A stretch of 64,000 nucleotides of DNA, taken from contig NTJI01000002.1 in assembly GCA_002307375.1 (NCBI GenBank), positions 310,001-374,000 of the forward strand, read 5' to 3'. Position 1 is the first letter of the stretch, and each line of letters opens with the position of its first letter. Below are positions 1 to 64,000 of the stretch, one piece after another. This DNA is from Lysobacteraceae bacterium NML93-0399. Lineage in GTDB: Bacteria; Pseudomonadota; Gammaproteobacteria; Xanthomonadales; Xanthomonadaceae. The notes below the pieces were generated by a model. The model saw nothing but the letters and a program-made list of their open reading frames with translations. It did no database searches and was not told the origin of the DNA. The translations under genes were made by a program, and so were the position numbers.

Positions 1-2
1 TG

Positions 3-290
3 CTGCTGCTCGCGTTCGCCTGCACCCTGCTGCCGTTCGCGTTGTCGCTGATCGCGCTGCGCCACATGAGCGCGTTCGCCGCGCAGCTGGCGGTGAATCT
101 CGAACCGGTCTACGCGATCGCACTGGCCATCGTGCTGCTGGGCGAGCAGCACGAACTCACACCGCGGTTCTATGCCGGCGTGGCGATCATCCTCGCCGCA
201 GTGCTGGTCTATCCGCTGCTGTCGCGGCCGCGCCGCATCGTGCACCCCGAAAACCTCGCCACGGGCGAAGCCAGGCAGGTCGCGGACTGA
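3..290 (+). CDS. EamA/DMT family permease, C-terminal part
   Basis: The gene enters from the left edge; the frame is open from base 3 and closes with TGA at 288-290, so about 95 C-terminal residues are visible. They form hydrophobic helices ending in FYAGVAIILAAVLVYPLL. The stretch NLEPVYAIALAIVLLGE matches the conserved end of the second EamA repeat, where a Glu-Pro and a Leu-Gly-Glu bracket the ninth helix. Proteins of this family are inner-membrane drug/metabolite exporters. The substrate cannot be told from this fragment. A short hydrophilic tail follows the last helix. Confidence 0.8.
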   Translation: MLLAFACTLLPFALSLIALRHMSAFAAQLAVNLEPVYAIALAIVLLGEQHELTPRFYAGVAIILAAVLVYPLLSRPRRIVHPENLATGEARQVAD

Positions 291-315
291 CCGCGCGCCT
301 GCGCAAGCAAGGATC

Positions 316-1386
316 TTAGGGCAGCGTGCAGACCCGGTCGCGACCCTCGCCCTTGGCCCGGTAGAGCGCCTGATCGGCGCGCGCCAGCAGCGACGAGGCG
401 TCCTCGTGCGACTCGAGCGCGGCGACGCCAATGCTGATGGTCACCGGCAGGCCGGTCGGCAGGGCCGCGACCGCCTCGCGCAGGAATTCGCACTCACGCG
501 CCGCCTCGCTCAGCGTGCAGCCCGGCAGCAGGCGCACGAACTCCTCGCCGCCGAAGCGGGCGACGCGGCCACGTGCGGTTTCGGTCGACAGCAGCATCGC
601 GCCCAGCATCTGCAGTACGCGGTCGCCTTCGGCGTGTCCGTGCAGGTCGTTGATCGACTTGAAGTGGTCGATGTCGACGATCGCCACGGACAGCGGCGTG
701 CCCATGGCGTGCGCGTGTTCGATCGCCAGATCGAGTGTGCGCGAGAACGCGCGCCGGTTCGCCAGCCCGGTCAGCGGATCGGTCATCGACTGCTCGGCCA
801 GATCCGCGTTCTGGTGTTCGAGCTCCTGCTGGTAATGCAGCAGCTGCTGTTCGTACCAGCTACGTTCTTCGAGCTGCAGGCGAAGTTCGTGGCTGACCCG
901 ATGCAGTTCCATCAGACGCGTGGCCTGGCGCGACAGGGCTTCGAGCGCACTGCGCTGCGCCGGCGCCAGTTCGCGCGGCCGATCGTCGACGACACAGAAC
1001 GTGCCAAGCGGCTGCCCGTCGGAGGCGCGCAGGGGCGCACCGGCATAGAAGCGCACGTTGGGATCGCCGACGACCAGCGGATTCGCGCTGAAACGTGCAT
1101 CCTGCCGCGCGTCGGTCACCACCGTGGTGTGGTCGGGGTCGAGGATCGCATGCGCGCAGAACGCCACCTCGCGCGCGGTCTCGATCGCATCCAGGCCACG
1201 CGCGGCCTTGAACCACTGGCGGTCGCGATCGACCAGCGTGATGACGGCGATCGGCACGTCGCAGATCGCCGCAGCAATCTCCACCAGATCGTCGTAGGCC
1301 GCTTCGCGCGGCGTGTCGAGGATGCGGTAGGCGTCGAGCGTCGCCTGCCGCGCCGCTTCGTCGGCAGGCAGCGGCGGGCGGATCAT
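316..1386 (-). CDS. GAF-domain diguanylate cyclase (GGDEF)
   Basis: This 356-residue protein has an N-terminal GAF sensor (about 20-155; ILDTPREAAYDDL is the usual opening), a short coiled linker (160-200) and a GGDEF domain (200-356). The active-site loop is GGEEF at 279-283, and the metal/substrate residues in VDIDHFKSIND are intact, so it should make cyclic di-GMP in the cytoplasm. The RxxD product-inhibition site normally just upstream of GGEEF is absent (TARG occupies it). ATG at 1386 is preferred over ATG 1410 because GGAG lies 7 bases before it and the protein then begins as GAF cyclases usually do. The GAF ligand is unknown. Confidence 0.88.
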   Translation of the reverse strand: MIRPPLPADEAARQATLDAYRILDTPREAAYDDLVEIAAAICDVPIAVITLVDRDRQWFKAARGLDAIETAREVAFCAHAILDPDHTTVVTDARQDARFSANPLVVGDPNVRFYAGAPLRASDGQPLGTFCVVDDRPRELAPAQRSALEALSRQATRLMELHRVSHELRLQLEERSWYEQQLLHYQQELEHQNADLAEQSMTDPLTGLANRRAFSRTLDLAIEHAHAMGTPLSVAIVDIDHFKSINDLHGHAEGDRVLQMLGAMLLSTETARGRVARFGGEEFVRLLPGCTLSEAARECEFLREAVAALPTGLPVTISIGVAALESHEDASSLLARADQALYRAKGEGRDRVCTLP

Positions 1387-1549
1387 TGGCCGCCTCCGCG
1401 GCTCGGGCATGGAATGAGCAGCACCATCGCAGGCTCCGGATGTCGGACCGCCTGCACGTTAGCGCACCCTGCGTGACTGCGAGGCCCGATGCGCGTCATG
1501 GCGACAGTCCGATGCCGGATAATGCGCCGCCCGCCTGCCGAGACCGCCG

Positions 1550-1771
1550 ATGCCCGCTCCGATCGAATTCGCCCTGGAAGGCGACCACGTCGAACTCAAC
1601 CAACTGCTCAAGCTGGCCGGCCTGTGTGACAGCGGCGGCGCGGGCAAGGCGATCGTCGCCAGTGGCGCGGTGCGCGTGGATGGCGCGGTCGAACTGCGCA
1701 AGACCTGCAAGATCCGCAGCGGCCAGACCGTCGAACTCGATGGCCACCTGGTGCGCGTCGTCGGCGCCTGA
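1550..1771 (+). CDS. S4-domain RNA-binding protein, YbcJ family
   Basis: A 73-residue protein that is essentially a single S4 RNA-binding fold. The sequence HVELNQLLKLAGLCDSGG, followed by a Gly-Val-Asp-Gly-like turn (VRVDGAVELRK) and CKIRSGQTVELDG, aligns along its whole length with Escherichia coli YbcJ, a small protein thought to act on structured RNA, possibly in ribosome assembly. Length is normal for the family. It stands alone and is convergent with the DUF4019 gene across a stem-loop. The role is inferred from the family only. Confidence 0.85.
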   Translation: MPAPIEFALEGDHVELNQLLKLAGLCDSGGAGKAIVASGAVRVDGAVELRKTCKIRSGQTVELDGHLVRVVGA

Positions 1772-1787
1772 GTTCCCGGATATGCGA

Positions 1788-1807
1788 ACGGCGCCCGCAG
1801 GCGCCGT
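1788..1807. terminator. stem-loop between convergent genes
   Basis: ACGGCGCC (1788-1795) pairs perfectly with GGCGCCGT (1800-1807) around a CGCA loop. It sits between the convergent S4 gene and DUF4019 gene. There is no clean T tract, so its use as a bidirectional terminator is inferred from position and symmetry. Confidence 0.5.
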
Positions 1808-1827
1808 CCGTCTTCGTCATTGGCGTA

Positions 1828-2346
1828 TCAGCGCACGCTGTAGCCGGATACGCGCCAGATGCGGTCCTCGTCGAGGCGGAACGACACCAGCTCGCGGATC
1901 GGCTGCGTCTGGTTGGCGAACGTGGTCGGCGAGGCGACGTTGATGTAGATGCCCTCGGGTACGGCATCGCCGGCGTGGAACTGCGAGCGGCTGACGACCG
2001 GCTGATCGCGCCTGGACGGCGCGCCCAGGCGGTTGCGGTCGACGTTGACCTGGCGCACGAACTCGTCACGCGTGACCGAGGCCTTCATCGTCGCCGACGC
2101 GTTGTCCCACACCTCGCCGGCGCGGTTGCCGTCGATCATCTGCATGACCTGGGTGGCGGCTGCGCCCATTTCCGCATCCTGCCGGGCCACCTGCGCCTGC
2201 TGTTCGGGCGTGAGCTGCGGCTGCGCTGCGGCGGCGGGCTGCGCGGCGTTGGGTTGCGCGGGCTGGGCCTGCGGCTGCTGCGCATGCGCGGTGGAAGCAA
2301 GGGCGACCAGCAGAGCGGTCGACAACGACAGACTCAGGGTGTTCAT
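1828..2346 (-). CDS. secreted DUF4019 protein
   Basis: A 172-residue exported protein. Residues 1-25 form a signal peptide ending in AHA. A low-complexity Gln/Ala/Pro stretch follows (to about 50), then a DUF4019-type domain containing the helix QVMQMIDGNRAGEVWDNAS and the closing strand RIWRVSGYSVR. DUF4019 proteins are periplasmic or surface proteins of unknown function, common in this family. ATG 2346 is chosen because the signal peptide begins there; the open frame continues upstream without domain content. Confidence 0.78.
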   Translation of the reverse strand: MNTLSLSLSTALLVALASTAHAQQPQAQPAQPNAAQPAAAAQPQLTPEQQAQVARQDAEMGAAATQVMQMIDGNRAGEVWDNASATMKASVTRDEFVRQVNVDRNRLGAPSRRDQPVVSRSQFHAGDAVPEGIYINVASPTTFANQTQPIRELVSFRLDEDRIWRVSGYSVR

Positions 2347-2496
2347 GCGTGACGTGCCTCGCAGGACTGCAGTGAAGTGGACCCGAGTGTACGCGCCCGA
2401 AGCCTGCCGGCAACCGGTAACGGCGTGCACCGGCCACGCATCGGACACCCGTCGGCAGCAGGTATGCTCCGCGGTTCCGACGTAACCGCTGGAACG

Positions 2497-3078
2497 ATGG
2501 AACCGGTCACCGAACCCATGTTCGCGTGGGCGCCGCTGCTCCTGGTGCCCGCCCTCGCCGTCGTGCTCGCGCTGGTCTGGGGCATGACGATCTACAACCG
2601 CCTCGTCCGCCTGCGCAACCAGGTCCGCACCGCCTGGGCGGACATCGACGTGCAGCTCGTACGCCGCCACGATCTGGTGCCGCAGCTCGTCTCCGCCGTG
2701 CAGGGCTACGCAGCCCACGAACGCACCACGCTCGACGCGGTGACCGCATTGCGCGCGCAGGCCGCCGGTGCCACCGACGCCGCGGCGCTCGGCGAGCTGG
2801 AACAGGCGCTCGGCGACGGACTGCAGCGGCTGCTGGTGCTGCAGGAGGCCTATCCCGAACTCGCTGCCAGTGCGCTGTTCGCGCGCCTGCAGGCCGATCT
2901 GGTCGATGTGGAAGCGCAGCTGCAATATGCGCGGCGGTTCTACAACGGCGCGGTCCGCGATCTCAACGACGCGGTGCAGAAAGTGCCCGACGTCGTGGTC
3001 GCGCGGCTGACGGGCATCCGGGCGGCGGGCTTCTTCCAGGCCGATGCCGACAGCCGGGCCGCCGTGCCGGTGACGTGA
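2497..3078 (+). CDS. LemA family protein
   Basis: A 193-residue LemA-type membrane protein: one N-terminal membrane helix (about residues 8-26), then NRLVRLRNQVRTAWADIDV and RRHDLVPQLVSAVQGYAAHE, the LemA signature, followed by long amphipathic helices to NDAVQKVPDVVVARL. Length fits the family. Function in bacteria is poorly defined; LemA is regularly paired with a DUF2207 or TPM membrane protein, as here, and is thought to act at the envelope. ATG 2497 is used; ATG 2518 is an alternative that would still leave the helix intact. The stop overlaps the GTG upstream of the next gene, so the two are probably co-transcribed. Confidence 0.85.
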   Translation: MEPVTEPMFAWAPLLLVPALAVVLALVWGMTIYNRLVRLRNQVRTAWADIDVQLVRRHDLVPQLVSAVQGYAAHERTTLDAVTALRAQAAGATDAAALGELEQALGDGLQRLLVLQEAYPELAASALFARLQADLVDVEAQLQYARRFYNGAVRDLNDAVQKVPDVVVARLTGIRAAGFFQADADSRAAVPVT

Positions 3079-3086
3079 TCGATCCG

Positions 3087-4736
3087 ATGCGACTGCTGCT
3101 CCTGCTGCTCGCATGTCTGGCAGCCCCGGCCTGGGCGCAGGAGCGGATTCTCCGCCACGACGTCGACGTGCGCGTACATGCCGATGGTCGCCTGGATGTC
3201 GCCGAGCGCATCGAGGTTGCCGCCGAGGGTCGCGTGTTCCGGCACGGCCTCGTGCGCGACATTCCGCTGCGGTTCGACGATCTGCAAGGGGATGCCGTAG
3301 TGGCGGATGTCGAGATCCGCGACGTGCGGCGCGACGGACGTCCGGTGCCCTGGCGCACGACGCGCACCGGTCGCGTGTTGCGACTGCACGTCGGCGACGA
3401 CCGTCATCTGCCGGTCCCCTCGCAGCCGGTCTTCACCCTGCACTACCGCACGACGCGCCAGCCGGTGTTCGGCGCCGTGCAGGACGCCGTCGCGCTGGCC
3501 GGCATCGGCGGCGACCAGCCGGTCGCGACGGAGCGGGCCTCGGTAATGGTGCACCTGCCCGCGGCCGTGGCGATCGGCGCGATGCAGGCGCAAAGCACGA
3601 CCGGTGCGGACGGTGTCGACGCGCGCGTGGCCCTGTCGTCGATGGGCAGCGCGCAGTGGACAACGTCTGGCCCGCTTCCACCGCATGCCGGATTCGACGT
3701 ACGCCTCGCGTTCCCCAAGGGCGTCATCGCCGACCCTGGCGCCGCGCAGCGCGTTGCGTGGTGGCTGCAGGATCGACGCGGCCTGCTCGTGGCGCTGGCC
3801 GGCCTGGTGTTGTTGGCGGGGTGGTGCCTGCTGCGCTGGCGCAGGGTGCGCCGGTCGACCCGGCTCAGCGCGGTGCCCGTACGGCGCGAGCCGCCGCCCG
3901 GTTTTTCGCCCGCGGGCCTGCGCTTCGTGCGGCGTATGCGTCCCGACCCCCGCGGATTCGCGGCCGATCTGCTGGCCGCAGCCGTCGACGCGCACCTGCG
4001 CATCGTGCGCGTACCGCAGGGCGCGCGCACGGGCTGGCGGATTGAACGCACGCGCGCAGGTGCGCATGCGCTGCCCACGCTGGAACAGCGCGCGCAGCTG
4101 GTTGCGCTGCTGCCCGAGCCGGGCGCCGCGCTGGACCTGCGCCGCCATGCGCGCGACCGGATCGCCGGCGGATGCCGGGCGCATACGCGGGCTCTGCGTA
4201 GGCGCTTCGTGCCGTCACTGTTCCGCCCTCACAGGGGCAGCGTGCTCGGTGCCGTCCTGATCGCGGTCGCGAGCGCGGTAGCCGCGCTGATGCTGGCCTG
4301 GCACACGCCGGCCCTGCCTGCGACCGTGCTCGTGGTCGCGCTGATGCTGCCGATGCTCGCCGTGTTCGCGACGCTGGTGCGCACGCCGACTGCCGAAGGC
4401 CAGGCACTGCTGCGCGATGTGGAAGGCCTGCGTCGTTATCTTGGCGGGGCGATCAAGGCCGGTCGCGGCCACGACGGCGCCTCGCCCGTGCTCGACGCGG
4501 CCCGGTATGTGCGCCTGCTGCCCTACGCGGTCGCGCTCGAGGTCGAGGACGCCTGGACGCAGGCCTTCGTGGCCAGTGCCGGTCAGCAATCGGCCGTGGC
4601 GACACTCGCCGGGCTCGACTGGTACCGCGGCATCGATGTCACCGATCCGGCGCGCTTCAGCCGCTCGATGGGCACCAGCCTCACGGCGCGCATTGCCGCC
4701 TCGCTGCGACCGAAGCGCAGGCCGCGCGCGGGCTGA
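3087..4736 (+). CDS. DUF2207 membrane protein
   Basis: This 549-residue protein starts with a clear signal peptide (MRLLLLLLACLAAPAWA). An extracytoplasmic beta-rich DUF2207 domain follows (about 20-230; ILRHDVDVRVHADGRLDV is typical), then a membrane helix (about 233-252), a cytoplasmic segment, and a hydrophobic hairpin (about 388-430). DUF2207 proteins are inner-membrane proteins of unknown role, usually next to lemA. ATG 3087 places the signal peptide at the N terminus; a GTG at 3075 overlapping the lemA stop is an alternative start. The frame is also open far upstream, inside lemA, but that part has no protein features. Confidence 0.85.
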   Translation: MRLLLLLLACLAAPAWAQERILRHDVDVRVHADGRLDVAERIEVAAEGRVFRHGLVRDIPLRFDDLQGDAVVADVEIRDVRRDGRPVPWRTTRTGRVLRLHVGDDRHLPVPSQPVFTLHYRTTRQPVFGAVQDAVALAGIGGDQPVATERASVMVHLPAAVAIGAMQAQSTTGADGVDARVALSSMGSAQWTTSGPLPPHAGFDVRLAFPKGVIADPGAAQRVAWWLQDRRGLLVALAGLVLLAGWCLLRWRRVRRSTRLSAVPVRREPPPGFSPAGLRFVRRMRPDPRGFAADLLAAAVDAHLRIVRVPQGARTGWRIERTRAGAHALPTLEQRAQLVALLPEPGAALDLRRHARDRIAGGCRAHTRALRRRFVPSLFRPHRGSVLGAVLIAVASAVAALMLAWHTPALPATVLVVALMLPMLAVFATLVRTPTAEGQALLRDVEGLRRYLGGAIKAGRGHDGASPVLDAARYVRLLPYAVALEVEDAWTQAFVASAGQQSAVATLAGLDWYRGIDVTDPARFSRSMGTSLTARIAASLRPKRRPRAG

Positions 4737-4797
4737 ATCCATCGTGCGCACCGGGGCGCGCTGCCGACGCTCCCGATCACGGGCTTGGGCCGCGGGG

Positions 4798-5253
4798 TCA
4801 GCGTTCCAGATACTGCGCCCCGGGGCCGCCGGCGCCGGCGACGTCGCCCGGATTGCGCAGCGGGCAGGCTTTCAGAGACAGGCAACCGCAGCCGATGCAG
4901 CCGTCAAGCTGGTCGCGCAGACGCGTGAGCTGCTCGATGCGGGCATCGAGTTCGCCACGCCAGCGTCGCGAGAGTCGGGTCCAGTCGGCGGTGGTCGGCG
5001 TGCGACCGTCGGGCAGCGTGTCGAGCGCCTCGCGGATCGATGCCAGCGGAATCCCCGCACGCTGCGCCACCTTGATGATCGCGACCCGCCGCAGCACGTC
5101 ACGCCCGTAGCGCCGCTGATTGCCGGCATTGCGGCCGCCTTCGATCAGGCCCTGACGCTCGTAGAAATGCAGCGCCGACACCGCCACGCCGCTGCGCTGG
5201 GCCAGTTCGCCGACCGACAGCACCTCATCCCGACGCAGTGCACGGGTTGTCAT
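4798..5253 (-). CDS. soxR: redox-sensing activator SoxR
   Basis: A 151-residue MerR-family regulator. The winged helix ([20 protein letters not shown]) is followed by a dimerisation helix and the [2Fe-2S] cluster motif [12 protein letters not shown], with cysteines at 119, 122, 124 and 130, the same spacing and numbering as in E. coli SoxR. SoxR is activated by redox-cycling compounds that oxidise its cluster. The gene is divergent from a quinone-oxidoreductase-like gene, and a perfect SoxR operator lies between them. No soxS is present nearby, consistent with the direct-target style known from non-enteric bacteria. Confidence 0.95.
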
Positions 5254-5256
5254 CGC

Positions 5257-5287
5257 TTGACCTCAACATTGGTTGAGGTATTAGCCT
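5257..5287 (+). promoter_or_regulatory. SoxR operator within a long-spacer promoter
   Basis: CCTCAAC (5261-5267) and GTTGAGG (5272-5278) form a perfect inverted repeat around ATTG. This is the 18-bp SoxR box. It is framed by a -35-like TTGACC (5257-5262) and a -10-like TAGCCT (5282-5287) separated by 19 bp, the overlong spacing of MerR/SoxR-activated promoters. The arrangement matches the enteric soxS promoter base for base in register. It points rightwards into the dehydrogenase gene and abuts the soxR start, so it probably also limits soxR expression. Confidence 0.92.
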
Positions 5288-5321
5288 GCGCGCCAATCCT
5301 CTCCATGTCCATGGCCGATCG

Positions 5322-6350
5322 ATGACCTTCGATGCTGGGTCCCCCGCCCCTGCGCCTGCAGATCACGCGCCCGCGCCTGGCGCGACCGCCGACGAAACCA
5401 TGCAGGCTCTGGCCTTTGCGCGATTCGGCGGGCCCGAGGTGGTGTCGCTGGTCGAGCAACCCATCCCGCTGCCCGGTCCGGGCCAGGTGCTGGTGCGGGT
5501 GCTGTCGGCCGGGTTCGGCGTCTGGGATGTGCTCGAGCGGGAAGGTGCGCTGGCGCCGTCCGCCGAACAGCCGCCGGTGTTTCCCTATGTGCCCGGCAGC
5601 GAGGGCGCCGGGACGGTCGTCGACGTGGGCGCTGGCGTGCAGCGTTGGCGCGAGGGCGACCGGGTCTGCGGCCTGCTGCCCCTGCGCAGTCCCAGACACG
5701 GCTTCCACGCCCAGTTCACCGTAGTCGATGCCGACCGCCTGTGGCCGGTGCCGTCCCGCCTGACCCTGCCGCAGGCCGCCGCACTGCCTGTCGATGGCGG
5801 GCTGGCGATGCATGCCGTCGCCGTCGCGCTCGCTGCGGGGCCTGGTGACACGGTGCTGGTGTTCGGCGCCAGCGGCGGCATCGGCCACATGGCGCTGCAG
5901 TTCGCGCGCCAGCGCGGCGCACGCGTGCTGGCGGTCGCTTCGGGCCCCGACGGCGTGGCCCTGGCCGAGCGGCTGGGCGCGGACATGGCCATCGACGGCC
6001 GTCGCCATGCCCTGGCCCCGGCGCTGCGGATCTTCGCGCCGGACGGACTCGATGCCGCGTTGCTGACCGCCTCCCCGCCCGATGCCGGCACGATCGTCGC
6101 GGCCCTGCACCCGGGCGGACGCATCGCATGGCCGCACGGCGTGAACGCGCCGCCGGCGCGCGCCGACGTCTCGGCCTCGGCCTTCGGTGCGCGTGACGGC
6201 GCCCTGCAGGTACATGCCGCGTGTCGTGCGGCGGCCCGCGGACCCTTTCACCTGCACGTCGACGCGCGCTTCGCACTGGCCGACATCGTCGGGGCCACGC
6301 AGGCGATCGGCCGCCATCACCTGGGCCGGATCGTGCTCGACGTGCCCTGA
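5322..6350 (+). CDS. quinone oxidoreductase-like MDR dehydrogenase (probable SoxR target)
   Basis: A 342-residue medium-chain dehydrogenase/reductase. The GroES-like part (about 28-150) contains FPYVPGSEGAGTVVDVG; the Rossmann part contains VFGASGGIGHMALQFAR, the NADPH-binding turn. No catalytic or structural zinc cysteines are visible, placing it with quinone reductases (Qor-like) rather than alcohol dehydrogenases. The SoxR box immediately upstream suggests induction by redox-cycling agents. ATG 5322 gives a 26-residue Pro/Ala-rich leader absent from relatives; ATG 5400 (MQALAFARFGG) is a credible alternative start. The natural substrate is unknown. Confidence 0.85.
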   Translation: MTFDAGSPAPAPADHAPAPGATADETMQALAFARFGGPEVVSLVEQPIPLPGPGQVLVRVLSAGFGVWDVLEREGALAPSAEQPPVFPYVPGSEGAGTVVDVGAGVQRWREGDRVCGLLPLRSPRHGFHAQFTVVDADRLWPVPSRLTLPQAAALPVDGGLAMHAVAVALAAGPGDTVLVFGASGGIGHMALQFARQRGARVLAVASGPDGVALAERLGADMAIDGRRHALAPALRIFAPDGLDAALLTASPPDAGTIVAALHPGGRIAWPHGVNAPPARADVSASAFGARDGALQVHAACRAAARGPFHLHVDARFALADIVGATQAIGRHHLGRIVLDVP

Positions 6351-6464
6351 GGCGCGGCCCGGCAATCCGCAGCGTCCTTTCCGCGCCACGCCACCAGCGC
6401 CTGCCATCACCGACAATAGACGGCTCCCCCGCGCGCTCGCCGCGCCGACTCTCCCGGACTTCCC

Positions 6465-8297
<1,833 letters not shown>

Positions 8298-8350
8298 GGC
8301 GGCGAGCTGTCATCCGCGCAATCGGCTGGCGTCCCGTAATTACCGCACCT

Positions 8351-8489
8351 CCTGTAGGAGCGCGCTCGCGCGCGATGGGCTTCACCGGGAACGCCATTCG
8401 CGCGCAAGCGCGCTCTTACAGTACGCGCGACTGCGCGCGGGATCGGCGTTGTCGGGAAAGCTCATCGCGCGCGAGCGCGCTCCTACAGG
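8351..8489. repeat. REP-like palindromic repeat cluster
   Basis: Two oppositely oriented half-elements (8351-8421) begin CCTGTAGGAGCGCGCTCGCG and end with CGCGCTCTTACAG; a third half-element ends CGCTCCTACAGG at 8489. Each half folds into a hairpin around a GCGCGC core. The same unit recurs at about nine other intergenic sites in the window. It fills the gap between the ABC exporter and the convergent lipoprotein gene, where it may also act as an RNA-end stabiliser. Confidence 0.85.
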
Positions 8490-8511
8490 TGAGCCGCGGG
8501 ACGGCGTTGGA

Positions 8512-9783
8512 TCACTCGGTCCGGGTCGGCGCCTCGGCCTGGCCATCGCTGCCGGCATCACCCTGGTCAGCGTCTTCCTCGGTGGCCGCTTCGTCGGCCA
8601 CCGAGTCGGCCGTCGTCGCTGACGGCGCGGCCGGGGTCTGCGCGGACGGACGCGCCGACGGACGCGGCTCGCCGACCGGCACGCCGAGAATGCGCAAGCG
8701 GCTGGCGTTGCCGGCTGCAGCGGTCAGTGCGCCGACCAGGTCGAACTCCGACAGCGGGCTCTCGCTGGGACACTGCGCATCGGGAAAACCGAACTTGCCG
8801 CGCAGTTCCAGGCCGCAACTGGCCATCTGTTCGACATCGCGATCGGGCGCGTTGCAGGTGGCGTCGAAGGCGCGCACGTAGGCATCCCGGCGGGCGACAA
8901 AATCCTGGCCGCACTTGCGCATCAGGCGCAGTCGGTCGAGGTCGTCCTGGGCGGGGTTCACACCGTCCAGTCCGTAGAGCTTGAGTTCGTCGGAGGTGAG
9001 GATGCGCAGGCTGCGGTTGGGCACGGCCATCATCAGATCGGCCACCGCGACCGCCGCGCCGTTGCGCTCGAGGTAATCGCGCACGCGGCCGTAGACGGCC
9101 CGCAGTTCACGGTTGAGTTCGGCGCGCGTCGAGGCACTCGAACTCATGCGAATGATGCGGTGGATGCCGACGCGACCGCCGATCAGCCGGTTGTCACCGC
9201 CGGCCAGCAGGAACACGCAGGAGCTGTGGCAGACCGCGCCTTCGCGCACCCAGATCGTCCAGCGCGATTCGGCGATGACGTCGCCGGCGCGGATCGCTTC
9301 TTCGACCATGCCGCCACTCGAATCGATGTCGAGCACGCGCTTGGCAATCGACAGTTCGTCGGCCATCACTGCCAGGCGCTGCATCAGCCGGGTGAAGTCC
9401 TGGGTGACGCGCCCCTTGAAGCGCAGCCGGAACACGCCGCGCTCCGCGCAGGGGGCCATGGCCTCGCGCAGGGCGTCGCGGTCGAGCGCGGTCAGCACCT
9501 CGCCGTCGCCGGTATTGGCATAGTCGAGTTCGCAGCTGACCGACGCGGTCGCGTCGCTGAGGGTCATGTCCGACCAGTCGACCGCCCCGATGTCAGGCTC
9601 GGTCACGGGCTCGGGCAGGGTCGTCATGTCGACCGGCGCGGTGCTGACCGCGCCGCCCTCTTCCGGGCTGGCCACTTCGACCGTTTCGACCGGAGGCGCC
9701 GGGGGCTCGGCCGGACGCTGGCAGGCAGCCAGCAGCAGGCTCGTCGCGATCAGCAGGGGCAATGGCAGGCGCCGGAACGACAT
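8512..9783 (-). CDS. ClpP/crotonase-like periplasmic lipoprotein
   Basis: A 423-residue protein with a lipoprotein signal (LLIATSLLLAACQ). The core (about 90-290) has a ClpP-like fold signature: DIDSSGGMVEEAIRAGDVI gives the oxyanion-type Gly-Gly turn, and CHSSCVFLLAGG lies where the serine nucleophile of this fold sits, followed by VGIHR. It resembles the predicted periplasmic proteins grouped as COG3904. The C-terminal 60 residues are Ala/Glu/Asp/Thr-rich and disordered. Peptidase activity is inferred, not shown. ATG 9783 is chosen because the lipobox follows it directly. Confidence 0.72.
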   Translation of the reverse strand: MSFRRLPLPLLIATSLLLAACQRPAEPPAPPVETVEVASPEEGGAVSTAPVDMTTLPEPVTEPDIGAVDWSDMTLSDATASVSCELDYANTGDGEVLTALDRDALREAMAPCAERGVFRLRFKGRVTQDFTRLMQRLAVMADELSIAKRVLDIDSSGGMVEEAIRAGDVIAESRWTIWVREGAVCHSSCVFLLAGGDNRLIGGRVGIHRIIRMSSSASTRAELNRELRAVYGRVRDYLERNGAAVAVADLMMAVPNRSLRILTSDELKLYGLDGVNPAQDDLDRLRLMRKCGQDFVARRDAYVRAFDATCNAPDRDVEQMASCGLELRGKFGFPDAQCPSESPLSEFDLVGALTAAAGNASRLRILGVPVGEPRPSARPSAQTPAAPSATTADSVADEAATEEDADQGDAGSDGQAEAPTRTE

Positions 9784-9892
9784 CGAGAACGGGTCCTGTG
9801 ACAGGCGCGGTATGCGCAGCGCCATTCAGTCTAGGCCCTGCAACCGGCGCCGTACGAATGGGCAATGAATGTCGACGCCATCGCGCCGACGC

Positions 9893-10897
9893 TCAGTTCG
9901 CCGGCCGGCCGAGTTCACGCAGCAGGGCCTCGTGGAATCGCGCCGGCGCCTCGACCTGGGGCGAGTGGCCGAGCTCGGGAAACTCGACCAGCGTGGCGTC
10001 GGGAATGGCCTCGGCCGCCTTGCGTCCGAGCACCGGATAGTCCCCCAGCCGCGCGGCCACCTCCGGCGCTGCACGGTTGGCGCCGGGCGCGGTGCGGTCC
10101 TTGCCGCCGATCATCAACAGCGTCGGCACGCGCAGTGCCGGAAACTCGTGCACCATCGGCTGGGTGAACACCATCTCCGAGGTCTGGGCTTGGTTCCAGG
10201 TCACGATCTCGCGATCGGGGCCGGCGTACATGCCGGCCAGCATCTCCACCCAGCGGTCGTAGCGCGGCGCCCACTGACCGTCGTAGTAGAACTTCAGCTG
10301 ATACGCCTTGATGCTGTCGAAGGTGGTCTTGCGCTCGCTCTCGGCCATCGTGTCGATGCTCGCGTACGGCACGCCCTCGGCCTGCCAGTCCTCCAGGCCG
10401 ATCGGATTGACCAGCACCAGCCGCTCGACCGCGTCCGGGTACTGCAGCGCATAGCGCGTGGCGAGCATGCCGCCCATCGAATGGCCGACCAGCACCGGTC
10501 GCTCGACGCCGAGCGCCTCGAGCAGGCCATGGGTGTTCGCCGCCAGCTGCGCGAACGAGAACTGGTAGCCGCGCGGCTTGCTTGAACCACAGAAGCCCAC
10601 CTGGTCGGGCGCGACCACGCGCCAGCCGGCCTCGACCAGCACCGCAATCGTCTCTTCCCAGGTCGGCCCGCAGAAGTTCTTGCCGTGCATCAGCACCGCG
10701 GTGCGCCCGTTGCCCGCGCCTTCGGGACGCACGTCCATGTACGCCATCGACAGCGACTGGCCCTGCGAGGTCAATGCATGCGCCTGGCGCGGATGCGGGT
10801 AGTCGAAACCCTGCAGTTCGCCGCCGTACGACGAGGCGAGCGAGGGGGCTGCCGACAGCGTGGCGAGCGCCAGGACGAGCGGAGCGATGCGGTGCAT
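9893..10897 (-). CDS. exported alpha/beta hydrolase
   Basis: A 334-residue alpha/beta hydrolase with a signal peptide (1-22). HGKNFCGPTWEE supplies the oxyanion region, GHSMGG (Ser140) is the nucleophile elbow, the acid probably lies in MIGGKDRTAP, and the histidine is in FPELGHSPQVEAP near the C terminus. All triad elements are therefore present. The start at 10897 has AAGGT a few bases upstream. Relatives are annotated loosely as esterases or haloalkane-dehalogenase-like enzymes; the substrate is unknown. It is monocistronic, in line with the flanking minus-strand genes. Confidence 0.85.
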   Translation of the reverse strand: MHRIAPLVLALATLSAAPSLASSYGGELQGFDYPHPRQAHALTSQGQSLSMAYMDVRPEGAGNGRTAVLMHGKNFCGPTWEETIAVLVEAGWRVVAPDQVGFCGSSKPRGYQFSFAQLAANTHGLLEALGVERPVLVGHSMGGMLATRYALQYPDAVERLVLVNPIGLEDWQAEGVPYASIDTMAESERKTTFDSIKAYQLKFYYDGQWAPRYDRWVEMLAGMYAGPDREIVTWNQAQTSEMVFTQPMVHEFPALRVPTLLMIGGKDRTAPGANRAAPEVAARLGDYPVLGRKAAEAIPDATLVEFPELGHSPQVEAPARFHEALLRELGRPAN

Positions 10898-11016
10898 GAG
10901 GGGACCTTCTTCTCGCGGGAACTGCATGATGCCAGCGCGCCGCCGGTGGCCGACCGGCGGCGCATCGCATCGCCTGCGCGACGGCCGCCAGCGCGACCGC
11001 CGCGTCGATACGCGCC

Positions 11017-11688
11017 TCAGCGCTCGGGCACGGTCCACAGATAGATGCGGGTGCCATCGACCTCGCGGGTCTGTTCGGGCTCCCACTGATCGGCCATGTC
11101 GAAGGCGTGGCTGACGATGCGCGTACCGGGCGCGAGCTCGGCCAGCAGCTTGGGCCGCAGCTTCACGTTGAGGCTCTGCAGCAGGTACAGCGTGACGACG
11201 GTGGCCTCGCTGATGTCTTCCTGGAACAGATCGGCCTCCTTGAACGTCACCAGGTCGGTGACGCCGGCGGTTTCCGCATTCGCGTTCGCCTCGCGCACGC
11301 GCACCGGATTGATATCGATGCCGACACCGCGTACGCCGAAGCGTTGCGCGGCGGCGATCGGGATGCGGCCGTCGCCCGAGCCCAGGTCGTACAGCACATC
11401 GCCCTCCTTGACGCCGGCGAGGTTGAGCATGGCGTCGACGACCGGCTCGGGCGTCGGCACGTAGATCACGTCGGGCTCGCGCGACGGCCTGCGTGCGTCG
11501 TCTGCATGCGGCGAATCGGGTTCGACGGCGGCCGTCACCGTATGCGTGGTCTCCATCGGCGTGGCGGACGGATCGGTGGACGCGGCGGCGTCGGCCGGTT
11601 CGTAGGCGTTGACCGCCTGGTCGGCGCAGGCGAGCAGGATCGGCGCGCAGATCGCCAATGCGATCAGGGTCTTCTTCGATGGCCTCAT
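11017..11688 (-). CDS. FAM173-like SAM-dependent methyltransferase with an export-like leader
   Basis: A 223-residue class I methyltransferase. Motif I is LYDLGSGDGRIPI (about 99-111), motif II VGIDINP, and the preceding VPTPEPVVDAMLNLAG is typical of the FAM173/ATPSCKMT-like lysine methyltransferase group. Oddly, the N terminus (LIALAICAPILLACADQ) looks like a lipoprotein signal or membrane anchor followed by 45 low-complexity residues. The start overlaps the permease stop by 4 bp (ATGA), so the two are translationally coupled. The methylated target is unknown. Confidence 0.8.
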   Translation of the reverse strand: MRPSKKTLIALAICAPILLACADQAVNAYEPADAAASTDPSATPMETTHTVTAAVEPDSPHADDARRPSREPDVIYVPTPEPVVDAMLNLAGVKEGDVLYDLGSGDGRIPIAAAQRFGVRGVGIDINPVRVREANANAETAGVTDLVTFKEADLFQEDISEATVVTLYLLQSLNVKLRPKLLAELAPGTRIVSHAFDMADQWEPEQTREVDGTRIYLWTVPER

Positions 11689-13043
11689 GGCAGGGTCTCC
11701 TCGTGGCGTGGGATCGGTTTGAACAGCAGGAGCAGCAGGCCGCCGGCGGCAAGCACCGCCACCCCGACCAGGGCGCCACGGCCGGTGTAGGCCAGGCTGG
11801 AATACAGCAGGTAAGCACTGGTGGCGCAGAACAGCAGCGGCAGCGCCGGATACAGCGGCACGCGGAACGGCCGCGGCAGGTCGGGGTCGCGGTGACGCAG
11901 CACGAACAGCGCGATGCCGACCAGCAGGAAGAACAGCCAGAACACCGGTGCGGTGTACTCGACAGCAACCTCGAAGCCGTCGCGGGCGAACGCGCCCAGC
12001 GCCACCAGGCCCAGCGCCAGCACGCCCTGCGTCACGATCGCCGCGCGTGGCGTGCCGGTGCGCGCGTCCCAGCGCCCGATGAAGCCCAGCATCGGGAAAT
12101 CACGACCCACCGCATAGACGCTGCGCGCGCCGGTGATCAGCGTGGCGTTCGCCGAAGTCAACGCCGCGGCGACGACGATCGCGCTCATCAACGTCGCCCC
12201 GACCGGCCCGAACACGCGCCCCATGACCTCGGCTGCGACCGCACTGTGTTCGGCCATCCCGCCAAGGCCCAGCACACGCAGGTAGGCCAGATTGACCAGA
12301 ACGTACAGTGCGGCAACCGCGACCAGACTCAGCACCAGCACGCGCGGCATCCACTTGCGCGCATCGCGCACCTCGGAGCTGATGTAGACCGCCTCGTTCC
12401 AGCCGCCGTAGGTCAGCAGCACGAACACCAGGATCAGGCCGATCTCGCTGCCCGCGCCGCTGCCGGGCACCGGCGCGATGTCGCCCGGCGCGAACGCCAG
12501 GCCGGCGACCACGATCACCAGCACGCCGATGATCTCGGCGATCGTCAGCCAGGTCTGCACGGCTGCGCCCTGACGCGTGCCGACCCAGTTGATGCCGGTC
12601 AGCAGAATCACGGCAGCGGCGGCGTACAGCGCAGAGGACCACGGTCCCAGATCGAACAGCTGACCCATGTAGTCGCCGACGATGAAGCACAGCAGCGCGA
12701 TCGAGCCGGTCTGGATCACCGACACGCGCGCCCAGGCGAACAGGAAGGCCGGGCGCGGCCCGTAGGCACGCCGCAGATAGTTGTAATCACCGCCGGCCTG
12801 CGGATAGGTCGTGGCCAGTTCCGCGTAGCAGAGCGCGCCGACGATCGACAGCAGCCCGCCCACCCCCCACGCCGCCAGCATCACCCACTCGCTGCCTGAC
12901 ACGCCCGCGATCAACGACGGCGTGCGGAAGATGCCGGCGCCGACGACGACACCGATGGTGATCGCGAACGCATCGCGGGCGCGCAGCGTGGCGCGCGTGG
13001 GCGCATGGTCGGCCGTCGATGGCCGGCGTTCGCGTGTGTCCAT
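11685..13043 (-). CDS. APC-family amino acid permease
   Basis: A 452-residue integral membrane protein of the amino acid-polyamine-organocation superfamily with about 12 helices. The first helix carries VVVGAGIFRTPSLIAG, the conserved unwound Gly-rich substrate site, followed by AELATTYPQAGGDYNYLRRAYG, as in cationic and neutral amino-acid exchangers. Length is normal. It is the first gene of a two-gene unit with the methyltransferase downstream. The transported amino acid cannot be assigned from sequence. Confidence 0.88.
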   Translation of the reverse strand: MDTRERRPSTADHAPTRATLRARDAFAITIGVVVGAGIFRTPSLIAGVSGSEWVMLAAWGVGGLLSIVGALCYAELATTYPQAGGDYNYLRRAYGPRPAFLFAWARVSVIQTGSIALLCFIVGDYMGQLFDLGPWSSALYAAAAVILLTGINWVGTRQGAAVQTWLTIAEIIGVLVIVVAGLAFAPGDIAPVPGSGAGSEIGLILVFVLLTYGGWNEAVYISSEVRDARKWMPRVLVLSLVAVAALYVLVNLAYLRVLGLGGMAEHSAVAAEVMGRVFGPVGATLMSAIVVAAALTSANATLITGARSVYAVGRDFPMLGFIGRWDARTGTPRAAIVTQGVLALGLVALGAFARDGFEVAVEYTAPVFWLFFLLVGIALFVLRHRDPDLPRPFRVPLYPALPLLFCATSAYLLYSSLAYTGRGALVGVAVLAAGGLLLLLFKPIPRHEETLP

Positions 13044-13181
13044 GAAGCTCCAGAGTGACGCGGATCATCGCCGCCGGACGGCGAGCGAATCGGGACTGCT
13101 GGGCCGACCGATTCAAGCACCGGGATGATGCGGAGCGCGTGAACACCATGCGACGCGGCGCACCGGCAATGCGGGCCCCGT

Positions 13182-13356
13182 CCTGTAGGAGCGACCTTGG
13201 TCGCGAGAGGCTCTATCGCGAGTGCCCCATCGCGCGCAAGCGCGCTCCTACAGGACACGTGTTCCTGTTCCGAGACACACGCTTTTGTAGGAGCGACCTT
13301 GGTCGCGAGAGGCTCTATCGCGAGTGCCCCATCGCGCGCAAGCGCGCTCCTACAGG
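13182..13356. repeat. two direct copies of a REP-like doublet
   Basis: The 71-bp block at 13184-13254 is repeated at 13286-13356, apparently identical, 102 bp apart. Each block starts TGTAGGAGCGACCTTGGTCG and ends CGCAAGCGCGCTCCTACAGG, so it contains two hairpins (GCGACC/GGTCGC and GCGCGC/GCGCGC) pointing toward each other. The rest of this 392-bp gene-free stretch (13044-13435) shows nothing else recognisable apart from the presumed permease promoter. Confidence 0.88.
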
Positions 13357-13435
13357 CGTCGGCCGATCGATTGTTCCCGTCAGCCGCGCCCCAGCCCAGC
13401 GTTCTCAAGGCGCATCCAGGCCTCGCAAAGACGGC

Positions 13436-14371
13436 TCAGTCGAATCCGCAATCGCCGCGCGTCCCAGCGTCGGCCTCCGGCACGACGACCGTATCGACAA
13501 CCGCCTCGTCGCGCATCGCCTCGAGCACGCCGAACAGGCTGCGCAGGTCCTGGGCGTTGTGCAGCCCGACGCGGCGCAACTTGTCGGCACTGCCGCCGCG
13601 CAGATAGGCCAGCCAGGCCGCGGGCGCTTCGCTGCCCGGCAGATCGTCTTCGCGCAGCACGCCGAGCAGTTCGCGCTCGACAGTCGCCAGCTTGCAGTTC
13701 GCCCACACCCCGCGATAGCGGCGTCGCACCGGATGGAGCAGGTCGACATGGCGCAACTCGATCAGGGGGTCACGCAGGCGTGCGAGCCGGTAGCGCGTCG
13801 TCAGCAGCGGGCGGTCGTAGCTGCGGCCGTTGTAGCTGACCAGCACGGTGCTCGGCTTGAGCCACTTCGCGAACGTCTTGAGCATCTCGCGCTCGGCGCC
13901 CAGCGTGGTGATGCACAGCTGGCGGATGCGCAGGCGGCCATCGAAGAAATCCGCCGCGCCGATCATGAAGGCGCGCGTGCCGGTGCCGCCGGCCAGTCCC
14001 GTGGTCTCGGTGTCGAAGGCCAGCAGATCGGCGCGCCGTGCGGTGTCATGCCGGATGTCGACCAGCGACAGCTCGGCATCGTCGTGCGGCCACGGCGCCG
14101 ATTGTTCGAGATAGCGCAGGCCCGGCGCGATTTCCTCGCCGGGCAGTGTGCGGTCGATCGGCCCGGTGGCACGCGCAGCGGGCGTCGGCACGCGCAGCCT
14201 TATCAGCTTGCGCAGCTGGGCGACGACTTCTTCCGGCGAACGGTCGCTGTCGACGCGCGGCCACTGCGCGCGCGGCGCAGTGTCCGGCATCGGCGGCGTC
14301 GGCGTCACCGATGGCAGGGCGGTGCCGGCCTGGCTGCGCAGCAGGCCGAGGCGCTTGGCCAATGCGCTCAT
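13436..14371 (-). CDS. mrfB: RNase H-like 3'-5' exonuclease, MrfB/YprB type
   Basis: A 311-residue protein with a DnaQ-like RNase H-fold domain (about 112-280). The first acidic motif is AFDTETTG (Asp120, Glu122), the second lies in LVSYNGRSYDRPLL, and HNAQDLRSL near the end supplies the third. This matches Bacillus subtilis YprB/MrfB, the exonuclease partner of helicase MrfA in mitomycin-C damage repair, though it lacks the C-terminal TPR extension of some relatives. Its ATG overlaps the helicase stop by 4 bp. The name rests on this paired arrangement and the motifs. Confidence 0.82.
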   Translation of the reverse strand: MSALAKRLGLLRSQAGTALPSVTPTPPMPDTAPRAQWPRVDSDRSPEEVVAQLRKLIRLRVPTPAARATGPIDRTLPGEEIAPGLRYLEQSAPWPHDDAELSLVDIRHDTARRADLLAFDTETTGLAGGTGTRAFMIGAADFFDGRLRIRQLCITTLGAEREMLKTFAKWLKPSTVLVSYNGRSYDRPLLTTRYRLARLRDPLIELRHVDLLHPVRRRYRGVWANCKLATVERELLGVLREDDLPGSEAPAAWLAYLRGGSADKLRRVGLHNAQDLRSLFGVLEAMRDEAVVDTVVVPEADAGTRGDCGFD

Positions 14372-16797
14372 GCGGCCAGCTGCGGCGTGCGCGCCAGCAG
14401 CTCGATCACGCGTGCGGCGAGCTGGCGCGGCGTGCGCTCGGCATCTTCCTCTGACGCGAGGATCGGGCCCACACAGGCGGGACAGCCGGCGCGGCAACTG
14501 CAGCGTTCGACCAGGGCGGCCGCTTGCGCAAGCAGTTCGTCGCGCCGTTCGAACAGCGGCGACGACAGGCCCACGCCGCCGGGGTAGTTGTCGTAGAGAT
14601 ACAGCGTCGGTGTGAAGCGGCCGATGCCTTCGAAGGTGAGCGCCGCGCCATCGCCGTCGCGCAGTTGCCCGCGGCCGCGCTGGTCGGCGGTCGCAAACCA
14701 GGTGCCGTCGCCACTGCCGACCGCCTTCTGCAGGTCGCGGCTTTCGGCCATGACCGCGACCTGCGCGACCAGATGCAGCGCATACGACGCGCCAAGAAAA
14801 CCGTCCAGCGCCTCGTGCCGCGCATCGAAGGCGCGGTCCAGCGCGGCTTGCGGCAATTGCCACCACACCGAACTCGTGTGCAGTTCCTGGTCTGGCAGGT
14901 TCACCGGGCCGTAGCCGATGTTTTCGTGGGTGTGGAAGCGGATCTTCTTGTAGCCCGACACGCGCCGCACGACGTGCACCTCGCCGATGTGCGCACTGCC
15001 CTGCCCCGCATCGGCCTGCTCCTCGTCGTCGAGGACTTTGAGCTTGGTGTAATCGATGGCGTCGGTGTAGTAGTCGACGGTCGTGCGCGTGACATAGGCC
15101 TTGCGGCCTTCCCAGTCCAGACGCTCGATCTGGAACGGCTCGGACTGGACCATGTGGATCGCGCCTTCGTACAGCGTGAGCGCGGCGGCCGAGTAGTCGA
15201 CCTCGGCGATGATCGTCTGTCGCCCGTCGGTGCGGTCGACGACGACGAAATTGCCGTCGGCGACCGAACGCAGATTCACCGCCTGCGCCGGATAGCTGTC
15301 GGCGATCCACTCCCAGCGATCGCCCTCGTGGTGCAGCACGCCCGATTCGGCCAGCACTTCGAGCCACGGCAGTGGCGCTACGGGTCCGAACATGTCGCCG
15401 TCGACGAAGGGCAGCTCGAACGCGGCGCAGCGGATGTGGTCGAGCAGGATCAGCGGCTGGTCGGGCTCGATGCGCGCATGCTCGGGATTGGCCTCGGCGA
15501 AGAACTCCGGATGCCGCACCACGTACTGGTCCATCGGCTCTGAACTCGCGACCAGCACACCCACCGACGGCTGCTGCCGGCGACCGGCGCGGCCGAAGCG
15601 CTGCCAGGTCGCCGAGATGCTGCCCGGATACCCGTTGAGCACCACGACATCGAGACTGCCGATGTCGACGCCCAGTTCCAGCGCCGAGGTGCTGACGATG
15701 CCGTCGATGCTGCCGGCGCGCATCTCGCGCTCGGCGGCGCGGCGCTCGGTCGGCAGATAGCCACCGCGGTAGGCGCGGATGCGTTTGGGCTTGCGTGGAT
15801 CGTGGTCGAAGACCTCCTTCAGGTACTTGGTCAGCACCTCGACCATCAGCCGCGTCTGGCAGAACACCAGCGTCTTGAGCCCGGCGCGGATCGCCATGCG
15901 CGCGATGCGGTTGGACTGCGAGCGCGCCGACGCGCGCAGGCCGAGATCCGGATTGATCACCGGCGGGTTCCACAGCAGCACGTGCTTGTCGCCGCGCGGC
16001 GCGCCGGATTCGAGGATCGCTTCGAGCGCGGTGTCGTCCACTTCCACCAGCGCGCGGCCGTGTTCGCGCGCATTGCCGATCGTCGCCGAGCAGAGGATGA
16101 ACTGCGGGGTCACGCCGTAGAACGCGCAGACACGCTTGAGCCGGCGGATCACATTGGCCACGTGCGAGCCGAACACCCCGCGGTAGGTGTGGATCTCGTC
16201 GATCACCACGTAGCGCAGGTTCTCGAAGAACTGCGCCCACTTGGTGTGATGCGGCAGGATCGCCTGGTGCAGCATGTCGGGGTTGCTGACCACGATGTCG
16301 CCGTTGATGCGGATCGCCTGGCGCGCATCGCCGGGCGTATCGCCGTCGAAGGTCGCCGCGCGCAGGCCCAGTTCGCCGGCCGCGTTGAGTTCCAACAACT
16401 CCGCCACCTGGTCCTGCGCCAGCGCCTTGGTCGGGAACAGGTACAGCGCCTTGCTGCGCGCGGTAATCGCCGCCGACAGCACCGGCAGCGTGTAGCACAG
16501 CGACTTCCCCGACGCGGTCGGCGTCGCCACGACGAGATGGCGGCCGGCCTGCGTCGCCCTCCACGCCTGCGCCTGGTGGCGATACAGCCGGTCGATGCCG
16601 CGGCTGCGCAGCGCGCGCGCCAGTGCTTCGGGCACGTCGTCTGGCATCGGTGCGTAGTCGCCGGCCTGCCCCGGCAGCAGCAGGGTGCCGGTCACGCGGC
16701 CCGGGTACTTCGCCGAGAGCTTCGTTGCCAGTGCGCTGCCGGGGGCGGCATCGCCGGTGGTCGTCAGGGCCTGGTCGGGCTTGAGGATCGCGTTCAA
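14368..16797 (-). CDS. mrfA: DEXH helicase with DUF1998 cysteine cluster, MrfA/YprA type
   Basis: An 809-residue superfamily 2 helicase. Walker A is TPTASGKS (92-99), the DEXH box is VIDEIHTYRG (DEIH at 200-203), and motif VI is QRFGRAGR. The C-terminal region ends with the cysteine cluster CSCRAGCPACVG (766, 768, 772, 775) of the DUF1998/MZB metal-binding domain. B. subtilis MrfA has this architecture and acts with MrfB to repair mitomycin-C adducts independently of UvrABC. The gene overlaps mrfB by 4 bp. The next upstream gene is divergent, so this is a self-contained two-gene unit. Confidence 0.88.
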   Translation of the reverse strand: MNAILKPDQALTTTGDAAPGSALATKLSAKYPGRVTGTLLLPGQAGDYAPMPDDVPEALARALRSRGIDRLYRHQAQAWRATQAGRHLVVATPTASGKSLCYTLPVLSAAITARSKALYLFPTKALAQDQVAELLELNAAGELGLRAATFDGDTPGDARQAIRINGDIVVSNPDMLHQAILPHHTKWAQFFENLRYVVIDEIHTYRGVFGSHVANVIRRLKRVCAFYGVTPQFILCSATIGNAREHGRALVEVDDTALEAILESGAPRGDKHVLLWNPPVINPDLGLRASARSQSNRIARMAIRAGLKTLVFCQTRLMVEVLTKYLKEVFDHDPRKPKRIRAYRGGYLPTERRAAEREMRAGSIDGIVSTSALELGVDIGSLDVVVLNGYPGSISATWQRFGRAGRRQQPSVGVLVASSEPMDQYVVRHPEFFAEANPEHARIEPDQPLILLDHIRCAAFELPFVDGDMFGPVAPLPWLEVLAESGVLHHEGDRWEWIADSYPAQAVNLRSVADGNFVVVDRTDGRQTIIAEVDYSAAALTLYEGAIHMVQSEPFQIERLDWEGRKAYVTRTTVDYYTDAIDYTKLKVLDDEEQADAGQGSAHIGEVHVVRRVSGYKKIRFHTHENIGYGPVNLPDQELHTSSVWWQLPQAALDRAFDARHEALDGFLGASYALHLVAQVAVMAESRDLQKAVGSGDGTWFATADQRGRGQLRDGDGAALTFEGIGRFTPTLYLYDNYPGGVGLSSPLFERRDELLAQAAALVERCSCRAGCPACVGPILASEEDAERTPRQLAARVIELLARTPQLAA

Positions 16798-16949
16798 GGC
16801 AGCGCGGATCTCGCAGGAAACGGGGCGCGAGCGTGCCCGTTGGGCGTCTCACCGCGCGAGACTGGCCGCTGCCGTGCCGCAGCCGCGCTTCACGGCCGGG
16901 GCATCGCACAGGCGCCAGCATCACCGCTCCCCCTCCATGGAGATCCACG

Positions 16950-17489
16950 ATGCAGAATCTCGACGGCAAGAAGATCGCCATCCTCGCCACCGACGGCTTC
17001 GAGCAGTCCGAACTCGAGAAGCCGCAGGCCGAACTCAAGGCCGCCGGCGCCCACGTCGACGTGATCGCCCCGGGCGACGTCTCCGCGATCAAGGGCTGGG
17101 ACCAGACGGACTGGGGTCGCGAGGTCAAGGTCGACGTTGCCCTGTCAAAGGCCGATGCCGGCAGCTACGACGCGCTGGTGCTTCCCGGCGGCCAGATCAA
17201 CCCCGACAAGCTGCGTATCGAACAGGACGCGGTCTCGTTCGTGCGCACGTTCGGAGAGTCGGGCAAGCCCGTCGCGGCGATCTGCCACGGCCCGTGGCTG
17301 CTGGTTGAAACCGGGCTCGCCAAGGGCCGGAAAGTGACGTCGTGGCCGTCGGTCAAGACCGACCTCGTCAACGCCGGCGCGCATTGGGAGGATTCGGAAG
17401 TCGTCGTCGACGGCAACCTGATCACCAGCCGTAATCCGGACGACATTCCGGCCTTCAATCGCGCCATCGCCAGCGCGCTGGCCGGCTGA
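16950..17489 (+). CDS. DJ-1/PfpI family protein, YhbO type
   Basis: A 179-residue class I glutamine-amidotransferase-like protein. AAICHGPWLL carries the reactive cysteine (Cys112) in its nucleophile elbow, with the conserved acidic residue in TDGFEQSEL (Glu18). This group includes E. coli YhbO/YajL-like stress proteins, variously described as peptidase, glyoxalase or deglycase. GGAG 7 bases before ATG 16950 sets the start. The MAPEG-like gene follows 17 bp downstream and may be co-transcribed. Confidence 0.88.
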   Translation: MQNLDGKKIAILATDGFEQSELEKPQAELKAAGAHVDVIAPGDVSAIKGWDQTDWGREVKVDVALSKADAGSYDALVLPGGQINPDKLRIEQDAVSFVRTFGESGKPVAAICHGPWLLVETGLAKGRKVTSWPSVKTDLVNAGAHWEDSEVVVDGNLITSRNPDDIPAFNRAIASALAG

Positions 17490-17506
17490 TCACGGGGGCC
17501 ACGCCG

Positions 17507-17896
17507 ATGACGACCGCACTGCAGTGTCTGGCCTGGGCGATCGTCCTCGGCCTGGTCCACATTTTCGTTGCGGCCGCGTTTGCCACACGGCAGCGCGGCC
17601 TGTCCTGGAACGCCGGCAACCGCGATGGCGATGCGCCCCCGCTCACCGGCGCTGCGGTCCGCACCGCGGCCGCCAATCGCAACTTCCTGGAGACGTTCCC
17701 GTTCTTCGCCGCGGCGGTGCTCGCGGTCGAACTGGCGGGCGTGGGCGACGCGCGTACCGCGCTCGGCGCGCAGATCTATCTGTGGGCGCGCGTGGCCTAT
17801 CTGCCGGTCTATGCAGTCGGCATTCCCTACCTGCGCAGCGCCATCTGGGTGGTGTCGTTGTGGGGCATCGTGCAGGTGCTGTCGGCGCTTTTCTGA
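17507..17896 (+). CDS. MAPEG family membrane protein
   Basis: A 129-residue protein with four hydrophobic helices. The second loop contains RTAAANRNFLETFPFFAAAV, the MAPEG motif in which an Arg/Asn-Glu pair precedes the second helix. Eukaryotic members are glutathione-dependent membrane enzymes; bacterial ones are mostly uncharacterised. It lies 17 bp after the DJ-1/PfpI gene, both being plausible detoxification functions. Confidence 0.82.
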   Translation: MTTALQCLAWAIVLGLVHIFVAAAFATRQRGLSWNAGNRDGDAPPLTGAAVRTAAANRNFLETFPFFAAAVLAVELAGVGDARTALGAQIYLWARVAYLPVYAVGIPYLRSAIWVVSLWGIVQVLSALF

Positions 17897-18038
17897 GGCA
17901 GCACCCGCGCTGCTTTGCGGACGTCGCTGAACCGTTCGCACAGTCGCGTTCCGTGTCATCCAAATCCACCCTGCGATTCACGAGAACGAGACGAAACCGC
18001 CCGTAGCCTGCGCGCTCCCAACCAGCAGTACCCGTCCC

Positions 18039-18275
18039 ATGAAGCGCGACACGGACCCCACTCTCGTGATCTCCCTCGGCCGCAATGGCCGCGTGTCCTA
18101 CCCGGATCGCTGCTGGGAAGAGATCGAACCCGTGCTGCGGCGCATGTGGGAATTCGACGGCCGCATGTGTGCCTGGCACGATGTGCGCGCCGCGGTACAG
18201 GCTGCCTGGCGCGCCGGCGACGGCGTCGATGCCCAGCGCGGTCGGCGGCGCATGCTGGAGAACCGCGCGGCCTGA
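18039..18275 (+). CDS. hypothetical protein, 78 residues
   Basis: A small basic protein that I do not recognise. It opens MKRDTDPTLVISLGRNGRVS, continues with a predicted helical Glu/Arg/Trp-rich centre (CWEEIEPVLRRMWEFDGR) and has no signal peptide or membrane segment. Codon use is normal for the region and the frame is free of stops, but no clear Shine-Dalgarno site precedes it. It could be a real small cytoplasmic protein or a chance frame. Confidence 0.45.
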   Translation: MKRDTDPTLVISLGRNGRVSYPDRCWEEIEPVLRRMWEFDGRMCAWHDVRAAVQAAWRAGDGVDAQRGRRRMLENRAA

Positions 18276-18474
18276 TCCCCTCGGCACGCGGCACGCGCCA
18301 CCGGCGCTTTTCGGCGGCTCGGTGACGGCTCGCTCCGTGAACTGCATCGTGAATTTCGGACGGCGGACGCCTCTGCGGGCTCGCAGGCTGGAGCTATCGC
18401 AACTGCATCTGCGTATTCCGACGTCCCCTCGACATAGCCGGTCAAATCCGTGGGCCTCATGCAGAGGCCCGACG

Positions 18475-18711
18475 ATGGCCGATTCCCCCCAGCGCCGTTG
18501 CGCGATGCTTGCCATGCAACTGTGCGACCGGGGCAGCCGCGACGCGCGCGTACTCGACACTACGGCACACGTGCCGCGCAAGGTCTTCATGCACGAAGAC
18601 GCCGCTGCGCATGCTTAGGCCGACACGCCCCTGCCGATCGAAGCCGGCCACACGATCTCCCGGCGTTTCTTCACCGCGTTGATGGCCGAAGCAGCGGCTC
18701 GGCCGCAATGA
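18475..18711 (+). pseudogene. decayed protein-L-isoaspartate O-methyltransferase (pcm) remnant
   Basis: Reading from ATG 18475, the frame gives RDARVLDTTAHVPRKVFMHE, then a TAG stop at 18616-18618, then in the same frame ADTPLPIEAGHTISRRFFTA and LMAEA until TGA at 18709-18711. This is the N-terminal third of the Pcm repair enzyme (compare RVL...VPR..FV and the DTPLPI.HGQTIS motif). In the next frame, about 18720-18760, GRRLSVRGSGALRVV resembles the following SAM-binding motif. The remainder is missing. It is a stop- and frameshift-containing remnant, not a working gene. Confidence 0.7.
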
Positions 18712-18889
18712 TGACCAGCCGAGGACGTCGACTTTCCGTAAGAGGATCCGGCGCACTGCGCGTCGTGCCACACATCCCCAACGTGGACCTCGACGATGGC
18801 ACCCGCGCGACGCGGTAGTTGCGCCACGTTGCCGGCAACATGACGCGGACAGGCGCAGGGTGGACGCTTCACGACCACGGAGCATGCCC

Positions 18890-19153
18890 ATGAGCAAGGC
18901 CAACCCCACACGTCCGGCAGCGCCGGAAGACGAGAAGTCCCTGGGCGATCAGGAGAACCTGCCCGACACCGACGGTCCTGCGCTGCGCGACCCGCGCGCA
19001 CGATCGGCCATGGACAACATCGGCGTCGACGACCAGGGCGACCTGCTCGACCCGGAGCTGGACGATCAGCCCGGCGATCGCGACGCGAGCGGCGACTCGT
19101 TCGCCGACGACGTGCGCAGCGATACGGGCGTCGAGAACGGCGAACCGAAGTGA
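18890..19153 (+). CDS. small acidic hypothetical protein
   Basis: An 87-residue, strongly acidic protein with no hydrophobic segment. It is rich in Asp, Gly and Pro (DNIGVDDQGDLLDPELDDQP), so it is probably disordered in the cytoplasm. GGAG at 18879-18882 is 7 bases before ATG 18890, a convincing start; ATG 18884 is in frame. I recognise no family. Such small acidic proteins are often stress-related in proteobacteria, but nothing here shows that. Confidence 0.62.
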   Translation: MSKANPTRPAAPEDEKSLGDQENLPDTDGPALRDPRARSAMDNIGVDDQGDLLDPELDDQPGDRDASGDSFADDVRSDTGVENGEPK

Positions 19154-19198
19154 GACCTCGGCGGCGCCCATGCGGGCGCCGCAGCTTGCAGGCCTCGG

Positions 19199-19432
19199 CT
19201 AGACGCCGCGCCGGTACACCGCGGCGTTGATGCACGCGAAGATGCTGACCAGGAACCAGCCGAACGGCAGCAGCGACAGCGTCAGCAGCCACGTGACCAC
19301 GAACGCGATGCAGGCGGCGACGAACCACAGGATCGCCGAGAGCACGCGCCCTTGGACGAGCTGGCCCAGGCCGGGCACGAAGAAACTGCAGATGGCGGCA
19401 ATGACGTTGCCGGCTGAACCCTGTCCGCTCAT
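19199..19432 (-). CDS. small two-helix membrane protein
   Basis: A 77-residue protein with two or three hydrophobic stretches: FFVPGLGQLVQGRVLSAILW and a long helix covering VVTWLLTLSLLPFGWFLVSI. The PGLGQ motif with a following Gly-Arg is shared by small TM2-like or YqaE-like membrane proteins. ATG 19432 is set by GGAG exactly 7 bases upstream; the frame has an earlier start that lacks such a site. Function unknown. Confidence 0.68.
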   Translation of the reverse strand: MSGQGSAGNVIAAICSFFVPGLGQLVQGRVLSAILWFVAACIAFVVTWLLTLSLLPFGWFLVSIFACINAAVYRRGV

Positions 19433-19522
19433 GACGTTGCTCCGCAACCTGGAAGAAGGACGCGATCGTGGCGCAGCAACATGAATTGGCGCGTGAAGCC
19501 GCGTTGCCGTCGTGGATGCGGG

Positions 19523-20302
19523 TCAGGACATCGCGTGCAGCCCCGGCCACACCAGCGGCGCGACCAGCATCCATACCGCCATCGCCACCATCATCAGATT
19601 CTCGGTCAGCGACACGAAGCCGAGCGGCACATTGCTGCCCCCACCCACGCACGCGCACTTGAGACTGCGCCTGTCGATGTAGACCGCCTTGAACACCGAC
19701 ACCGCGCCGATACCGCCGATCACGAGCGCCAGAGGCGCCGAGAACCAGGTGAGCGCGCCGGCCAGCATGAGCACACCGGCCAGTCCTTCGGCGAAGGGAT
19801 ACAGGGTCGCATACGGCACCCAGCGCCTGGCCAGCAGGTCGTAGTTGAGGAACATGCTGGAGAACGACTGCACGTCCTGCAGCTTGAGCAGCGCGAGCAC
19901 GCACATGCTCAAGGCCACGAACCACTCGGCTGTGCGCACCGTCAGCGGCGTGCCGTGGACCGCCCACGACAGCGCGAGCGCCATGGCCGCAGTCATCGCG
20001 AACAGGGCGGCGACCGGGCGATAGGAGGTGGCCTTCGGATCGCGCACCTTCAGGCCGAGAAACCGGCGCAGATCGTCATACCCGCCAATCCGCGCACCGT
20101 CGATGAAGATCTGCGGCGTGGTCGCAACCTGGTGCTCGGCCTTGAACGCATCGGTCGCCTCGCGGGTGTCCAGCCAGCGGTCGTCGACGTCGTAGCCGCG
20201 GCTGCGCAACAGATGGCGCGCCTTCAGGCCGAACGGGCAGACGTGGCCGGGCATGACCATGCGATACAGCGTGGCGCGCGCTCGGACGTGGGATGACTTC
20301 AT
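19523..20302 (-). CDS. glutaredoxin-MauE/DoxX fusion membrane protein
   Basis: A 259-residue fusion. Residues 10-85 are a glutaredoxin-like domain with active site CPFG (22-25, a single active-site cysteine) and the cis-proline loop TTPQIF. From about 98 on there are four membrane helices of the MauE/DoxX type, including the paired cysteines of CACVGGG followed by PLG. A cytoplasmic thiol domain joined to a membrane redox domain suggests electron or thiol transfer across the inner membrane. GAGGAG precedes ATG 20302. Expression is probably driven from the mer-type operator just upstream and controlled by the divergent MerR-family gene. Confidence 0.8.
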   Translation of the reverse strand: MKSSHVRARATLYRMVMPGHVCPFGLKARHLLRSRGYDVDDRWLDTREATDAFKAEHQVATTPQIFIDGARIGGYDDLRRFLGLKVRDPKATSYRPVAALFAMTAAMALALSWAVHGTPLTVRTAEWFVALSMCVLALLKLQDVQSFSSMFLNYDLLARRWVPYATLYPFAEGLAGVLMLAGALTWFSAPLALVIGGIGAVSVFKAVYIDRRSLKCACVGGGSNVPLGFVSLTENLMMVAMAVWMLVAPLVWPGLHAMS

Positions 20303-20355
20303 CACAGAACTCCTCGGGCAATGCCTTGCCGGCACCGGATGCGCTCTGTATACCG

Positions 20356-20378
20356 TCCGTACCACGGTACGGAGTCAA
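20356..20378 (-). promoter_or_regulatory. mer-type MerR operator and -35 element
   Basis: TCCGTAC (20356-20362) and GTACGGA (20367-20373) form a perfect 7-4-7 inverted repeat. On the minus strand it is preceded by -35 TTGACT (20378-20373), so the reading is TTGACTCCGTAC....GTACGG, nearly base for base the Tn501/Tn21 merT operator, with only the central bases differing. A TATAC-containing -10 candidate follows on the minus strand near 20350. It drives the glutaredoxin fusion gene and lies beside the start of the divergent regulator. Confidence 0.88.
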
Positions 20379-20389
20379 GCGTGGATACG

Positions 20390-20809
20390 ATGACGATCTC
20401 CGCCTTCGCACATGCCGCCGGTGTCGGCGTCGAAACGGTGCGCTTCTATCAGCGACGAGGACTGCTCGCCACACCTGCGCGCACGGGCGGCGTGCGTCGT
20501 TACGGCAGTGCGGACCTGCGACGACTGCGCTTCATCCGCAGCGCCCAGGCCGCCGGTTTCACACTCGAGGGCATCGCCGAACTCCTGGCGCTCGATGCCA
20601 CGCATGACCGGGCGCGTGTCCGCACTCTGGCCCGCGCCCGCATCGAAGCACTGGACGCGAGGATTGCCGAGCTCCAGCGCGCCCGCGACGCACTGGCAGA
20701 ACTGGCGGATCGCTGCGGCAGCGGTCGTCGGGGCCCCTGCCCGATCCTGGAGGCCTTTGATGCGAACACGACAGATGCCGGAGGACCGTCCGTCGGACGA
20801 TCGACCTGA
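20390..20809 (+). CDS. MerR-family metal/thiol-responsive regulator (mercury-type, modified site)
   Basis: A 139-residue regulator whose DNA-binding half (AFAHAAGVGVETVRFYQRRG, then IRSAQAAGFTLEGIAELLAL) is close to Tn501 MerR. In the effector region two of the three mercury-binding cysteines are kept (Cys109 and Cys117, in DRCGSGRRGPCPIL), but the first, in the THC motif of MerR, is replaced by aspartate (THD, Asp73). Inducer specificity may thus differ from mercury. A GTG at 20381, 7 bases after GGAG, is an alternative start three codons upstream; that GGAG lies partly inside the operator. Divergent from its likely target. Confidence 0.85.
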   Translation: MTISAFAHAAGVGVETVRFYQRRGLLATPARTGGVRRYGSADLRRLRFIRSAQAAGFTLEGIAELLALDATHDRARVRTLARARIEALDARIAELQRARDALAELADRCGSGRRGPCPILEAFDANTTDAGGPSVGRST

Positions 20810-20925
20810 ATTGGCAGGCGCGGCATGTCGAAACACGCCGCCCTGATACGTCCTTGGATACGAAGCCCTGCGGCAGCCCGCCGCAACGCGCTTCGCGCAT
20901 CCGCGCCTATTCAAGGAGGTTCGAC

Positions 20926-21294
20926 ATGTCCTACATCGACGGTTTCGTCATCGCCGTACCGACGGCCAACAAGCAGAAATTCACCGATCACGCGAACACC
21001 GGTGACGCGATGTTTCTGGAGCTCGGTGCGACCCGCGTGGTCGAATGCTGGGGGGACGACGTCCCCGACGGCACGCAGACCGACTTCCGCAAGGCCGTGC
21101 AGGCCAAGGACGACGAAACGGTCGTGTTCTCGTGGATCGAATGGCCCGACAAGGCCACCCGGGATGCCGCGATGGCGAAGATGATGGACGGCAGCGATCC
21201 GCGCATGGATCCGGAAAAGAACCCCATGCCCTTCGATGGCAAGCGGATGATCTATGGCGGCTTCGCCACGCTGGTGACACTCGGCGGCAGCTGA
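20926..21294 (+). CDS. DUF1428 family protein
   Basis: A 122-residue protein matching the DUF1428 family over its whole length (MSYIDGFVIAVPTANKQKF, then ETVVFSWIEWPDKATRDA, closing with GKRMIYGGFATLV), a ferredoxin-like dimeric alpha/beta barrel fold. Function is unknown. A near-perfect ribosome-binding site, AAGGAGGT at 20913-20920, precedes ATG 20926, predicting strong translation. The VOC-family gene follows 71 bp downstream; these two families often share small stress operons. Confidence 0.88.
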   Translation: MSYIDGFVIAVPTANKQKFTDHANTGDAMFLELGATRVVECWGDDVPDGTQTDFRKAVQAKDDETVVFSWIEWPDKATRDAAMAKMMDGSDPRMDPEKNPMPFDGKRMIYGGFATLVTLGGS

Positions 21295-21365
21295 TCAGTG
21301 CGCGCGCGGGCGCGTCGACGATCGAGCTGCCCGCGTCGGCACGGCATCCCATACCGGAGTTCGAG

Positions 21366-21845
21366 ATGGACAAGGTGACCACGTGGCTGTGGTGCGACGG
21401 CACCGCCGAAGACATGGCCGCGTTCTATACGGGCCTGATCCCCGACAGCGACATCGTCGAGACGGTACGCGCCCCGCTCGACACGCCCGGCGGTCCGCGG
21501 ACGGGCGACGTGCTGATGGTCGAATTCACGCTCGGCGGCCGCAGTTTCGCCGCACTCAACGGCGGGCCGGGCGTCGCACCGAGCATTGCCCTGTCGCTGC
21601 AGGTGGTCTGCGAGGACCAGGCCGAGGTGGACCGCTACTGGAACGCGCTGAGCGCCGATGCCGAAGCCGAACAGTGCGGCTGGCTCAGGGACCGCTTCGG
21701 CGTGGCCTGGCAGATCGTGCCGCGATCGATGCTGGCACTGCTCAAGTCACCCGACCGCGCGCGCGCCAGACGGGCAATGGAAGCGATGATGTCGATGCGC
21801 AAGCTCGACATCGCCGTACTGGAGGAGGCCGCCCGGCCGGGTTGA
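21366..21845 (+). CDS. VOC-superfamily PhnB-like protein
   Basis: A 159-residue glyoxalase/bleomycin-fold protein of the PhnB/3-demethylubiquinone methyltransferase-like type. It opens TTWLWCDGTAEDMAAFYTGL, has GGRSFAALNGGPG in the middle and GWLRDRFGVAWQIVP in the second half, the usual landmarks. Enzymatic role is unknown. GGAG 6 bases before ATG 21366 defines the start. A strong stem-loop follows. Confidence 0.85.
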   Translation: MDKVTTWLWCDGTAEDMAAFYTGLIPDSDIVETVRAPLDTPGGPRTGDVLMVEFTLGGRSFAALNGGPGVAPSIALSLQVVCEDQAEVDRYWNALSADAEAEQCGWLRDRFGVAWQIVPRSMLALLKSPDRARARRAMEAMMSMRKLDIAVLEEAARPG

Positions 21846-21865
21846 AACCCGCCGGAGCGCATGAA

Positions 21866-21891
21866 AAAGGCGCGTCGCCAGACGCGCCTTT
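21866..21891. terminator. bidirectional terminator
   Basis: AAAGGCGCGTC (21866-21876) pairs perfectly over 11 bp with GACGCGCCTTT (21881-21891) around GCCA. A-rich and T-rich flanks on either side suit termination in both directions between the VOC gene and the convergent glycine-zipper gene. Confidence 0.85.
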
Positions 21892-21909
21892 CGTTCAACG
21901 CAGTGGCAC

Positions 21910-22731
21910 TCAGCCGACGCGGAAACGGTCGGTGTCGTCGCGACCATCGTTGTCGCGCAGGTAGTGATTGCCGGTGTAGCGGTCGTGCGAGACGTAGGCG
22001 TCTTCCACGGCCGCCTTGGCGCGATCCCAGTCGAGCGGCGATTCGCCGCGACGGTTGGGCCACTCGCGCTCGAGCTCGCTGGCGAGCGAGTCGTCCCAGG
22101 CGCGGTCGGCGTGCCGGCTGCGTGCGTAGGCACCGTACCGGTAGGCCGGCTGGTAATGGCTGTAGTCGGCATCGGCGTCGCGGTACGGCGCCTTCTCGAA
22201 CGCCTCGGCGTGATAGGCATCGCTGCGCGCATACAGATCATAGGTGCGATCCGTGCGATCCCACGCGTCGCGGACCGCAGGCCGCGCGTCTTCCCAGGCC
22301 AGACGCGACTCGCCGCGCGCCTTGTCCCAGTCCCGCTGCAGATCCGGCTCGGACTCGTCCCAGCCGCGGGTACGCTCGGCCTCGCGTGCCTGCAGCCCGA
22401 AGCCGTAGGCCGGCGCATAGTCGCGGTCATAGTCGTGGTCGGCCTTGACGTAATCGCGCTCACGATGCGCGTCGCGCCAGTACTCGACTTCGCCGGTCGG
22501 ATCGATGCGCTCGGCGACGCCCTTGCCGACAGCCGCGCCGGCGACGACGCCGACTGCCGCACCGATCAACGTGCCCACCGGTCCGAAGATCGTGCCGGCC
22601 GCGGCGCCTGCGGCCACGCCCCCTGCCGCGCCCCCGACGCCCACGCCTACCGGATGCGCGCCGGGGGTCTTGGTGATGGGGTCGCGGTTGAGGTCGCGGC
22701 CACCGTCCTGGATCTCGTCTTTCTTGCTCAT
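21910..22731 (-). CDS. glycine-zipper hypothetical protein
   Basis: A 273-residue protein I cannot assign to a characterised family. Residues 30-75 are a Gly/Ala-rich zipper (GVGVGGAAGGVAAGAAAG, then GPVGTLIGAAVGVVAGAAVG) able to form a membrane hairpin. The C-terminal 200 residues are hydrophilic, rich in Tyr, Asp, Arg and Trp, with repeated WD/DWDRA-type turns. Similar proteins occur widely in Xanthomonadaceae and Burkholderia and are often stress-induced. GGAG precedes ATG 22731 at normal distance. Confidence 0.72.
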   Translation of the reverse strand: MSKKDEIQDGGRDLNRDPITKTPGAHPVGVGVGGAAGGVAAGAAAGTIFGPVGTLIGAAVGVVAGAAVGKGVAERIDPTGEVEYWRDAHRERDYVKADHDYDRDYAPAYGFGLQAREAERTRGWDESEPDLQRDWDKARGESRLAWEDARPAVRDAWDRTDRTYDLYARSDAYHAEAFEKAPYRDADADYSHYQPAYRYGAYARSRHADRAWDDSLASELEREWPNRRGESPLDWDRAKAAVEDAYVSHDRYTGNHYLRDNDGRDDTDRFRVG

Positions 22732-22825
22732 CGCTGTGCTCCGGTCGGTTGCTGGATGGAAACCCCACCCTGCGTCCGGGGCGATGAAGTCGTCGTCGCG
22801 AAACGCACAACAGGCAGCCGACCGT

Positions 22826-23359
22826 TCAGTCGCGCAGGTCCACTGGCGTCTCGCCTTGCTTGCCGGCCTGCAGATCGTGCGCCACGCGCGGGTCGCGCCG
22901 CTGCACGCGCGGCACCGCGCCCACGACCAGCATTGCCACCAGGGTGGTCACCAGTGCCACCATCTCCTGGCCCATGCCTGCGGCCATGCCGATGGCCGCA
23001 GTCATCCACACGCCCGCGGCCGTGGTCAGGCCCTCAATGCGTTCGTCCTTGCCAAGCTTCAGGATCGCGCCGGCGCCGAGGAAGCCGATACCCGACACGA
23101 TGCCCTGCATCACGCGCGTCACTTCCGCGCCATCGATCCCCGAAAGCAAGGGTGCGAGCACGAACAGCGCCGAGCCGATCGACACCAGGATGTGCGTTTT
23201 CAGACCCGCCGCGCGCCCCTTGTGCTCGCGTTCCCAACCCACGATGCCGCCCAGCAGCGCCGCGACGAGCACCCGGACGACGATGGTCGTCAGCGTGTCG
23301 ACATCGGGCAGCGCGAGTTCGCGTGCGACTGCGGCGCCGATCGCATCCAGCGTGCTCAT
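22826..23359 (-). CDS. MgtC/SapB family inner-membrane protein
   Basis: A 177-residue protein with about five helices. VRVLVAALLGGIVGWEREHK, followed by GLKTHILVSIGSALFVL and GIGFLGAGAIL, are the MgtC/SapB core motifs. MgtC proteins act in adaptation to low magnesium and, in pathogens, in intracellular survival; in Salmonella MgtC inhibits the F-type ATP synthase. The short C-terminal tail lacks the extra regulatory domain of MgtC proper, so this is closer to the SapB-like subgroup. Confidence 0.85.
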   Translation of the reverse strand: MSTLDAIGAAVARELALPDVDTLTTIVVRVLVAALLGGIVGWEREHKGRAAGLKTHILVSIGSALFVLAPLLSGIDGAEVTRVMQGIVSGIGFLGAGAILKLGKDERIEGLTTAAGVWMTAAIGMAAGMGQEMVALVTTLVAMLVVGAVPRVQRRDPRVAHDLQAGKQGETPVDLRD

Positions 23360-23598
23360 GCTGCAAACCCCTGCGCGGGACGGAAGGCGCGGCGTGCGGA
23401 TCGATGCATTGTGTCGGCTCGTGTGGCGTGCGCCGAGCCTAGCCATGCACCGGTCACCCGGTGGTGAGGGAATGATGAAGCCGCAAGCGCCCGGCCGTAT
23501 CGGCGCCAGAACATTGCATCCCGATGCCCATCGCGCGCCGCGACTTGAATTGCCGCGCCGCGACAACAGGTCAGTGCTTTCCGCCTGGAGTCCCCCCG

Positions 23599-24711
23599 AT
23601 GCCCGATCTGTTCGCCCCCCTCGACGCCGGTGCGCTTGCCCTGCCCAACCGCATCGTCATGGCGCCGCTCACGCGCAACCGCTCGCCCGGTGCAGTCCCG
23701 CTGCCACGCACCGCCACGTACTACGCCCAGCGCGCGACCGCCGGGTTGATCGTCAGCGAGGCCACTGCGATCAGTCACCAGGGCCAGGGCTATGCCGACG
23801 TGCCCGGTCTGTATGCACCGGAGCAGTTGGACGGCTGGCGGCGCGTGACCGATGCGGTGCACGAGGCGGGCGGGCGCATCGTGGTGCAGATGTGGCACGT
23901 CGGCCGCATCTCGCATACCTCTCTGCAGCCCGATGGCGGTGCGCCTGTCGCACCGTCGGCCATTCGCGCCAAGGGCAAGACCTTCATCAGGAACGAGGAT
24001 GGCGGCGGCGCGTTCGTCGACACGTCCGAGCCGCGCGCGCTCGAGACATCCGAGCTGCCAGGCATCGTCGAGGATTACCGGCGCGCAGCGCGCGCCGCGA
24101 TCGATGCCGGATTCGACGGCGTGGAAGTGCATGCGGCCAACGGCTATCTGATCGACCAGTTCCTGCGTAGCGGCAGCAATCAGCGCACCGATGCCTACGG
24201 CGGGACGGTCGAGAATCGCGTGCGGTTCCTCGGCGAGGTGATGCGCGCGGTGGTCGACGAGATCGGCGGCGAGCGCACGGGTATCCGGCTGTCGCCGGTG
24301 ACGCCGGCCAATGACGCGCACGATCCGGATCCGCAGCCGCTGTTCGAGCACGTGGCCAAGGTCATCGGTCCGCTGGGCCTCGCCTTCGTCCACATCATCG
24401 AAGGTGCGACCGGCGGCGAGCGTGACTACACGCAGGGCGAAGCGCCGTTCGACTACGCCGCGCTGCGCTCGGCCTACCGCGAAGCAGGTGGGAACGGGGC
24501 GTGGATCGTCAACAACGACTACGACAAGGCCGATGCCCAGGCGGCGATCGCCTCGGGACGCGCCGATGCTGTGGCCTTCGGCCGGCCGTTCATCGCCAAC
24601 CCCGATCTGGTCCGGCGCCTGCGCGAGGATGCCCCGTTGAATGCGCTCGACCAGGCCACGCTCTACGGCGGCGGCGACGCAGGCTACATCGACTACCCGA
24701 CGCTCGACTGA
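23599..24711 (+). CDS. Old Yellow Enzyme-type alkene reductase
   Basis: A 370-residue FMN oxidoreductase. IVMAPLTRNRSPG opens the barrel; GYADVPGLYAPEQLDGW, then HVGRISH and EVHAANGYLIDQFLR (the His-Ala-Ala-Asn pair that binds the substrate carbonyl) are diagnostic for the NemA/OYE group. It reduces activated C=C bonds, nitro compounds or N-ethylmaleimide using NADPH. The close of the barrel, DAVAFGRPFIANPDLV, is complete. GGAG at 23587-23590 sits before ATG 23599. A hairpin follows the stop. Confidence 0.9.
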   Translation: MPDLFAPLDAGALALPNRIVMAPLTRNRSPGAVPLPRTATYYAQRATAGLIVSEATAISHQGQGYADVPGLYAPEQLDGWRRVTDAVHEAGGRIVVQMWHVGRISHTSLQPDGGAPVAPSAIRAKGKTFIRNEDGGGAFVDTSEPRALETSELPGIVEDYRRAARAAIDAGFDGVEVHAANGYLIDQFLRSGSNQRTDAYGGTVENRVRFLGEVMRAVVDEIGGERTGIRLSPVTPANDAHDPDPQPLFEHVAKVIGPLGLAFVHIIEGATGGERDYTQGEAPFDYAALRSAYREAGGNGAWIVNNDYDKADAQAAIASGRADAVAFGRPFIANPDLVRRLREDAPLNALDQATLYGGGDAGYIDYPTLD

Positions 24712-24712
24712 G

Positions 24713-24734
24713 CGTCGGGCGCTCCCGCCCGACG
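24713..24734. terminator. stem-loop after the alkene reductase
   Basis: CGTCGGGCG (24713-24721) pairs perfectly with CGCCCGACG (24726-24734) around CTCC immediately after the stop codon. There is no T tract. Placement between convergent genes supports a terminator role. Confidence 0.55.
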
Positions 24735-24757
24735 CCCGTCAGGCCCCGCGTCCGCAC

Positions 24758-25153
24758 TCAGCCCGGGCGCGTGGGCCTGGGTGTGGGCGTGGGCGCGGTC
24801 TGGAATTCCTGACCGGTCACCGGATCGCGCGCGCGGCCGTCCATGGTCGGTTGCGCGTTGGGCACGATGCGGCCCTGCGCATCGCGCACCGGTGTCGGCG
24901 TCACTGGCGTGTTCTGCACCGGTTGCGTGGCCGGTTCCGGACGCGTCGGCGTCGACGGGCCGGTCTGCGGAATCGTGCCCGGCGGATGGCCGCGCTGGGC
25001 GGGATTGGCGGGCACGGCGGGTGTCGTCGCGGGCACCGGTTGCGTGGTCGGCTGCGGCGTGGACGGCGGGCGTTGCACCTGCTGGGCCCAGGCCGCCGGG
25101 GCGGCGAGGGCCGCGAGCAGCGCGGCAGCGGACAGGATCGGGGGACGCTTCAT
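24758..25153 (-). CDS. secreted Pro/Thr-rich protein
   Basis: A 131-residue exported protein: a signal peptide (1-23, ending AWA) followed almost entirely by Pro, Thr, Gln and Val repeats (TPQPTTQPVPATTPAVP and similar). The tail DPVTGQEFQTAPTPTP is the only less repetitive part. No domain is recognisable; an extended, disordered envelope protein is likely. The next gene upstream on the same strand (a small lipoprotein) is 71 bp away. Confidence 0.6.
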   Translation of the reverse strand: MKRPPILSAAALLAALAAPAAWAQQVQRPPSTPQPTTQPVPATTPAVPANPAQRGHPPGTIPQTGPSTPTRPEPATQPVQNTPVTPTPVRDAQGRIVPNAQPTMDGRARDPVTGQEFQTAPTPTPRPTRPG

Positions 25154-25224
25154 GGCGCAGTACTCCGGAAGGGGGGCCCCGATCCTGTGACCGGCGCAAT
25201 GCAGCACCGGTGAAGCAGCCCTGG

Positions 25225-25596
25225 TCAGTCGACGCAGATCGTCGAGGCCACGCCGGCGCGCACGCGCTGCTGACAGCCGAAGGGGTTGGTGTCGACGCTG
25301 CACTGCCCGGCGACCTGCGTGCCGTCGACACTGCCTTCCGGTGCCAGGCACAGGCCTTCGCACTGCTCGCTGTGCGTACAGGCCTTGCCGACGTCGCTGG
25401 TCTGGCGCAGGCACTGCATGACCGGCGCTCGGCCGAGCTGGGTCCACTGACCGCCCTCGCGCAGACAGTCGGCTTCGTTGGTGACGGTGGCCTTGTCCGG
25501 GCCGCCGATCGGGGTCACGACATCGCCACGTTCGGCCGGCGCGTTGCACGCGGCCAGCAGGGCGACGAGAAGAACGGGGGCGATGCGCTTGATCAT
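25225..25596 (-). CDS. small cysteine-rich lipoprotein
   Basis: A 123-residue predicted lipoprotein (lipobox LLAACN). The mature part carries eight further cysteines in a spaced pattern (DCLREGGQW, MQCLRQ, GKACTHSEQCEGLCLAP, GQCSVD, FGCQQ and ICVD), suggesting several disulfides in the periplasm, like small disulfide-stapled domains. I do not recognise a named family. ATG 25596 directly precedes the signal sequence. Confidence 0.68.
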   Translation of the reverse strand: MIKRIAPVLLVALLAACNAPAERGDVVTPIGGPDKATVTNEADCLREGGQWTQLGRAPVMQCLRQTSDVGKACTHSEQCEGLCLAPEGSVDGTQVAGQCSVDTNPFGCQQRVRAGVASTICVD

Positions 25597-25793
25597 GGGC
25601 GGGTCCCGAAGGTGGAGTGGCGGCGAGTCTAGGCGCGCGCGCGTGAACCGGTGCGCATGCCGCCACGGCGGCCTCGACCCCGCCCGTCGACGATGCGCGT
25701 TGTGACGCCGGCGTGGCGATGTCGAAACAGGCAATCGCCGATCGTCGTCAGGACAGGGCCGCATGCGCGGCGCTTCAATCAGGAGATAGCCTC

Positions 25794-26420
25794 ATGCGCA
25801 AGCTCATCGTGTCCGCCTTCATCAGTCTCGACGGCGTCATGCAGGCGCCTGGCGGTCCGGACGAGGACCGCAGCGACGGCTTCGCATTCGGCGGCTGGAC
25901 GGTGCCGCACGCCGACGCGGCGTTCGGCGAGGCCATGGGGTCGCTGTTCGCCGAACCGTTCGAACTGCTGCTGGGCCGCCGCACGTGGGAGATCTTCGCC
26001 GGCCACTGGCCGCACATGTCCGACGACGGCGACGACGCCGGCCTCGCCCGGCAGTTCAACGCCACGACCAAGCACGTCGCCACGCACTACCCTGAGATTC
26101 TCTCGCGCTGGCCCGGCAGCATTGCGCTGGGCGCCGATGCCGTTGCCGCGGTCCGCGCGCTCAAATCGCAGGACGGCCCCACGCTGCTGACCCAGGGCAG
26201 CAGCACGCTGGTGCAGCAACTGCTGGCGAGCGACGTCGTCGACGAGATCCGCCTGCTGACCTTTCCGGTGCTGCTGGGGCGCGGCAAGCGGCTGTTCGAT
26301 GACGCGGCGCGGCCTGCGGCGTTCCGCCTGGAGAGCGGCGTGGTGTCACCGGACGGCATCGTGATCACGCGGTATGTGCGCGCCGGCGATGTCGTGACGG
26401 GGTCGTACGCGCTGGAATGA
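25794..26420 (+). CDS. dihydrofolate reductase-fold protein (RibD C-terminal type)
   Basis: A 208-residue protein of the RibD-C/DHFR-like family. It opens RKLIVSAFISLDGVMQAPGG, has LLLGRRTWEIFAGHWP in the middle and closes with LTFPVLLGRGKRLF, all family landmarks. Members are NADPH-binding reductases whose substrates are mostly unknown; it is probably not the essential folate enzyme. AGGAG at 25781-25785 precedes ATG 25794. The gene stands alone before the BlaI-type operator region. Confidence 0.87.
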   Translation: MRKLIVSAFISLDGVMQAPGGPDEDRSDGFAFGGWTVPHADAAFGEAMGSLFAEPFELLLGRRTWEIFAGHWPHMSDDGDDAGLARQFNATTKHVATHYPEILSRWPGSIALGADAVAAVRALKSQDGPTLLTQGSSTLVQQLLASDVVDEIRLLTFPVLLGRGKRLFDDAARPAAFRLESGVVSPDGIVITRYVRAGDVVTGSYALE

Positions 26421-26506
26421 CGCGTCGCCGGTGATCCAGTGGCAGAGTGCCCGCAAAAGTTGCGGGCGAGCGCGCGGGCATCGGACGGGGTGCCTTCCGG
26501 GCTATT

Positions 26507-26550
26507 GACGACACGTGTAGTCATGGCGCAAGGTGACGACACATGTAGTC
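26507..26550. promoter_or_regulatory. twin BlaI-type operators
   Basis: Two near-identical 16-bp imperfect palindromes, GACGACACGTGTAGTC (26507-26522) and GACGACACATGTAGTC (26535-26550), lie 28 bp apart, about 2.7 helical turns. Each has the ACA..TGT core typical of BlaI/MecI operators. They end 15 bp before the start of the BlaI-family gene, with TTGACG at 26505-26510 as a possible -35 element overlapping the first. Autorepression of the operon is the likely use. Confidence 0.82.
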
Positions 26551-26565
26551 AACCGGGAAGCCGCC

Positions 26566-26955
26566 ATGCCCAAGAAGACCGTCGGGGACCAGGAACTGGC
26601 CCTGCTGCAGCATCTCGCCGAGGCGGGGCCATCGACCGTCGGCGAGGTCGCCGCGGCATTCGGCGAGCCGCGTGGCCTCGCCCGCTCCACCGTGCTGACC
26701 ATGATGGAGCGCCTACGGGCGAAGGCGTATCTGCGCCGCAGCCAGGCCGGCGGCGGCGCATTCCGCTACGCGCCCACCACGGGCCAGGACGAAGTGGTGC
26801 ACAGCGCGATCGGCAGTTTCGTCGAGAAGACGCTGCAGGGTTCGGTGTCGCCGTTCGTGGCCTGGATGTCGGAGCGCAAGCACGTCAGCGACGACGAACT
26901 CGCCGAACTCGAGGCGCTGGTCGCCACCCTGCAGTCCAAGCGCGGGGAGTCCTGA
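26566..26955 (+). CDS. BlaI/MecI-family repressor
   Basis: A 129-residue winged-helix repressor. The DNA-binding helix lies in LARSTVLTMMERLRAKAYL, and the C-terminal half forms the dimerisation helices. BlaI-type repressors are inactivated by proteolysis triggered by the partner membrane metallopeptidase, encoded one base downstream. Two operator-like palindromes immediately upstream support autoregulation. ATG 26566 gives the normal length; an in-frame ATG at 26533 lies inside the operators and is unlikely. Confidence 0.9.
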   Translation: MPKKTVGDQELALLQHLAEAGPSTVGEVAAAFGEPRGLARSTVLTMMERLRAKAYLRRSQAGGGAFRYAPTTGQDEVVHSAIGSFVEKTLQGSVSPFVAWMSERKHVSDDELAELEALVATLQSKRGES

Positions 26956-26956
26956 C

Positions 26957-28789
26957 ATGGCCGTAGCCGCGTTCGTCGAACTGCTGCTGCCGCGCCTGCT
27001 CGCGGTCAGCATCCAGGGCAGTCTGCTGGTCGCCCTGGTCTGGGCGCTGTGCCGCGCCCTGCCCCGCCTGCCCGCCGCGACGCGGTGCTGGCTGTGGTGG
27101 CTGGTCGCGCTGCAACTGCTCGTCGGCCTGCTGTGGTCGAACCCGGTCGCACTGCCGCTGCTGCCGGCGGTCGAACAGGTGGTGGCCAGCGAGGCAGCGG
27201 TCCGCGTGCCGCTCGATACACAGGGCGCCGCCGTGTTCGCTCCGGTCGAGCACGACCCGCTCCAGACCGCGGCCGCATCGACGGCCCCGGCGTGGTCGTG
27301 GACGTTCGCATTCGCCCTGATCTGGCTGCTCGGCGTGTTCGCGCTGGTGGCGCGCAGCCTGCACGGCCTGGCCGCGTCGCGACGCCTCGTGGCGGCTTCG
27401 GTGCCGTGCGACGACGCGGGTCTGTTGCAGGCGCTGGCCCTGGCGGCCGACGCGCATGGCCTGCGCAAGTCGCCCGAGGTGCGGGTGTCGGACGCGATCG
27501 CGTCGCCCCAGCTGATCGGCCCTTGGCGTCCCGTCCTGCTGCTGCCCGGCAACCACGCGCGCGTGTTGCGCGCCGACGAACTGGACATGGCACTGACCCA
27601 CGAACTGGTGCATCTGCAACGCCGCGACCTCTGGCTGGGCCTGCTGCCGGCACTCGCGCAGCACCTGTTCTGGTTCCATCCGCTCGCACATCTGGCCACG
27701 CGCGAATACGGGCTCGCCCGCGAAGCCGCCTGCGATGCCGCGGTACTCGCTGGCCACGCGCACGGCGCCCGCGAATACGGCGCCCTGCTGCTGCGGCTGG
27801 GCATCGCCCCGCGCCCCGATGCCGGGCTTGCCAGCGCATCGCCCGACTACACCTTCCTCAAGCGGAGACTGACCATGCTCCAGACCACTCGCCCGCTGTC
27901 GCGCGCCGTCGCGCTGTCGACGACCCTGCTGGTCGCGGCCGTCGGCGTGATGCCCTACCGCATCACCAACGCCGCGACGCCGCCCCCGCCCCCGGCCCCG
28001 GTGACGCCGCCTGCGCCACAGACGCCGCCCGCCCCGCCCGCGCCCCCGGCGCCCGTGACACCGGCCATGCCCACTGCGCCGGCCATGCCCGCAATGCCCG
28101 ACATGCCCGATGCACCGCCGCCTCCCCCGGCACCGCCCGCGCCCGACGCCGACGCCCCGCGCGGTCACGTGCACACCGTCCGCACGCGCAATGCCGGTGC
28201 CGACGGCACGCCGATCCGCGGCACGTTCACGCTGGCCGACACACCGGGCGCGGAGTCCTACGTGCTGCTCGACGACTCCCACAGCATCGCGTTGAGTTCC
28301 AGCGACGAACTGCGCCAGGCCCGCGCGGCGCAGGACGGCACGACACCGATGCTGTGGCTGCGTCGCGGCGACACCCGCTACATCGTCCGCGATGCGGACA
28401 CCATCGCCCGGTTCCGCGCCGCCTTCGACGACGTCGTGCGGCTCGGTGAACAGCAGGGCGCGCTCGGCGCACGCCAGGGCAGCCTCGGCGGCGAACAGGG
28501 CACGCTGGGTGCACGCCAGGGCGAGGTCGGCGGTCGCATCGCCAGGTTCGCGCTCGAGGCGATGGGCGGCGGTGACGACGCCGCCCGCGACGCTGCCCTG
28601 GCCGCGCTGCAGGCCGAATCGCAGCGGCTCGGCGCGCAGATGAACACACTGGCACGACAACAGTCGCTGCTGGCCGGTGAGCAGGGTGCGCTGGCCAGGC
28701 AACAGACCGCCGCGCAGGCCCGCGCGGCGCGTCAGGCCCGTTCGATCGTCGACGAGGTCATCGCCAACGGCCGCGCCCAACGTCTCTGA
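26957..28789 (+). CDS. M56 (BlaR1-like) metallopeptidase with an unusual C-terminal domain
   Basis: A 610-residue membrane metalloprotease. N-terminal helices surround the zinc motif HELVH (215-219), with the third ligand in EAACDAAV about 40 residues later, as in BlaR1. After another helix (about 315-330) comes a Pro-rich linker (about 340-400). The extracytoplasmic part is not a penicillin-binding sensor: it ends in short repeats of the form QG-x-LG (about 495-525) and helical Gln/Ala-rich sequence. It probably senses an envelope signal and destroys the BlaI-type repressor encoded 1 bp upstream. The signal is unknown. Confidence 0.85.
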   Translation: MAVAAFVELLLPRLLAVSIQGSLLVALVWALCRALPRLPAATRCWLWWLVALQLLVGLLWSNPVALPLLPAVEQVVASEAAVRVPLDTQGAAVFAPVEHDPLQTAAASTAPAWSWTFAFALIWLLGVFALVARSLHGLAASRRLVAASVPCDDAGLLQALALAADAHGLRKSPEVRVSDAIASPQLIGPWRPVLLLPGNHARVLRADELDMALTHELVHLQRRDLWLGLLPALAQHLFWFHPLAHLATREYGLAREAACDAAVLAGHAHGAREYGALLLRLGIAPRPDAGLASASPDYTFLKRRLTMLQTTRPLSRAVALSTTLLVAAVGVMPYRITNAATPPPPPAPVTPPAPQTPPAPPAPPAPVTPAMPTAPAMPAMPDMPDAPPPPPAPPAPDADAPRGHVHTVRTRNAGADGTPIRGTFTLADTPGAESYVLLDDSHSIALSSSDELRQARAAQDGTTPMLWLRRGDTRYIVRDADTIARFRAAFDDVVRLGEQQGALGARQGSLGGEQGTLGARQGEVGGRIARFALEAMGGGDDAARDAALAALQAESQRLGAQMNTLARQQSLLAGEQGALARQQTAAQARAARQARSIVDEVIANGRAQRL

Positions 28790-28814
28790 GTCCCGCCGGC
28801 GTCCCGCTCGTGCG

Positions 28815-28836
28815 AACGGCCCGGCAACGGGCCGTT
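28815..28836. terminator. bidirectional terminator
   Basis: AACGGCCCG (28815-28823) pairs with CGGGCCGTT (28828-28836) around GCAA, between the M56 gene and the convergent ATPase gene. A short T run follows on the plus strand. Confidence 0.72.
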
Positions 28837-28849
28837 TCGCCGTATGGCC

Positions 28850-30010
28850 TCAGCGGTCCGGCCAATGCCAGGCCGGCGCATCGAGCAGTCCCTGGCCCGC
28901 GACGACCGTCCGGCCCTCGCGCTTGCCGAGCTGCAGCGTGTGGCAGTCGGGTACCGATTCGAGCGCTGCGATCAGGCGCGTCGCGTGCGAGACCACCCAC
29001 ACCTGCGTGCGCGTGGCGGCCTGCGCGATCAGCCGGGCGAGCGCGGGCAGCAGATCGGGATGCAGGCTGGTCTCGGGCTCGTTGAGCACCATCAGCGGTG
29101 GCGGCCGTGGCGTATGCAGTGCGGCGATCCACAACAGATAGCGCAGCGTGCCGTCGGACAGTTCCGCCGCCGAAAGCGGCCGCAGCAGCCCCGGCTGGTG
29201 GAACTGCAGCGTGAACCGGCCATCGTCGACCTGCAGCACCTGCGCGCGCGCACCGGGGAAGGCGTCCGACACTGCGGCATCGAGCGCCTGCGGATCGCCG
29301 ATCTCACGGATCGTCGCCCACGCCGCGCCGAGGTCGTGGCCGTCGTGCGCGAGCGCCGTGGTCCGCGTGCCCAGTTGCGGCAGACGCGCCGGCGCCTGCG
29401 CGTCGGAGCGGAAATGGTCGTAGAAGCGCCAGCGGCGGATGGCCTCGCGCAGCTGCAGCACTTCCGGCGCACGACGCGGATCGGCGATCTGCGCGAACAG
29501 GCTCTCGAACGGGTCGAGATGCGCGTCCATCATCTCGAATCCGCGCCCTTGCCGGATCCGCACGGTCGCGCCGCGTCGATCGACGAGCAGGCTGGCCGGA
29601 CGCAGGAACGGGCCGCTCCAGATCACCTCGCGCTTGATTTCCGGGTCGCGTCCGAACACCGACTGCGACGGCACCGGCAGGCCCAGATCGATCGCATAGC
29701 CGAAGTCCTCGCCGGCAAAGCCGAGCTTCAGCGAGACCGGGGCCAGGCGTGGGCCGCCCTGCACGACACCGCTGCCGTGTCCGCGCGCGCCGGGCCGCTC
29801 GGGACCCGCCCACAGCGTCGATGCCAGACCACCTTCGCGGGCGAGCGCCGGCACCACGCCGCCGCGCGCGGTGTCGGCAAGCAAGCGCAAGGCCTTGTAG
29901 AGGTTGGACTTGCCGCTGCCGTTGGCGCCGGTGACGAGATTGAGCCGGCCCATCGGCGCCACCAGCGCGTGCAGGGAACGGTAATGGGCGACGGCGAGGG
30001 TCGACAGCAT
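28850..30010 (-). CDS. AAA-family ATPase (RecF/SMC-like)
   Basis: A 386-residue ATPase with RecF/OLD-like organisation. Walker A is GANGSGKSN (28-36); the signature-like LSDGTLRYL and Walker B with catalytic glutamate in MVLNEPETSLHPD lie in the C-terminal third, followed by WVVSHATRLI (switch histidine). Such stand-alone ATPases are widespread and mostly uncharacterised; some belong to defence or repair systems. No toxin-like or nuclease partner is adjacent here, so no system is proposed. Confidence 0.82.
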   Translation of the reverse strand: MLSTLAVAHYRSLHALVAPMGRLNLVTGANGSGKSNLYKALRLLADTARGGVVPALAREGGLASTLWAGPERPGARGHGSGVVQGGPRLAPVSLKLGFAGEDFGYAIDLGLPVPSQSVFGRDPEIKREVIWSGPFLRPASLLVDRRGATVRIRQGRGFEMMDAHLDPFESLFAQIADPRRAPEVLQLREAIRRWRFYDHFRSDAQAPARLPQLGTRTTALAHDGHDLGAAWATIREIGDPQALDAAVSDAFPGARAQVLQVDDGRFTLQFHQPGLLRPLSAAELSDGTLRYLLWIAALHTPRPPPLMVLNEPETSLHPDLLPALARLIAQAATRTQVWVVSHATRLIAALESVPDCHTLQLGKREGRTVVAGQGLLDAPAWHWPDR

Positions 30011-30041
30011 CGGTGACGTCCGCAGGCGGCGGGCGAGCGTG

Positions 30042-31091
30042 TCAGCGTGAGGTCGCAGGTCCTGCGATCCGCAGACGCACGCGGGCGATGAAACTGTCGG
30101 AGGCCAGGTACAGCGTGCGGCCATCGCCGCCGAAGGTGACATTGGCGACCGCGCTGCCGGTCTCGATGCGCCCCAGGCGCGTGCCATCGGGCGCGAAGGC
30201 AAACACGCCGCCCGGGCCGGTCGCCAGCACTGTGCCATCGGCCGCAACGGTCATGCCGTCGGGCAGCCCCGGCGCGTCGTCGCCGACCAGCGCGGTGACA
30301 TCGGCGAACACCCGCCGTGCGGTGACCGCGCCGCTCGCGTCGAGCGTGTAGGCCATCCACAGTGCACGTTCGGGGTCGGAATTGGCGACGTAGAGGGTGC
30401 GCTGGTCGGGCGACAGCGCGATGCCGTTGGGGCGCGTGAGCTGGTCGTCGAGCAGATGCACGCGACCATCGGTGTCGAGCCGGTACACGCCGTTGAACGC
30501 CAGTTCCTTGACCGGCGAATCGTCCAGGTCCTTCAGGCCGTACGGCGGATCGGTGAAGAACACCGCGCCGTCGTCGCGACGCACGACGTCATTGGGGCTG
30601 TTGAAGCGCTTGCCTTCGAAGTCGCGCGCAAGCACGGTGCGCGCGCGGGTGCGCAGGTCCAGCCGCGCCACCGCGCGGTTGCCCGAATCGGCCAGCAGCA
30701 AGGTGCCGCCAGGCTCGGCGAACAGGCCGTTGGCGCCGGCTTCGCGCAGCACGTCGGTCGGCGGGCCGTCGTAGCCCGACGGTTCGAGGAACACCGACAG
30801 CCCGCCGGCCTGCGACCAGCGATGGATGCGGTTTTCCGGCACATCGGTGAACAACAGATAGCCCGCCCCGTCGGCAATCCAGGCCGGCCCTTCGGCCCAG
30901 GTGAAGCCCTCGGCCAGCCTCTCGATGCGCGCATCCGGCGCGACCACGGCGTCGAAGCCCTCGGCGTATGCGGTCAGCCCACCCACCGTTGAATACGAAG
31001 GCGACATACCGGGCGTGGACCCGGCGCCACCGGCGCAGCCGCCCAGCGCCGAGGCGCACAGCAGGACCGAAAGGGAATGGAACGCGCGCAT
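30042..31091 (-). CDS. SMP-30/gluconolactonase-family lipoprotein
   Basis: A 349-residue six-bladed propeller with a lipoprotein signal (LGGCAGG). Metal-site residues are visible in FTWAEGPAW (Glu), FNSPNDVV (Asn) and GLPDGM (Asp), as in the SMP-30/LRE domain of lactonases. The enzyme probably acts in the periplasm on a sugar lactone or related compound. ATG 31091 directly precedes the signal sequence. It lies 32 bp upstream of the AAA ATPase gene on the same strand and may share its transcript. Confidence 0.85.
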   Translation of the reverse strand: MRAFHSLSVLLCASALGGCAGGAGSTPGMSPSYSTVGGLTAYAEGFDAVVAPDARIERLAEGFTWAEGPAWIADGAGYLLFTDVPENRIHRWSQAGGLSVFLEPSGYDGPPTDVLREAGANGLFAEPGGTLLLADSGNRAVARLDLRTRARTVLARDFEGKRFNSPNDVVRRDDGAVFFTDPPYGLKDLDDSPVKELAFNGVYRLDTDGRVHLLDDQLTRPNGIALSPDQRTLYVANSDPERALWMAYTLDASGAVTARRVFADVTALVGDDAPGLPDGMTVAADGTVLATGPGGVFAFAPDGTRLGRIETGSAVANVTFGGDGRTLYLASDSFIARVRLRIAGPATSR

Positions 31092-31256
31092 GGCAACACC
31101 TCGAACGGGACGGGCCGCACAGCCTGCCACGCCCCCTGTCACATCGCGTCGCGACCGCGCCACCGGAACAGTGTTTCGCACGGCTCGCCATGGTGGGCCG
31201 GCTCCCTCGGCCGCAGCTTGTTGCGCACCACGACGGCCGTTGCCGAGGAGTCTCCG

Positions 31257-32045
31257 ATGTCCCGCCTGCCCGCGCTTTTCATCTCGCACGGCTCGCCGAT
31301 GACCGCGCTCGAACCCGGCGAGGCCGGGCTGCGACTTGCCGCGCTCGCGGCCGCACTGCCGCGGCCACGTGCCATCGTCATCGCCTCGGCGCACTGGCTG
31401 GCCGCGGCGCCACGCGTTGGCGGTGCGCCGCAACCGCTGACCATCCACGACTTCGGCGGCTTCCCGCAGGCCTTGTTCGACATGCGTTATCCGGCGCCCG
31501 GAGATCCGGCACTCGCCGCGCAGGTGGCCGAGCTGCTCGCGGCGGCCGGGCTGTCTGCGGCGCTCGACCCGCAGCGCGGCCTCGACCACGGCGTCTGGGT
31601 GCCGCTGCATCTGCTTTACCCGGATGCCGCGATCCCGGTGGTCCCGGTCTCGATACAGCCCGACCTGGGCCCGGCCCACCAGTTCGCGCTGGGACAGGCC
31701 CTGGCACCGCTGCGCGACGATGGCGTGCTGGTCATCGGCTCGGGCAGCATCACCCACAACCTGCACGACTGGCGCCACTACAGCGAGGCGCGCGAAGCGC
31801 CCTACGTGCGCCCCTTCATCGAATGGATCGAGCAGCGATTGTCGGCAGACGAGATCGAGGCCCTGCTCGATTACCGGCGGCAGGCGCCGTTCGCCGAACG
31901 CGCCCACCCGACCGACGAACACTTGCTGCCGCTGTACGTCGCGATGGGCGCCGGCGGTGCGCCGATGCGTGCGCAGCGCATCGACGCCGGCATCGATCAG
32001 GGATTCCTGGCGATGGACATCTACCGGTTCGACGGGACGCCCTGA
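31257..32045 (+). CDS. LigB/DODA-type extradiol dioxygenase
   Basis: A 262-residue class III extradiol dioxygenase. It opens PALFISHGSPMTAL with a metal histidine in SHGSP, has a second in ASAHW, and LDHGVWVPLHLLYP and GSGSITHNLHDWRHY in the middle, the YgiD/DODA pattern. The family cleaves catechol-type aromatic rings (for example 4,5-DOPA) with iron or zinc. GAGGAG just upstream sets ATG 31257. A strong terminator follows. Confidence 0.87.
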   Translation: MSRLPALFISHGSPMTALEPGEAGLRLAALAAALPRPRAIVIASAHWLAAAPRVGGAPQPLTIHDFGGFPQALFDMRYPAPGDPALAAQVAELLAAAGLSAALDPQRGLDHGVWVPLHLLYPDAAIPVVPVSIQPDLGPAHQFALGQALAPLRDDGVLVIGSGSITHNLHDWRHYSEAREAPYVRPFIEWIEQRLSADEIEALLDYRRQAPFAERAHPTDEHLLPLYVAMGAGGAPMRAQRIDAGIDQGFLAMDIYRFDGTP

Positions 32046-32050
32046 TACGA

Positions 32051-32075
32051 AAACGCCGGCGCGGGGCCGGCGTTT
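32051..32075. terminator. bidirectional terminator
   Basis: AAACGCCGGC (32051-32060) pairs over 10 bp with GCCGGCGTTT (32066-32075) around GCGGG. It separates the dioxygenase from the convergent transporter gene. Confidence 0.85.
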
Positions 32076-32096
32076 CGCTTTGCACTCGTTGCGGTA

Positions 32097-33461
32097 TCAG
32101 CGGCGTTTGCCGATCCGCGCATGCATGTGCGCTTCGTCGTCCAGCCAGTTCTGGTCCTTGTTCTTCAGGAAGAAGATGTAGACCACCAGCGAGACCGCGA
32201 TGACCGAGGTCGCGTAGATCACGAAGGTCGAGACCTGGTTGGACGACAGCGCCGCCTGGTAGGCCAGCGGCGCGGTGCCGCCGAATGCCGAGTTCGCCAG
32301 CGCGTAGCCCAGACCCACGCCCAGCGCGCGGATGTGGGTGGGGAACAGTTCGGCCTTCACCACCGCGTTGATCGAGGTGTAGCCGGTCAGGATCACGAAG
32401 CCGATGCCGAGGATCACGAAGGCCGACAGCGCGCTCGTCTGCTGCGGCAGCGCCGTCACCAGATACCAGGTGTAGAGCACGCCGCCGATGCCGAAGAACA
32501 CCAGCAGGCTCTTGCGACCGATGCTGTCCGACAGCCAGCCGCCGACCGGCTGCAGCAGCATCAGGAAGGTCAACAAGCCGAGGTTGATCCAGGTGCCGAC
32601 GATGACGTCGTCGCCGGCGAAAGCGCTCTGGATCATCTTCGGACCGTTCACCGAGTAGGTGTAGAAGGCGATGGTGCCGCCGGCGGTGATCAGGAAGCAC
32701 AGCAGCAGCGGCCGCCACTGGTTGACGAACAGCTCGCGCATCGAGCCGGACGTGCGTGCACCGCCGGTCTTCGCCGCCTCGATCGATTCGACCTCCAGCG
32801 ACTCATCCATCGTGCGGCGCAGCCAGAACACCACGATCGCCGCCAAGCCGCCGATGCCGAAGGCCACGCGCCAGCCCCATTCGGAGATCTGCGACACATC
32901 GAGCATCAGCAGCATCGCCAGCAATGTGGCCTGCGCCAGCACGTGACCGCCGACCAGCGTCACGTAGTGGAACGAGGACAGGAAGCCGCGCCGGCCCGGA
33001 ATCGCGGCCTCGGACATGTAAGTCGCGCTGGCGCCGTATTCGCCGCCGGTCGCAAACCCCTGCACCAGGCGCGCGAACAGCAGCAGCACTGCCGCCCAGA
33101 TGCCGATCTGTTGTGCGGTCGGCGCAATCGCGATCAGGAACGAGCAACCCGCCATCACCGACACCGACACCGTCAGTGCGAGACGCCGGCCGTAGCGGTC
33201 GGCAAAGCGGCCGAAGTACCAGGCGCCGATGGGGCGCATCAGGAAGGTCGCAGCGAAAATCGCCCACACGTACAGCGTGGAGTTCTTGTCGTCGGCCGAG
33301 AAGAACTGCGACTCGAAGTAGGCGGCGAACACCGAGTAGACGTAGACGTCGTACCACTCGACGAGGTTGCCGGCCGACCCCTTGAGGGTGTTGGACACCG
33401 ACCGGCGCAAGCTGGCGGGACGGTTCGCGGAGGGGGCGGCTGCAGCGCTGGACGCACTCAT
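32097..33461 (-). CDS. MFS transporter, metabolite:H+ symporter (MHS) type
   Basis: A 454-residue, 12-helix transporter. The opening GNLVEWYDVYVYSVFAAYFE and RPIGAWYFGRFADRYGRR are diagnostic for the MHS branch of the major facilitator superfamily, which imports alpha-ketoglutarate, proline/betaine, citrate or shikimate. The loop motif LSDSIGRKSLL opens the second half. The substrate is not assignable. ATG 33461 gives a typical 30-residue cytoplasmic N terminus; the frame extends upstream without a sensible alternative. Confidence 0.87.
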   Translation of the reverse strand: MSASSAAAAPSANRPASLRRSVSNTLKGSAGNLVEWYDVYVYSVFAAYFESQFFSADDKNSTLYVWAIFAATFLMRPIGAWYFGRFADRYGRRLALTVSVSVMAGCSFLIAIAPTAQQIGIWAAVLLLFARLVQGFATGGEYGASATYMSEAAIPGRRGFLSSFHYVTLVGGHVLAQATLLAMLLMLDVSQISEWGWRVAFGIGGLAAIVVFWLRRTMDESLEVESIEAAKTGGARTSGSMRELFVNQWRPLLLCFLITAGGTIAFYTYSVNGPKMIQSAFAGDDVIVGTWINLGLLTFLMLLQPVGGWLSDSIGRKSLLVFFGIGGVLYTWYLVTALPQQTSALSAFVILGIGFVILTGYTSINAVVKAELFPTHIRALGVGLGYALANSAFGGTAPLAYQAALSSNQVSTFVIYATSVIAVSLVVYIFFLKNKDQNWLDDEAHMHARIGKRR

Positions 33462-33792
33462 GCGGGGGGCCTGCTCGGGGGGAGAAGGCGGCGAGTATAG
33501 GTGCCGGCCCGGTGAGGGGCGGCGCATCTAGTCCATTGGTATTAGAGATGGCACGGCCGCGCTGTGCGTCGGCATCGAGTCGCGTAGAGACAATCCGGCG
33601 TGCGGCTGCGAATGACAGCGGACGAGCCGGGGCCAACGACGCGCGGTCGAACGCGCGCCGAACCTCCGCGTGCTCACTGCGCCGGCAATCGCGCGACCGG
33701 GTTGTGCCCCTCGGAGGCGCAGCCCGGCGACGGCGACGGCCGCCCGACTCTCGCAAACATCTCGGATCGACCGCAGCCGAGGCGTCGCTGAT
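33462..33792. other. gene-free stretch before the MHS transporter
   Basis: This 331-bp region presumably contains the promoter of the transporter gene. I see no convincing small gene, repeat or RNA structure. Short open frames on both strands have no recognisable features. Confidence 0.5.
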
Positions 33793-34257
33793 TCAGGCCG
33801 TGCCCGCTTCGGCCCCACCGCGCTGCAAGGGATCGGGCAGCGGGTCGGCGGCATCGACGAACGACAGCGACACCGAGTTGAGGCAATGGCGCTCGAACGT
33901 CGGCGGCGGACCGTCCGGGAACACATGCCCCAGATGGCTGCCGCAGCGGGCGCAGACTTCCTCGACCCGGATCATCCCGTGGCTGGTGTCGCGGATGCGG
34001 CCGATGTGCGCTTCCTCGTACGGCGCGAAGAAACTCGGCCAGCCGGTGCCCGAATCGAACTTTGCGCTGGAGCGGAACAGCGGCAGACCGCACAGCCGGC
34101 AGCAGTAGGTGCCCTCGCGCTTGTTGTCGAGGAACACGCCGCAGAACGGTGCCTCGGTACCGTGTTGCAGCAGCACGCGGCGCTCGTCGGCGGACAGCCC
34201 GGCTTCCAGCGTGGCGCGCTGTTCGGGGGTGAGCGGCGTGAGATCGAAACGGGACAT
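33793..34257 (-). CDS. msrB: peptide-methionine (R)-S-oxide reductase
   Basis: A 154-residue MsrB. The zinc cysteine pairs are in YCCRLCGLPLF and CARCGSHLGHVF, the substrate region is SGTGWPSFF, and the catalytic cysteine lies in RHCLNSVSLSF. All key residues are intact. It repairs R-methionine sulfoxide in the cytoplasm. The start ATG 34257 has AGGA 5 bases upstream; ATG 34263 is in frame. The C-terminal tail of about 20 residues beyond the core is not conserved in the family. Confidence 0.95.
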   Translation of the reverse strand: MSRFDLTPLTPEQRATLEAGLSADERRVLLQHGTEAPFCGVFLDNKREGTYCCRLCGLPLFRSSAKFDSGTGWPSFFAPYEEAHIGRIRDTSHGMIRVEEVCARCGSHLGHVFPDGPPPTFERHCLNSVSLSFVDAADPLPDPLQRGGAEAGTA

Positions 34258-34400
34258 GGGCATCCTGGCGGCGGCGCGGCGGCGAGCGTGGAACTCCACA
34301 GATGGCGGCAAGCCTGCCGCGTCTCAAGCCGGGCGCGCGTGAACCCGCACACGCGCACGCCCCCGCGTTTCCAGCCCGTAATCAGCGCGAGTTGTCACGT

Positions 34401-34437
34401 TGCAGGAGCGCGCTCACTCGTGAACGCGCCTCCTGCC
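34401..34437. repeat. degenerate REP-like element
   Basis: TGCAGGAGCGCG and CGCGCCTCCTGC form an inverted pair around a degenerate centre. It is the same family as the TGTAGGAGCG elements elsewhere, with the outer T changed to C and a decayed central hairpin. Confidence 0.6.
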
Positions 34438-34477
34438 GCGTTCGCCTCGTTCCTTCCCTGCGCTGCTCGTGACGATC

Positions 34478-35281
34478 TCAGGCGCCCTTCGGCCGCGCCA
34501 CTTCGATCCACGTCGGCGCGTGGTCGCTGGCCTTGTCTTCCAGCCGTACCCAGCGATCCACTCCCGCAGCCCGGACGGTCTTCGCCAGCACCGGATTGGC
34601 CAGCAGATGATCGATGCGCAGTCCGCGGTCGCGCTGCGCATGCTGACGGAAGTAGTCCCAGAACGTGTAGACCGTGTCCTCCCCGAACACGTCGCGCAGC
34701 GTATCGGTCCAGCCCTGCGCCAGCAGCGCCTCGAAGGCGGTGCGCACCTCCGGCTGGATCAGCGCATCCTTGCGCCAGGCCTTGGCGTCGTACACATCCG
34801 CATCGGTGGGAATCACGTTGAAATCACCCATCAGCAGCGCCGGATGCGGCAGATCCACCAGCGTCTTCGCATGCCGCTGCAGGCGCGCCATCCACGCCAG
34901 CTTGTAGTCGAACTTCGGCCCCGGCTGCGGGTTGCCGTTGGGCAGATACAGCGCCCCGACGACGACGCCGTGGACCGCCGCTTCGATGTAGCGCGCCTGG
35001 TCGCCCTTCGCACCGCCCGGCAATCCGCGTCGGCTTTCCACCGGCACCGCGCCGCGGCCGAGCAGCGCCACGCCGTTCCACCCGCGCTGGCCCTGCCAGA
35101 TCGCACCGTAGCCTGCCGCCTCCAGCGCCTCCACCGGAAATGCGTCGTCGGCGGCCTTGAGCTCCTGCAGCGCGACGACATCCGGCTTCGATTCCGCCAG
35201 CCACGCCAGCAGGTTCGGCAGCCGCGTCGCGATGCCGTTGACGTTGAAGGTGGCGAGTTTCAGAGTGTTCCGGCGGCTCAT
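34478..35281 (-). CDS. xthA: exodeoxyribonuclease III
   Basis: A 267-residue AP endonuclease/exonuclease of the XthA type. LATFNVNGI opens the fold; ALQELKA carries the metal glutamate, ALYLPNG the catalytic tyrosine region, GDFNVIP the Asp-Asn pair, and KASDHAPTW the terminal Asp-His. It cleaves abasic sites and removes 3' blocks in base-excision repair. GGAG 6 bases before ATG 35281 decides the start over two earlier in-frame ATG codons. Confidence 0.94.
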   Translation of the reverse strand: MSRRNTLKLATFNVNGIATRLPNLLAWLAESKPDVVALQELKAADDAFPVEALEAAGYGAIWQGQRGWNGVALLGRGAVPVESRRGLPGGAKGDQARYIEAAVHGVVVGALYLPNGNPQPGPKFDYKLAWMARLQRHAKTLVDLPHPALLMGDFNVIPTDADVYDAKAWRKDALIQPEVRTAFEALLAQGWTDTLRDVFGEDTVYTFWDYFRQHAQRDRGLRIDHLLANPVLAKTVRAAGVDRWVRLEDKASDHAPTWIEVARPKGA

Positions 35282-35457
35282 GGTGGGCTCCATCACGAAC
35301 ACGCGACGCTAGCCCGTCGCCCGCCGCGTGCGGATGAAAACCGCCGGTCTCTCGCGCGAACTTTCCCGGCGCCAACCCCGTCGCGCGCTGCACGTTGCTG
35401 CGGGCGCGGCAGCGGAGCGCGACCACTGCCGCGCCCTGCAGAACTGGGCGCTGCTCG

Positions 35458-35841
35458 TCAATGGATCATGAAGTCGTAACGACCGCCCACCGGGTGATCG
35501 TCGCCACCCACGACACGCCATTCCACCTGGTAATCGCCTTGCGACAACGCCTGCGCGGGAACAGCGTGAAGGGTTCGGTTCTCGTTGCTGTGGGTGACCG
35601 TGATGTTCTCGACCGGCGTCAGCGTTCGATCACCATTGATCCTGCTCACGGTGACGCGCGAGGCACCCGGTTGCACAGCCCCGTCGAACGTCAGCTCGAT
35701 GTGGTGGAACGCCGACACGTGGCTGTCTGCTGCGGGCGTCGAGGACACCAGGGTGACATGGGCGGAAGCACCGCCAGCGACGACGAGACCGGCAGCAAGC
35801 ACCAGGCCCTGCAGCGCGCGACGCAACAATGGAATAGGCAT
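35458..35841 (-). CDS. copC: periplasmic copper-binding protein CopC
   Basis: A 127-residue CopC. After a signal peptide (about 1-27, ending ASA) the mature protein starts HVTLVSSTPA, placing the N-terminal histidine that binds Cu(II). The second Cu(II) site residues are in GGDDHPVGGRYDF (Asp and His), and FHHIELTF is also typical. No Met-rich Cu(I) loop is seen, so it is the Cu(II)-only variety. It follows copB by 50 bp and closes the copLABC cluster; no copD is present. Confidence 0.9.
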   Translation of the reverse strand: MPIPLLRRALQGLVLAAGLVVAGGASAHVTLVSSTPAADSHVSAFHHIELTFDGAVQPGASRVTVSRINGDRTLTPVENITVTHSNENRTLHAVPAQALSQGDYQVEWRVVGGDDHPVGGRYDFMIH

Positions 35842-35891
35842 GAAACACCGTCCTTTGATCGTGAATGGAACGACTGGAAAGCAACTTGGCA

Positions 35892-37397
35892 TCAGAACCA
35901 CAGGCGCACACCGGCCACCAGCCGCGTGTCGCGCGCGTGTCCGCCGGCCGCCAGCGCATAGTCGGCAGTCGCGCCGAATCGTCGCTCATGCACGACGCCG
36001 ACATAGGGTGCGAAGCGACGGCTCAATTCGTACCGTAGCCGGAGGCCGCTCTCGATCTTGCCGAGTCCGGAGCCGATGCCGACATCGGGTTCGCTCTCGA
36101 GCGCGGCCACCGCCTCGACCTGCGGCTGCAGGATCAGGCGGTTGGTGATGCGGATGTCGTATTCGGCCTCGGTCTTCAGCTGCACCTGTCCACCGCTGCC
36201 GACGTAGGCGGTGGCCGAGACCTCGAGAAAATGCGGTGCCATGCCCTGCACGCCGAAAGCGGCCCAGCGACGCGAGTACGGCTGCATGTCCTGGCGTATG
36301 CCCACCACCACATCCCACCAGGGCAGAACGCTGCGGCCGTACAGCAGCTCGATGTCCGCCGAACCGGTACGTCCCCCGTCGCGCTCGCCCTCGCTGCGCA
36401 GCCAGAGCCGGTCGAGGTCGGTACCGAGCCATGCCACGGCCTCCCACGCTTGTCCGGTGCCGTGGGCCGCATCCCAGGCTTCGATCCGGTCGAACACCAC
36501 CATGGAATTGACCGGTGACGCATGCTCCATCGAGTGATGGTGGAGCGCCGGGAAGGCCGCTGCGAAATCGGCTTCGGTCGGCATCGGGATCGGCGTGCGT
36601 GGCGCGCGGGGTGCAGGCATGCGGCAATGCCCCATTGCCTCATGTTCCGGTGTGCAGCCGGCGGACGCTGCAGGCGCGTCGTGGCCATGCGATCCGGTCG
36701 GTGCCTCCGGCAGCGTGCAGTGCCCCATCGCCGCATGCTCCGCCGTGCAGTTGGCGGGCGCAGCAGGCGCGCTGTGGTCGTGCGCTCCAGCCGGTGCCTC
36801 CGGCAGCGTGCAATGCCCCATCGCCGCGTGCTCCGGCGTGCAGCCGGCGGGCGCCGCAGGCGCGCCGTGGTCGTGCGCTCGGGCCGGCATCTCCGGCAAC
36901 GTGCAGTGCCCCATCGCCGCATGCTCCGGTGTGCAGCCGGCAGGCGCCGCATGTCCGCGGTGAGCGTGCGGTTCGGCGGCCGTCTCCGGCAACGTGCAGT
37001 GCCCCATCGCGGCGTGCTCCGGCGTGCAGCCGGCAGGCGCCGCATGCGCGCCGTGGTCGTGCGACCCGGCAGCTGTCTGCGACAGCGTGCAGTGTCCCAT
37101 CGCCACGTGTTCTGGAGTACAGCCGGCGGTCGCAGCAGGCGCGCGGTGGTCGTGCGATCCGGCGGGGGTCTCCGGCAACGTGCAGTGCCCCATCGCTGCA
37201 TGCTCCGGCGTGCAAGCGGCAGGCGCCGCAGGCGTGCCGCGGTCGTGGGCTCCGGCGGGTGTCTGCGGCAACGCGCAGTGGCCCTTCGCCGCATGTTCCG
37301 GCGTGCACGAAGTCGCAGCGGTGGGTGTTTGCGCCAGCGCCATCGGAGCGATACCAGACGCGACTGCGATCGACAGTGCGAGGACGGTGGTCTTCAT
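35892..37397 (-). CDS. copB: outer-membrane copper resistance protein CopB with Cys/His repeats
   Basis: A 501-residue CopB. The C-terminal 220 residues (SMVVFDRIEAWDAAHGTGQA to VAGVRLWF) are the outer-membrane beta-barrel of CopB/PcoB. Between the signal peptide (1-22) and the barrel sit eight tandem 31-residue repeats (31-258), each opening CTPEHAAMGHC followed by a His-rich end such as HDHG. Classical CopB has Met-rich repeats instead. The repeats should bind copper in the periplasm. The start overlaps the copA stop by 4 bp. Confidence 0.92.
   Translation of the reverse strand: MKTTVLALSIAVASGIAPMALAQTPTAATSCTPEHAAKGHCALPQTPAGAHDRGTPAAPAACTPEHAAMGHCTLPETPAGSHDHRAPAATAGCTPEHVAMGHCTLSQTAAGSHDHGAHAAPAGCTPEHAAMGHCTLPETAAEPHAHRGHAAPAGCTPEHAAMGHCTLPEMPARAHDHGAPAAPAGCTPEHAAMGHCTLPEAPAGAHDHSAPAAPANCTAEHAAMGHCTLPEAPTGSHGHDAPAASAGCTPEHEAMGHCRMPAPRAPRTPIPMPTEADFAAAFPALHHHSMEHASPVNSMVVFDRIEAWDAAHGTGQAWEAVAWLGTDLDRLWLRSEGERDGGRTGSADIELLYGRSVLPWWDVVVGIRQDMQPYSRRWAAFGVQGMAPHFLEVSATAYVGSGGQVQLKTEAEYDIRITNRLILQPQVEAVAALESEPDVGIGSGLGKIESGLRLRYELSRRFAPYVGVVHERRFGATADYALAAGGHARDTRLVAGVRLWF
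36624..37307 (-). repeat. eight 93-bp tandem repeats inside copB
   Basis: Eight 93-bp units encode a repeating 31-residue module with fixed Cys-x3-His-x4-His-Cys spacing; the last is truncated after the second cysteine. Divergence is concentrated in the spacer part (Ala/Pro/His), while the CTPEH...GHC core is nearly invariant. Repeat 1 has Lys in place of Met. The in-frame, multiple-of-three unit can expand or contract without frameshift. Confidence 0.95.
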
Positions 37398-39169
37398 GCC
37401 TCGACCCTCACTTCGCGCATCATTCCCGCTTCCATGTGGTAGAGCAGATGGCAGTGGAAGGCCCAGCGGCCCAGCGCATCGGCGCGCACCCGGAAGCTGC
37501 GTTTGCTGCCCGGAGGCATGTCCACGGTGTGTTTGCGCACCATGAAGTTCCCGTCCGCATCCTCAACATCGCTCCACATGCCGTGCAGGTGGATGGGGTG
37601 CGCCATCATCGTGTCGTTGACCAGGACGATGCGCATGCGCTCGCCATAGTTCAGGCGCAGGGGCTCGGCGCTGGCGAACGGGATACCGTCGAACGACCAG
37701 GCGAACTTCTCCATGTGCCCCGTGAGGTGCAGCTCGACCTCGCGTCCGGGCTCGCGGCCGTCCTCGTCCTCGGCCACGCTGTGCAGGTCCCCGTAGGTCA
37801 GCACGCGCCGGCCATTGCCGCGCAGGCCGATGCCGGGATCGTCAAGGCGGTGGGTCGGCGTCATCGTCTGCATGTCCACCAGCGGGTTGCGCGATTCGCT
37901 GGCCGGATGCCGCAGCATGCCGCCACCATGCGCGCCGTGGCCGCCGTGATCACCATGGCCGGCATGTGCGTCGTGGCCGGCGGGCACCGAATGCGCGGCG
38001 TGTGCGCCATGCCCCCCGTGCCCCATGTCGTCCATGGTCAGCAGCGGGCGCGGGTCGTTCGCCGGCACCGGCGCTTCCAGGCCGGCCCGCACGGCCAACG
38101 TGCCGCGGGCATGGCCGGTGCGGCCCATGTCCTGCGCGTAGATGGTGTAAGCGTCCTGCCCTGAGGGTTCGACGATCACGTCGAAGGTCTCTGCCACCGC
38201 GATGCGGAACTCGTCCACGCTCACCGGATGCACCGGCAGGCCGTCGGCCGCGACCACCGTCATCTTCAGCCCCGGAATGCGCACGTCGAAGTAGCTCATC
38301 GCCGAGCCGTTGATGAAGCGCAGCAGCACCTTCTCGCCGCTGCGGAACAGGCCGGTCCAATTGCCCGCAGGCGTGGTGCCGTTGATCAGGTACGTATAGG
38401 TGTGTGCATTGACGTCCGAGAGATCGGTGGGCGTCATCCGCATCTGGCCCCAGGCTCTGCGATCGGCCACCGTCGCGCGCAAGCCGTCGCGGCGCACGTC
38501 GCGGACGAAATCGCCCACCGTCGGCTTGTAGTAGTTGTCGTACTCGGCGTACTGCTTGAGCCGGCGGAACAGGCGGCCGGGATCAAGATCGGTCCAGTCC
38601 GAAAGCAGCACCACGTGCTCGCGATCCCAGCGGTAGGGCAAGGGCTCGATCGGATCGACGATCAGCGCGCCGTACAGGCCCGCCTGTTCCTGGAACAGTG
38701 AATGGCTGTGATACCAGTACGTCCCCGACTGGTTCAGCGTGAACCGGTACTGGTAGGTCTCACCCGGGTGGATGCCGTTGAAGCTCAGGCCGGGCACGCC
38801 GTCCATGTTGGCCGGCAGGATGATGCCGTGCCAGTGCAGCGAGGTCATCGCGTCGGGCAGCCGGTTGGCCACGCGCAGGGTCACGGTATCGCCCTGCCGC
38901 CAGCGCAGGATCGGCGCGGGCAGACTGCCGTTGACCGTCATCGCGGGCCGCACGCGGCCGGTGAAGTTGACCGGCGACGCGCCGATGGACAGATCGAACT
39001 CGGTACCGCGCAGCACCTGCGGCCCCAGACGCGCGTCATCGTCGGCCGCAATCGCAGGCAGGCGCAGGCCCGCCGTTCCGAGGGCCAACCCACCGAGGGC
39101 CAGCCCCTGGACGAAACGGCGGCGCGACTGCAGCGCGCCGTGCGCCCGCTCGAAGGAATCGTGATTCAT
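37394..39169 (-). CDS. copA: multicopper oxidase CopA
   Basis: A 591-residue CopA/PcoA-type multicopper oxidase. It has a twin-arginine signal (SRRRFVQGLALGG), so it is exported folded. Copper ligands are all present: LHWHG, YWYHSHS, HPIHLHGMW and the T1/trinuclear motif FHCHLLYHMEAGM. Residues about 385-420 hold a His/Gly/Met-rich loop (GHGGHGAHAAHSVPAGHDAH) likely to store copper. It oxidises Cu(I) in the periplasm. AGGAG 5 bases before ATG 39169 fixes the start; an in-frame GTG lies two codons upstream. Followed by copB with a 4-bp overlap. Confidence 0.95.
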   Translation of the reverse strand: MNHDSFERAHGALQSRRRFVQGLALGGLALGTAGLRLPAIAADDDARLGPQVLRGTEFDLSIGASPVNFTGRVRPAMTVNGSLPAPILRWRQGDTVTLRVANRLPDAMTSLHWHGIILPANMDGVPGLSFNGIHPGETYQYRFTLNQSGTYWYHSHSLFQEQAGLYGALIVDPIEPLPYRWDREHVVLLSDWTDLDPGRLFRRLKQYAEYDNYYKPTVGDFVRDVRRDGLRATVADRRAWGQMRMTPTDLSDVNAHTYTYLINGTTPAGNWTGLFRSGEKVLLRFINGSAMSYFDVRIPGLKMTVVAADGLPVHPVSVDEFRIAVAETFDVIVEPSGQDAYTIYAQDMGRTGHARGTLAVRAGLEAPVPANDPRPLLTMDDMGHGGHGAHAAHSVPAGHDAHAGHGDHGGHGAHGGGMLRHPASESRNPLVDMQTMTPTHRLDDPGIGLRGNGRRVLTYGDLHSVAEDEDGREPGREVELHLTGHMEKFAWSFDGIPFASAEPLRLNYGERMRIVLVNDTMMAHPIHLHGMWSDVEDADGNFMVRKHTVDMPPGSKRSFRVRADALGRWAFHCHLLYHMEAGMMREVRVEA

Positions 39170-39285
39170 ATGCACTCCTGACGCTGCGCCGTGCGCAGCG
39201 ATTCTGATGGCGTTCGGGACACCGCGAACATGGATGTCCTGCGGAAGGTCCCGGCAACGCTGCGCATCCGCGCAGCACTACGTCG

Positions 39286-39690
39286 TCAGGCGGAGATCGG
39301 GGGGCGCAATAGGAGATGCGGCCGCATAGTGGCCGGCGCCACAGGCCCGGCCACCGGCACGGTGGACGCGGACGGCATCACCGCCACGCCATCGGTGGCC
39401 GCCACCAGCGCCTGGAAATGCTGCATACACAGTTCGAGGCAGAGGGTGCGACAGTCCTCGTCCTGGTCATCGGCGACCTGCGGAAGCTGTCCCGCGATGG
39501 GTTCAACCGGCATCGCACGCCCGGAATGGGGGCAATGCGCATCCGTGGCCGGCGATGCGTCCACCGGCGCCTTCGTTGCCTCGACAGCCTGGATATCCAT
39601 GCTTGCCACGTGAGCGGACGCCACTGCCGACGCCATGCCGTTCAACAGCAGCGTCACACAGAGCAGCACATGGAAGAGCGCGTGTTTCAC
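39286..39690 (-). CDS. copL: CopL-family metal-binding regulatory protein
   Basis: A roughly 134-residue exported protein, starting most likely at GTG 39690 (VKHALFHVLLCVTLLLNG is the signal). The mature part holds spaced metal residues (DAHCPHSGRAMP, EDCRTLCLELCMQHF) and ends in LLLRPPISA; the CMQH and RPPI elements are shared with Xanthomonas CopL, which is needed for copper-induced expression of copAB. The gene lies 116 bp upstream of copA on the same strand, the expected copLAB order. No strong ribosome-binding site is seen, so the start is uncertain. Confidence 0.78.
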   Translation of the reverse strand: MKHALFHVLLCVTLLLNGMASAVASAHVASMDIQAVEATKAPVDASPATDAHCPHSGRAMPVEPIAGQLPQVADDQDEDCRTLCLELCMQHFQALVAATDGVAVMPSASTVPVAGPVAPATMRPHLLLRPPISA

Positions 39691-39944
39691 ACGAGGCGGC
39701 AGCGGAGGCGGCGCGGACGGGGCACGGAATAGTAGCCCAAGGCACGCACAAGCCGCTCTCTGCGCGTCGCCGCATTCATCTGCAACGCCGGCACTTGCGG
39801 ACAGGCGTGCATGCGGAACGGAGGCCGACGACGAAGCGCAGCCCGGATCGTCGGCGCCCACTGCGCGCATCCGAGCCGCGTCATCCCAGGTGCGCTCGCA
39901 ACGACGCCTGGCGCCGTCAGCCTCGTTGCCGATTACCATGCGCG

Positions 39945-40874
39945 ATGCCTCAGGACCTTGCCTCAACACTCCGCAGGCGCCTCGGCCTCGCGCCGCCCGT
40001 GTCCGTCGCGTTCGAGCGCGGCGCCATGACCCCGTTCGACGGCTACACCCGGCAGCGCATCGAGTACCGCGGCCTCGAAGGCGACACCATTCCGGCCTTC
40101 CTGTTCACGCCCACGGCGCAGCCCGCCCGCGGCGGCGTCGTGGTCTTCCACCAGCACAACGGCGAATTCCACTTCGGCAAGAGCGAAATCGCCGGCCTCG
40201 TGGGCAGCCCGTTCCAGGCCTTCGGCCCCGCGCTCGCGCGCCGCGGCCTCGCCGTTCTCGCACCGGATGCGCTCACCTTCGAAGATCGCCGTGGCAAGGT
40301 ATCGGGCGTGGAGCCGCACGACTACGACTGGCTCCAGCACTACCGCGCCATGAGCTATCGCCTGCTGGATGGGGACACGTTGATGCGCAAAGGCCTCGAC
40401 GACGCCCAGCGGGCGTTGAGTGTGCTGATCGACGCGGCCGCGCTGGACGAACGCCGCGTCGGCATCGCAGGACATTCCTACGGCGGCTGCACCGCGCTCT
40501 ACCACGCCGCCGTCGATCCAAGATGCCGCTTCGCCTGCATCAGCGGCGCGGTGTGCAGCTTCGAAACGCGTCGCCGCGAAGAGACCGGTATCACCCTGTT
40601 CGAAGCCGTGCCCGGCCTCGCGCAGCTCATCGACACGCACGATGTGCTGGCGGCCATCGGTCCTCGTCCGACGCTGGTCGTGTCAGGCACCGAAGACAAA
40701 TACTCGCGCGATGCGGATCAGGTTGTCGCCAAGGTGGCCGGGGACTTCATCACCGAGCTTCGCGTCGAGCGTGGGCATGCGCTCGATCAGGAGCGGTTCG
40801 ATGCGATCGTTGAGTGGATTAGCAATCGCGTATCGCACAATCAGGCCGACAAACCTAGTCCTCGCATCAGCTAG
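39945..40874 (+). CDS. dienelactone hydrolase/acetyl-xylan-esterase-like alpha/beta hydrolase
   Basis: A 309-residue cytoplasmic alpha/beta hydrolase. GVVVFHQHNGEFHFGKSEI is the oxyanion region, GIAGHSYGG carries the nucleophile serine, the acid is in VVSGTEDKYSRD, and the histidine in VERGHALDQERF. The fold most resembles dienelactone hydrolase and BAAT-like esterases. Substrate unknown. ATG 39945 is chosen as the first ATG before the domain. It is divergent from copL and marks the boundary where GC content drops. Confidence 0.82.
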   Translation: MPQDLASTLRRRLGLAPPVSVAFERGAMTPFDGYTRQRIEYRGLEGDTIPAFLFTPTAQPARGGVVVFHQHNGEFHFGKSEIAGLVGSPFQAFGPALARRGLAVLAPDALTFEDRRGKVSGVEPHDYDWLQHYRAMSYRLLDGDTLMRKGLDDAQRALSVLIDAAALDERRVGIAGHSYGGCTALYHAAVDPRCRFACISGAVCSFETRRREETGITLFEAVPGLAQLIDTHDVLAAIGPRPTLVVSGTEDKYSRDADQVVAKVAGDFITELRVERGHALDQERFDAIVEWISNRVSHNQADKPSPRIS

Positions 40875-40921
40875 TTGCCGGCCTTCTAGTACAAGCAGTC
40901 AACGTAAATGGCACTGACCTT

Positions 40922-40940
40922 GTTAGCCGGCGCGGCTAAC
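40922..40940 (-). terminator. stem-loop downstream of the AbiV-like gene
   Basis: GTTAGCC (40922-40928) pairs perfectly with GGCTAAC (40934-40940) around GGCGC, 9 bp after the minus-strand stop at 40949. There is no T run, so terminator function is inferred. Confidence 0.55.
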
Positions 40941-40948
40941 GCATACTC

Positions 40949-41569
40949 CTACCTACGCGGAATGGGAAGCCCGAGTGTCACAGCCGGATACGCCATCGTT
41001 TGTCTACCGGCTGCTTCGGCCATTTTCTCAGCGGACAATAGTGCAGCAAGCGCATCAATCTCACTGAGGTCTTCGGGAACAGAAGTTGCCACGCCATCTG
41101 GACCGATTCCGACGTACATGGCGTTCTGCTTCGTGAAGTTCCTCTGATTCTTGACCGCCAGGTTCCGGACGCGATCTGCAATGCTGCCCATCTGTTCTTC
41201 GCTAGGTAATCGAAGGCCATAATCTGCAACTCTTCCCCTGAGCCAGGCAGCCGAGTTTCGGTCAGGCTCCAGCAAACGCATCGTTTCTTGCAGTCCTTCT
41301 GCAAGGCCAAGCTTGATTCCATGCTTGAACAACGCCGCATAGCGTGCGTTATCCCAGTTGCCCTGCAACGCAGCGTTGTCTAGCAGGAAAGCCTTTAAGA
41401 ACTCTTCTTCGGAGAGGATCGCAAGCGCAGTGGCGCGAGCGTACCGCTTGGCCTCGAACAGCAGCCGGGCATCCTCGAGTAGACCGCTGCCATTGCGGAG
41501 CGCCTTCGCCGCAGAAGCTCGCAGCGCCCCCTCTGGTGGGATACTCGCCTTCGTGTCCTTTCGGGCCAT
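40949..41569 (-). CDS. AbiV-like abortive infection protein
   Basis: A 206-residue, mostly helical protein. The segment SGLLEDARLLFEAKRYARA, followed by ATALAILSEEEFLKAF, is the AbiV/HEPN-like signature (helix, Tyr-Ala-Arg-Ala, then the Glu-rich Ile-Leu-x-Glu-Glu helix), and KNQRNFTKQNAMYVG matches the later conserved strand. Lactococcal AbiV blocks phage translation by binding a phage protein. AGGAG 7 bases before ATG 41569 supports the start. GC content is visibly below that of flanking genes, indicating transfer. It lies beside a deleted DNA methyltransferase. Confidence 0.72.
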   Translation of the reverse strand: MARKDTKASIPPEGALRASAAKALRNGSGLLEDARLLFEAKRYARATALAILSEEEFLKAFLLDNAALQGNWDNARYAALFKHGIKLGLAEGLQETMRLLEPDRNSAAWLRGRVADYGLRLPSEEQMGSIADRVRNLAVKNQRNFTKQNAMYVGIGPDGVATSVPEDLSEIDALAALLSAEKMAEAAGRQTMAYPAVTLGLPIPRR

Positions 41570-41619
41570 ACATGTACTCCTGACTTGCGTGCGTTGCTCC
41601 AGTTTGCGCCTGCGTAGGC

Positions 41620-42075
41620 TCAAACAGACACGTACATCCCGTCTTGATCCTGCGCGCGGCCCAGTGCGACGAGCATCTCCAGCAGCTTGGGCAGGCGCCT
41701 CTTCCATGGGCCGCGGGCAGTGAAACGGGCGGCGATAGCGTCGACGGTGAGAGGAACAGGGCTGCTGGCGATGACGTCGGCGACGGCGCGCACTTGGTCA
41801 ACGGTGTCCTTCGGCCAAGGTAGCGGCTTGGCCGCAGCCGGGATTGCGATGGCGTCGAGCGAGTTGTCGTTGGCGTCTTCGGTGGCAGCGATGCGGCCCT
41901 GTTCGGCGGGCGTTTGGTCGGCGCGGGCAGCGGGGCCCAGCAGCCCGGACAGGTCGATCAGGAAGGATTGCGAGGTCGACAGTTCCGAGGCCGCGACGCC
42001 GCGCCACTTGGCGATGAACATCGGCAACGTCGTCCGCTGCGGGGTGATGCGGGTGGATCCGTCCGTATTTGACAT
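41620..42075 (-). pseudogene. internally deleted DNA methyltransferase (MmeI-like)
   Basis: A 151-residue frame joining two ends of a large DNA methyltransferase. Residues 15-48 (TLPMFIAKWRGVAASELSTS, then the SFLIDLSGLLG helix) match the N terminus of type IIL/MmeI-like enzymes. Residues about 80-150 (KPLPWPKDTVDQVRAVADVI, then KRRLPKLLEMLVALGRA) match their extreme C terminus. The helicase-free central part, including the SAM and NPPF motifs, is absent, with the junction near residues 50-75. The frame stays open, so an inactive small protein could still be made. AAGGA precedes ATG 42075. Confidence 0.65.
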
Positions 42076-42326
42076 GGTGTCCTTGATATCCCGCGTGGGC
42101 GGGCACACCGCCGCAGCTGCGTTGCCGGTCACGGGTTGTCGCGCAAGCTGCCGACTACTGCAAGTTTTTTACCAAGGAACACCTGCCCAGTGCGATTCGG
42201 CGCTCTTTCTCGCAGAAATTGTGAACCAGCTACTTTGGTGAGCAATCGCTAGACGTCCATGTGTCCCGGCCTGACCGAACATTCGTCTGTTGGAAGCCGC
42301 GAGAATGCCGGCAATCCAGGCCTTCC

Positions 42327-43010
42327 CTAACCGTTTGAAGTCGCCGCTAGCTCAACCTTACCCACCAGAATCTCGGCGAGCGCCCGCGCGAACACCTCCA
42401 CCGGCTGCCCGCCCGAAATCAGGTGCTGCTGGTCGATGATGATCGCCGGCACGCTGTTGATGCCGCTGCGGATGAAGAACTGCTCTTCCGTGCGCACCTC
42501 GTCGGCGTAGTCGCCCGAAGCAAGCAGTGCGGCAGCGCGATTGGCATCCAGCCCCACGCTCGACGCAATGCGCACCAGCGTCACGTGATCACTGACGTTC
42601 TCGCCGTCGCCGTGATACGCCTGCAGCAGCGCGCGCTTGAGGTCGCGTTGCCGACCGGCGATGCCGGCCCAGTGCAGCAGTCGGTGGGCGTCGAAGGTGT
42701 TCCAGATGCGTTGGCGGTCGCCGAAGGTGAAGCCGAGTTCTGCGCCGCGCGCCTGGATGGTGGCGCGGGCGGCGGTCAGCTGTTCGGGCGGCATGCCGTA
42801 CTTGCGGGTCAGGTGCTCGGCGATGTCCTCGCCCTCCGGCGCCATCTGCGGGTTGAGTTCGAAGGGGCGTACGTGGAATTCGACATCGACGTTGCCTGGC
42901 AGACGCGCAAGCGCCTGTTCGAGTGCGGCCAGGCCGATGACGCACCAGGGGCAGACGACGTCGGAGACGAAATCGATGCGCAGCGGCACGCGGTCCGTGG
43001 CGGCGCTCAT
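42327..43010 (-). CDS. DsbA-family (FrnE-like) oxidoreductase
   Basis: A 227-residue cytoplasmic thioredoxin-fold protein with active site CPWC in [13 protein letters not shown] and the long helical insertion of the DsbA/FrnE group ([20 protein letters not shown]). The cis-proline loop is [10 protein letters not shown]. It lacks a signal peptide, as FrnE-type proteins do. Its ATG overlaps the urocanase stop by 4 bp, so it is translated with hutU. Why a disulfide oxidoreductase is coupled to histidine breakdown is unclear. Confidence 0.87.
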
Positions 43011-44683
43011 GCCTGCACCATCGGCAGGTTCAGGCCCTTCTCGTTCGCGCAGTCCCTGGCGATCTCGTAGCCGGCATCGGCATGGCGCATGACGCCGGTG
43101 CCGGGGTCGTTCCACAGCACGCGGGCGATGCGCTTGTCGGCTTCCGCCGAACCGTCGCAGACGATGACCACGCCAGAGTGCTGCGAGTAGCCCATGCCGA
43201 CGCCGCCGCCGTGATGCAGGCTCACCCAGGTGGCGCCACCGGCGACGTTGAGCATGGCGTTGAGCAGCGGCCAGTCGCTCACCGCATCGCTGCCGTCAGC
43301 CATGGCTTCGGTCTCGCGATTGGGCGATGCGACGGAACCGGAATCGAGATGGTCGCGGCCGATGACGATCGGCGCCTTCAGTTCGCCATTGCGCACCATT
43401 TCGTTGAAGGCCAGGCCCAGCTTGTCGCGCAGGCCGAGGCCCACCCAGCAGATACGCGCGGGCAGGCCCTGGAAGGCGATGCGCTTGCCGGCCATGTCGA
43501 GCCAGCGGTGCAGGTGCGGATCGTCGGGAATCAGTTCCTTGACCTTGGCATCGGTCCTGGCGATGTCCTCGGGATCGCCGCTCAGTGCCACCCAGCGGAA
43601 CGGGCCGATGCCGCGGCAGAACAGCGGGCGCACGTAGGCCGGCACGAAGCCGGGGAAGTCGAAGGCGTTGGCGCAGCCTTCGTCCTTGGCCATCTGGCGG
43701 ATGTTGTTGCCGTAGTCGACGGTGGGGATGCCGGCCGCGTGGAAGGCGAGCATGGCTTCGACGTGCACGCGCATGGACTGCTTGGCGGCGTCGCGCACTT
43801 TCTCGGGGTTGGCGGACTGCTCATTGATCCACTGTTCGACGCTCCAGCCGATCGGCAGATAGCCGTGCACCGGATCATGCGCGCTGGTCTGGTCGGTGAC
43901 GCAGTCCGGGCGCACGCCGCGCTTCACGAGTTCGGGCAGCACCTCGGCGGCGTTGCCCAGCAGCGCGATGGATTTGGCTTCGCCGGCCTGCGTGTACTTG
44001 GTGATGCGCGCGAGTGCGTCGTCGAGATCGGTGGCCTGCTCGTCGACATAGCGGGTCTTGATACGGAAATCGATGCGGCTCTGCTGGCATTCGATGGTCA
44101 GGCTGCAGGCACCGGCGAGGCTGGCGGCCAGCGGCTGCGCGCCGCCCATGCCGCCAAGGCCCGCCGTGAGGATCCACTTGCCCGTCAGGTCACCGCCGTA
44201 GTGCTGGCGGCCCATCTCGACGAAAGTCTCGTACGTGCCCTGCACGATGCCCTGGCTGCCGATGTAGATCCACGAACCGGCGGTCATCTGGCCGTACATC
44301 GCCAGGCCCTTGCGGTCGAGTTCGTGGAAGTGCTCCCAGGTGGCCCAATGCGGCACGAGGTTGGAATTGGCGATGAGTACGCGCGGTGCATCTGCGTGGG
44401 TGCGGAACACGCCGACCGGCTTGCCGGACTGCACCAGCAAGGTCTCGTCGTCGCCGAGGGTCTTGAGCGATTCGACGATGGCGTCATAGCAGGCCCAGTC
44501 GCGCGCGGCGCGGCCGATGCCGCCGTAGACGACGAGATCTTCCGGGCGCTCGGCCACCTCGGGGTCGAGGTTGTTCATCAGCATGCGCATCGGCGCCTCG
44601 GTGAGCCAGGACCGGCAGGTCAATTCGCTGCCGCGCGGCGCGCGGATCGTGCGGGACGGGTCGTGGCGCGAAGCGTCGGTCAT
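43007..44683 (-). CDS. hutU: urocanate hydratase
   Basis: A 558-residue urocanase of normal length. [20 protein letters not shown] opens the fold; [14 protein letters not shown] is the NAD-binding loop, and [20 protein letters not shown] contains the active-site cysteine region. It converts urocanate to imidazolonepropionate using tightly bound NAD+. ATG 44683 is chosen where family similarity begins. The other hut genes in the window (hutF, hutI) are about 11 kb away, so the pathway is split; hutH is not seen. Confidence 0.96.
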
Positions 44684-44790
44684 GGCGGTATTCCGTTGGA
44701 GACGATGCGCACGATTATCGCACCCGCCTGCGGGCAGGCTGGTGCGTCGCGGCGTGAGGCCGCACGGCGCGCCGCCGTATGCTCGTGCGC

Positions 44791-45555
44791 ATGACACGAC
44801 ATCACCTTCTGCTGGCTGCGGCATGCGCCGCGGCGTTTACCGGCTGCGCCACGCATGCGGCGCCGGCCGCTTCGACTGCGCACGCCACCGTCGAGACGCC
44901 GCGCGTGCTGGTGTTCTCGCGCACCGCCGGCTTCCGCCACGATTCGATTCCGATGGCGATCGAAACGCTGAAAGCACTCGGCGCGCAGGCCGGTATCGCC
45001 GTCGACGCGAGCGAGGACGCTGCACTGTTCAACGACGAAACGCTGGCCGGCTACACGGCCGTGGTGTTCACCAGCACCACGCGCGAAGTGCTCGATGCCC
45101 CGCAGCAGGCGGCGTTCGAACGCTATGTCGCGGCGGGCGGCGGCTTCATGGGCGTACACGCGGCGGCCGACAGCGGCTACACCTGGCCGTGGTACGGGGA
45201 TCTGGTCGGCGCGTGGTTCGCCCGGCATCCCGAAGGCCTGCAATCGGTGCGCGTGGTGTTCGAGGACGGGGCCGGTCCCGATGGGCTGCGCGAGTGGCAG
45301 GTCACCGACGAGATCTACGATTACCGACGCAATCCGCGGCCACATGTGCAGGTCACCGCATCGATCGACCCGGCTTCGCATCCCGACGGCCGCATGGGCG
45401 ACGATCACCCCATCGCCTGGTGCCACCGCAATGCCGGTGGCCCAGCCTGGTATACGGGGTTCGGTCACGACCCGGCGTTGTATGCCAATCCGGTCTTCCG
45501 CGCGCAGCTGCTGCGCGGCCTGCAGTGGACCACCGGACGCCGCAAGGACTGCTGA
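44791..45555 (+). CDS. ThuA-like lipoprotein
   Basis: A 254-residue ThuA-domain protein (glutamine-amidotransferase-like fold). ATG 44791 puts the lipoprotein signal FTGCATH near the start; a GTG-type or upstream ATG at 44779 is in frame. [32 protein letters not shown] and [11 protein letters not shown] are family landmarks. ThuA relatives act on sugars such as trehalose or are periplasmic proteins linked to carbohydrate use. The usual cysteine of amidotransferases is lacking. Confidence 0.87.
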
Positions 45556-45560
45556 CATTC

Positions 45561-45646
45561 CCTGTAGGAGCGCGCTTGCGCGCGATGGGGCTAAACCGGT
45601 GACGCCCCGGTGACGCCCCGGTCGCCCGCGAGCGCGCTCCTACAGG
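45561..45646. repeat. REP-like doublet
   Basis: It opens CCTGTAGGAGCGCGCTTGCG and ends AGCGCGCTCCTACAGG in the opposite sense. Between the halves GTGACGCCCCGGTGACGCCC shows a short direct duplication. It begins 6 bp after the ThuA stop. Confidence 0.85.
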
Positions 45647-45733
45647 GGACTGCGGCGATCTGGAGGGTTCTGGAGCGCTGCGAGCGTGTGCAATTCCGGG
45701 GCACGCATCGCGCCATCGAGCTGGCGAAGTCCG

Positions 45734-45805
45734 TGTAGGAGCGCGCTTGCGCGCGATGGGGCGTTACCGGCAAAGCCCCATCGCGCGCAAGCGCGCTCCT
45801 ACAGG
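45734..45805. repeat. REP-like doublet
   Basis: TGTAGGAGCGCGCTTGCGCG at the left and CGCAAGCGCGCTCCTACAGG at the right form a nearly symmetric inverted pair. With the doublet at 45561-45646 it fills most of the 318-bp stretch without genes (45556-45873); no other feature is seen there besides the terminator at 45829. Confidence 0.85.
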
Positions 45806-45828
45806 GCGCCGCATCGGCATGCACGAAA

Positions 45829-45853
45829 AACGCCCGGCTTGGGGCCGGGCGTT
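45829..45853 (-). terminator. intrinsic terminator
   Basis: AACGCCCGGC (45829-45838) pairs with GCCGGGCGTT (45844-45853) around TTGGG; on the minus strand the stem ends in five T residues. It serves the small secreted-protein gene ending at 45874. Confidence 0.85.
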
Positions 45854-45873
45854 CGCGGGCGCAGTTGCGTCGG

Positions 45874-46191
45874 TCAGAACACCGAGGGGTCCAGCCGGCG
45901 CAGCGCGTCCTTGATGTCGGCCGAGCCGGTCCGGTCGATGTCCTCGCGGGTGTAGACCCGGCCGCCGCCGGTCGTGCATTCCTGCTCGGCGCGCTTGGAG
46001 CGTGCGTTGCGCGAGGCGGTGATGCGCGAACCGGTTTCGCGGATGCAGAAACGGTCCGAGGGGCTGGCGCGCTGACCGCGCTCGCGCATCGATTCCTCTT
46101 CCTCTTCCTGCTGCTGGGCGTGGGCCACGTGACTGACCGCGCCGAGCGCGAGACCGGCGAAGATCGCCGCCGTCCACCATGCCTGTTTCAT
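45874..46191 (-). CDS. small secreted hypothetical protein
   Basis: A 105-residue exported protein. A signal peptide (1-25, ending AHA) precedes a run of Gln/Glu (QQQEEEEES). The rest is basic and contains two cysteines and the closing sequence RTGSADIKDALRRLDPSVF, which resembles the plug-entry motif of TonB receptors. Not assigned to a family. An intrinsic terminator follows. Confidence 0.65.
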   Translation of the reverse strand: MKQAWWTAAIFAGLALGAVSHVAHAQQQEEEEESMRERGQRASPSDRFCIRETGSRITASRNARSKRAEQECTTGGGRVYTREDIDRTGSADIKDALRRLDPSVF

Positions 46192-46353
46192 CGTGCACCT
46201 CCTGCGGTGCGGTTGGGCGTGGCGCCCACGATACGCGCGTGCGCCGGGATCGGGGTCTGCAGACCATGAAAAACGCTGTGCCGCCCGCGTGGCGTTGCCG
46301 TCGCTTCATGCGACTGACTGCGCAGCGTCATACGCCGCCGTTATCATGTAACG

Positions 46354-47631
46354 ATGCATCCGTTGACCCGTGTGCGCACCTTCGCGCTGATTCCGTTGTT
46401 GCTGCTCGGCGCCTGCGCCATGCAGCCCGCCCCCACCACCGATTCCGACGCGACTGCCGCCGCGCAGGTGTCCCAGGCCCGTCCCACGGTGCTGCTGGTC
46501 TCGTTCGACGGCCTGCGACCGGACTATCTCGGCCGCGGCGACACGCCGCATCTCGATGCGCTGGCGCAGGCCGGCGTGCGCGCCTGGATGCGCCCCTCGT
46601 ATCCCTCGCTCACCTTCCCCAACCACTACACCCTGGTCACCGGCCTGCGCCCGGACCGCCACGGCCTGATCCACAACTCCATGTACGACGAAACACTCGG
46701 CCAGTTCCGGCTGTCCGACCGCGAGGCGGTCGGCAACGGGGCGTGGTACGCCGAGGGCGAACCGCTGTGGGTCACGGCGGAGAACGCCGGCCTCAAGACC
46801 GCCACGCTCTCCTGGCCGGGCAGCGAGGCCGCCGTGCGCGGCGTGCGGCCGACGCGCTGGTTTCCATATGACGATTCCCGTTCGATCGAAAACCGCGTCG
46901 ACACGGTACTCGGCTGGCTGGGCGAGCCCGACGCCACGCGTCCTGCCTTCGCGACGCTGTATTTCGAGCACACCGATTCGGCCGGCCATGGCAACGGTCC
47001 CGAGTCGCCGCAACTGCGCGCGGCACTGCGCGAGGTCGATGCCGGGCTCGGTCGTCTGGTCGACGGCCTGCGCGCCCGTGGTCTGTTCGACCGCGTGAAC
47101 CTGGTGCTGGTGGCCGACCACGGCATGGCCGAGGTGGCGCCCGGTCATGCGGTCGCGGTCGAGGATATGGTCAGTGTCGAGGAGGCCCGCGTGGTGTCCT
47201 ACGGGCAGGTGGTGGGCATCGCGCCGAACGCCGGCTTCGAAGCGCAGGTCGAACGCAAACTGATCGGCGCGCACGATCACTACGACTGTTGGCGCAAGGG
47301 CGACATGCCGGCGCGGTGGCATTTCGGCACGCACCCGCGCATCCCGCCGATCGTCTGCCAGATGCACCTGGGCTGGGACGCCATCCCGCGCGCCGGCCTC
47401 GCCCGCCGCGAAGGCATGACCCGCGGTTCGCACGGCTACGACCCGGCAGCCCCGGAAATGCGCGCGATGTTCATTGCGCACGGGCCGTCGTTCCGGAGCG
47501 GCGTGACGCTGGAAGGTTTCGACAATGTCGACCTGTACCCGATGCTGGCGCGCCTGCTCGGCGTGACTCCGGCCGATAACGACGGCGACCCGCAGACCTT
47601 GTTGCCGGCCTTGCGCGATGGGGTGCGCTGA
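46354..47631 (+). CDS. nucleotide pyrophosphatase/phosphodiesterase (NPP) lipoprotein
   Basis: A 425-residue alkaline-phosphatase-superfamily enzyme with a lipoprotein signal (LLLLGACAM). The zinc site and nucleophile threonine lie in SFDGLRPDYL and PSLTFPNHYTLVTG (Thr); other metal residues are in HTDSAGH and LVADHGMAE. Xanthomonas NPP has this arrangement and hydrolyses phosphodiesters and nucleotides in the periplasm. All catalytic elements are present. The C terminus shows the conserved SHGYDP loop. Confidence 0.92.
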   Translation: MHPLTRVRTFALIPLLLLGACAMQPAPTTDSDATAAAQVSQARPTVLLVSFDGLRPDYLGRGDTPHLDALAQAGVRAWMRPSYPSLTFPNHYTLVTGLRPDRHGLIHNSMYDETLGQFRLSDREAVGNGAWYAEGEPLWVTAENAGLKTATLSWPGSEAAVRGVRPTRWFPYDDSRSIENRVDTVLGWLGEPDATRPAFATLYFEHTDSAGHGNGPESPQLRAALREVDAGLGRLVDGLRARGLFDRVNLVLVADHGMAEVAPGHAVAVEDMVSVEEARVVSYGQVVGIAPNAGFEAQVERKLIGAHDHYDCWRKGDMPARWHFGTHPRIPPIVCQMHLGWDAIPRAGLARREGMTRGSHGYDPAAPEMRAMFIAHGPSFRSGVTLEGFDNVDLYPMLARLLGVTPADNDGDPQTLLPALRDGVR

Positions 47632-47779
47632 AGGCGTGCTGCAGGTGGTGGCCGCTATTCGCCGAGGTCAGGTGACAGGCTCGCGCCAGGCTTGCGTAGG
47701 TCATCTCGCATCGGGGCTGCACGCTTGGCCGGGGTTGCGGCAAACGGTTCGATTGCGTCGATGTGCGGCTCGCGCAGTG

Positions 47780-48480
47780 TTCTTCGCCTGCGTCCGAGGT
47801 GACGGCGCCTGACGCTTCGCCCCCACCCAACCCTCCCCCGCTTGCGGGGGAGGGCTTCGAGCTGCGGCGCATGTCCGGCGTCTTCGTAGAGGATAGGAGC
47901 CGCGCAAGCATGCCTTCCCCCGCTTGTGGGGCATTGCGCCCTTTACGGGTGGAAGGTTGGATGGGGAAGACGATCCGCTCGCACCAACCGTCGGTTTCAG
48001 CGCATCGTTCGTCGCCTGCGTCCGAGGTTGCGGCGCCTGACGCTTCGCCCCACCCAACCCTCCCCCGCTTGCGGGGGAGGGCTTCGAGCTGCGGCGCATG
48101 CCGGGCCTCTTCGTGGAGGACAGGAACCGCGCAAGCACGCCTTCCCCCGCTTGTGGGGCATTGCGCCCTTTACGGGTGGAAGGTTGGATGGGGAAGACGA
48201 TCCGCTCGCACCAACCGTCGGTTTCAGCGCATCGTTCGTCGCCTGCGTCTGAGGTGACGGCGCCTGACGCTTCGCCCCCACCCAACCCTCCCCCGCTTGC
48301 GGGGGAGGGCTTCGAGCTGCGGCGCATGTCCGGCGTCTTCGTACAGGAGCCGCGCGAGTAAGCCTTCCCCCGCTTGCGGGGCATTGCGCCCTTTACGGGT
48401 GGAAGGTTGGATGGGGGCGAACGGTCGGCTTGCGCCGGCGTCCGGTTCGAGCAAGGCGTTCGTCATCTGCGTTTGATGAG
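47780..48480. repeat. tandem array of a ~228-bp unit
   Basis: Three copies of a unit of 227-228 bp start at about 47780, 48008 and 48236; the third decays after about 48416. Each unit contains a perfect palindrome CCTCCCCCGCTTGCGGGGGA(GG) and a second related stem CTTCCCCCGCTTGTGGGGC. Copies differ by only a few bases; the third has a short deletion near CTTCGTACAGG. The surrounding 1,025 bp (47632-48656) contains no convincing gene; open frames in the array are repeat artefacts. Confidence 0.88.
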
Positions 48481-48656
48481 CCGCCGCCTCAAGTTCCGTC
48501 CCCCTCTTAGCCCTCCCGCAACGGGGGCGGGCTGCAAACCAGAGACATGTCCGCGAATATCGGTGCTGGCAAAGCCGCCAGCCGTAGTGAAGCGCCGGCA
48601 ACATCCATGTCCGAAAACGGCCAGTCCCGCCGTCGTCACGGTGCTAGCCTGCCGGC

Positions 48657-50198
48657 ATGTCGTCCTCGCCTGCCCTGCCCGATTCCGCCACCTGCGAGCA
48701 GGCGCGCCTGAGCCGGGATGCGCGGTTCGACGGGGTGTTCTTCACTGCGGTGCGCACGACGGGCATCTACTGCCGGCCGGTATGCCCGGCGCCGGCGCCG
48801 AAGGCGGGCAACGTGGTCTATTACCCGAACGCGGCGGCGGCCGAGGCCGCGGGGTTCCGGCCCTGCCTGCGCTGTCGCCCCGAGCTGTCGCCGGGCGACG
48901 GCCACTGGCACCGCGGTGACCATCTCGTTGCCCGCGCTCTGGCGCTGATCGACGCCGGGGCGCTCGACGCGGCGCCGCTGTCGGCGCTGGCCGCACGCCT
49001 GCACATCGGCGAGCGGCAGTTGCGGCGCCTGTTCGTCGAGCGCCTGGGGGCCGCACCGATCGGCGTCCACGGCACGCGACGGCTGCTGTTCGCCAAGCAG
49101 TTGCTGAGCGAAACCGCGCTGCCGGTCACCGAGGTCGCGTTGGCGGCGGGTTTCAACAGCGTGCGGCGCTTCAACGCGGTCTTCCAGAACGCCTACCGCA
49201 TGCCGCCGCGCGATCTGCGCAGGACGTCGCGCGAGGTGACGGGCGATGCGTTGACGCTGCGTCTCGGGTATCGCCCGCCCTTCGATCTGTCCACGATGCT
49301 CGACTTCCTGCGCGGTCGTGCGCTGCCCGGCATCGAGCAGGTCGACGATGTCGCCTACACCCGGGTGATCGGCACGGCCCAGGCGCCGGGCTGGCTGCGT
49401 GTGGATGCATGGCCATCGACGCGTGGCGAGACGGCGCCCGCGGCGCTTCGCCTGCAGCTGCACGGCTGCCCGCCCGCGCGCCTGCAGGACACCGTGCAGC
49501 GCGTGCGCCGCATGTTCGATCTCGATGCCGATCCGCACGCCATCGCCACGCACCTATCGCACGACGCGCGGCTCGCACCACTGCTGCACGCGCGGCCGGG
49601 TCTGCGCCTGCCCAGTGGCTGGGACGGATTCGAGATCGCGGTGCGTGCGGTGATCGGCCAGCAGGTCAGCGTGGCCGCGGCGCGCACGCTGACCGCGCGC
49701 CTGTCGCAGCGCTTCGGCGTCGCGCTGCCGGAAGCATTCGCCGCGCAGGGGTTCGCGCATCTGTTCCCCACGCCCGAGGCGCTGGTCGAAGGCGACTTCG
49801 ACGGACTGGGCCTGATCGGCAGCCGCATCGCGACCATCCGCGGCATCGCCGCGGCGCTGCTCGAAGGCCGCGTGGATTTCGATCGCGCCCGCACGCTGGA
49901 CGATTTCGTCGCCCGCTGGACCGCCCTGCCCGGCATCGGGCCATGGACGGCGCACTACATCGCGCTGCGCGCACTCGGCCATCCCGATGCGTTCCCTGCC
50001 GAAGATCTGGTGCTGCAGAAGACGCTGCCGACGGACCGGACGCGGCTCAGCGCCAGAGCCCTGCGCGCGCACGCCGAAGCCTGGCGTCCGTGGCGCGGGT
50101 ATGCGGTGTTCCACCTGTGGCGCGAGGCCAGCGCCATCGCCCGTTCTGCCCCCACACCGCGCACGCGTACGCGCATTCCACGGAATCCGTCGCCATGA
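48657..50198 (+). CDS. alkA: Ada-AlkA fusion: alkylation sensor and 3-methyladenine glycosylase
   Basis: A 513-residue three-part protein. Residues 15-85 are an Ada-like zinc domain (TGIYCRPVCPAP and FRPCLRCRPE give the four cysteines, one accepting methyl from phosphotriesters). Residues 90-200 are an AraC-type helix-turn-helix. The rest (about 205-490) is AlkA: EIAVRAVIGQQVSVAAA and the helix-hairpin-helix WTALPGIGPWTAHYIALRAL with catalytic Asp in HPDAFPAEDL. It probably senses methylation damage, activates its own operon and removes alkylated bases. Its stop overlaps the ogt start (ATGA). Confidence 0.92.
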   Translation: MSSSPALPDSATCEQARLSRDARFDGVFFTAVRTTGIYCRPVCPAPAPKAGNVVYYPNAAAAEAAGFRPCLRCRPELSPGDGHWHRGDHLVARALALIDAGALDAAPLSALAARLHIGERQLRRLFVERLGAAPIGVHGTRRLLFAKQLLSETALPVTEVALAAGFNSVRRFNAVFQNAYRMPPRDLRRTSREVTGDALTLRLGYRPPFDLSTMLDFLRGRALPGIEQVDDVAYTRVIGTAQAPGWLRVDAWPSTRGETAPAALRLQLHGCPPARLQDTVQRVRRMFDLDADPHAIATHLSHDARLAPLLHARPGLRLPSGWDGFEIAVRAVIGQQVSVAAARTLTARLSQRFGVALPEAFAAQGFAHLFPTPEALVEGDFDGLGLIGSRIATIRGIAAALLEGRVDFDRARTLDDFVARWTALPGIGPWTAHYIALRALGHPDAFPAEDLVLQKTLPTDRTRLSARALRAHAEAWRPWRGYAVFHLWREASAIARSAPTPRTRTRIPRNPSP

Positions 50199-50710
50199 AG
50201 CTCGCCTCGCCACAGGTCTTCACCCGCACCTTCGACAGCCCGGTCGGGCCGCTGTGCCTGGCTGCCTCCGATGCCGGCCTGCATGCGGTCGAATTCGCAT
50301 CACCGCGGCATCCGGTGCCGCGCGGCGACGGCTGGCACGCCGGCGCACACGCGCTGCTCGACGACACCGCGCGCCAGCTCGAGGCGTACTTCGCCGGCAC
50401 GCGTCGCAGTTTCGATCTGCCGCTCGCCGCGCGCGGCACCGCGTTCCAGAAACAGGTCTGGGACGGCCTGGTGCGGATTCCCTACGGCAGAACGGCCAGT
50501 TACGTGGAACTGGCGCGCATGCTCGGCCGGCCGACCGCGAGCCGCGCGGTGGGGGCTGCGAACGGGCGTAATCCGCTGTCGATCATCGTGCCCTGTCACC
50601 GCGTGATCGGCGCCGGCGGGGCGCTGACCGGTTTCAGCGGCGGACTGTCGACCAAGACCTTTCTGCTGACGCTCGAAGGCGCCCTGCCGCGTGCGAATCC
50701 GCTGTTGTAG
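50195..50710 (+). CDS. ogt: methylated-DNA-protein cysteine methyltransferase
   Basis: A 171-residue O6-alkylguanine transferase. IIVPCHRVIG holds the acceptor cysteine, preceded by GAANGRNP and the helix-turn-helix RTASYVELARMLGRPTASRA. It transfers methyl groups from O6-methylguanine to itself. Coupled to the Ada-AlkA gene by a 4-bp overlap, so one unit covers N-alkyl and O-alkyl lesions. The stop TAG at 50708-50710 lies inside a REP-like element that begins at 50706. Confidence 0.95.
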   Translation: MKLASPQVFTRTFDSPVGPLCLAASDAGLHAVEFASPRHPVPRGDGWHAGAHALLDDTARQLEAYFAGTRRSFDLPLAARGTAFQKQVWDGLVRIPYGRTASYVELARMLGRPTASRAVGAANGRNPLSIIVPCHRVIGAGGALTGFSGGLSTKTFLLTLEGALPRANPLL

Positions 50711-50775
50711 ACGCGGGTTCGCGCGATGGGGCTTCGTCGATAACGCCTCATCGCGCGCAAGCGCGCTCCTACAGG
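50706..50775. repeat. REP-like doublet overlapping the ogt stop
   Basis: A decayed left half (TGTAGACGCGGGTTCGCGCG) and an intact right half ending CAAGCGCGCTCCTACAGG. The TGTAG of the left half supplies the ogt stop codon. Confidence 0.78.
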
Positions 50776-50839
50776 CGCGTGGTCAATCCCGGCCGCGCGG
50801 CGGCGCCGCCTTGCACGACAAAAACGCAGCCGTGCCCCG

Positions 50840-50862
50840 TGTAGGAGCGCGCTCGCGCTCGA
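50840..50862. repeat. single REP-like half-element
   Basis: TGTAGGAGCGCGCTCGCGCT at 50840 with no opposite partner nearby; a solo half of the same family. Confidence 0.72.
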
Positions 50863-50933
50863 TGAGCTTCACCGATGCCGCGCAATCGCTCAGCGGCGTG
50901 CCTGTCCCACGCCAGCAAGCGTCCAGCTCCCCT

Positions 50934-52106
50934 TTACCGCGCCTGCGTCAGATGCCCGGCAATCATCCGCCGGAACGGCGCGAAGCGCTGGGCCACGCGC
51001 AGGGTGGCGCTGCGCAGCAGGCGCGCCGGTGCGCGGTCGTCGGTGTAGAGACTGGCGACGAGCCCGGTGGCGGCATACAGCGGCCAGCTCGCCGCGCGAT
51101 GCGCACGCGCCCAGCGCTCGAGCAGCCCGGTACCGGCGATGTCTCGGCCGGCGGCGTGCGCCTCGACAATCGCGCGTGCCAGCCGGTCGGCGCCCTGCAG
51201 GCCGAGGTTGAAGCCATGCGCGGTGACCGGGTGCATGCCCACTGCGGCATCGCCCAGCAACGCCGCGCGACCAGCCACAAAGCGGTCGGCGTAGACGCCG
51301 ACCAGCGGATAGACATGCCGGGTGCCGATCGTGGTCATCGTGCCCAGCCGGTCGCGGAAGCGGCGCTGCATGTCGGCGGCGAACGCGGCATCGTCGAGCG
51401 CTTCGACCTCGGCCATCGCCTGCGGCGGCAGGGTCAGCACCACCGAGGCGCGATCGCCGTTGAGCGGCAGCAGGGCCAGTGTCTGGCCGTGATCGAACCA
51501 CTCCCACGCCGCGTGATGGTGCGGACGGGTGTGGGCGACGCGACACACCAGCATGCGCGTGCCGAAATCGCGCGAGCGCGCACCGATGCCGAGCATGCGG
51601 CGCACGGCCGAGAAGCGACTGTCGGCGGCGATCAGCAGACGCGCATCGACGCATCGCCCGTCCTCGAGCGTCAGCGTGACGCCGCCGCTGCGCTGGACGA
51701 CGTCGCGGACCGCGGCATCGGCATGCAGGGCGATACCGGGGACATGCGCGACGACGTCGAATGCGGCCTGACGGATGCGCTGGTTGGGCACCAGCCAACC
51801 GAGCTGGGCGCTGCGCCCGTCACGGGCGCTGATCGTCAGGCCGTCTTCGCGCGCGCCATCGAGGATGCGGGCGTCGCGCAGGTCGGAGACATCCTCGGGG
51901 GCGAAGCGCGCCCACAGGCCGAGCCGCGTCAGGATGTCGCGCGAGGCGTGGGTCAATGCGATCTCGCGGCCATCGAACGCCGCCTGCGCGATCGCCGCGT
52001 GCGGCTGCCGTTCGAACAGCGCGACCTTCAGCCCGCTGCCCGCCAGCGCGCGCGCGAAGCACAATCCGACCGGTCCGGCTCCGACGATGGCGATATCGAC
52101 CTGCAT
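50934..52106 (-). CDS. UbiH/UbiF/VisC-family FAD hydroxylase
   Basis: A 390-residue flavin monooxygenase. The dinucleotide fold DIAIVGAGPVGLCFARALAG and GDAAVGMHPVTAHGFNLGLQ (the second FAD motif) mark the UbiH/UbiF/COQ6 family, which hydroxylates the aromatic ring in ubiquinone biosynthesis. Which ring carbon is modified cannot be read from the sequence; UbiM or UbiF are possible. The gene stands alone after the repeat region. Confidence 0.87.
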   Translation of the reverse strand: MQVDIAIVGAGPVGLCFARALAGSGLKVALFERQPHAAIAQAAFDGREIALTHASRDILTRLGLWARFAPEDVSDLRDARILDGAREDGLTISARDGRSAQLGWLVPNQRIRQAAFDVVAHVPGIALHADAAVRDVVQRSGGVTLTLEDGRCVDARLLIAADSRFSAVRRMLGIGARSRDFGTRMLVCRVAHTRPHHHAAWEWFDHGQTLALLPLNGDRASVVLTLPPQAMAEVEALDDAAFAADMQRRFRDRLGTMTTIGTRHVYPLVGVYADRFVAGRAALLGDAAVGMHPVTAHGFNLGLQGADRLARAIVEAHAAGRDIAGTGLLERWARAHRAASWPLYAATGLVASLYTDDRAPARLLRSATLRVAQRFAPFRRMIAGHLTQAR

Positions 52107-52183
52107 GCGCTGCTCCCGACGACAAGGCGTGCAGGATACCGGCGCGACACGCGCACGCCTTGCGCAGGATCAAGCCGTGCCGG

Positions 52184-52948
52184 CTACATGCCGCGGAAAC
52201 GGTGCACGAAGGCCGCGCTGACCGGCAGCGTCTCGCGATGGCCGCGCAGTGCGATGCGCGTCCTGCCGAGTTCGTCGCGGCGCACGCGGTCGATCGTCGA
52301 CACCCGCACCACGGTGCCGCGATGCACCTGCCAGAACACGTCCGGATCGAGCCCGGCCAACAGGTCTTTGACCGGCGTGCGGATCAGCGCCTCGCCATCC
52401 GCGGTGACGACGCGCACGTACTTGTCCTGGGCCTGGAAGAACAGCACCTCGTCGATGCCGATCATGCGCACGTGGTCGCCCACGCCGGCCGTGATCCAGC
52501 GGATCTGGCGCTCGCCCTGCGGGCGCAGGCGGGCTTCGAGATTGTCGACCAGCGCCTGCAGATCCTCGCCCGGCGAATGCCGCAGGCGACTTTGCAGGCG
52601 CTCGACCGCAAGCCGCAGCCGCGGCTCGGTCACCGGCTTGAGCAGGTAGTCGACCGCGCCGGCCTCGAAGGCGCGGATCGCGTACGCATCGTAGGCAGTG
52701 GTGAACACCAACAGGCCGCCGCCGGCGACGACGGCGCGCGCGACATCCAGGCCGCTCACGCCCGGCATGCGGATGTCGAGAAAGGCCACGCGCGGCCGAT
52801 GTTCGGCCGCGGCCTGCAACGCGGCAATGCCGTCCTCGCAGGCCGCCACGACGTGCAGCGCCGGCCATACGGTCTGCAGCATGTCGAGCAGCGCGGCGCG
52901 CTGCGGCGCCTCGTCCTCGGCGATCAGCGCGGTGACCGCGCCGCTCAT
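52184..52948 (-). CDS. LytTR-type response regulator
   Basis: A 254-residue regulator: an N-terminal receiver (1-125) with the phospho-acceptor Asp in VAFLDIRMPGVSG, and a C-terminal LytTR DNA-binding domain (about 148-250; VLFFQAQDKYVRVVTADGEA and FWQVHRGTVVRV are typical). Its start overlaps the kinase stop by 4 bp. LytTR regulators bind direct repeats; target genes are unknown but may include the upstream serine-hydrolase gene. Confidence 0.92.
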   Translation of the reverse strand: MSGAVTALIAEDEAPQRAALLDMLQTVWPALHVVAACEDGIAALQAAAEHRPRVAFLDIRMPGVSGLDVARAVVAGGGLLVFTTAYDAYAIRAFEAGAVDYLLKPVTEPRLRLAVERLQSRLRHSPGEDLQALVDNLEARLRPQGERQIRWITAGVGDHVRMIGIDEVLFFQAQDKYVRVVTADGEALIRTPVKDLLAGLDPDVFWQVHRGTVVRVSTIDRVRRDELGRTRIALRGHRETLPVSAAFVHRFRGM

Positions 52949-54171
52949 GGCGTGCCCATCGGAATGAGGATCTCGGCGCTGGCGCCGCCACCGGCCGCAC
53001 CGGTCAGGCGCAGGCTCGCACGCGGGCCGTAACGCGTGGCGAGCTGTTCGCGCACGTTCGCCAGTCCCATGCCGCCGCCCACGCCCGGCTGCAGGCCGAC
53101 GCCGTCGTCGATCACTGCCACGTGCAGCAGGCCGTCGGCCTGCCAGGCGCGCAGGGTGACGCAGCCGGCGCCGGGCTTGGGCTCGATGCCATGCTTGACC
53201 GCGTTCTCGACGAGCGTGATCAACAGCAGCGGTGGATACGGCAGCGCGCGCAATGCGGGCTCGGCATGGATCTCGTAGCGCATGCGGTCAGCGGTGCGCA
53301 GACGCATCAGCTCGAGATAGCGCGCACACAGGTCGAGCTGTTCCCCGAGCGTCGAGTGCAGGCTGGCGCCGCCGTCGCGCAGTCGCGGGATGGTTGCCCG
53401 CAGGTAGTCGACCAGCGCATCGAGCGTGGCTTCCGCGCGCGCGGGCTCCTGCCGCACCAGCGCGCGCACCGAGGCCAAAGTGTTGAACAGGAAGTGCGGC
53501 TCGACCTGCGCCTGCAGCGCGCCCAGCCGCAGTTCCGATTCGCGCTGCTGCGCTTGCGCGGCGGCCAGTTCGCTGCGATGCCGGCTGTCGGCGAGCCGCC
53601 GCTGCTCGCCGAAGTACGCCTGCAGCGCCATGCCGCCGCCGATCATGCCGTAGACGCCGGCGAGGAACAGCAGCTGGATGGCGACCGCCCATCGCCGCGC
53701 CGCATCCGACTCGTAATGCGCACGGATCGCTTCGATGTCGTAGCTCGGCTGCCCCATCTGCGTTTCCATGAAGGCGTTGATCTCGCCGCTTGCCCACCGA
53801 TCAGCCACATACGCGATCACGATGCCCGCGCACAGCGACAGCACCACCAGCACGCGTTCGCGCCGCAGCGGCAGGCGACGATGCCGGACGAGGGTCGCGC
53901 ACAGCGGCCCGGCCGTTGTCATCAGCAGGAACGCGACGAACGAGTAGCCGCTGGCGGTGAACGCGCCGGCGGTCGTGGCCGGGCTGACCAGCATCGCAAG
54001 CAAAGTCAGCACCGAGAATCCGAGGATCACGCTGCCGAACAGCAAGGTGCGGCCGGCAAGCCAGCGTGCGCTGAACACCGGATACCGTCGGTAGCGCGTC
54101 CACAGGTAATCGCCACCGACGGCCACGTCGTCCGGCAGCGGCTGATGGAGCGCGTCGCGGTGCGAGGTCAT
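52945..54171 (-). CDS. LytS-type sensor histidine kinase
   Basis: A 408-residue kinase with four membrane helices (about 45-200) and no extracellular domain. The phosphorylated histidine is in QVEPHFLFNTLASVRAL (the His_kinase family of LytS/YehU), and the ATPase part has ITLVENAVKHGI and DDGVGLQPG. The likely signal is sensed in or near the membrane. It is encoded 10 bp after the serine hydrolase and overlaps the regulator gene by 4 bp, so all three form an operon. ATG 54171 is used; the earlier in-frame start lies inside the hydrolase gene. Confidence 0.9.
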   Translation of the reverse strand: MTSHRDALHQPLPDDVAVGGDYLWTRYRRYPVFSARWLAGRTLLFGSVILGFSVLTLLAMLVSPATTAGAFTASGYSFVAFLLMTTAGPLCATLVRHRRLPLRRERVLVVLSLCAGIVIAYVADRWASGEINAFMETQMGQPSYDIEAIRAHYESDAARRWAVAIQLLFLAGVYGMIGGGMALQAYFGEQRRLADSRHRSELAAAQAQQRESELRLGALQAQVEPHFLFNTLASVRALVRQEPARAEATLDALVDYLRATIPRLRDGGASLHSTLGEQLDLCARYLELMRLRTADRMRYEIHAEPALRALPYPPLLLITLVENAVKHGIEPKPGAGCVTLRAWQADGLLHVAVIDDGVGLQPGVGGGMGLANVREQLATRYGPRASLRLTGAAGGGASAEILIPMGTP

Positions 54172-54181
54172 CGTCGGAGCT

Positions 54182-55825
54182 TCAGCCGCGCACGCCACGC
54201 AGCACCTGGCCGCCCTGGTGCAGTTCGAGCGAAGTCACCTCACCCTCGGCGTCACGCTGGAAGCGCAGTTCGATCCCGAAAGCGGCGGCCTCGAAGACAT
54301 CGGAACCGCTGGCGTCGAGCGCGAATGCGCCCTGCCCTGTCGCCTGGGCCCGCAGGCGCCCGGCGGCAGCGTCGATCGTCAGTACGAAACCCGGCATCAG
54401 CGTGTAGCGGCCCGCGTACTGCGACAGCGTCGCCGCATCGAGTATCGCCGCCTCCGCGTGCCCGGCCGCTGCGTCCGCGCGCACCGCCGGCAACGCGCCG
54501 CCGCCCTGGCGCCAGACAAAGGTCCAGCTGCCGTCCGATGCGCGCTGCGGCGACAGCAGCGCGTCGAACTGCTGCGGATAGAAGTCGCCGGCATCGTCGT
54601 AGCCCAGTTCGAATACCGGCTGGCCGGCAGGATGGAGCGTCATCGTGTCGCCCTTTCGCGCCAGTTCGACCTGCAGCCCGTTTTCAAGGCGCCAGCTGCC
54701 GACCAGGCCATCGACGAGTTCGGCCGGCGGGGTTGCGACCCTGCGTGGCTTGCCCAGCGGCACGGAGGCATCGAGCAGGTGGGCGCCGAGGTTGCCGAGC
54801 CCGCCGAGCGCGGTCAGTGCGGTGTCCGACAGCACCACCACGCCGCGCCCTCGTGCCGGGTCGAAGCCGACCAGCGACGAAAAGCCTCCCGTACCGCCCT
54901 CATGCATCAGCACCTGCCGCCCGGCCAGCGGCGCGATCATCCAGTGCATCGCCATCGGCGGGGTTTCGGACACCGGCTGCCGGGTCATCTGCAACGCGGT
55001 GCGCACCGGCGCGGCCACTTCGCGCTGGCCGAGCTGCGCCTGCGTGTAGCGCACCATGTCCTCCAGCGTGGCGCGCACGCCGCCAACGCCGGCGAGATCG
55101 GCGGGAAACGTCCACGCAGCGGTTTCGTGGCCGTTCGGCAGATGCCCCGCGGCCACGCGCACGCCGTCGGGGCGGTCGGCGATGTAGGCCTGCTCCATGC
55201 CGAGCGGCGCGAACAGCTGCGTGCGGATGAGGGTTTCGAACGGCTGGCCGGCGCGGCGCGCGACCGCGTACGACAGCAGCATCGAGGCGAAGTTCGAGTA
55301 CTCGAACTGTGCGCCCGGCGCGCGCGTGAGCGTGACGTCGCCGAGCGAGGCCAGCAGCGCCTGGTCGGTGAGCGCCGCGTACGGGTCGGCCGGATCGGTG
55401 ACCGGCATGCGCGCGGGCAGCGCCGGCAGGCCCGAGGTGTGGGTGACGATGTGGCGCAGCAGGATGGGCTGGCCTTCGAACGCCGGCACCGGCGTGCCTG
55501 CGGGCAGGTAGTCGGCCAGCGGATCGTCCAGCGAGGCTTCGCCATCGGCGATCAGACGCGCCAGCAGAGCGGCGGTCATGGTCTTGCTGACCGAACCGAT
55601 CTCGAACGCGCTGTCCGGGCCGATGCGCGGCGCGTCCTGGTCGTCGGCGCAGCGGAAGGTGCGGGCGACATGGTCGCGCTCGATCACCGCAACCGCGAAG
55701 CAGGCGCCGGTGCGGTCGCCGGACAGGCGTGCATCGACGGTGCGGGCAAGCGTCGCGTCGTCCATCGCAGCGACATTGCTGCTGAAGGCGAGCATCGCGG
55801 CGAGCGTCAGGGCGTTGGGCAGCAT
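54182..55825 (-). CDS. class C beta-lactamase-fold serine hydrolase
   Basis: A 547-residue exported protein. A signal peptide (1-20) precedes the beta-lactamase/transpeptidase-like domain: SVSK (78-81) has the nucleophile serine and lysine, YSN follows (in FEYSNFASMLL), and HEGGTGG is the third motif. The last 160 residues form an extra beta-sandwich-like domain common in esterase-type relatives. It may be a peptidase or esterase rather than a drug-hydrolysing enzyme. AAGGAG 7 bases upstream fixes ATG 55825. It leads an operon with a two-component system. Confidence 0.88.
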   Translation of the reverse strand: MLPNALTLAAMLAFSSNVAAMDDATLARTVDARLSGDRTGACFAVAVIERDHVARTFRCADDQDAPRIGPDSAFEIGSVSKTMTAALLARLIADGEASLDDPLADYLPAGTPVPAFEGQPILLRHIVTHTSGLPALPARMPVTDPADPYAALTDQALLASLGDVTLTRAPGAQFEYSNFASMLLSYAVARRAGQPFETLIRTQLFAPLGMEQAYIADRPDGVRVAAGHLPNGHETAAWTFPADLAGVGGVRATLEDMVRYTQAQLGQREVAAPVRTALQMTRQPVSETPPMAMHWMIAPLAGRQVLMHEGGTGGFSSLVGFDPARGRGVVVLSDTALTALGGLGNLGAHLLDASVPLGKPRRVATPPAELVDGLVGSWRLENGLQVELARKGDTMTLHPAGQPVFELGYDDAGDFYPQQFDALLSPQRASDGSWTFVWRQGGGALPAVRADAAAGHAEAAILDAATLSQYAGRYTLMPGFVLTIDAAAGRLRAQATGQGAFALDASGSDVFEAAAFGIELRFQRDAEGEVTSLELHQGGQVLRGVRG

Positions 55826-55946
55826 CGCGGATCTCCTTCCATCGGGATGGTGCCATGCTGGGCGCCGCGCGCCTGCCGTGCCGGGCTTTGCGACGAACCC
55901 CCCGATCCGGCGGATGAAACGCCTGATCGCAGGCACGCGTCCCACG

Positions 55947-56013
55947 TGCAGGCGCGCGCTTGCGCGAGAGGCCGTCCCGGAAAGCCGCCCGCGCGCAAGC
56001 GCGCGCCTGCAGG
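55947..56013. repeat. REP-like doublet, C variant
   Basis: TGCAGGCGCGCGCTTGCGCG and CGCAAGCGCGCGCCTGCAGG, inverted to each other. It has GCAGGCGC in place of the usual GTAGGAGC, a sequence subfamily. It ends immediately before the hutF stop codon. Confidence 0.78.
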
Positions 56014-57258
56014 TCAGGCGAGGAGGCGCTGCATCGCGCTCGCGTAGTCGCGCGCCGCGTCTTCGTGCAGCGCATGCCGGCCTTCGGAGACGACCTGTCG
56101 GCCGCCGACATGTACTTCGCGCACCAGCGGCCGGTTGCCGGCGAACACCCAGCGATCCAGTACATCGTCTGCGGTCGCGCCCGCCAGCAGCGGCACATCG
56201 GCATCGAGCGTCACCGCATCGTCCGTCGCATCGAAGCCGGTCGATGCCGCCGCGCTCGCCTGCACGCCGGCGAACAGCGTCGTCCCGACGCTCGGTGTCG
56301 ATGCACGCACCGCGATGTTGCGCCGGCGCGTGACCAGGCGCTGGCCGTATTCGAGCCAGCGCAGTTCCTCGACCGGCGAGACCGAGATATGCGAATCCGA
56401 GCCGATGCCCCAGGCGCCGTCGGCGTCGAGGTAATCGCGCAGCGGGAACAGCCCGTCGCCGAGGTTCGCCTCGGTCGTGGGGCACAGCGCGACCGTGGCG
56501 CCGCTGCGTGCGATGCCGGCGACTTCGGCGGCATCGAGATGCGTGGCATGCACGAGGGTCCAGCGCGCGTCGACCGGCGCATGCTCGAGCAGCCAGGCGA
56601 CCGGGCGCGCGCCGCGCACCGCGATGCATTCGTCGACTTCCGGCACCTGCTCGGCGATGTGGATGTGCACGCGCGCGTCGTCGGGCAAAGCGGCGAGCAC
56701 CGCGTCCATCGCGTCCGGCGGCACCGCGCGCAGGCTGTGCAGCGCGCAGCCCACGCGCAGCGCATCGTCCTGACGCGCGTGCAGATCCGCCAACAGCCGC
56801 AGGTAGGCGTCGACCTCGTGACCGAAGCGCCGCTGCCGCTCGCCCAGGGCGCTGCCGTCGAAACCGCCGCGCATGTACAGCACCGGCAGCAGGGTCAGGC
56901 GGATGCCGGTGACGCGCGCGGCCTCGATCAGCGCATCGCTCATCGCACTTGCCGGCGCGTAGGCGCTGCCGTCGGGCGCGTGATGCACGTAGTGGAATTC
57001 GCAGACGCGGGTGTAACCGGCCTCCAGCATTTCGACGTAGAGCTGGGTCGCCACCGCGCGCAATGTGTCGGGATCGAAGCGCCCGGCCATGCGGTACATG
57101 GTCTCGCGCCAGGTCCAGAACGAATCGGCCGGATCGGTCTGCACCTCGGCCAGTCCCGCCATCGCCCGCTGGAATGCATGCGAATGCAGATTGGCGATGC
57201 CGGGCAGTCGCCAGCCGGCAGACGTGCGCTCGGCATGGATCGCAGGGACATCGTGCAT
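56014..57258 (-). CDS. hutF: formimidoylglutamate deiminase
   Basis: A 414-residue amidohydrolase-fold enzyme. Metal histidines are in [18 protein letters not shown] (His25, His27); [23 protein letters not shown] and [20 protein letters not shown] are HutF landmarks. It deiminates N-formimidoylglutamate to formylglutamate plus ammonia. Compared with typical HutF it lacks about 40 residues at the N terminus that form the small beta-domain; no upstream in-frame start restores them. It is divergent from hutI across 221 bp that may hold a shared promoter region. Confidence 0.9.
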
Positions 57259-57479
57259 CGGACCGGCTCCTCGAAAACGTGTGCGGTAGGCTAGCCGGTC
57301 TTCCGCGCGGGAACATCCGATGCCTCCAATTTCGATCGCGCGGTCGGGCGCGCTGCATGCCGGGGCCGCCGGACCGATTGCCTCATCCGCACGCGCGCAG
57401 GCGTGCTTCGGTCGCGACGCGGCGCGGCGCGGACATGCCCGCGACAACGTCGACGCCTGCGCCGGCAAGGGAGGCGGCA

Positions 57480-58700
57480 ATGGCGACTGACACCTGGGAC
57501 GGCCTGTTGCTGGGCGCCACCCTGGCCACACTCGACGGCGAGGCCGGTTACGGGCTCATCGAAGACGGCGCGCTGGGTTGGCGCGATGGCGTGATCGTCT
57601 ATGCGGGGCCGCGCAGCGGCCTGCCCGACGGCGCGGAAGAAACCGCAGGTCAGGTCATCGAAACCGGCGGTCTGGTGACGCCCGGCCTGATCGACTGCCA
57701 CACCCACGCCGTGTTCGCCGGCAACCGCGCCGGCGAGTTCGAGCAGCGCCTGCAGGGCGCGAGCTACGAGGAGATCGCGCGCGCCGGCGGCGGCATCGTC
57801 TCGAGCGTGCGCGCGGTGCGCGCGGCCGACGAGGACACGCTGCTGGCGCAGTCGCTGCCGCGTGCGCGGGCCCTGCTGGCCGACGGCGTGACCACGCTGG
57901 AGGTCAAGTCGGGCTACGGCCTGGACTTCGACAACGAACGCAAGATGCTGCGCGTCGCGCACCGCATCGGCGAGGTGCTGGGCATTACCGTGCGCACCAC
58001 GTTTCTCGGCGCGCACGCCCTGCCGCCGGAGTTCGCCGGACGCGCCGATGCCTATATCGACGCCGTCTGCGACTGGCTGCCGCGCCTGCACGCCGAAGGC
58101 CTGGTCGACGCGGTCGATGCGTTCGCCGAGCGCATCGCCTTCAGTACCGACCAGACCCGGCGCGTGTTCGAGGTTGCGCGCACGCTGGGGCTGCCGGTCA
58201 AGCTGCATGCCGACCAGCTCAGCGACGGTGCGGGCGCGGCGCTGGTCGCCGAGTTCGGCGGGCTGTCGGCCGATCATGTCGAACACACCTCGCCCGAAGG
58301 CGTCGCCGCGATGGCCGCTGCCGGTACGGTCGCGGTGCTGCTGCCCGGCGCGTTTCACGTGCTGCGCGAAACCACGCTGCCGCCGCTCGATGCGTTCCGC
58401 GCAAGCGGCGTACCGATGGCGGTCGCAACCGATTGCAACCCCGGCACCTCGCCGCTGCTGTCGCTTCGCCAGGCCATGCAGCTGGCCTGCACGCACTTCC
58501 GGCTGACGCCCGAAGAGGCACTGCGCGGCGCGACGGTGCACGCGGCACGTGCGCTGGATCTGCGTGACCGCGGCCGCCTGCGGGTCGGACAGCGCGCCGA
58601 TTTCGTGTGCTGGCACGTGACCCGGCCGGCGGAGCTTGCGTACTGGCTCGGCGGACCGCTGCTGGCGATGGCGTTCGCCAACGGCCGACGCGTGGCCTGA
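57480..58700 (+). CDS. hutI: imidazolonepropionase
   Basis: A 406-residue amidohydrolase of normal length. [20 protein letters not shown] has the first metal histidines and the substrate loop; [31 protein letters not shown] and [11 protein letters not shown] complete the family set. It opens the imidazolone ring after HutU, feeding HutF. GGGAGG before ATG 57480 is a good ribosome-binding site; the frame extends upstream antisense to hutF but without relevant features. Confidence 0.95.
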
Positions 58701-58734
58701 GCGCGGTACCGGCACCCGGCGCCGCAAACGGAAA

Positions 58735-58754
58735 AGCCCCGCGGATGCGGGGCT
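58735..58754. terminator. bidirectional terminator
   Basis: AGCCCCGC (58735-58742) pairs with GCGGGGCT (58747-58754) around GGAT, with A/T flanks on both sides, between hutI and the convergent bTHX gene. Confidence 0.8.
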
Positions 58755-58778
58755 CTTCGTCAGGCGGCTGCCGGCGGC

Positions 58779-58973
58779 TTATTCGGCCTTCGGCGCGGCC
58801 TTCTTGGCGACGGCCTTCTTGGCCGGTGCCTTGGAAACGGTCTTGCCGGCGGTCTTCTTCACGACCGGTGCGGTCGCGGTGCCGGTGGCCTTGACCAGGC
58901 CCTTCGAGCGGCTGTTGCCGTAGCTCGAGTTGTAGCGCTTGCCCTTGAGGGTCTTGCGGTCGCCCTTGCCCAT
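58779..58973 (-). CDS. ribosomal protein bTHX with Ala/Lys tail
   Basis: A 64-residue, very basic protein. The first 25 residues (MGKGDRKTLKGKRYNSSYGN, then SRSKG) match the small 30S protein THX, which sits in the head of the small subunit. In Thermus the protein ends there; here a further 39-residue tail of Ala, Lys and Val (KKAVAKKAAPK) follows, like that of histone H1-like proteins. AGGAG before ATG 58973 supports translation. The tail might contact RNA or DNA; this is inference. Confidence 0.82.
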   Translation of the reverse strand: MGKGDRKTLKGKRYNSSYGNSRSKGLVKATGTATAPVVKKTAGKTVSKAPAKKAVAKKAAPKAE

Positions 58974-59081
58974 TGTGTGCTCCTGGAATGCTGCGTGTTG
59001 ATTGCGTGGACGCGAACGTGCGCCCACTCGGGGCGCACGGGACCGCGGAGTCTAGCATGCGGCCCGGCGGTGGACGGCGCC

Positions 59082-59477
59082 TCAGCCGGCGCGTGCGGCG
59101 TGGGTCAGGCGCAGGTTCAGCAGGTGCGCGCCGGCCAGCATGAGCCCGCCGGTGACCATGACCACCACGTGGGTGATCGAATGGTCGTGCAGATGGGTGA
59201 ACGAGCCCGCCCACACCAGCGCAAGGCCCGGCAGCAGCAGGGCCCAGGCGCGATACGCGCGATGCCGGCGCCAGCCGAGCGTCAGCGTGGTCGCACCGAG
59301 CAGCGTGGCGAATACGACGAACGCCTGGTCGATGTCGACCCAGCCACCGACGTTGAGGCCGAACGCCGGCAGCAACGCCAGCGCCACCGGCAGCAGCGCG
59401 CAGTGCACCGCGCACAGGAACGACGCGGCGAAACCGACGCGGTCGGCGCGTTGTAGGGCGGAATCGTGTGCAGCCAT
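59082..59477 (-). CDS. MerC-family membrane protein
   Basis: A 131-residue, four-helix protein. The first helix contains FLCAVHCALLP, the MerC-type Cys-x3-Cys motif thought to bind metal. MerC proteins carry mercury in mer operons; this chromosomal form lies next to a zinc receptor and may serve zinc. ATG 59477 is preferred; ATG 59510 would place the start inside the putative Zur box. Divergent from znuD with the box between them. Confidence 0.8.
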   Translation of the reverse strand: MAAHDSALQRADRVGFAASFLCAVHCALLPVALALLPAFGLNVGGWVDIDQAFVVFATLLGATTLTLGWRRHRAYRAWALLLPGLALVWAGSFTHLHDHSITHVVVMVTGGLMLAGAHLLNLRLTHAARAG

Positions 59478-59503
59478 GTCTTTTGGGGGATGCGGGGATT
59501 TGC

Positions 59504-59520
59504 GTGACATTATAACATTC
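59504..59520. promoter_or_regulatory. putative Zur operator between merC and znuD
   Basis: GTGACATTATAACATTC; the reverse strand reads GAATGTTATAATGTCAC. This resembles the gammaproteobacterial Zur consensus AATGTTATAAT.T.AC. It is AT-rich in a GC-rich region, lies 31 bp before the znuD start and 26 bp before that of merC, and a zur gene is 2.7 kb away. The right half is imperfect, so the match is moderate. Confidence 0.6.
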
Positions 59521-59551
59521 CCTCTTCGCCCACCAGTGTAATGCATCCGCA

Positions 59552-61807
59552 ATGACTCGAACCTGCCGTTCCCTCCCCGCGCCCACGCGCCTTGCCGTCG
59601 CTCTGGCAATGGTCCTGCCGGCCGCCGCCTTCGCCCAGTCCGGTTCCCAGACCCATGCGCACCCGACCACCCTCGACCGCGTCCAGGTGACCGCCACGCC
59701 GCTCGGCGGCGATGCCGAGGACCTCGCGCATCCGGTCGAGGTGCTGTACGGCGACGCGCTCGAAGACCGCAAGGCCGGCAATCTCGGCGACACGGTGTCT
59801 TCCCTGCCGGGCGTGCAGAGTGGCTTCTTCGGCACCGGCGTCGGCCGGCCGATCATCCGCGGTCAGGAAGGCCCGCGCGTGCAGGTGCTCTCCGGCGGCA
59901 TCGGCAGCATGGACGCCTCGACGGTCAGCGCCGACCACGCGGTCAGCATCGAGCCCTTCCTCGCCGACCAGATCGAGGTGCTCAAGGGCCCGGCCAACCT
60001 GCTCTACGGCAGCGGCGCGATCGGCGGCGCGGTGAACGTCGTCGACGGGCGCATCGCCCGCGCCGTGCCCGACCGTCCGCTCAGCGGCCGCGCCGAACTG
60101 CGCGCCGGCAGCGGCAACGACGAGCGCAGTGGCATGTTCCGCCTCGATGGCGTCAGCGGCGACAACCTCGTGCTGCACGTCGACGGCCTGATCCGCAACA
60201 CCGGTGATTTCGACATCCCCGGTTTCGCACAGGTCCAGGACGACCACGACCATGATCATGACCACGATCACGACCACGGGCATTCCGACGAGGAACCGGC
60301 CTACGGCACCCTGCCCAACAGCTCGATCCGCACCCGCGCCGGCGCGGTCGGCGCCACCTGGTTCGGCGAGCGCGGCCATCTCGGCGTGGCGCTGAGCACC
60401 TATCGCACCAACTACGGCCTGCCCGACGGCGCGCACGTGCACGCGCACGACGAGGACGAAGGCGGCCATGACCACGGCCACGATCATGACCATGACCATG
60501 ACCATGACCACGGGCATGACCATGACCACGATCACGGCGGCGACGACCACGCGCACGATCACGGGTCGGTCCGCATCGACATGGTCCAGAACCGCGTCGA
60601 CGTGAAGGGCGGCATCTACGACCCGCTGCCGTTCCTGAGCGCGCTCAACCTGCGCGCGGCCTACAACGACTACGAGCACGTCGAACTCGAAGGCGGCACC
60701 GCGGCGACCCGCTTCACCAACAAGGGCACCGAGGCGCGCCTGGAAGCGGTGCAGACCCCGATCGCCGGCTGGCACGGCGCGTTCGGCCTGCAGGTGGGCC
60801 ACGTCGACTTCAGCGCGGTGGGCGCCGAAGCCTTCGTGCCGCCGAGCGTCACCGACACCATCGGCCTGTTCGCGGTGCAGGAAAAGGAATTCGGCCCGGT
60901 GAAGCTGGAATTCGGCGGCCGCCACGAACGCGTGGAGATCGACCCGGTCGCCGGTGAATCGCGCAAGTTCGACGCCAGCAGCCTCTCGGGTGCGGCGATC
61001 TGGCACCTGTCGGACGTGTTCGACCTGCGCTTCGGCGCTGACGTGTCCGAGCGTGCGCCGACCAACGAGGAACTGTTCGCCGCCGGCCCGCACATCGCCA
61101 CGCGGTCGATCGAGATCGGCGATGCGGACCTCGACACCGAACGCGGCCAGCGTCTGGAAGTGGGCCTGCATGCACACACCGACCGCGTCGAGTTCAAGGC
61201 CGCCGTCTACCAGACCAAGTTCAAGCGCTTCACCTATCTCGCCGACACCGGCGTGGCCGAGCAGGGTTTCCCGGTGCGGCTGTGGACCCAGGGCGATGCG
61301 ACCTTCCGCGGCGCCGAAGCCGAGGCCAAGGTGCATCTGGTGCAGTCGGACGCGGGCGACTTCGACCTGCGCGTGTTCGGTGACATCGTGCGTGCCGACC
61401 TCGACGGCAGTGGCACCCGCCATGTGCATTTCGACGTGCCGCATGGCGACCACAGCCATCACTACCACGCCGACATCCCGCTGGGGGGCAACCTGCCGCG
61501 CATCGCACCCGCGCGCTATGGCGCCGACCTCAACTGGACGGCCGGCGGCTGGCGCGCCAACGTCGGCGCGGTGCGCTACCAGAAGCAGGACCGCGTGGCT
61601 GAACTCGAAACGCCGAGCCCCGGCTACACGCTGGTCAATGCCGGTGTCGCCTGGCGCGTCGGTGAAGCGGACGGCACGCAGTGGGAGCTGTTCCTCGACG
61701 GCCGCAACCTGACCGATCGCGAAGCGCGTCCGCACACCTCGCTGCTGCGCGACTACGCGCCGCTGCCGGGCCGCACCGTGGCCGGCGGCATCCGCGTCTA
61801 CTTCTGA
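59552..61807 (+). CDS. znuD: ZnuD-type TonB-dependent zinc receptor
   Basis: A 751-residue outer-membrane receptor. After the signal peptide comes the plug (about 40-170; LDRVQVTATPLGG, GVGRPIIRGQEGPRVQVLSG), then a 22-strand barrel ending VAGGIRVYF. Two extracellular loops are runs of His/Asp: DDHDHDHDHDHDHGHSD (229-245) and a longer HDHGHDHDHDHDHD stretch (about 308-335), which should capture zinc. This matches neisserial ZnuD. Zur control is likely from the operator-like site upstream. A long hairpin terminates it. Confidence 0.9.
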   Translation: MTRTCRSLPAPTRLAVALAMVLPAAAFAQSGSQTHAHPTTLDRVQVTATPLGGDAEDLAHPVEVLYGDALEDRKAGNLGDTVSSLPGVQSGFFGTGVGRPIIRGQEGPRVQVLSGGIGSMDASTVSADHAVSIEPFLADQIEVLKGPANLLYGSGAIGGAVNVVDGRIARAVPDRPLSGRAELRAGSGNDERSGMFRLDGVSGDNLVLHVDGLIRNTGDFDIPGFAQVQDDHDHDHDHDHDHGHSDEEPAYGTLPNSSIRTRAGAVGATWFGERGHLGVALSTYRTNYGLPDGAHVHAHDEDEGGHDHGHDHDHDHDHDHGHDHDHDHGGDDHAHDHGSVRIDMVQNRVDVKGGIYDPLPFLSALNLRAAYNDYEHVELEGGTAATRFTNKGTEARLEAVQTPIAGWHGAFGLQVGHVDFSAVGAEAFVPPSVTDTIGLFAVQEKEFGPVKLEFGGRHERVEIDPVAGESRKFDASSLSGAAIWHLSDVFDLRFGADVSERAPTNEELFAAGPHIATRSIEIGDADLDTERGQRLEVGLHAHTDRVEFKAAVYQTKFKRFTYLADTGVAEQGFPVRLWTQGDATFRGAEAEAKVHLVQSDAGDFDLRVFGDIVRADLDGSGTRHVHFDVPHGDHSHHYHADIPLGGNLPRIAPARYGADLNWTAGGWRANVGAVRYQKQDRVAELETPSPGYTLVNAGVAWRVGEADGTQWELFLDGRNLTDREARPHTSLLRDYAPLPGRTVAGGIRVYF

Positions 61808-61856
61808 CCGGCCCTGCCGATCGGAGCGCCGTCTCTCCAGTGACGCGCGTCGTCAC

Positions 61857-61888
61857 CGCCCCGCACCGGTCTCCGGTGCGGGGCGTTT
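61857..61888 (+). terminator. intrinsic terminator of znuD
   Basis: CGCCCCGCACCGG (61857-61869) pairs over 13 bp with CCGGTGCGGGGCG (61873-61885) around TCT, followed by TTT. Confidence 0.88.
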
Positions 61889-61920
61889 CTGTGTGCGGCG
61901 TGCTTCGGATGCGCCGCTCC

Positions 61921-62023
61921 CTGTAGGAGCGACCTTGGTCGCGATGGGCCTGACCGTGAAAGCCCTCGCGCGCGATGCGGCCTCACCGACCAAAGCCTTC
62001 GCGCGCAAGCGCGCTCCTACACG
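61921..62023. repeat. REP-like doublet
   Basis: CTGTAGGAGCGACCTTGGTC (the GGTCGC type) at the left and CGCAAGCGCGCTCCTACACG at the right, with CGCGCGATGCGG in the middle. Between znuD and zur (445 bp without a gene, 61808-62252) the only other features are the terminator and the second doublet. Confidence 0.82.
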
Positions 62024-62103
62024 GGGCGGGTGGCGTCCCGCGCCGTGCGCCGTCACCGGCCTGTGCGGGTCACGGGCGCCGGTTCTCATCGTTGCAACAG
62101 ACC

Positions 62104-62170
62104 CTGTAGGAGCGCGCTCGCGCGCGATCGGGCCTTCCCGACCAAAGCCCCTCGCGCAAGCGCGCTCCAG
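62104..62170. repeat. REP-like doublet, decayed right end
   Basis: CTGTAGGAGCGCGCTCGCGC at the left and CGCGCAAGCGCGCTCCAGCA at the right; the closing TACA is lost. Confidence 0.75.
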
Positions 62171-62252
62171 CACGCACCGGGCCCCGCAAGCAAGACCATC
62201 ACGGAACAACGGACGGATCGAGGCCGCTCACGCTGCCAGCCGGCAACTCGCG

Positions 62253-62756
62253 TCAATGCGCCGCGGCCGCTCCGGCGCACTGCGCGCACAGGCCGTGGAC
62301 TTCCAGCGTCTGCGCCTGCGGCACGAAACCCAGCGCGCGCGCGCGCTCGTCGAGCGATGCGACCACGGCCTCGTCCTCGAGTTCGACCGCGCTGTGGCAG
62401 CGGTCGCAGATCAAAAACGGCACCGAATGCTGGGCGGTGCTCGGGTGATGGCAGGCCACGAAGGCGTTGACCGACTGCAGCTTGTGGATGAAGCCGTTGG
62501 CGAGCAGGAAGTCGAGTGCGCGGTAGACGGTCGGCGGCGCAGCGGCGCCGGGGCCGTCGCCCTCGCGGACCATGTCGAGCAGGTCGTAGGCCTTGAGCGG
62601 CTTGGCGGCCGCGGCGATCAGACCGAGCACGTGCGCGCGGATCGGCGTCAGGCGCAGGCCGCGCTCGCTGCAGGCGCGCTCGACCGCGGCGATGAAGCCT
62701 TCGGCGTCGTCGACGTGATGGTGCGGATCCGTGCAGGGGTGGTCGTGCTGGGCCAT
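62253..62756 (-). CDS. zur: Fur-family zinc uptake regulator Zur
   Basis: A 167-residue Fur-family repressor. The winged helix covers LRLTPIRAHVLGLIAAA to TVYRALDFLLANGFIHKL; structural zinc is bound by ICDRCHS and GLCAQCA; metal-sensing histidines include ACHHP. His residues at the N terminus (HDHPCTDPHHH) and the pairing with znuD identify it as Zur rather than Fur. With zinc it represses uptake genes, here probably znuD and merC. Confidence 0.9.
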   Translation of the reverse strand: MAQHDHPCTDPHHHVDDAEGFIAAVERACSERGLRLTPIRAHVLGLIAAAAKPLKAYDLLDMVREGDGPGAAAPPTVYRALDFLLANGFIHKLQSVNAFVACHHPSTAQHSVPFLICDRCHSAVELEDEAVVASLDERARALGFVPQAQTLEVHGLCAQCAGAAAAH

Positions 62757-62836
62757 GCGGTCATCATGGGTGCGGCGCGACGTGGACTCAAGCCGAGGCG
62801 CCGATGCAGGCCCTGCGGCGCTGCTAGCATTCGGCC

Positions 62837-63424
62837 ATGCAGTTCGCTCCCAACCTCGTGCTCGTCGGACCGATGGGCGCCGGCAAGTCCTCGATCGGCC
62901 GCCGCCTCGCGGCGCGCTTCGGTGTGGCCTTCGTCGACGTCGACCACGAGATCGAGGTCCGCACCGGCGCCACGGTGGCCACCATTTTCGAATGCGAGGG
63001 CGAGACCGGCTTCCGCGCCCGCGAACGCGCCACGCTGGGCGACATCCTCGCCGGCAGCCGCCAGGTCATCGCCAGCGGCGGCGGCGCGGTGCTCGATGCC
63101 GAGAACCGCACGGCGATGCGCGCGCGCGGCTTCGTCGTGCACATGCACGCCGACGTGGACACCCAGCTGGCACGGCTCGCACGCGACCGCACCCGCCCGT
63201 TGCTGGCCGGCAACGATCGCGCCGACGTGCTCCGGCGCCTCGCGGCCGAACGCGCGCCGCTCTACGCCGCTGCCGCCCATCTGCAGTTCGACACCGGCCC
63301 CCACGCCTGCAACGAGGCCGCCGTGCAACTGGGACACCTGATCGAAGCCCACTGGCGGCCGCCTGGCGACGACGACGCGTGGGCCGAGCGCGCAGCGGAC
63401 GTCGCCACGCCGCACGCGCCCTGA
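62837..63424 (+). CDS. aroK: shikimate kinase
   Basis: A 195-residue shikimate kinase. Walker A is VGPMGAGKSSIG (about 10-21), the shikimate-binding aspartate in FVDVDHEIE, the Arg in GFRARE, and IASGGGAVLD follows. Residues beyond 175 are a short extra tail. It phosphorylates shikimate in the aromatic amino-acid pathway. aroB follows 33 bp downstream, the usual aroKB arrangement. Confidence 0.95.
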   Translation: MQFAPNLVLVGPMGAGKSSIGRRLAARFGVAFVDVDHEIEVRTGATVATIFECEGETGFRARERATLGDILAGSRQVIASGGGAVLDAENRTAMRARGFVVHMHADVDTQLARLARDRTRPLLAGNDRADVLRRLAAERAPLYAAAAHLQFDTGPHACNEAAVQLGHLIEAHWRPPGDDDAWAERAADVATPHAP

Positions 63425-63457
63425 GCGCGCCCTCCTCCACTCCGCAGCACAGATCGC

Positions 63458-64000
63458 ATGACGCCCCCCATCCGTGAAGTCGCCGTTGCCGGCGATACGC
63501 CCTACACCATCCATATCGGCCCCGGCCTGCTCGACGACGGCGCGCTGCTGGCGCGAACCGTGCGCGGTCGCGAGGCCATGCTCGTCAGCGATACGCACGT
63601 CGCGCCGCTGTATGCCGACCGTGTCGCCGCCGCCCTGCAGACGGCACGGCCGGACCTGCGCATCCATCGCCACGTGCTGCCGCCGGGCGAGGCCTCGAAG
63701 ACGCTGGAACATTTCGCCGGGGTCACGACGGCACTGGCCGAGGCGCGCGTGCGACGCGACGCGACGCTGTTCGCGCTCGGTGGCGGCGTGATCGGCGATC
63801 TGGCCGGCTTCGCCGCCGCCTGCTGGATGCGCGGCATCGACTGCGTGCAGCTGCCGACCACGTTGCTGGCAATGGTCGATTCCTCGGTGGGCGGCAAGAC
63901 CGCGGTCGACCTGCCGCAGGGCAAGAACCTCGTCGGCGCCTTCCATCCACCGCGTGCGGTGATCGCCGATACCGCCGCGCTGCGCACCCTGCCGCCGCGC
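63458..64000 (+). CDS. aroB: 3-dehydroquinate synthase, N-terminal part
   Basis: The first 181 codons are visible; the gene runs off the right edge. The NAD-binding [34 protein letters not shown] and [13 protein letters not shown] motifs are intact, all diagnostic for AroB, which makes 3-dehydroquinate from DAHP. It is encoded 33 bp after aroK, in an aroKB operon. Confidence 0.95.

Follow-up and report, generated by a model that had tools for sequence, protein, structure and literature searches.

A string of cysteine-flanked repeats on an outer-membrane CopB protein as candidate copper-binding beads

The copB gene of Lysobacteraceae bacterium NML93-0399 encodes, ahead of the barrel that defines its protein family, an array of eight equal modules in which a histidine- and methionine-containing core is bracketed by two cysteines. 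Our preferred reading, to which we give slightly better than even credence, is that the array forms eight portable copper-binding beads on a disordered tail extending from an outer-membrane CopB/PcoB channel into the periplasm. As read from the sequence, the anatomy is that of a signal-like start, eight equal modules, a PcoB-type barrel, a copLABC cluster, paired cysteines, and the gain or loss of a whole unit. Membership in the CopB family is clear, and the chemistry of the tail is a variant without a description in the literature searched. The window referred to below is the whole stretch of DNA analyzed, 64,000 nucleotides in length, and its relevant features are collected in Table 1.

Table 1. 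The cop cluster and the repeat array, in positions of the window
Feature	Position	Strand	Description
copC	35458..35841	(-)	PF04234 E=6.5e-19
copB	35892..37397	(-)	501 aa: signal peptide, then eight modules (aa 31-258, N-terminal), then an outer-membrane barrel of PcoB type (aa 297-501)
array of eight 93-bp units (31 aa)	36624..37307	(-)	core C-x-x-E-H-x-x-M-G-H-C; Tandem Repeats Finder and translation
copA	37394..39175	(-)	multicopper oxidase; TIGR01480 996.5 bits, E=4e-300
copL-like	39286..39690	(-)	small secreted Cys-containing protein; NF033807 CopL_fam 48.9 bits, cut-off 40

The four cop genes form a row on the minus strand in the order copL-like, copA, copB, copC, and the copA stop and copB start share four bases (ATGA). 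CopA carries a Tat signal (TAT_signal_seq 18.1 bits, cut-off 16.7), and its insert is rich in His but lacks the Cys module. The copL-like reading frame was profile-scanned as 39286-39969, its GTG start is a guess, and its protein matched no Pfam family. For copC, the model NF033814 scored 87.4 bits, below its cut-off of 95, and the start at ATG 35841 is also a guess. Downstream of copC on the same strand are a SelR-domain gene (methionine sulfoxide reductase B type, 33793-34311) and an Exo_endo_phos gene (exonuclease III-like, 34478-35302). Farther away on the plus strand, a gene for a TonB-dependent receptor (PF00593 and PF07715, 59552-61807) includes repeats at 60239-60538 that read Asp/His-rich in frame, and this protein is possibly a metal uptake receptor.

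The initial annotation named the protein CopB, and this assignment is secure. The Pfam CopB domain PF05275 covers residues 298-501 (262.3 bits versus a cut-off of 27, E=3.6e-78), and a copA-type multicopper oxidase adjoins the gene. A PDB sequence search matched residues 292-501 to the barrel of Escherichia coli PcoB (PDB 7pge, E=6.1e-54), and AlphaFold2 predicts 12 strands within residues 297-500, where block pLDDT is at least 81 from residue 301 onward. The signal peptide was assigned by eye, and a Pro-rich linker separates the array from the CopB domain. A Cys-free, Met/His-rich tail is usual in the family without defining it. The tail of the window CopB has 16 Cys, and we call the protein a variant because the family is defined by its barrel. 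The prediction for the full protein, built from an alignment of 15 rows, has a mean pLDDT of 66.8 and a pTM of 0.46. It places one five-residue helix turn in every module (8/8), which counts as weak evidence because the module blocks have pLDDT values of about 52-75 and because of the shallow alignment and the pTM. Block pLDDT drops to 28-31 in the linkers between modules, and this low confidence is compatible with disorder.

Tandem Repeats Finder reports the array with a period of 93, 7.4 copies, 82% matches, and 0% indels. The translation contains eight C-x9-C cores, each 31 residues from the next and each built around H-x-x-M-G-H, that begin at CopB residues 31, 62, 93, 124, 155, 186, 217, and 248. 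Every one of the 16 cysteines of the protein lies inside these cores. The exact motif pattern matches the window seven times and not one of 100 shuffles, and the copy it misses is the first, in which Lys replaces Met (CTPEHAAKGHC). The eight 31-residue Cys/His modules that had been described from the letters alone are thus real. Their core, however, is not as fixed as was claimed: apart from the first unit, unit 7 reads CTAEHAAMGHC and the x-x positions differ in units 3 and 8, although Cys1, Thr2, Glu4, His5, Ala7, Gly9, His10, and Cys11 are invariant across all eight. The same account gave each unit a His-Asp-His tail, which is exact in units 2, 3, 5, and 6 but reads HDR in unit 1, HAH in unit 4, and HGH in unit 7, and is lacking in unit 8. 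The codons of the invariant core residues vary synonymously, except that Cys11 uses a single codon, and at most linker positions the codon differences change the residue. At the sequence level, selection on the core together with slack on the linker would give such a pattern.

A PDB search with a single 31-residue unit yielded nothing up to E=10. With the whole protein, the one match of the repeat region was a weak phmmer hit to ankyrin 1n11_A (E=0.0017, residues 60-193), which we attribute to chance, as T-P-x-H-x-A happens to resemble the ankyrin consensus. Ankyrin repeats were rejected given that no ankyrin model in Pfam matched up to E=1, that the unit has 31 and not 33 residues, and that the predicted helix turns are only five residues long. 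A separate tandem repeat in the window (47772-48416; 227-bp unit, 2.9 copies, 92% matches in Tandem Repeats Finder) has a GC-rich, palindrome-like stretch in its unit.

The relation of the module to the classical repeat was examined in 62 CopBs of the genus that were chosen by their barrel, independently of the motif. They contain 238 H-x-x-x-[GD]-H cores, among which 68 have both flanking Cys, 169 have neither (cores of any kind, Met- or His-rich), and one has a single Cys, so that in 237 of 238 the two Cys occur as a pair or not at all. Within 69 C-x9-C stretches of these proteins, His5, Gly9, and His10 are each found 68 times and Met8 is found 63 times. The number of tail Cys is twice the number of modules in 16 of 17 CopBs, and the exception has its extra Cys in the stretch of the signal peptide. 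A broader collection of 95 rows, drawn from the family of the window and fetched in part by the motif itself, gives 82 x-H-x-x-x-G-H cores with both Cys, 67 with neither, and one with a single Cys. The residue before the His is Glu in 70 of the 82 cores with a Cys pair and Asp in 51 of the 67 with neither Cys. The module therefore looks like the classical (M)D-H-x-x-M-G-H repeat plus two Cys, mostly with Glu for Asp. A Cys on each side probably makes the classical D-H-x-x-M-G-H repeat softer and its binding tighter.

These modules had been proposed to stand in CopB instead of Met-rich repeats. The addition of the Cys pair is upheld, but we reject a complete replacement, as H-x-x-M-G-H is kept in 7/8 units, that is, in all but the first. 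The genome also encodes a second CopB, with 48% identity across query residues 159-501. Its tail consists of successive M-D-H-S-x-M-D-H repeats, and its sole tail Cys falls in the signal peptide stretch. Because this second protein is Met-tailed, the Cys-tail and Met-tail versions coexist in one genome.

Unit number varies among relatives by whole modules. In-frame change in copy number, which was anticipated from the 93-bp unit, is seen in the close relative G326, with nine units versus eight in the genome of the window, a difference that might also reflect an assembly collapse in the latter given the 94% identity between G326 units 6 and 7. The remaining eight G326 units pair one to one with those of the window at 97-100% DNA identity, and the G326 CopB is identical to that of Lysobacteraceae bacterium NML93-0793 (L158). 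Two other relatives have four units (G028) and three units (G162), and in another (G337) two contigs break off within the array. There are also signs of decay: one protein (G378, L231) retains a single relic module that has lost its second Cys beside a long His-rich expansion, and a CopB of the same clade (G232b, L244) has an in-frame stop (TAG). Some CopBs of this clade have no module Cys and are His-rich, so the cysteines are dispensable for the job of the barrel.

A single change between Cys and non-Cys tails is unsupported. The barrel-only tree of the genus needs at least three changes, counted in either direction with gain and loss indistinguishable; starred branches force two of them, and trees with one change make up 0% of 200 bootstraps. 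In this tree G232b and G378 were scored as having no module, and G337 was read only for the 120 residues before the barrel because its contig ends in the array. A wider quick tree gives 10 changes, five of them forced, and the figure of 10 may be too high, as at least one row (L236) was miscalled module-free through a misplaced domain start.

The genus survey comprised 52 genomes, 47 of them with CopB, and 62 CopB places. Seventeen of the 62 CopBs carry the module, in 2 to 9 copies each. A second CopB is present in nine of the 17 genus genomes with a Cys tail versus five of the 30 with CopB but without a counted Cys tail, the latter including two genomes (G232 and G378) that each have a decayed copy. 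The exact motif occurs in 22 of 395 genomes and four of 54 genera in the family sample, and in four of 398 genomes in the phylum sample. Two of these four belong to the family of the window (its own genome included) and two to a second family (f45). A sample of that second family centered on G434 has the motif in 36 of 249 genomes and 24 of 96 genera, and we take it to be Sphingomonadaceae because the scan of named genomes is dominated by Sphingomonadales. All of these genome fractions are lower bounds, as the pattern demands Glu and Met and misses variants such as C-T-P-A-H-A-A-M-G-H-C. The reversed pattern gave 0 in every row listed of the family, phylum, and second-family samples. With such frequencies, the claim of the initial annotation that Cys-rich sites of this sort are unusual is not supported as it was put, and the genus, family, second-family, and named-genome surveys reject the idea that it is unique to the genome of the window.

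The scan of named prokaryote genomes yielded at least 284 exact matches in at least 119 stretches. Among the 284 matches listed, 168 lie in CopB ORFs, 96 in CopA ORFs, and 19 in other ORFs, and one runs across a stop and is judged a chance match (by elimination, L083). The module is also found in many Sphingomonadales CopBs and CopAs and in a few other secreted proteins. Six of the 12 other ORFs among the matches listed run off the end of their locus and look like cut CopB tails. Five more are distinct proteins: a DUF305 protein of Sphingomonas parva (L102, E=1.6e-36) whose C-terminal end is one module, a small protein (L069), two lipoprotein-like tails (L080 and L164), and a protein from a Rhodothermales MAG (L161) that has two modules and, close to the N terminus, another stretch rich in Cys and Met. 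The L161 protein has no Pfam family, and the four further ORFs scanned at its locus gave no match to a copper gene family. One additional match (L100) was judged to be probably due to chance. In the module-bearing CopAs examined, the module sits where the CopA of the window is His-rich and its paralogue is Met-rich. None of 110 distinct CopA ORF stretches from the family of the window carries the module; 60 of these stretches are partial and some are different cuts of one gene.

The outer-membrane barrel is common to the window CopB and the PcoB proteins of E. coli (7pge) and Caulobacter. In the available portions of their descriptions, the tails of the latter two are presented as His-/Met-rich, in contrast to the 16 Cys in eight modules here. 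According to the accessible text on Caulobacter vibrioides, the His/Met tail of PcoB is a disordered segment that very likely points into the periplasm, and pcoA and pcoB overlap by four bases, like copA and copB here (PMC12509749). The same text reports that removal of most of the PcoB tail raises both copper sensitivity and cell copper, that mutation of the tail His or Met raises cell copper while growth under copper is not worse, and that the tail tolerates swapping and stabilizes PcoA (PMC12509749). Which way copper moves through PcoB is disputed, with the excerpts available favoring uptake in the 7pge paper (PMC9210255) and efflux in the other (PMC12509749). In those excerpts, cysteine occurs only in a mass-spectrometry setting in PMC12509749 and the word is absent from PMC9210255. 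The alignment in the former paper comprises 13 homologues, among them one from Sphingobium cupriresistens.

The CopBs of Xanthomonas and Pseudomonas plasmids belong to the same family and share the copA-copB order and a D-H-x-x-M-G-H core. The four examined (three from Xanthomonas and one from Pseudomonas) have 0 Cys each, with Asp before the first His versus Glu here. A standard Cys repeat in characterized CopBs, which would have refuted the initial annotation, is not seen in these four. The Sphingobium sp. YG1 plasmid pYGP1 has the same module in three copies in CopB and one in CopA. Its copies are fewer and unevenly spaced and its CopA also bears the module, unlike the 110 CopA stretches from the family of the window. 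The available parts of two further papers make no mention of cysteine for copB of Xanthomonas citri pv. mangiferaeindicae (PMC13115771) and no mention of the word motif for the copper-induced copB of Pseudoxanthomonas spadix (PMC10667631). No description of a Cys module in CopB was found in the literature covered, which consisted mostly of titles and abstract openings with subscription journals largely outside. Exported Csp1 proteins are a precedent in that they store Cu(I) on Cys outside the cytoplasm, as proposed for the CopB tail, but the accessible account describes Csp as a folded four-helix bundle (PMC7558416), whereas the tail is predicted as short turns and low-confidence linkers. Membership in Csp was rejected on the lack of a predicted Cys-lined four-helix bundle in the tail, and PDB sequence searches with CopB and with a single unit revealed no relation to Csp.

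If the modules are copper-binding beads, each might hold about one copper ion, probably Cu(I), via its Cys pair with help from His and Met, and the His-Asp-His of the linker could take Cu(II). The string would buffer periplasmic copper beside the oxidase CopA and pass it to the barrel or keep it near, and copy number would set the copper capacity. The Cys tail would in this manner do the job of the Caulobacter PcoB tail with softer ligands, near the Cu(I) oxidase CopA and the mouth of the barrel. The copper context favors this reading, in that 264 of the 284 matches listed lie in CopB or CopA ORFs. So do the place of the module in CopA, the retention of His and Met along with the Cys pair, the agreement of tail Cys with module number, the predicted helix turns, and the effects of the Caulobacter tail. 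Several points count against it. Some CopBs of the same clade do without the cysteines, the Caulobacter His or Met mutants grew no worse under copper, the helix turns are weak evidence, and the direction of transport through PcoB is disputed. The Rhodothermales protein has two modules with no copper gene family at the scanned ORFs of its locus, and the periplasm oxidizes thiols, so that C-x9-C may be a disulfide loop.

This last point is the basis for the main rival explanation, which we consider unlikely but still worthy of serious attention. DsbA oxidizes periplasmic cysteines, and an oxidized C-x9-C might clamp H-x-x-M-G-H into a small ring that binds copper through His and Met, with the cysteines serving only to pre-organize the site or to shield the tail from proteases. 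The pairing of the cysteines at one spacing, the oxidizing compartment, and the fact that H-x-x-M-G-H alone is a classical copper repeat are all consistent with such loops. However, oxidized Cys would not ligate metal, yet 264 of the 284 matches listed are in CopB or CopA ORFs, and C-x9-C rings would seem wide for a rigid clamp. Furthermore, the His and Met are kept along with the Cys pair, which argues for more than a mere disulfide, as this would need neither.

The remaining explanations fare worse. A redox or copper switch, the alternative raised in the initial annotation, would have the pairs oxidized at low copper and reduced or metallated at high copper, thereby opening the tail or signaling to CopA or the barrel. 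Paired Cys beside a copper oxidase would suit such a device, but no thiol-disulfide exchange partner was recognized among the cop genes and the three downstream genes scanned, and a unit number of 2 to 9 fits capacity better, leaving the switch improbable. Slightly more doubtful again is a module mainly for another soft metal such as Ag, Hg, Cd, or Zn. Cys2/His2 sites do bind many soft metals, but the cluster consists of copL, copA, copB, and copC, and the same 264 of 284 matches listed belong to CopB or CopA, the family scan of the other ORFs having covered four of 12. Finally, drift of a slippage-prone repeat that grew without function is hardly credible despite the varying unit number and the decayed gene (G232b) and relic module (G378) in relatives, because the core residues are conserved despite synonymous variation in their codons and the same core persists in distant CopB and CopA lineages.

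To us, the most interesting part of the bead interpretation is its portability, as the 11-residue core appears in CopB, in CopA, and rarely in other secreted proteins. We suggest, with more reservation than for the array itself and aware that the idea could well fail, that C-x-x-E-H-x-x-M-G-H-C might be a portable copper module of the periplasm, so far undescribed, that folds on Cu(I). It would have been joined to two or more unrelated folds of copper resistance (the CopB barrel and the CopA oxidase), to a DUF305 protein, and to lipoprotein-like tails, with copies added or removed in frame to adjust capacity. CopB is common among copper-resistance proteins, and how it works is disputed. Countable, separable Cys beads would allow a direct test of whether its tail binds Cu(I) or Cu(II), as well as tests of whether thiols survive in a copper-stressed periplasm and whether more units mean proportionally more capacity. 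The module would also provide a short signature for proposing a copper function for unannotated secreted proteins.
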